DNA of 27,450 nt from Eremomyces bilateralis CBS 781.70 (Eukaryota; Ascomycota; Dothideomycetes; Eremomycetales; Eremomycetaceae), in NCBI RefSeq assembly GCF_010015585.1, contig NW_022985079.1, forward strand, positions 392,196 to 419,645, given 5' to 3'. Of the stretch, positions 1 through 27,450 are shown in pieces; position 1 is the stretch's first letter; the number at the start of each line of letters is the position of its first letter. Made by a program: the position numbers and the translations under genes. The notes below the pieces were generated by a model that was given only the letters and a program-made list of their open reading frames with translations, had not been told where the DNA came from and made no database searches.

Positions 1-281
1 AGCAGACCCACTGGGTCCGGGATACCCGTAGATCCCAGGAAACATGGTAGCGCTCGAAATATCGTCGATGTTGCTGAATCCGTTGATACCAGCGTCGGTG
101 AACCCACTGGAGGTAGCAGACTGGTTGACATAGGAGTACCCGTCCAGGGGAGTGGCAGTGAGCGTGCCAAGCGGAGCAAACCCACCGGGGCCGGGATACC
201 CGTAGATCCCAGGAAACATGGTAGCGCCCGAAATATCGTTGACGTTACCGAATTCGTTGATACCAGCGTCGGTGAACGCAA
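1..281 (-). repeat. Tandem duplication, 174 bp period (58 codons), in the C2H2 gene tail
   Basis: Positions 1-106 and 175-281 match at most bases, offset by exactly 174 bp, so the reading frame is kept. Both copies encode a segment beginning FTDAGIN and containing ATMFPGIYGYPGP. Differences are mainly third-base or conservative changes, so the duplication is not brand new. The window cuts the array, so more copies may lie to the left. Confidence 0.85.
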
Positions 282-762
282 GGTTTATGGGCGGGGAGCC
301 AAGATAGTTAGACTGGGCAGGCAGTGTAGCGTTCAGACCGCTAGAAAGTCCACCGGAACCATCGAGGAACCGGAACACATCACCCGATCCGTTGTTGTAA
401 GTGTCCGCATCACGAGCCGTGATAGCCTCGTCGAACGGGGCAGGGGTCTGTAGTACAAGGCTGCCAGTGGATACGGACGCAGACTCTGCGGTTCGGTGAA
501 CTTTCATGTGCCGTTTCAGCCCGTCCTTCCGTGGAAAAGGGCGCCCGGGGCCAGAAACATGTCGAGCGCATCCAAAGACCGGACACCAAAATTGCTGTGT
601 CCGCTCGTGGATTGAGTTGATGTGACGCTGTCGGTCATGCTCGTGGGCGAAGGTCTTGTGGCACCCTTGCCAATTGCAAGGGAACTTCGTGGGCCTAGCG
701 TCCTTCTCGATGCGGCTAGAGGACGTGTCATTGGTGTAACTGGTCCGAGAAGGAGCGGTGGC
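1..762 (-). CDS. C2H2 zinc-finger transcription factor, partial (C-terminal part runs off the left edge)
   Basis: An open minus-strand frame runs from an upstream TAA (763-765) through the left edge without a stop. It encodes two fungal-type C2H2 fingers. The first (about 600-690) reads CNWQGC...HINSIH. The second (about 500-590) reads CPVFGC, a long basic loop with RPFPRKDGLKRHMKVH, then a Ser/Thr-rich, Gly/Pro-rich tail. This paired-finger arrangement is common in uncharacterised fungal nuclear DNA-binding proteins. The tail holds a 35-residue repeat present twice (separate entry). The 5' end is unresolved: the TAA implies an intron just upstream, with a possible donor GTATGC near 827 and several possible AG acceptors, and I could not fix the phase. 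A MITE sits about 50 bp farther upstream. I infer a nuclear regulator; target genes are unknown. Confidence 0.72.
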
Positions 763-893
763 TTACCTGTGCCCTTGCTTAGGCAGGGGGAGCCGGGGAG
801 ATTGGGTGATGTGAGAAGAGGCATACCTGCTTGAGAGTTAAAAAAAAAACCAGATAATCCCTACCCCAATTCGGCCCTGCCATCAGTACAGGG

Positions 894-1384
894 TAGGGCT
901 GGACACGAATATTCGACTATTCGTATTCGTACGAATATTCGTAGTCGAATACGAATAAAATTTAGAATTTCCGCTTACTAATATTCGTACGAATAATATT
1001 CGCATTATTCGTAATTATTCGTAATTATTCGTCTATCTCTGAAGCTATTTCCATGTATCTCGCATCGGAGAGATGGTCGACAGAGAGCTTTAAGCTGGGG
1101 TCACTTGGCTTGCTGAATCGTCAGGAGTGATCAATTCGACGCTATTGATATGCTTTGTATCTCTTAGAGCTCAAATCCTCCAGATCGTGTTCGGGTAAAC
1201 AAAAGTCGCGACTGTTGGGCATTCATTCATTGGCTCGGCTTTTGCCGAATAAGTCTTGGCATTATTTACGAATATTCGCGAATAATACGAATAAAACGTC
1301 TCAAAACTTAGTCGAATACGAATAATCGTTCAAGAGGAAAAGTCGAATACGAATAGCCAAAATCCTTATTCGTGTCCAGCCCTA
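894..1384. mobile_element. hAT-like MITE, 491 bp copy
   Basis: Ends are perfect 18 bp terminal inverted repeats (TAGGGCTGGACACGAATA), flanked by a perfect 8 bp target duplication GTACAGGG at 886-893 and 1385-1392. An 8 bp duplication with TAGGG ends is the hallmark of hAT superfamily DNA transposons. No transposase is encoded: the interior is AT-rich and built at both ends from many direct and inverted ATTCG/CGAAT motifs, typical subterminal repeats. It is therefore a non-autonomous element that needs a transposase from elsewhere. It lies upstream of the C2H2 gene at the left edge, in its 5' region or first exon. Confidence 0.93.
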
Positions 1385-1392
1385 GTACAGGG

Positions 1393-1890
1393 CCGCTCTT
1401 GCTGGATGACGTGTCGCGAGGATGCCATTGGAGAATCTCGCTGGTGCCCTGAACAAGTAGGGCAATGGTTCGCTTGGTGGAATGATATGCCAGCACGAAT
1501 AGTGATGGGGAAGGGAACCGTAGAATAAATAGCCAAGTCGTTTGACCGTGAAACGAGGGGGAGCAACTGCATTTATGTCAAATTACTCGAGAGAAATCTG
1601 TCCAGTTCCGGACAGTACACGCCCACCCTACTAATACCTTTTACTGTCCTGCTCCATCCACACACTACAACCTGCCATTTGCGGCCCTTTGCCAACAAAG
1701 ATATCTTGCAACAAAGGTCACCTTCTGCCATGCAGACGAAGTCAACAAAACTCCCAGCGACCAGACTACTATATTCGTAGCACACGACTATACAAGTACG
1801 CCGGCGGTATCCCTCATCGGGGATATTCTCGCCTTCTGCATAGGTCTGCCCTTAGACCGAAACTAGAAACTTGGTATCCCGCGTCCAGAT
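1393..1890. other. Intergenic, no supported gene
   Basis: About 500 bp between the MITE and the ankyrin gene. Short ORFs on both strands lack recognisable domains. On the minus strand, an open frame at about 1385-1496 would continue into the MITE-flanking sequence if the element and one target duplication were absent, so it may be 5' exon or leader of the C2H2 gene. An in-frame TAG at 1864 precedes the ankyrin gene start. Confidence 0.5.
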
Positions 1891-3348
1891 ATGAGCCCTC
1901 GGCAAAACGATACCTCTGGCGCTCGCTACCTGAAATGTAGCCTCACCGGACTGCTCAAGTGTGACCAATGCTTAAAAACCTTTCCTACGAAGGGGAAATT
2001 CAGGTTCGAAAATATCGCCATTATCTCGAGAGGCACTCGCTAATTGCTTCCCAGCCGCCATTATAATAAACATACAAAACCCCATCGGTGCAACGACTGT
2101 GGGAGAGGATTTGGACTCAATGGTGATCTTAAGCGGCATGCCAAAATACATCAACTCGTCAACTTTCCCTTCCACTGCAATGTTTCCGGATGCCGGTTCA
2201 AAGGGGCTACGAGAAAGGATAATCTGCGAAGACACATTCGTGCCCGCCATAGACTTAATGAGTTCCACGGGGAAAAGATACAGCAAGAGGACATCGAACC
2301 ACTTTGCAACCAGGCACAATTGGAGGTTAAGGAACTGATCGGCGACTCTACTGTGCCCGTAGCCGTGCAATCCGGGAACGATATAGTACTGCGCTCGCTT
2401 ATCGATCTCGGGTTCGACCTTACGACAAGATTCGATCACGGCAGAACGGCACTTCACATTGCCGCAGTCAAAGGCAGTGATGTTGCCGTACGAATACTCC
2501 TTAATGCCCGGGCCAACACCGAAGCTAGAGACGATCTAGACAGAACCGCACTGCATGAAGCAGCATATCAAGGACATCATAACGTTGTGGATCTACTTCT
2601 GCAGGCAGGAGCAGGGATTCATCATAGGGATCACAGAGAGGACACCGCGCTCCATCTCTCTGCTGCCAGCGGTCATAGTCTTGTTACAAGGTCTCTTCTG
2701 CAGAAGGGAGCTAAACCAGATGCACAGTCACGGAGAGGAGAAACGGCACTATACCGAGCGATCCAGAATGGACACGAAGATGTTTCCAATCTACTGCTAG
2801 ATCATGGGGCATCCCCCACAATTGTGTCAAATGCGTCGCGGGCGGCACTGTACTTTGCGTGCAAGGCCGGAAGCGAGAAATTACTTGAACGGCTGCTTCG
2901 AGAAACGCCGGATGGACCAAGCATGGCTCGCAAACAGAGGTTCCTCGTTCGTGCAGTCAGGCATGGCAATGAAGATGCGACAAGGGTGCTTCTCAAAGTA
3001 GGGGCGAATGTTAATTTGAAAGGACATCAAACCGGCTGTACTCCGCTCGAGTGGGCGGCGATGAGAGGAAATGAATCCATGATGCGACTGCTTCTTGAAA
3101 ATGGACCAACCGTCAAAGGCCTCACCGGCGCACTTCAATGGGCCGTAGTACGGGGTAATGAGAAGGTGATACGTCCACTTCTCGAAAGCGGGGCAGACGT
3201 GAACGAGGCGGACAAATGGGGCAGGACAGCGCTTCATACCGCTTCTAATCGCGGCCATACAGACATCATCCGTTTACTTCTTACGAGCGGGGCTGACGCA
3301 AACCGAGCTGACAACGGGGGGCCAAACACCGCTCTACCAAGCTTCTAA
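1891..3348 (+). CDS. Three C2H2 zinc fingers plus ankyrin-repeat protein, end altered by a G-run
   Basis: Exons are 1891-2003 and 2055-3348; the 51 bp intron has branch GCTAAT and acceptor CCAG. ATG 1891 is the first after an in-frame TAG at 1864. The intron splits the first finger: joining restores CDQCLKTFPTKGKFSRHYNKH. Finger two is CNDCGRGF...HAKIH, finger three CNVSGC...HIRARH (residues about 23-105). About ten ankyrin repeats follow (TALHIAA, TALHEAA, TPLEWAA, TALHTAS cores) to residue 468. The last repeat is cut by a TAA at 3346. One base fewer in the six-G run at 3316-3321 would continue a textbook repeat to TAA 3407. Ankyrin stacks bind proteins and the fingers suggest DNA binding, so I infer a regulator; partner and target are unknown. 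Confidence 0.85.
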
Positions 3349-3602
3349 AGACGGCTATACAGACATTGTCAGTTTACTCCTCGAGAGCGAGGCAGATGTT
3401 GTGCGATAATGGAGATTTCGCCAAGTCAGGTGATTTGTATAGGGATACAATGGGAAAGCACCGTGAGATACAAAGAAGAAGGCGTATAGATTTATCTTGA
3501 TCCTAATGAGTGTATCAACTAGAGGGATATGTTGAAATTAGGTGAAATTACTTGCTTGATTATTCTAAGATGTAGAAGACGCTGGAAAGATTTGCGCCGA
3601 GG

Positions 3603-4934
3603 AATTCAACCAATCTCCGCATCGATGGACGAAACCGGGCCGAGTAGCAGGAAAAACTCCTGCTTATTATCGACGAGATCAGTATGCTGGGTGCGCGGAC
3701 GCTGTATATAATGAACGAGCAACTGTACAGACTTCGAGGGTATACGGACGACTTTGGCGGCATCCCGATTATTATCTTCTGCGGGGATTTCCGGCAGTTC
3801 CGTCCGGTCCAAGAGCGGTCGATCCTTCTCCCTAGCCATGCTATTTCGTAGACCGACGATACATCCTTCCGAGCAGAGCAGAGGCACCAGCACGATAAAG
3901 CGCACGCGCTATAGAACAAGTTTACCATAGTCGTGATGCTCGACGAACAGGTCCGTGCGGCTGGAGACCCACGACTCCAGCAACTCCTTAGGCGGATCCG
4001 GCACGGCGTACAAGATCAGTCCGATATGGATTTTCTGAACGACACGTGCTACCAGGAAGGTCGACGCATCCCATGGGAGTCCGGCATAACGGTAATCACG
4101 CCGCTGAATCGGAACCGCTGGAATCTGAACCTCGAAGCTATGCTATCCTTCCAACGCCAAAGGCAAGGCGTACTTCGGATTTTCATGTCTGAGCATAAGT
4201 GGAAAGATGGCCAGCCTACGGAGGAGGAGGCCCTGATGCTGTTAAGTCAGGGGGACGACAGCGCCGTTCCCGTCCCAGCTATCTTCATGTTCGTCCCGGG
4301 GATGCCCATCGCCGTAAACCAAAACACCCACCAAGGCCTGAAGCTGGTCAATGGCGCCCGCTATACGGCATTAGACGTCGTCCTCGACCAGGCATTCCCC
4401 GGGCATCGCGTCAACGCCGATACCATACTCTACTTCGGGCCTCCGGCCGGGATCGTGCTGGCGACCGAGACGACGAGAGAGTGTAACTTCGTCGGCATGG
4501 CAGCCGGCACCATCCTCCTAACGCCCGTCAGCGTCAAAATTGACTGCCAGAGAAAGCGGCCGTAGCAGATGCACGACGTCAGCCGGCGAGGATTGCCGTG
4601 CGCAGCGGCGTTCGTATACACGGATTATAAGGTGCAAGGAAAGACGTTGGACCGAGTGGCGCTGGAACTTCGCGGCGCGAGGACGACGAACGTCGATGGC
4701 CAGGCCGTCCCCAGTCAATGCGATGCCTACGGCCTATACGTGCAACTGTCGCGCTGCCCATCGCTAGATGGGATTATGCTCCTGTCTCGAGCGCGGGAAA
4801 GAGACATTATCGGCAATCGAGTGCCCGATAACATAGTCGCCGCCGAGAATAGGCTAGAACGACTAAGCGAGGGGACGATTCGAGACGCAGAACGTTGGGA
4901 CTGGTCATCAGAGGAGGGACAGACGGTATATTAA
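3603..4934 (+). pseudogene. PIF1-family helicase remnant (Helitron type), C-terminal portion
   Basis: A single frame from about 3612 to the TAA at 4932 encodes the rear of a PIF1/RecD-like 5'-3' DNA helicase. It shows the Walker B motif LLIIDEISML (about 3657), motif III FCGDFRQFRPV (about 3773), then a conserved block (ITPLNRNRWNLN, VNQNTHQGLKLVNGARY) and the C-terminal YVQLSRC helicase motif (about 4738). The Walker A half is absent. Four TAG codons interrupt the frame (3645, 3849, 3912, 4563), each where I recall tryptophan in relatives, as expected of G-to-A change in TGG; at least five other TGG codons survive. Such helicases are carried by fungal Helitron rolling-circle transposons, but no Rep domain is visible here. 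Non-functional as it stands. Confidence 0.85.
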
Positions 4935-5441
4935 GGGGAAGCAAATGCGGCCTAGATATATTAAGTAAACCAGGCATTGGCTAGCGGAGCGCAAATAGAG
5001 CGAGGGACATTGAAAACCGACCCTTTGTAACATTGATCGCTTAACGATGGGGAGACCTCGCCTTCTGTTTTTCTCGCATCCCTCCTCTTTTTCTCGAGAC
5101 TTTATGATCGGAGTCAGTTTCGGCGATCAGAGCCAAGTCTCGACGGTCGGAGTTAGTCTTAACGACCGGACTTAGTCAGGCGCAGAGTCAGAATCCGGCG
5201 GTGTCTGCCGACGCGAAGTGGACGCTGTGGAGCGTGTTGTAGTTTCATAGTTCGTTCCAATCATATCATACGGGCTAAAGCGGGCGGCGACGGCGATGTC
5301 GACGAAGGGAACGAAGGAATGAATGGATTCCTACTCCCTCCAGCCAATCGCTCTAGTCGATGTGGGAAACTTGCTGACTGATATATACATGTCTGGGCAT
5401 GCCATTTGGATTGTCGACGAAGGTTGGGGTAGGAGGAGTAC
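4935..5441. other. Non-coding stretch downstream of the helicase remnant
   Basis: No ORF with a recognisable domain. From about 5100 to 5210 there are loosely repeated GGTCGGAGT/GGACTTAGTC-type motifs. It may be the 3' non-coding part of the Helitron-like element that carried the helicase. Confidence 0.4.
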
Positions 5442-5486
5442 AAATCACGTGAAACTCACGTGAATATCATGTGATTTAAGGTCTAG
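5442..5486 (+). mobile_element. Candidate Helitron 3' terminus: hairpin followed by CTAG|T
   Basis: An 11 bp imperfect inverted repeat (AAATCACGTGA at 5442-5452, TCATGTGATTT at 5467-5477, one mismatch) encloses a further TCACGTGA palindrome (5456-5463). Five bases later come CTAG (5483-5486) and a T. Helitrons end in a short hairpin just before CTRR and insert 5' of a T, so this fits, 550 bp downstream of and in the same orientation as the PIF1 remnant. The matching 5' TC end was not found, so the call is tentative. Confidence 0.4.
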
Positions 5487-5576
5487 TTAGAAGTTTGTTG
5501 TCTCCCCTCGTGCGACCAAAGACCTTACGGAACTTCGTTCCTCCAGGCATGCACGTATTCCAGACAACGTCACTAC

Positions 5577-5700
5577 TAGGGCTGGACACGAATATTCGAC
5601 TATTCGTATTCGTACGAATATTCGTAGTCGAATACGAATAATCGTTCAAGAGGAAAAGTCGAATACGAATAGCCAAAATCCTTATTCGTGTCCAGCCCTA
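5577..5700. mobile_element. hAT-like MITE, 124 bp deletion derivative of the 491 bp copy
   Basis: Same 18 bp terminal inverted repeats, with its own perfect 8 bp target duplication GTCACTAC at 5569-5576 and 5701-5708, so it transposed as a unit. Its left 65 bp equal 894-958 and its right 76 bp equal 1309-1384, overlapping by the 17 bp TAGTCGAATACGAATAA that occurs twice in the long copy. Length is exactly 491 minus 367. It lies at the edge of the RecQ-like helicase remnant. Confidence 0.93.
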
Positions 5701-5708
5701 GTCACTAC

Positions 5709-6300
5709 GTGTCTACGTCCTTGACACTAGGGTTTGACAGCAAATCATGAAACTCGTCGCTAACTGCTTGCTCAGGACTCATCAAGATATGGGTGTATAA
5801 TCCAGCTGCAATCCCCTTTAACAGGTTCGGATTCGTGCGCTTGGTCTCCGCTGTAACAAGGCAAGGCCTGACCTCTTCTGCTCCTCTCCAAGCTTGCTTA
5901 AAGGAATCAACTGGATAACAATTCTGCCAATAAAGATTGGGATAGCATGGAAGATAATGCTCTTCCCAAAACCAGTCTTAGCAGAGACAATAGTATCCCC
6001 ATGGCGAAAAACAATTCGTCGAAGAGCCCGAACCTGGTTGATACGTGGGAGCCGACCACCCAGGAGTCGCTGCAAACCATGGAAAGTAAGATCATGCTGG
6101 TATTTGATGTTCTTTCGTATTAGACATGTCTTGACTAGATCTTGCAGTACCGAGCATAACTCTTTCTCTGGTGTCGTTGCAATTATGGATATCCGTTCTT
6201 CAGTTGTTTTCTCGATAGGAAGTGGTTGTACAGAGGCTGGATTCTGGTATGGGGAGGTTTCACGCTGATGAGAGCGGCCTTGCCGGCGCTTCACTCGCAT
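5709..6300 (-). pseudogene. RecQ/DEAD-like helicase remnant (N-terminal ATPase part)
   Basis: The minus-strand ORF 5818-6300 (160 residues) shows a helicase nucleotide-binding start: INQVRALRRIVFRHGD (a motif 0-like Q-region), Walker A AKTGFGKS at residues 107-114, and a motif Ia-like IQLIPLSKLGEEQ at about 135-147. At about 5855 the conserved reading moves to another frame, where CLVTAETKRTNP and HILMSPEQAVSDEF continue to about 5725, so a small indel has broken the gene. The second MITE follows at once and the ATPase Walker B region is not recognisable beyond it. It resembles the superfamily 2 helicases that are often repeated and subtelomeric in Aspergillus-type genomes. Non-functional fragment; host origin assumed. 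Confidence 0.68.
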
Positions 6301-7237
6301 GGAGGCAGATCTGGAGATTGAGCTTTCACATATAACGACACGACAAGTAGTTTTAAAACACTAGTTATAGATTGAACAGTTAGCAAATTGATATTTAAAA
6401 GCCATAGGACGGTTTAACAAACCCTTATCTATATTTCATCAACTTTTGGAGCCCGCGCAACTTTCTCGTATGATGTTATTCGCCATCTCGTCATTTTCAC
6501 CAAATCTCACCATTCACGCGTCCATTCAGGTTTTGCAAGAGTTTCTCAGACGGTATCCAAGACAGTTGCAGTCAGCTGAGTGGCGTTCACGCTAAACATG
6601 GGGCTAATCTGGTTATGGTTTAGCTTAACCAGAGTCATGGCTTGGATACCGTCTGAGCCCAAGCTGAGATAAGCTGGAGCTGTATTTTGTCACGGAATAT
6701 CTGTGGTTCTTGGCATTTCAGCACGGTTTCATTCCGTATTCGATTCTATCCCTAAGTTTCTTTTCTTTTTGGGAAAAGGATCACTATTGTAAATCATAAT
6801 AGCTGCAGGAAGAGTCTGTTTTCGCAGGATTCCTGCTCTTCAATGTCAAGATCAACCTATCTGCGTTGTTTTGGCATCTAACGGTGTTTTCCCACTATAT
6901 CGCTGTACCAATGACCTGATTAAGCGAAGCCGCTATTTATCTCACATATTTCAAGCTCCAGATATGTCTTGGCAAAGTGTTCATACTTCGAGTTTTGATC
7001 AAGCTCCAGATATGAACGCTTTGCATGTCCCACCTGCGAACATATACAGTCCCAAGCCAATCAAGCGCCTGGGCTCTTTGGGTCCATTCTTAGACTGTAG
7101 ATCCGGCAAGCGCCTTGGGAGTGTTCGTGTTTGGTTGCGTCCAGGATCGTGGGACCAGGATCGTGGGAGAGGAGAGTATGTGTGCGAACAGGAGCATGGG
7201 GACAAGATCATGAGAACTGGATTGTGCGCACAGGGTC
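6301..7237. other. Repeat-bearing non-coding region
   Basis: No gene supported. It contains the 113 bp inverted-repeat element (6545-6657). From about 6950 to 7260 there are imperfect direct repeats: CAAGCTCCAGATATG twice, AAGCGCCT twice, CAGGATCGTGGGA-like twice, TGAGAACTGGAT twice. The 132-codon ORF at 6871-7269 is built from these repeats and has no domain. Confidence 0.5.
6545..6657. repeat. 113 bp element with perfect 17 bp terminal inverted repeats
   Basis: CTCAGACGGTATCCAAG at 6545-6561 and its exact reverse complement at 6641-6657, separated by 79 bp. Pairing stops exactly at both outer ends, as in a transposon terminus, and resumes weakly inside. No convincing target duplication is visible, so it may be an old miniature element or a hairpin-forming site. 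The superfamily is not assigned. Confidence 0.6.
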
Positions 7238-7268
7238 GTGAGAACTGGATGGTCGTGGGAACGTCGTG

Positions 7269-7811
7269 ACCAGAGCCAAATTTCCGACCATCACCTCGAA
7301 GGCATCCGTGAGCGGTGCCAGTTTACAGAGCTCGAACAAGTTCGGAACGCAATTACACTCCTTTTCGGAGAGAAAAGCCTCCGTCTTAGGGATATTGGGG
7401 AGCGACTCATTGATATTATTGTAAGGGAGAGCGTCACGAAATTCCTTCCCTACAACAGCTCAATTATCATAGGCCCAGCTTTATTTGGCCGTATACCGCG
7501 TTGCGTGTCAGATATGCCGTTGCACGAAAGAGTGTCTTCATCGGCTCCTTAAATGTGTCCCGCATATTAAAGCCAGCTTTGAGGATACTGGAGTAGTTAG
7601 CGTTGAGCAGACACATCTGGAGGAGCTTATCCAGGAGTTCTCAGTTCATAGACTTGCGTTGCTCTCACATCCAGGATCTGCAAGCGGTAAGAGAGCAATT
7701 ACTATTAAGCGTGCCTCACTCGGTGCATGTCTATTTATTAAAGAAGAAGTGTCGCATTACGCGGGGGTGATGATTAAGCAAGTTCGCTGCTTAAGCTCAG
7801 TTACTGTGTAG
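7269..7811 (+). pseudogene. Broken ORF of unknown family
   Basis: Two overlapping plus-strand frames look like one former coding region. The first (to 7552) holds a charged, helix-like stretch (LEQVRNAITLLFGEKSLRLRDIGE). The second (from about 7480) continues with YLAVYRVACQICRCTKEC, then HLEELIQEFSVHRLALLSHP, and ends at 7811. The handover at about 7480 suggests a single frameshift rather than an intron, as no good splice pair is present. CxxCxC and alternating helical patterns suggest real protein rather than chance. I do not recognise the family; proximity to the helicase remnant makes a repeat-associated origin plausible but unproven. The function is unknown. Confidence 0.4.
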
Positions 7812-8023
7812 ACACAACGCATGTTGATATTGACGATTCCCATTCTATCGAAGAGTGTCCTCTAGCTAGCTAAACCGTTGAAGATAGGCAAATACATAGG
7901 AGAAGAGTGAGCAGTCCTAAATAGGCTTAGCCTAGGGGTACGGTAATGGGCAGAGAATGGAATGTTAGGTGGCAGTAAAACCAACAGGGGCATCTTGCGA
8001 CAGGAAGATCATCTGATTTAGCT

Positions 8024-9192
8024 TTATCCCGCACGTTTCGTGCCAGAAATAAAAACGACGTTGATCATCATGTCTACCCCTTGACAGGCAGTTCGAACAG
8101 CGTCCAACTGCGCTTGGGCGTTAGATCGCGAGTAGCCGCCCTCGCATATCAAGAAATGTCGAATCATATCCAACCCATCCACCCATTTCCATTCATCTAC
8201 TGGTATGGGGATTTCTCCAACCTTGATATCGTCAAAACCTGTCTCCAGCATAAGGCCGTCCAGGCAATCGGCGTCACGAAGGTCGATGCCCAGCTGCCGC
8301 AGTAGGCAGGAGATCTCCGATTGGAAGGCTGATAGTATGTTGTTTCCGTCGGGAATTTCGGGAAAGAGGTTCGGGATCTCCAATTCAATCCGCCCACCTT
8401 GTGATAATCCGCTTAAAAGAGAACTCAAGTTAGCCGGGAAGCTTTGACGGAGGAGAAGTGACATACTTGTACATGTTCTATAGCGCGGCGCGCCAGCATT
8501 TCGGATAGAAGTTGCGCAAATGTATAACATCGTAGTGCTTAACCAGCTCGACTTCGGCATCGTCAAGACGGAACTCCAGATTTGTAGGCAGTTTGTCGTT
8601 AACAATGGGGACTATGTCAATAGCCTCGACGGTCGAATTAGGATTCGCTATAGCGACTTTTCCATGTCAGCTGCCGCTACGGAGGCTCCAGATGGACTGA
8701 CTTACAATCTGTTGCCCAATTCGCTTCAGGTCCGGCTTCCATGTCAATGACCCTTAATCCCCCCGAGTTGGGGTATGGCCCAGCGAGGAACCGCATGTAG
8801 CTCTGTAATATACGGTGGCGGAGTGTGTCTAAGCGCCGGCTGCTGAGATTGGTGGGGAACGGATACCCGGTCTCTAGGAAGACCAAGCCACATGGGCCGT
8901 CATGCTCGGTGTACCCGATCAAATCGGCCTCAGTTGAAGTATCAAAGGAGTTGTACGATTGAAGCGTGGTGCCACCCATCGATTCCGGCCCTTCTGAGCA
9001 CTCAGTGTGTGGGGTCGACTCGCTTGCTGAGCACTCAGTGTTTGCCGAAGGCATCCCACGGCACACCCAAGATAATCTCTGATCGGGATGATTTGGAAGA
9101 ATTTCGCGAACCAGACGGCGAACCAGAAGGCGATCCAGAAGGCGATCCAGAGTTCTTGAAAGAGGAGGGCATATGGACAAAATGAAAACAAT
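8024..9192 (-). pseudogene. LaeA-like SAM-dependent methyltransferase, interrupted by a TAG
   Basis: Exons (minus) are 9192-8706, 8656-8467 and 8411-8024. Introns are 49 bp (GTAAGT, branch GCTGAC) and 55 bp (GTATGT, branch GCTAAC), with phases that fit. The spliced frame reads RLDTLRHRILQSYM, then the SAM-binding region VIDMEAGPEANWATD-FA, the acidic-loop equivalent EFRLDDAE, DVIHLRNF, then GGRIELEIPNLFPE and the typical C-terminal GFDDIKVGEIPIP. Motif I is degenerate: relatives have GxGxG, here two glycine positions are Glu. A TAG at 8478-8480 lies between IHLRNF and the GGRIELE motif; skipping it would need a weak GTTATA donor that removes the conserved segment. Probably a dead small-molecule-type methyltransferase. 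ATG choices are 9180 or 9078, or none: the frame is continuous with the next gene. Confidence 0.72.
9106..9153 (-). repeat. Four 12 bp tandem units inside exon 3
   Basis: Units GCGAACCAGACG, GCGAACCAGAAG, GCGATCCAGAAG and GCGATCCAGAGT. The 12 bp period keeps frame, encoding LDRL/LVRR-type units in the spliced frame. It is probably replication slippage at the joint between the membrane segment and the methyltransferase. Confidence 0.8.
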
Positions 9193-9898
9193 CTACGGAC
9201 ATGAGAAGTTAATCGAGCAACCGCGGGTTGAGGGAACCGTACCTGTATGTCTCTGGAAGGGAATTGACGACCGCCATATTCATCATAGAATAGAGAATCC
9301 GCAGTCCGCGAGAGATGTCGTGAGAGGAAGGCCACAGCACAGATCGCTGCTCCCGCTATAACTAAAAGATAACCAACCGAACGAATTGAGCGGACTGTTT
9401 GTAGATCATCGTGCTTGCGGCGCTGAACATATATGGCAAGATAGCAGACGACATCGACCAGAAGAGATAGAGTAGAGGCAACGACCATAGCCAGAGTCTT
9501 GCCAGTAATAGCGACGCTTACAAAGTCAGTGGGACTGTTAAACGATGGCCCAAAATGGGGTTCCAGTAGCAGTAGGTCCCTACGGCCCGAAGAGGAGGAA
9601 GCTGAGGAGGAAAGGCGGAAGAAGGCGGATACTGCACAAATAACGACTCGAGTATATAATTCCGCACGATAACGGCGATACGGTTACCTAAACACAGCTT
9701 TTCGCGGAGCCAGACTTTGACAGCGTCTGTCTCGCCCGGATAAGTCACTACCAGAGTCCACTATTCGTTCACCGGTTTCACGAATGCGGAGCGTTGTCCA
9801 CTTGGAAAATGGGTTCTGAGAAGCTTAGTTGCGTTGGTAGCAAGCTCCCGAGCCCAGGGCTCGTCCGTCCCTATCTCTGAGGCCGGTGATGGCGACAT
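9193..9898 (-). pseudogene. Two-helix membrane segment upstream of and in phase with the methyltransferase
   Basis: Exons (minus) are 9898-9688 and 9631-9243. Introns are 9687-9632 (GTAACC...GTGCAG, 56 bp) and 9242-9193 (GTACGG...CCGTAG, 50 bp, branch ATTAAC). ATG 9898 begins MSPSPASEIGTDEPW; then come a soluble stretch (WTLVVTYPGETDAVKVWL), a Ser-rich linker, and two hydrophobic helices: about AITGKTLAMVVASTLSLLV and SVGYLLVIAGAAICAVAFL. A TAG at 9761-9763 (codon 46) precedes WTLVV; a 54 bp intron from a weak GTGGAC donor could bypass it. The last intron joins phase 0 straight into the methyltransferase exons, so this may be the N-terminal half of one 554-codon gene. The family is not recognised. 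Confidence 0.5.
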
Positions 9899-10215
9899 CG
9901 CCGCTGCCAGAAAGAAGGGAGACACAAAAGAGATAACGAATTCCGAGATGTGGTATTATAGTAGGAGAGTGAATACCAAGAAAGGCATAAGAGGATACAA
10001 AGGATGAGAAGCAGAAGTCTGGTAGCTTTAACGAGGCGGTGAGGGTGCTGTGCGACCACGCGTTGGTGGGAGTGGATAGGTCCTCTAAAGGAAGCGTTGA
10101 GTCTCTGGACTACGGGATGCATAGCTGTGTGCATTCATGGACGGTTTATGTGGTCAACCAAGAATGGGATTCAGAGATGGCCGAGGTAGCTCTGGAGTGT
10201 GTAGGTAGACATGCA
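9899..10215. other. Intergenic, probable promoter of the 9898 gene
   Basis: 317 bp between the start of the membrane/methyltransferase gene and the stop of the next minus-strand gene. Nothing recognisable is seen. An 87-codon minus ORF here has a hydrophobic run but no start context or domain. Confidence 0.5.
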
Positions 10216-11115
10216 TTATGTATAGATCTCAGGAGGCCTTCTATACCAGTATCTCCTCTCCAAATTCTTTACCTCCTCGTAAAAATCCGGATAGAGATAA
10301 GCCAGCCGCACCCTCTGAAATCCTATATCATGTGTACTCCTGCCCTCTATTACCGGATACCCATCATTAGCCTCGATGTCGTCCAGCTCATCCGGGTCAT
10401 CGCCAGGCCAGTCAGCCTGTACCACATTTACGTATCCATCAACTGGATCGTTTTGCGCCAGAATATTGTCGATACTCTCTTTATCAACCTGAATAAAGTA
10501 GTCGTATTTCGGTCTGCTGAGAGCAAACAGAATTAAACTTTTCTCGTTCCTAAGTTGAGGTTCGGCGGCAATCGGCCCGCCGCCGGATCGCCAGGCAAGA
10601 AAATGTTTTCTTAGCTCTATGGTGCTTGCTTCATTGAAGCGCTCTCGATCAGACATAATAGGCCACTCCATAAACTTCATATGTTCCTCGTTCCCATGTA
10701 CCTCTCGGATTGTCGATATTAGAGCCTCGTTAAAGATTTGAATAAATCGCTCCCATTTCACTTCCGAGTCGTACGTCGTTCTGTAGATACGCCAGCCCCA
10801 TCGCTTTTGATTCTGGCCAAGGTACCACCACCGGATCTGTTCTAGTTTCCCAGCGGTAGTCCATAAGACTCCATATCTCTCCCGACAGAGCTTGTCTAGT
10901 TGAACTCCGTCGAGAGCGGTGATTGCATCGTCGGTTAATCCTAGGTCACCGACCGTAGACATGCGTCTAACAATTTCAGCTTCGTCGTCTATCCTGGTGT
11001 TCTGTCCGTAATTTTGGATAGGGGTAAAGCTTTGAGGTTTGTGAGGATAGAAAAAGGAGGCGACAAAAGATTGCTGGAGTTTGTGGGCGCTGCGGAGGCG
11101 GGCTCGGCTATTCAT
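10216..11115 (-). CDS. Conserved fungal protein of unknown function, 299 aa
   Basis: An uninterrupted single-exon ORF, ATG 11115 to stop 10216. It is soluble, charged and Trp/Tyr-rich, with no signal peptide or membrane segment. It shows blocks that I associate with a widespread uncharacterised filamentous-fungal family: YLGQNQKRWGWRIYRTTYD (about residues 98-116), MKFMEWPIMSDRERF (about 145-160), ELRKHFLAWR, then KYDYFIQVDKESID and GYVNVVQADWPGDDPDELDD. The C-terminus has an aromatic RRYWYRRPPEIYT end. Catalytic residues cannot be named. Codon use and the lack of stops contrast with the broken genes on its right-hand side in transcription order, so it is probably functional. Function unknown. 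Confidence 0.8.
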   Translation of the reverse strand: MNSRARLRSAHKLQQSFVASFFYPHKPQSFTPIQNYGQNTRIDDEAEIVRRMSTVGDLGLTDDAITALDGVQLDKLCRERYGVLWTTAGKLEQIRWWYLGQNQKRWGWRIYRTTYDSEVKWERFIQIFNEALISTIREVHGNEEHMKFMEWPIMSDRERFNEASTIELRKHFLAWRSGGGPIAAEPQLRNEKSLILFALSRPKYDYFIQVDKESIDNILAQNDPVDGYVNVVQADWPGDDPDELDDIEANDGYPVIEGRSTHDIGFQRVRLAYLYPDFYEEVKNLERRYWYRRPPEIYT

Positions 11116-11670
11116 GTTCTAGGGCTGTCCGGCTATCTTGCGTAGAACTGGGGCCGTCAGGTGCTTCCCTTGGGGCGGTTGATTAATTGTATCTGTAACG
11201 AGCAGGAAGCCTCATAGACGAGCATATCTGGGATGACGGTTTTATTCGTGATATCGAATCTAAAGAAAGAAAGGAAAGAGAGAGAGAGATGGAGGCCTTA
11301 TGTGGGGAACTGGGTAGGGTGACTAATTATACATGCAGTTCTCAAGCTAGGGAAGCTGGCCCGGAAACCAACTAGTGCATTCAGTGGATAATCATAAGTT
11401 ACACACAATGATGATTAACAATATGTACATAGTCATGGTCGAAGCGTTATATCGATCCGAATAGAAAATATGCTGAGAGTTTGTTATTATGACTACGGAT
11501 CGCAGGGCTCTGACTACTATGGTTTGAGGCATCAAGGGAATGAGGACAGCAATAGATCCAATACCCCGTAGTTGTCCTTCGTTCCTGTTACTAGCCTACT
11601 AATGGAGCAATCCTAGCGTGGTATATTTACAAGATCCAACTTCCAAATAGTCAAGTCCTTTTGCGTACAA
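11116..11670. other. Intergenic
   Basis: 555 bp between two minus-strand genes: the promoter of the 11115 gene and the 3' region of the dehydrogenase. A purine-rich run (GAAAGAAAGGAAAGAGAGAGAGAGA) lies at about 11266-11290. No gene seen. Confidence 0.6.
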
Positions 11671-13001
11671 TCAACGATATAGCAAACTTTCCACCTCCTC
11701 CGCTATCGCCAACGAGCTCGTCAGCCCCGGACTCTCAATACCCAACAAGTTCACCCACCCCTCAAACCCCTCCTCCCTCTTGATATAAAAATCTAAGAAC
11801 CCCTTCCCCTCCACCACCGACCCGGCCCTCCCCATCTTCGGCCGAATGCCCGCGTAATCGAGCGCGATCGCACCCTTGTCCACGCCCGGCAGATACGCTG
11901 AGATCTCCGCCAGCGCCGCCGCTAGATGCGCGTCTGAGACGCGATAGTCGGTGGGGTCGTCGACCCAGAGGACGTCGGGGCCGAAGCGGATGCGCCCGCC
12001 CATGTCGATGGTTAGATGCGTGCCCAGGCCGGCGATTCCGGGGCTGTGCGCCGGGTAGATCAGATGCGAGGGTTTCGGTCGCGAGGAGGAGTAGCTGTAG
12101 TATGAGCCTTTTGCATACGCGGGCGTGGTTTGGCGTTCGGGGGGGAGGAGAGTGTTGGAGAGGGGGATAGCGGACAGGCCGGCGGAGTTGATGAAGGTTT
12201 CGGTGGTGATCGTTGTGGTCTCGTTGCTGTCAGGCGATGAGACTTCGATTTGCCAACCTTTGGAGCCATGGTCGAGGGGAGTGACGCTTTCCACTTTCGA
12301 TAAAAACGCCGTGGTCCCTCCCTTATCTTCGAAGTCACCCTGCAGGTACTGCATCAAGGAATGACTGTCAACAATCCCCGTCGTCGGACTCTCCAGAACG
12401 CCTGCTTCCGCGCGGACATCTGGCTCCCGACGTTTGGCCTCCTCCGCCGACACGAAATGCGTCGGGACGCCGATCTCTTTCGTGAATGCGTGCGTCTTCT
12501 CCAACTGCGCGAATTGTGCGTCATCTTGCGCAACGATCCATTTCCCGCAATTGCGGTAGGGGATGGAGTACTTCTCGCACAGCTCGTAGAGGAGGATCCT
12601 CCCGCGAACGCAGAGTTTGGTCTTCAAGGAATCCTTTCCATAGTACAGACCGGCGTGTATCACCTTGGATTGTCAGATGCGATCCAGCAAACACGGAAGA
12701 GGGCAACAAATGGGCTTATCCAACCTCCGAATTTCGACTGCTCGTCTCCGTCCCTACACCTCCATGCTTCTCAATCAAGATCGTATCGGCGCCTCTTGAT
12801 TGTAGTTTGCGCGCGACAGCGAGACCAACCACTCCACCTGCGACGGTCGTCAGCGCACTGCCGTCAAGTCTCTGATATCAATGCATGCACACCTCCGATC
12901 ACGGCATGTTGGAAATCCGCCGAAAGGGGGGCCCGGCTGGAAAACGGACGGAGTGGCGATCGAACGGTTCGAGCCACATGTCGGCCAAGAATTGAGGACA
13001 T
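11671..13001 (-). CDS. L-2-hydroxyglutarate dehydrogenase, mitochondrial (FAD-dependent)
   Basis: Exons (minus) are 13001-12893, 12837-12725 and 12663-11671; introns are 55 bp (branch GCTGAC) and 61 bp (branch TCTGAC); phases fit, giving 404 aa. Residues 1-30 are Arg/Ser-rich without acids until Asp29 ([19 protein letters not shown]), a likely mitochondrial presequence. The FAD Rossmann motif is [15 protein letters not shown] at about 34-48, split by intron 1. The family signature [14 protein letters not shown] (about 73-86, split by intron 2), KLCVRGR, and the C-terminal [17 protein letters not shown] all match L2HGDH of the DAO superfamily. It oxidises L-2-hydroxyglutarate to 2-oxoglutarate, a metabolite-repair reaction, passing electrons to the respiratory chain. 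No defect seen. A related FAD oxidoreductase activity is the only serious alternative. Confidence 0.9.
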
Positions 13002-13907
13002 ATCGATTCTACCGGCTGCATATAATGATTTTGACACCTATCATTGCTTCTCTATCGTGTAAGAAGGACGAATATTAACATTTGGCAGTTCTCAGAACGT
13101 CACCGCCTACCGCCAGGGTGGTGGAAGGCTGGGTGGGACATGGAGGTCGATCGGTGGGACCGTGGGAGAAAGCCGGCAGCTCCACTGTCTGATCGGGGTT
13201 CATCGGGTCTGTCTTGGGCAGGGCATTGCGGGGTCTAGTTGAAGGATGGTGCTGTGGACGAGAGTCAACCGCTCCAGGAACGCTGCTTTTGCTCTAATAG
13301 ATGAGAACTGATGAGAATTCCTATGCGTGGCATTCCGCGTCTGGATGCAAAATTTACGATGGTTTAAGTTCCGATGGTTGCTCTCAAATGCTCTGGGATG
13401 CCTTCGCCTCAGACGATCGCAATCGAAGAGACTTGCTCGAGTTCAATGGACCCAGGACTCATCCAGCCCAAATTATGGGAATCCGTTACGTTTGAGGCAC
13501 AGGTTTACGGCTTAAGAAGGGCGAAGTGGCACCGTAAGACTTGCTACCGAAAGAAAGTTGGAGCTATACACTCTGGGTATGTATTGAATATAAAATGAAA
13601 GCGCTCACAAGGAGCCGCTCAACTATTATCGTTGTTTTGACCAAGCATCGCAATTGCCGCCCGGTATGTGTTGGAATTGTACAGTGATCAGCCCAGGATA
13701 CGAAAGGCTCGACCATCAGATACCCGTCTCTAATCGACCGCGAAGCGCACCGAACGCCCAACCCACCCCTATGATCCAAGAAATCCCATATGAAATCGAG
13801 AAAGCAACGCCAATCTCAGCAGCCCAGCCTATGAAAGGGGACCAATCCCAACGCCAACCCTCGTGGACCTCGTAGAAAAAACCGGACCAGTAGATCCAAG
13901 AGTCGCT
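13002..13907. other. Intergenic, dehydrogenase promoter and downstream gene 3' region
   Basis: 906 bp with short, domain-less ORFs on both strands (60-75 codons). No repeats or RNA genes recognised. It should contain the dehydrogenase promoter and the 3' UTR of the membrane protein gene. Confidence 0.55.
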
Positions 13908-16305
13908 TCAAACGTACGTGAACCCCACGATCCCTGGCCCCCGACTATCGAGCGTATCCATGCTCGCCCGCGGGCTAAACTCTCCATCCGCATCGGCCCC
14001 CGCGCTCTGCGGCGACCACATCGCGCTAACATGCTCCCTCTCCTGCGATATCCGCGCCGTCCCTTCCATCCCCGGAACGTATCGCCGCGTTTCTCCCCCG
14101 CCGACCCCCCTGTGCGATTCCGGTCTAGAAAATCCGTCGGCGACTGCGCCGCGCTCCCCCGCGTCATCTTCGCCGTACGCAGGCGGCTCGGTTTCCGAGT
14201 CGTAGTCGGAGGCGTCGGTGCGGTAGGGGGGGAGGGTGGTGTTGCGGGAGACGCCGGACAGGCCGGACCAGCCGGAGATGGAGCGGCCGGAGGAGGATCC
14301 GTCTGAGGAGGCACGGGAGCGGACGGGGGAGGAGGAGGTGATGGAGAGGGCGGGGGAGGGGATGGTAATGGGGCGAGGGCGGTGGGCGGAGGAGCGGTAG
14401 GGGTTGGACGAGGTGCCGTGATGAGCGGCTGGTGACATAAATGCGAGATGCGGAGAGATCTGATATGCGGTTTGATGGATGTGATGGGTGGCGGTGGAAG
14501 AGGTTCCCGTAGGTCCCGGGTTAAACCCACAAGATTGGCAGACATCGGTGCGAACCATGCTCGATACCACCTCGTGAGCGATCTGTAGTCCTCGGATTTC
14601 GTTTTGCATCTCCCGCTCGAGCACATTCTCTTGCTGGCGAACCAACTGTGTTTTTTCTTCGTAATTCATCGTGTCCATTGCTGGATTCTTGCTCGACCTT
14701 CGGGAAAAGCATTTGCGCCATTTCGACGGCTGTTGTGAGAGTGCGGCGGAATGGTATTCTCGTGCCGTGCGCGCCTCTTCTCGACGGGCGGCTCGTTCGG
14801 CACGTTGGCGGGGGGAGCAGCAGCAGCTGCGGAGGAGTCGGAAGATGAAAGCGAGAGTGACGATGGAAAGAAGGATGTGGAGGAGCGTGATGAAGGGATT
14901 GCGTTTGGTGGATGGTTCGGGGTTGCCGAGAACGTGGTAGCCATTGTGGGAGTGGGATGGAGTAGCGCCGGGGACCGCGCATTCGCACCCCTTCTCGCCC
15001 TCCATGTCAATTTTCTCCGGAGAGCAGTGGCATGGCGGTGGTGGCTGAATGCAGTTTGATTGGGACTCGAGGTCCGTCTGGGCAGCGGGATGATGCATCT
15101 TCACGACGCCCTCACCGGGTTCCTCGTTGAAATGCCACGAAGGGAGCTTGGTATACAGGACTTGAGCCGCGCCGTGAGCCTTCTGAAGGAAATAGTTGAC
15201 GTAGCAACGGATGCTGTCGCAGTCCCTGAGCTCTTCTTCGGCAATTGGGGCGTCCGGCTTCCCTTGGAGTTCGATCCTTCGTCTCTTCTGTTCGATCAAG
15301 CGCTGCAGCAGGGAGAGCTCACGCTCAAGAACCTGAAGGTCTTGAAGATCACGATCTACAGCACTGTTGGAGTCGGAGGGAAGACGTAGGCGGGGTGGAG
15401 GAGAGATCCAGTCGCTTAGTGGATCGAGAGCGGTCGCCGACGCGGAGGTGAGGATGGGTTTGGGATCGAGTCTAAGCACCTGGGGTCGCTGGGTCTGGTT
15501 GAACGAAAGAGTAAATCCCGAGGACCCTTCAACGGCCTTCCCATTAAATCTATCAATAGCGACCGTGAGGAGCTGCGCAGACGGTGAGGGAGGTTGGTCG
15601 GCGGTGTCGGCCTCAGGGCTCAGGCAATAGAAGGCCCATGAAACGTCAAGATACACGACGTGCAGTTGTGAATGGACGGCGATGGGGACGGAACCTTGGC
15701 CGATACCAGTGAGGACCAGCGGGGAGGTGGAGACGTCCTCGACACCGGATGTGGCCAGCGAATGTCCGTTGAGGGTGATGTTAGAGTTCGAGCAGACTTG
15801 GTCTGAGGAGGAAACACGAAGGTCGAAGAACTAGACACCTTAGTTTGGGAACACATTGTACAAGGCGCAGTGGCAGGTCGGAATATCAACGGTGAGCTGC
15901 CGGTTGGATGGAACTGGCACAGCCGGGTAGGGAGGGATACATACAACCAATGGATCGTCTCCGTCGTTTCCACTGTTCTCTGGTTCTGGATCGTCTCTAC
16001 ACCACGGACACGGAACTGGAAATGCGACTTGTGCGATTGAACCGTCTGTAAAGCATGTTCAGTAAGATCGCGAATGTCTGTGGTGAGGATCCTCGGGGGG
16101 TGGTACCGTATTGGACAGAGGGGAAGAGTGGTGTGTCAGGGAGAGCAGACGGCGCGCATCCACTGCTCAGATCGTTCCCACGATCTTCCGGCGAAGCAAT
16201 GCGCCGAATATGAGTCCTCTGAGCTGCCGAATCTACCCAGCTGTTAAGTGCAGCACCGGTTGCAACGGCAGACACACACACAAGACCGGCGAGCGTGACT
16301 CGCAT
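13908..16305 (-). CDS. Type I membrane protein with coiled coil and PPxY-bearing tail, 740 aa
   Basis: Exons (minus) are 16305-16107, 16045-15945 and 15830-13908; phases fit. Intron 2 (114 bp, GTATGT, CTAA branch, CTAG) removes the TAA and TAG that otherwise end the frame. ATG 16305 starts a signal peptide (MRVTLAGLVCVSAVATGAAL). The lumenal part has CPWC, paired cysteines and N-glycosylation sites (NIT, NQT). A coiled coil at about 259-290 (LERELSLLQRLIEQKRRRIEL) is followed by a Cys-rich stretch. One membrane helix at about 412-433 (FITLLHILLSIVTLAFIF) is followed by CCC and Arg-rich residues, i.e. possible palmitoylation and a cytoplasmic stop-transfer. The Ser/Pro-rich tail carries LPPY and PPAY (about 645), a WW-domain ligand such as Rsp5 uses. 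I know such proteins only as uncharacterised in Eurotiales. A surface sensor or ubiquitin-ligase adaptor role is inference. Confidence 0.82.
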
Positions 16306-17990
16306 GGTCAACTGCTACCTCACTCACGCATGCACCAGCAGCCGCGGGGCGGGAATCAAGCGAAGGAGACGGAAAAGAATGATCTAAGAATGCATGTTTG
16401 CGGGGGTTCCTGAGCACGCGATAAACGGACGTTTCTCCTCAGGTATCACGGCGACGAGGAGGTATGGGGCCGATAGCTTGAGACGCGAAGAAAAGGAAGA
16501 AGGTGGAGAGGTGAGGAATAGGCAACAGGATTCGAGAAGGGAAGAGTTCGGAGCTCTCAGTGAAGACCGAAGAGGGAAAGTCTCCTGGTCTCAAGTGGTC
16601 GGGTTGTCGTCAGCTCCATCAGATCACCATGCAGCGACTTGTCCGGTCAGACTTGTTTAGTGAGTGCTTCCCTCGTATTAATATTGGGGAAGCTAGAGGA
16701 ATCCGAACAATTGGTTCCTCACTCAGGCTCTCAAACTGTCACACCATACGGAGTTAAGGACATGCAGACTTGCTTCCTGGATGCTGCTGCGCCTCCACCA
16801 AAATCCGCTTTCCCCGTGTCCTTTTCGGTTCCTGATCCATTCCGTTTGGGGAAAATATCCATGTTTAATGCCCGATGGACCTTGTCAGCACTAAATGCAT
16901 GCGAGCGGACGAGACAGAATATAGATGTCCTAAAGAAGTGGTGCAATAAGATCTGGGGCAGCGAAGGATTTTATCTTGATTCTTGGTTCCTCCCTTGCAA
17001 ACTATTAGAATCTAGAATCTCAAATCTGGATGGTGTCGAATGGTGAATTGGCATAGCTGATGCCTCAAGAAATACCCCGAAAGGCTGGAACATTGAATAT
17101 TTCCGAATGGAGGACAAGCAGAATCGTCATCCGGATGGGCTGGTGCCTGGATGTCAAGTCGAGGGGGGAACTTATCATGGATGTCACTCCTAAACATATA
17201 TCCATATGGCGTTCGTGGAGAGAATGGAAATGAGCATCAAGCGTACCGACAACTTAATCAACCCTGACTACAACTTCAAGATCATGCTTCGATAGCAATA
17301 TTTAACCTCGTTCAATTCATCGGCTCGACGTTCAATCTCTTTGAAATATTCTTGATATTGGTTCTGGTACCTGTAGTACCTGCGACCCTATTTTCTTATA
17401 TCATCTGATCGAGCACACCAAGCTACCGTGGTATATGATCATCAACATTGTGCTCCTCGCATCCAAGCAAGCCTCCCTTCTCTAAAAAAAAGCCATTAAG
17501 GAATCATTCGAAAGATGCGATATGCCGGGCCCAAGCCGTACGGATCTATATGCGCACCCTGAACCCCCAGAAAGCGGTCGCTTCGCGCAGTCGCTGGCGG
17601 AATGAACCGTAACAAAGATGGTAGAACAAGGACATGGCCGTTCCCAAAGGCAGTCGCTGCCAATATCGTATCGTGGGCCGTCGCTAGACGGCTTATCAAA
17701 AGCCGTCGACCTGAAATCCATCGGCGAACAAATGAAACCATGTCGCTGCGAGACAAGAGGCGAAAAACTGCGCGATGGTGCAACGGGACGTCATCGATGA
17801 CGGGAGGAAACGTAAGGCGCTCAAAGGACAAAAAAAGTGGCTGGAAAGGGACAGCCATATGCAAAAAGACGGGACGCGGTTGGTGAAGTCTGTGGATGTG
17901 CTTTGAATCATGGGGATCACGAACCGGTCTTCGGGGTAACTCTGACATCCTGCCACGTCGGTGAGGTGGGGTATATCTCACAACATCACC
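16306..17990. other. Long intergenic region
   Basis: 1.7 kb between two minus-strand genes. It should hold the membrane-protein promoter (next to 16306) and the 3' UTR of the disordered protein (before 17990). The largest ORFs, 16639-17046 plus (135 codons) and 17496-17981 minus (161 codons), show no domain, hydrophobic helix or convincing start. The latter overlaps another open plus-strand frame, as chance GC-rich ORFs do. No gene called. Confidence 0.5.
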
Positions 17991-19987
17991 TCAAAACATA
18001 TCGCCGTGGTGATACTGCTGCTGCGGATGATTTCCCCACGACTTCCCCGGCTTCTTCCTCCTCCCCTCGAGAATCTGCTGCTTCAGCGCCGTCTGCGCCT
18101 GTCCCTCCACCGACGACGACCCATCCTCGCTGATCCCCGGCGTTGCCCCCTCGGAACTGCCTTCGTCCATCATCCCCACCGACCCCGCCCCGCCGAAGCT
18201 CCCCATGCTGAACCGCCGATAATCGTTCCCGGGCAACGGGGCTGCCGCACCCAGCTTCCGCGACACGGCGTGCGCGAACCCGCCGGAGGAGGCGTGCCGG
18301 TGCGCTCCCGAAAGGGAGGCTGCGGACGATGACCGCGGCATTTTGGCCACTTCGATTCGTTCGTTACTGTCGATGCGGGCGTGCTTCGCCTTGCGCGCCG
18401 AGCCGACGACGCCGGAGGGAGGCTCAGGTTGGAAGAGGAAGGAAGAGCGCTGACTGTGGATGGCGGGGTCATCGAGGTCGTCATCGTCATCGTCCGTGTC
18501 GCTGGAGGCGGCGAGCCAGGCATGGGATCCGGAGCCGAACCGGTGAGGATTGGTCGCGGTGCTGGAGTGCGAGTTGGTCGAGGCGTGGCTAGGGGAGGCG
18601 GGGGTGGGTTCGGTCTCGGTGCGGGCACGGCCGGATTCGTCGATGACTAGCCGTGTGCGAGGGCGAGGGCGGGGGTTCGATTCAGGGATGGAGGTCAATG
18701 CTGCTTGGGAGAGGTGTTTTAGAGGGGAGGGTTTGCGCGGGATGGAGGTGGTGTCAGGAGGCTGTCGGACGGTGCCGAAACGTTGCTCTTGCACGTGGGA
18801 GCGCTGGATACGGCGGAAGCCACTGTCGGTGTTGCTACGTTGCAGACCAGGACGAGCCATGAACTGCGAGGGATTGGACGACATGTTATGAGGGGCGCGA
18901 GAGTGCTGTTCCCGCGGCTTCCTGGCCGCCTCTCGATCCCGATTCGATTCGCGGGCTTGTTGTTCGTACGGCTGGCGGTTCTCCTGGATGGCACCCATCT
19001 GAACATAATGCGGTCTAAATCCCGGTGCATCTGAGGCGGTCGACGTACTGACCAACATGTGTGGATGCACACTAACAGGCGGTTGTTGGACGGGTTGGGC
19101 CACTGGCTGTGACGGCATGGCTTGCATCTGGTTGGGGGGCCACATGCCCTGCTGGTGTGCATGGTGGATGGGACTCGACTCTGGAAACGGTTGCTGCGGG
19201 ATCTGGAAGACTGGACGTTCTCCAAACGGTTGCCATGAGGCCATGTCGGCACGTTGTGGACTGGCACCGAATGGGTCATCGCTCAGCAGCGACGGAGGCA
19301 CCTCTACGCCATCGGACCGTACATTCTGATCCCAAAAATGCTGCGTGCCATAGGGAGGAGCCGATACTGGCCCAGGGGTTGGGAACTGGAACACATCGGG
19401 AGAGAACTGAAGAGGGTTGAACTGGAACGGGCTCTCGAATACGGATCCGCCTTGCGGGAAATTCGAATTAGGGGTCGTGATGTTTCGTTGTGCGCTGGCG
19501 GCATGCAATGGTGTGGCAGGCGGTACCATCTGGCCTCCTGGATCTCTCCGACGGGTGGATGAATCCCTTGTGGGTGGGGGCGTCTGAACCTGAAACGGGT
19601 TCATGTTAGACGGTCGAACTGCCTGGACTGCCGAGGACGGCCGTAGTTGATTCGACTGGGATACTGGGGATATAGGGAACGACGTATGATGCTGGTTCGT
19701 CAGATCAGGAGTCGAATACGGGTACTGAGAGGCCGACGAGTGGTGCACACTCGAACGCAAGTTGGCGGAGTGGGAATTAGGAGCATAGGGATTCACGGGA
19801 GCACCCTGCTGCTCTGCTATGGCGTTCTCCGGGCGTTGCCCAATCGCTGGCGTATTTCGTGCTTGCACATACGGGGTACCCAGGGCGTCCTGGAAATGCA
19901 GGGGAAAGCGTGCGGGCTTGGGGGTGTCGAAGGTTGAAGGGTCGAAGTTCGACTTCGGGGTGGACGATGGACTGGGTAATTGCCAAT
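17991..19987 (-). CDS. Disordered SP/TP-rich, probably nuclear regulatory protein (main exon)
   Basis: A minus frame is open from TGA at about 20013 to stop 17991. The main exon probably starts at 19987 after acceptor CTTTCAG, giving about 665 residues. It begins DWQLPSPSSTPKSNFDPSTF and is Pro/Ser/Gln/Asn-rich throughout. Recognisable blocks are FQVQTPPPTRDSSTRRR (about residue 125-140), RKPSPLKHLSQAALTSIPE (about 425), RPRPRTRLVIDESGRARTE (about 447), an acidic SDTDDDDDDLDD, and a basic C-terminal ILEGRRKKPGK. Many SP/TP sites suggest CDK/MAPK phosphorylation; no zinc finger is present. The 5' exon and start codon are unresolved: one option is an ATG at about 20218 with a 200+ bp intron, but its donor is weak. 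Fungal-specific regulator by style; target unknown. Confidence 0.75.
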
Positions 19988-22871
19988 CTGAAAGCCTGAC
20001 ATCTGGTCAACTCTGGAAAGTCGCACGGAAAGTGGAAGTGCAAGGTGCAAAGTGCAAAGCAAAAAACAATTGTTTGACATGGCGGATATATCAGAAAGTT
20101 TGGGTGGTGCCAGGGTGGAGGGATGGTTTAGGCAAACGGAAATCGGATCACAGGCAGCCGACCCACTTGGAGTGAGACTGGACCTGAGAGGAACCAAGGG
20201 AATTGCATTCTCTCCCCTTGCATTGTTGAGCAAACCAAGGAAAGCATTCGAATGGTTCTAGAAGTCGGGTGGGAAATGGTTCAAGTGTTCATACCCGTAG
20301 AACTCTTGCTGTTCCGTGTTCATAGCAATGTATGTACCAACCGCTTTGACCGGACCCTACTCCCCCAAGTACCGCTGTTGTAGTCGGGATATGAACCACA
20401 AATTGGATGGCTGCAAGTCTGGAGGAGTTGTTTTATATCGTCGGTCGTCTGAGGGAATGTGTAATTCGGATTACAAGCTCGAAGTAAGGTCGAGAGTTTC
20501 GAAGGAAGGTCTGTCGATCGGTCTATGTACTTGAAGCGGTTGTCGCCGTGGAATGCTCTATGGCAAGTATCGGATAGGGAATGGAGTCCAGAGTTGAACA
20601 ACCCGCTCATTTGCGAAAATGGCCACGCAATGAACAGAGTAGCGTCTAAAGCAAACTCAGGATCGACTCTGATTGGGACGGAAGTATCAATTAGCACAGC
20701 TGAACGCCTGAGGGGAACATCGAACACGAGGGCAAAGGAGGTGGTAAAGAGGGACTTGAGACGAGCCAGTCACGAGACTGTCCATCCAGTAGACATCGAC
20801 GTACCGAAATAGGCCGCTGAGGCATAGATAGCGAGTCGCTTGGTCGGAGAGACGGTAAAGAAGACATCTTGGAAATTTTCAGGAGCTTAGAAGAGGAGAA
20901 GAGGGCCATGGTGGCATGGACAATTTTTGGGTACAAACATGAAGCCGGGGGGATGCCCGTACTACAGCGGTTCCTGGGACTGGATGGAGAGCCAGTACGG
21001 TAAGCGTTGGGTCTGACTTTACGGGAGTACAGTCAGGTAAGTTAAGTATGTGCGTCACAAACCAGCCTCAGGGATCGGGGGTTTAGTTAACTGAACAAAG
21101 TTTGTAACGTAGATGGATCTCCTAATGTTGGTAGCGTTCAACAATAGCTTGCTGAGGAGTAGGATAAATCAGAGCTCATCTGAACTTCAAGAGATATCCC
21201 CAGCCGTTCCTTCAGCTTGAGAATCAACCGACATTTCCAAGACTTGAAAATAAAGTCTCATCTCTCGAAGTAAGGGCAGCGTATGGTGCAGAAGGAGGAA
21301 GGTTGTATCAAAAGGCGATGGGCACACGACAGGATCCTCCAATCAGGGTGCGGATAGGGGAGAACAATCGTCCAAGCTAAGAAGAAACAAATCGACGCCT
21401 TGCTTCGCATGGCAAGAATCAGCCGGGGGTACCCCTCTATTGGTACAGGAACTACAGGTAGTGTATCAAGCTATTCGAACGGAAATCCAGTTTCGCTGAC
21501 TGGGCAGTGGGCACAGATCGGAGATTCATACGGACGCAGGAGACGGGAAAAGATCGCTGCAATCCATGGGTTCCTGGAATTCCCCATCGAACGAGCCCGA
21601 CGAGCCAGTGTAAGGCTGGAAGGTCTTGACTTCGACCGGGGGTTAGACACTAAAAGTTCGTATCATCAATCAAGGCCATCAGAATTCAGATGTGGTCATC
21701 CGTCATGCCTGTCCTTTCTCCTGAAGGCTGAACGCCATTGAGGGCTCTGCATTCCAGAGCTTGCAAGCCATGGTGAACCTGCGATCGGTTGGAAGGTGGC
21801 GAATTTGTGATAGGTTATCTGCTGGTTCTCCCTTCCCATACCCAGAGTGTCCAGCTCGGATGAACCAGAATTGCCTTGATACGGCCCGGAGTTTGTTTGA
21901 AGGATCCGTAGGGGCTAGATGGAATTGGGAAAGGTGAGGGGTTAGGCGATATAAACGGGCGCTTACCAGCCTATCAACCCCAACCCTTCGGTTTCGCTCT
22001 CGGCTGAGCATCTCGATCTCCTTGGAAGCTGTAACCAGACGCAATTGTCCTTTCCAATAGTCGAGCTCCTTATGAATGCCCCTTTCTATCCAATTCCAGG
22101 GCAGATATTTCACAGCTGCACGACACCTCAGCAAGCTACCGTAGCAACCAAGCTACCGTAGCAGGATGTCCCACCGTCGGAGCCGGAACAGAGCAAACCG
22201 TGGGGACGAAACAAATTTCTCTCCATGCCCCTCCGACCTAAGCTGCCAATGACATAGCATGGAACGATCGATTCTCGCCGGCAATTTTGAGGCCGGTTCT
22301 CTCCTGGATCAGAATTCAGACCTTCACATCGGTTGCCCTTCAGGCTTCAGTTGCACTATGTAAATTGCACAAGTTAGGGACGATCGGACGACAGCCGTGT
22401 GTCCTGGATAGATATGGAATCGGCGTCCGCGAAAGCGAGGAGTTCTGCCAAATATCCTTCTCGAACTCCGATGTCCTTCGTCTTCGGCCGCTAAAATAGA
22501 TGACATCCTTCCACCGTTCGCAAACAAGCACCCCGAAGCACGGAGCGAAGAGAATTGTCTGCAGACAGCATGGCTCAAGAGTTAAGACCAGCCAGTAAAC
22601 TAATATTAATATGTCCCGAGCTGTGGATATTTAATACTAGATCTACACTGAGAGCTCGGCTAGGGGCTAATTACTGGACATAAGTAAGCTCACTACCGCC
22701 TTATACATTATTACTCAGCAGAGATTGGCTTAACCCGGAACTCCGAGTACAAACTTTGTAACTTCGCGATTACAGATCACCCCTTCACTCCTAAAGTCCT
22801 AATTAGGTGCTTAATAGCCAAGACCCTTACTACTTACTCCGAACTCATTAATGTAATCTACTCAAGAAGTC
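19988..22871. other. Gene-poor region, about 2.9 kb
   Basis: The part next to 19988 must hold the 5' exon and promoter of the preceding gene. Beyond it, the ORFs at 20320-20727 (minus, 135 codons), 21400-21741 (plus, 113) and 21703-22134 (minus, 143) have no recognisable domains or splice-supported extensions. The section 22600-22870 is AT-rich and upstream of the transcription factor. A short tandem repeat lies at 22132-22163. No supported gene. Confidence 0.5.
22132..22163. repeat. Two direct copies of CAAGCTACCGTAGCA, 17 bp period
   Basis: Perfect copies at 22132-22146 and 22149-22163. Each contains the inverted repeat GCTAC-C-GTAGC. A related ACCAAGCTACCGT occurs near 17417. It may be a protein-binding site or a remnant of a repeat; no function assigned. 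Confidence 0.6.
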
Positions 22872-24366
22872 ATGGAGAAAATTAGATGCTCTCAATGCGA
22901 CAAGTCCTTCAGCCAAAGTACGTAGTCGGCCACACCCTCCGGTCACCAGGATTGACACCAACTGTGCAGCGTCATCCCTTGTTCGACACATTAGAAACAA
23001 AAAATGCGAGAAAGGCTCAGTCGTCATTCGTCAGAAATCCTGTCAGAAATGCTCGGATTCGAAAACGAAATGCGATTTACGGAGACCAATATGCAGTCGT
23101 TGTTCACTAAGAAGCCTTACCTGCCAATACCCCAGGTCCGACGATACAAGCTCGAACAGCAACTCGGATTCCCGTGAAGTTGTCTTTTTTGATACCTCCA
23201 CTAAAGCCACTCCTCTAGACCAATTTCTGGACAATCCTTCGCTATCTGCCAGTCCCCGAACTTTGACGCAAAGAGCAATAGACAACCACACATCTAATAC
23301 GTTGTTTGATATTGTACACGGAACAATAGGCGACTTCGAAGATTTCTGTACCCCTTGGACAATCGGCCATTCAATTCCAGACCCCATTTTCCAGCCGGAT
23401 CTCTCATTGATGCCGTCGATCACGACCAGGCCAGTTCTGGCGACGCACAGCATGCAAACCTTGTTTCGTTGTCTGCGAACATGGCCCCGTATGATAGCTA
23501 AGGGCATCTTGTCTCCGCCAATTATCCACGATACAGTGACACCAGAACGTCTTATGCCAACGGCTTTGGCCAGATGCTATACCTTGACCAAAATGTGGGA
23601 TGGACAGTCTCCTGGAACAAGCTTCATGGTGCTGGAAGCAGTTAAAAATGAAATTCAAACCCTGGTCGATACAGTAAGGTGGCTCTATGTTTCCATGTCC
23701 GATTGTTCTGACCTGTATTAGTATCAAGCCCTAACGGAAGACAATCTCATTCCAGCCCTCCAAGCCCTCGTAATTTACACCATTATTTTGCTCTTTCCTT
23801 CCAAATCTCAACGCTCCGTCACATTGCTCCCCGAGTCCCTATTTCGTGATCTCAGGAACGTCGTCTACCACAGCGTCACTACTGGCCTCATCTTACCAGA
23901 AGAATCCACCCACGAGCGTCCAACCTGGTCGTCCTGGATCCATGTGTCATCCAAACGTCGTGCAATCTTCGCTTTGTATCTTATCCACTGGTCTTACTCG
24001 GTTTACCATTGCCTGCCGAGCTATGACTGTAAAGATTTGGGCATGATGCCCGCACCAGCGGCGGGGTATCTTTGGCATGCCAGAAACCAGGAGGAATGGG
24101 AAAAGCTCTACTTGAAATGGCTGGTGATGTGGGATGGGAAAGAATATATGCAGTGGGAGTACTTTACCATTCAGTCTGGGGTGGGTCTGGATGGACGAGC
24201 CCAGCTGTGGTTAGAGGACGCGGATGAATTTGGTATCATGTTCATGAGCATTGGTAAGGCAATTTCCTGGATATCATGACGGCTTGCGAACCAAAACTAA
24301 TGCCGGTCGGTTGTAGTCAATGCGACTGATAGAGAACCCAGATTTGAAGCCGAGCATCTATCTTAA
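22872..24366 (+). CDS. Transcription factor with C2HC finger plus Zn2Cys6 cluster, 443 aa
   Basis: Exons are 22872-22917, 22970-23673, 23722-24253 and 24317-24366. Introns are 52, 48 and 63 bp with donors GTACGT, GTAAGG, GTAAGG; all phases fit. Intron 1 splits the first finger: C6-x2-C9-x12-H22-x5-C28, a C2HC variant of the usual C2H2. It is followed at once by a canonical Zn2Cys6 binuclear cluster C40-x2-C43-x6-C50-x6-C57-x2-C60-x6-C67. The rest is the helical, Trp/Leu-rich middle region of fungal regulators (ALQALVIYTIILLFP, HWSYSVYHCLPSYD). Length is short for the class. It is nuclear and presumably binds CGG-type sites. It ends 48 bp from the end of the convergent reductase gene, so control of that gene and its divergent neighbour is a reasonable inference. 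Confidence 0.88.
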
Positions 24367-24414
24367 GGTATCACCGAACTCCTTAGCTCGAAACCATATC
24401 TACGTCTCATTCGT

Positions 24415-25550
24415 CTATCTCTCCGCATCGACAAGTTCAAGGTATTGCTCAAACACACCCTTCATCATTTCCTCAAATGTCGAAAACTTCCAGCCAAAAA
24501 CCTGCTCGGTTTCTCGAGCATCGACCCTCCACGTCATAGTTGGCAACGTTCCACCCAACGGCATCTCTTCGCTTCCCACTCGGTCTGGAAAATACTTCTT
24601 AGCCACTTCATTCATGGAATCCCACACTATTCCCTCTGGTGACTCGGCACAAAGAGTATAATCAACATTCCCAGGAATCGACGGGTTGATGGCCTCGACT
24701 TGCGCTCTCGCTACATCGGTTAGATCGACTGGAACGCCAACCATGGAATCGGTTCGCTTTTCTCCGAGGATAGGGGACAGTCTCAACGCCCATTGATTCG
24801 TATGATTCCTCAGATCCGCTGTGCTCGATGCACGATCATCCGAGCCCATAACAACGCCAGGGAGCATTTGAATTGTCTCGAAGTGCGGTTTACGAGTCTC
24901 AACGAAGTCATGCACAGCGTTGCGGGCAAGTGCTTTTGAAGTCCAGTACGCTTCCATGGGAAGTGAGACTGAACGGCGTGGATTGAGATTGCGATCTTTG
25001 GCCGTATAAATCCGACCCTCAGGTTTGGCGAACCATTCAAAGGGAATTAGAGTGGTCATCGAGGATGTAATGATCAATCTCTTTATGGTAGGCACTTTGA
25101 TCGCAGAATTGAGGAGAGAAGTAATCATTCCGACAGCTGGACTAATGATGTTGCGTTCATAGTCGTCGGCCTTTTCTGTTGAATTAGCATGTAGAAACAA
25201 TCTCAAGGCAACCTCGAAAGTATTCGCTTACCGCTCTATCTAAAGGGCTAGCAATATGCAAAATAGCCATAACATCCACAAGGACATGGTCCAACGCGCC
25301 GTCCTTGGTCAAATCTGGCACGACCGCAAACTCCAGTCTGTCCGTATGTGGAACAATCTTGACATGAGTCTTCAATTTCTGAGCTTGCTCAGGTTTCCGT
25401 ATGACTGCTCGCACGGTATGTCCAGCTTCGAGGGCTAACAGGAGTGTTTTGAACCCAATGAACCCCGTTGCTCCCGTGATCTACACATGGGTTAACTATG
25501 GCTGTATCAACGTAGTACGCCGTGAGACATACTAAAACTATTTCTTGCAT
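24415..25550 (-). CDS. Extended SDR: NAD(P)-dependent epimerase/ketoreductase (GRE2/dihydroflavonol-reductase-like), 340 aa
   Basis: Exons (minus) are 25550-25533, 25480-25232 and 25170-24415. Introns are 52 bp (GTATGT...GTGTAG) and 61 bp (GTAAGC, branch GCTAAT, acceptor AAAAG); phases fit. The start gives MQEIVL-ITGATGFIG, the nucleotide-binding GxxGxxG at residues 9-15, interrupted just before by intron 1. The catalytic set is complete: TSS at about 124-126, Tyr164-x3-Lys168 (YWTSK). Family blocks include HIASPLD, DDYERNIISPAV and a C-terminal WKFSTFEEMMKGV. It likely reduces a carbonyl with NADPH in the cytosol, as in methylglyoxal/ketone reductases of this group; the substrate cannot be read. 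It shares a divergent promoter with the next gene. Confidence 0.9.
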
Positions 25551-25962
25551 ATTTGAAATATCTGAAAGGTTGGTTTGGCTGGTTTTATTTGATGACAGTG
25601 AAAGATAAAGCAATTAACAATGCTGCTCAAAGTTGACTGGAGAGAGCATATAAATACTACCTAAGCTAGTTCTCGGGCTTTAGGGTTCAGCCCATAAAAC
25701 CTGAATCCCGAAATACCTATCTTAGCATAATTGGACTCACCTAAGAGTCCGCCTCACGATGAGTAAGATTAATAAGCGCCATTTTAAATGAGATACAGAT
25801 ATTTGAAGGTCCTGAAGCATGATGCCGTGCATGGTGGTGGGAAAACCTATATATCCTCTCACCTTTGATTGAAGTTCATTGAGCATTCTAACCAAAATCA
25901 TATTCGGCATTATAACTACCCTATTGTTCCTTTCATCTCCGGTCCCCAACACAAGCTCAGCA
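25551..25962. promoter_or_regulatory. 412 bp shared divergent promoter
   Basis: It separates the ATG of the SDR reductase (minus) from the ATG of the enoyl-reductase-like gene (plus), so both are probably driven from here. No long ORF; the 84-codon minus ORF overlapping it is not credible. I could not identify a clear inverted CGG pair by eye, so regulation by the neighbouring zinc-cluster factor is untested. Confidence 0.55.
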
Positions 25963-26958
25963 ATGGGGAAATTAATGATATACGGTGCCACTGGCTACAC
26001 CGGCCGCCTTGCGAGCGAACATGCAAAGAGCATCGGCCTTGACTTCATCCTCGCCGGCCGAACCACTCAGAAACTCCAAGACCTCGCCTACTCCCTCAGC
26101 CTCTCATACCAGACCTTTGATGTACATGACAGCGTTGCGCACGTCGATTCCGCCTTGAAAGATATCGAGGTCTTTCTCAACTGCGCCGGCCCGTTTCATC
26201 GCACGGCCAAGCCCCTCATGGAAGCCTGTATCCGCAATGGTGTGCACTATCTCGACATTGCTGCCGAACTGGAGAGTTACGAGCGTGCCGAGGAATTGGG
26301 TCAAGAGGCCAAAAAGGCGAAGGTCATGCTTATGCCCGGTTGTGGCGGCAGCGTCGCAATGCTCGGCTGCTTGGCTACGCATGTCCTGGAACAGATGGAC
26401 TCCTCCGCCAGCAGCATCGATATCGCACTGCACGTCTCGGGTCAAATGTCGAGGGGGTCGGCCATCAGCGCCCAGGAGGGAGCCATGGTGACAGAACGTC
26501 AGGACATTGGTGGGAAGATGGTGCATCAGGATACTGCAAGCGAACAGGAGTTCGATTTCGGCGACGGCAGAGGACGTGTGATGTGCTTTCCGATCAAGTT
26601 GCCTGACCTGATAACAATATCGAAGGCCACAGGAGTTTCCGCTGTCCGCACATTTGCCCATGTATCTGGGGCTGCCTTCCCAACTGGAGATCTCATGGAG
26701 TTACCAAGTGGTCCAACTGCTGAGGAGCGAGAGGCAAATCCGTACCACGCTGCTGTCGACATCACGGCTGAGGATGAAACAGTCAGACACGCAGTCCTTC
26801 ACACAGTGAATGGATACTCATTCACCTCGATTGCTTCCATTGAGGCTGCCGTGCAAGTACTGGCTGGTAAATTTCTTCCCGGGTTTCAGACGCCAGTGGA
26901 GGTATTTGGCAGTGGCTTTGTGGAGTGTATTAAAGGATCTACCATTGCAAATTGTTAG
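25963..26958 (+). CDS. Saccharopine-dehydrogenase-like oxidoreductase (trans-acting enoyl reductase type), 331 aa
   Basis: Single exon. I chose ATG 25963 because it starts MGKLMIYGATGYTGRL directly at the Rossmann motif (GATGYTG, residues 8-14); the upstream in-frame extension has no ATG. Conserved blocks are FILAGRTTQKLQDLA (about 25-40), VFLNCAGPFHRTAKPLMEAC (about 70-90), GVHYLDIAAELESYE, and MLMPGCGGSVAMLGCLATH (about 123). These define the fungal saccharopine-dehydrogenase-like family, also seen as trans enoyl reductases in natural-product clusters. It is shorter than the two-domain bacterial relatives. The catalytic partner and substrate are unknown; it is probably an NADPH-dependent cytosolic reductase. 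Divergent partner of the SDR reductase. Confidence 0.88.
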   Translation: MGKLMIYGATGYTGRLASEHAKSIGLDFILAGRTTQKLQDLAYSLSLSYQTFDVHDSVAHVDSALKDIEVFLNCAGPFHRTAKPLMEACIRNGVHYLDIAAELESYERAEELGQEAKKAKVMLMPGCGGSVAMLGCLATHVLEQMDSSASSIDIALHVSGQMSRGSAISAQEGAMVTERQDIGGKMVHQDTASEQEFDFGDGRGRVMCFPIKLPDLITISKATGVSAVRTFAHVSGAAFPTGDLMELPSGPTAEEREANPYHAAVDITAEDETVRHAVLHTVNGYSFTSIASIEAAVQVLAGKFLPGFQTPVEVFGSGFVECIKGSTIANC

Positions 26959-27301
26959 AAGGGAGCTTCAGACCAGCAGTCTCAATTTTTAGATAGATAG
27001 TCATACGCAAGAGGTCGAAATACCTTCCCAGCAAACAGAATCAAGCCTTATCTTAGCGTCATCGCGGTATCTCTTGGTCACGACCGGGTTTCGGAGACCA
27101 GAAGGCAGTACTCGACAGACATCTGGCGGTTGCGAAATGTGAGAGAACGCTTGGCGTTTTTTTGAGTGTGTGTGTGTCCCGCCCGCAATTCCACCAGAAA
27201 ACGCGATATCGCCCATTTTATGACCACAACGCGCTGAATTCGGGGCTCAAATGTCTGAAATGTATATATTCCTAGAGAACTAATATAGTTTAAATTACTG
27301 A
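26959..27301. other. Intergenic
   Basis: About 340 bp after the oxidoreductase. A short GT run (TGTGTGTGTG) lies near 27167. AT-rich from 27240 to 27300. No gene seen. Confidence 0.55.
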
Positions 27302-27450
27302 CGCGATTTTAGCCAGCCTTTAGAGCTGCAGTATGACTACCATGGCGTAGAAGACACGAAACGCGCTCAATGCATTAGATATTTCCTCCTAGGTTGGTCA
27401 CCACAAGCTATTGCAGCGGAAACTGGCCTAGGAGTTTCTACTATCTACCG
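27302..27450 (+). CDS. Helix-turn-helix protein, partial at the right edge (possible transposase N-terminus)
   Basis: An open frame after TGA 27299 continues to the edge: ELQYDYHGVEDTKRAQC, then IRYFLLGWSPQAIAAETG and LGVSTIYR. The last part is a textbook helix-turn-helix (SPQAIAAETGLGVSTIYR), as at the N-terminus of Tc1/mariner-like transposases and of homeodomain-like regulators. CTGAC...TTTTAG at 27298-27312 is a good branch/acceptor pair, so this may be exon 2 starting at 27313. The window ends before any catalytic domain, so transposase versus host DNA-binding protein is open. Confidence 0.5.

Follow-up and report, generated by a model that had tools for sequence, protein, structure and literature searches.

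Non-autonomous hAT elements of the Ac/Ds system of maize arise from internal deletion, the cut lying at short direct repeats. Abortive gap repair is the model named for Ac/Ds in a study on the MtPH families of Medicago, which are PIF/Harbinger-like and are described there as a series derived from core elements by internal deletion, their interiors being rearranged with the help of tandem repeats (PMC2213677). For Mar, a hAT (Buster) MITE family of Drosophila, internal deletion of a longer transposase-bearing copy followed by amplification was proposed (PMC3517528). The Bari-derived MITEs of Drosophila fall into short (<120 bp) and long classes; breakpoints were proposed among the terminal direct repeats that bind transposase, and the authors judged the rearrangement to be more complex than abortive gap repair (PMC4877112).

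Here we analyse two related elements from Eremomyces bilateralis CBS 781.70, located in a stretch of 27,450 nucleotides of contig NW_022985079.1, hereafter the window. Their terminal inverted repeat (TIR) string, TAGGGCTGGACACG, had no match in the literature searched. The reading that we favour, with a probability of about 0.88, is that a hAT family shrank stepwise in this genome, and that the 124-bp copy derives from a 491- or 501-bp copy by a repeat-flanked deletion.

Results

Two copies related by an exact deletion

The two copies occupy positions 894-1384 (491 bp) and 5577-5700 (124 bp) of the window. The features on which the analysis rests are as follows, TSD standing for the target duplication:

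886..893, no strand: left TSD of the 491-bp copy, GTACAGGG, 8/8 against 1385-1392
894..1384, + strand: 491-bp MITE, a non-autonomous hAT element with 8 identical copies genome-wide
894..911, + strand: left 18-bp TIR of the 491-bp copy
942..958, + strand: 17-bp direct repeat TAGTCGAATACGAATAA, first copy
1309..1325, + strand: 17-bp direct repeat TAGTCGAATACGAATAA, second copy
1367..1384, - strand: right 18-bp TIR of the 491-bp copy
1385..1392, no strand: right TSD of the 491-bp copy
5569..5576, no strand: left TSD of the 124-bp copy, GTCACTAC; a single ATCACTAC stands here in the two empty paralogous sites read
5577..5700, + strand: 124-bp copy, a deletion derivative, its junction found once in the readable genome
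5625..5641, + strand: lone 17-bp unit kept at the deletion junction
5701..5708, no strand: right TSD of the 124-bp copy

The first-pass annotation had described 18 bp inverted ends common to both copies, a perfect 8 bp target duplication proper to each, and 17 bp repeats in the long copy of which a single unit lies at the junction of the short one. All of this proved exact. The inverted ends, TAGGGCTGGACACGAATA, match at 18/18 positions in each copy; the duplications GTACAGGG and GTCACTAC (5569-5576 against 5701-5708) match at 8/8; and the two units of TAGTCGAATACGAATAA are offset by 367 bp. Removing 367 bp from the 491-bp copy gives the 124-bp copy with 0 mismatches, and does so at 18 equivalent cut positions, which corresponds to the 17-bp repeat. 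The left 65 bp and the right 76 bp are identical between the two copies. The difference thus has the form of a deletion that ran from one short direct repeat to the other and left a single unit, the product being exact. As a control for chance, all internal deletions of at least 10 bp of the 491-bp copy were enumerated with cuts placed between the TIRs, 99,235 in all: 0.038% of them show a repeat of at least 17 bp at the cut, and 0.23% one of at least 9 bp.

Several other features were noted in the window. Two 106-nt direct repeats, 91% identical and spaced 174, lie in 1-280, and a 20-nt inverted repeat, 95% complementary with its arms 73 nt apart, at 6545-6564 and 6638-6657. An open frame at 2044-3348 (+) encodes ankyrin repeats, with Ank_2 scoring 192 bits; a C2H2 finger in it stays under the Pfam cut-off. 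Broken or short frames at 3597-4934 (+) and 5818-6300 (-) appear to resemble PIF1-type and RecQ-type helicases.

A family of long elements, MITEs and minis

The genome assembly (26.6 Mb, 62 contigs) was searched for other members. The TIR pattern had 73 exact matches against 0 for the reversed control, and 82 against 1 when up to 2 mismatches were allowed. At least 36 two-ended copies were found, one-ended and truncated copies being left aside: 13 long copies of 2571-2666 bp, 19 of a 491/501 class, a 578-bp copy, and three minis (124, 159 and 167 bp). This census is a lower bound, as 40 of 70 and 40 of 59 candidates were scored in the DNA searches. In the 491/501 class, 8 copies are identical at 491 bp, 5 are identical at 501 bp, and the other 6 are variants (491, 487, 473, 470, 451 and 423 bp). 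The genome-wide search for both size classes that had been called for yielded 8 identical copies for the 491-bp form and, in the readable genome, a single site for the 124-bp junction.

Perfect 8-bp TSDs flank 13/13 long copies, 16/19 copies of the 491/501 class and the 124-bp copy, each identical 491-bp or 501-bp copy having its own. No TSD was found at the 473-, 451- and 578-bp copies. At the 423-, 159- and 167-bp copies the TSD matches at 7/8 positions and is shifted 2 nt from one element end (C1:1841303, C16:533960 and C20:136767), as if cutting or joining had been imprecise.

The 491/501-bp and 124-bp forms are short and TIR-flanked, and alignment with the long copies showed that, of the transposase region, they retain no more than a short piece. 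Several homogeneous copies at separate sites were found for the 491-bp (8) and 501-bp (5) classes, and one site for the 124-bp form, which is a derivative copy and no established MITE subfamily. Recent activity, which had been claimed from the near-perfect identity of the two window copies, is supported at the level of the family by the identical copies of these two classes, but 124 bp of identity date the deletion poorly.

Longer hAT elements with TAGGGCTGGACACG ends had been predicted to exist, and the 13 long copies are such elements. A profile search detected the hAT dimerisation domain (PF05699, Dimer_Tnp_hAT) in 10/13 of them. The readable C-terminal piece of one long copy scored 54.4 bits against a cut-off of 21.4, and its readable N-terminal piece matched no Pfam family. 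Given the 8-bp TSDs, the short TIRs and the dimerisation domain in the related long elements, the two window copies are assigned to one hAT family as non-autonomous members (MITEs).

The readable ends of 12 long copies show no mismatch to those of the thirteenth, used as reference, and yet 11 different lengths are represented, so that the difference must sit in the interiors. One long copy (C1:1004184-1006756) is nested in an older relic of the same family, which it splits near its end. PF05699 was detected at 47 places genome-wide and in 0/14 control genomes; other hAT dimerisation domains are thus abundant here, some in open frames of more than 700 aa.

Where the 124-bp copy was shortened

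The first-pass annotation had further proposed that, once made, the short form transposed by itself. The 124-bp junction has 1 exact site in the readable genome; the other 90 junction matches listed are all 3 mismatches off, and consist of single left or right repeat units or near-palindromes of these. Neither a second copy nor a donor with this junction was found in the readable genome. Because the 124-bp copy is single, it is simpler to suppose that it shrank where it stands: the loss of 367 or 377 bp would most likely have occurred in a copy already inserted at 5577. Independent movement is unsupported, the junction being at one site and the TSD being equally expected from shrinkage after insertion.

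Alternatively, the 124-bp form may have arisen elsewhere, either in place within a donor copy or while transposing, and have then jumped to 5577 at that length. In favour of this are its two 18-bp TIRs, its subterminal repeats and the perfect 8-bp TSD around it; transposase could have come from the ~2.6-kb elements, and the donor may have excised, or may sit in another strain or in unread sequence. Nevertheless, with a single copy, no donor with a matching junction in the readable genome, and the same TSD expected if a 491- or 501-bp copy had inserted and then shrunk, we consider this alternative unlikely, though it retains some weight beside shrinkage in place. The element may have been 491, 501 or 124 bp long on arrival at 5577.

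That an element truly inserted there is indicated by empty sites, which had been proposed as a check. The flanks of the 124-bp copy, joined with one TSD, matched four other places, ungapped over 87 bp at 98%. In the two of these paralogues that were read, a single ATCACTAC is present where the 124-bp site has the duplicated GTCACTAC, and we concluded that the insertion at 5577 took place in a repeated sequence. For the 491-bp copy, a search of the genome returned no empty site and matched only the two halves of its own locus.

The repeated sequence around the 124-bp copy extends from about 5549 to at least 5767 of the window, with four other copies at 98%, and the left flank adjoining it (about 30 bp) occurs in three further places. 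A local hop, suggested by the 4.2 kb spacing of the two window copies, was also considered and dropped as uninformative: for 36 two-ended copies in 26.6 Mb, about 0.2 such pairs are expected by simple arithmetic, and closeness proves nothing.

Parent of the 124-bp copy

The 124-bp copy had been equated with the 491-bp copy minus 367 bp. The arithmetic is exact, but the statement is too narrow as regards the parent. A 501-bp copy minus 377 bp gives the identical 124 bp product, as does the 491-bp variant at C4:153278-153768 minus 367 bp, both exactly. Since the 491-bp class, the 501-bp class and the C4 variant all yield this product, the parent may equally have been a 501-bp copy, which fits as well as a 491-bp one.

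A parent outside these classes is far less plausible. The 17-bp units are also present in the ends of the ~2.6-kb elements, as seen in the alignments, and the 124-bp copy could in principle have been cut straight from one of these, independently of the 491/501-bp MITEs. From a ~2.6-kb element, however, it differs at 5 positions over the left 65 bp and at 4 over the right 59 bp, and at all 9 of these diagnostic positions it carries the MITE version, with no mismatch to the 491-bp copy. A direct origin would require an unseen ~2.6-kb variant with MITE-type ends, and we regard it as very improbable.

A stepwise series and its direction

What the 491-bp form retains of the long copies is ~150-170 bp on the left, ~80 bp from close to where the transposase begins, and the right end. 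Compared with a 2612-bp long copy, it is without ~1.95 kb (by subtraction) and 166 bp, the latter loss having a 5-bp match, TATTG, at the cut (by eye). In a diverged 578-bp copy (C5:195439-196016) the ~1.95-kb loss is present and the 166-bp loss absent; likewise, two fragments (C13:104390-104634 and C19:108640-108800, 161 bp read) have the large-deletion junction without the 166-bp loss. Having two mismatches in each TIR and no TSD that could be found, the 578-bp copy is a relic visible only as structure.

In the ~2.6-kb elements, the interior that the 124-bp copy lacks is present, its left part and its right part each as a contiguous stretch. As longer relatives hold this interior, the direction from long to short holds, and the repeat-mediated deletion put forward in the first-pass annotation is upheld by the exact product, the 17-bp repeat and these relatives. 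The order ~2.6 kb, intermediate, 491/501 bp, 124 bp would follow provided that the large-deletion junction arose once, as we assume. In this series, a ~2.6-kb element with a hAT transposase domain would first have lost ~1.95 kb; a further 166 bp would then have been lost, giving the 491/501-bp MITE class, which multiplied; and finally one 491- or 501-bp copy would have lost 367 or 377 bp between the 17-bp repeats of a subterminal CGAATA array, leaving the 124-bp copy. The reverse, an ancestral short form into which 367 bp inserted with duplication of a 17-bp target, might be thought of from the two copies alone, a repeat flanking extra DNA resembling a target duplication, but is contradicted by the longer relatives taken as outgroup and is hardly credible: the interior beside each repeat unit is common to, and contiguous with, the ~2.6-kb elements, these also have the 17-bp unit on both sides in the alignments, and the 578-bp relic retains much of that interior.

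Possible mechanisms of the last step

Folding of the 124-bp strand predicts an almost complete hairpin (-37.4 kcal/mol, against -11.8 for shuffled sequences, z -12.2), and the left 65 bp are hairpin-prone on their own (z -4.9). The loss could have come about by template slippage or strand switching in repair synthesis, that is during gap repair after excision. Slippage or strand switching in replication across the hairpin-prone array would be an alternative, and single-strand annealing between the 17-bp repeats another. Each of these leaves one repeat unit, and they are alike at the sequence level. The CGAATA array may, by analogy, bind transposase; subterminal repeats matter for Kat1, a hAT transposase (PMC4763223).

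Other collapsed copies

The two other minis were compared with model parents. The 159-bp copy, on C16, fits a 363-bp deletion with a 10-bp exact overlap in an 11-bp repeat of the 491-bp copy and 5 mismatches, when a 31-bp tandem duplication is added to the 491-bp copy to model the parent. For the 167-bp copy, on C20, the model parent is a 491-bp copy from which a 26-bp block on the left is missing; a 298-bp deletion then fits with 12 mismatches, the repeat at the cut being 9 bp. With an unmodified 491-bp copy as parent the fit is poor, with 41 mismatches and a 2-bp repeat. Both look like independent collapses at similar repeats, less certain than the 124-bp case in view of these alignments. 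As the deletions differ, shrinkage probably happened more than once. Short copies older and more diverged than the long ones genome-wide had been named beforehand as an observation that would speak against the deletion. The 167-bp mini is indeed the more diverged, with its 12 mismatches, but it is a different deletion and the 124-bp case stands. A further old mini form is possibly present at C5:397939, judging by eye.

A more general idea, which we put forward as speculation by analogy and think unlikely, is that the CGAATA array acts as a built-in shrinking device: repeats that bind transposase would double as deletion sites, and the MITEs would collapse repeatedly to end-keeping forms of ~125-165 bp (here 124, 159 and 167 bp). 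If true, the fact that each mini is seen once, against the multiplied 491/501-bp forms, could mean that there is a lower limit of size or content for amplification.

Discussion

Within a single genome, the long hAT elements stand beside an intermediate that has diverged, two classes of MITE that have amplified and a copy that collapsed recently, and the breakpoints are exact. Such a neat natural series lends itself to the question of which deletion derivatives can still amplify. The case is a clean example, in a new family, of a known route of MITE formation, and it brings no new principle.

As with the deletion derivatives of Ac/Ds, these are non-autonomous hAT elements with an internal deletion at short direct repeats; unlike them, the last step here uses a 17-bp repeat within a subterminal array, and any tie to excision is putative. 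The family is like MtPH in its internal-deletion derivatives, the superfamily and the host being different. It shares with the Bari MITEs short and long classes and, as proposed there, breakpoints among direct repeats; Bari belongs to Tc1/mariner and the present family to hAT. It resembles Mar, also a hAT MITE, for which derivation from a longer copy by internal deletion and then amplification was proposed. The full-length relatives of Mar are described as relics or non-autonomous, whereas the present family has 13 two-ended copies of ~2.6 kb whose readable ends are identical, and, unlike in Mar, the stepwise series can be followed within one genome. This legibility, together with the probable repeated collapses, is what distinguishes the present family.
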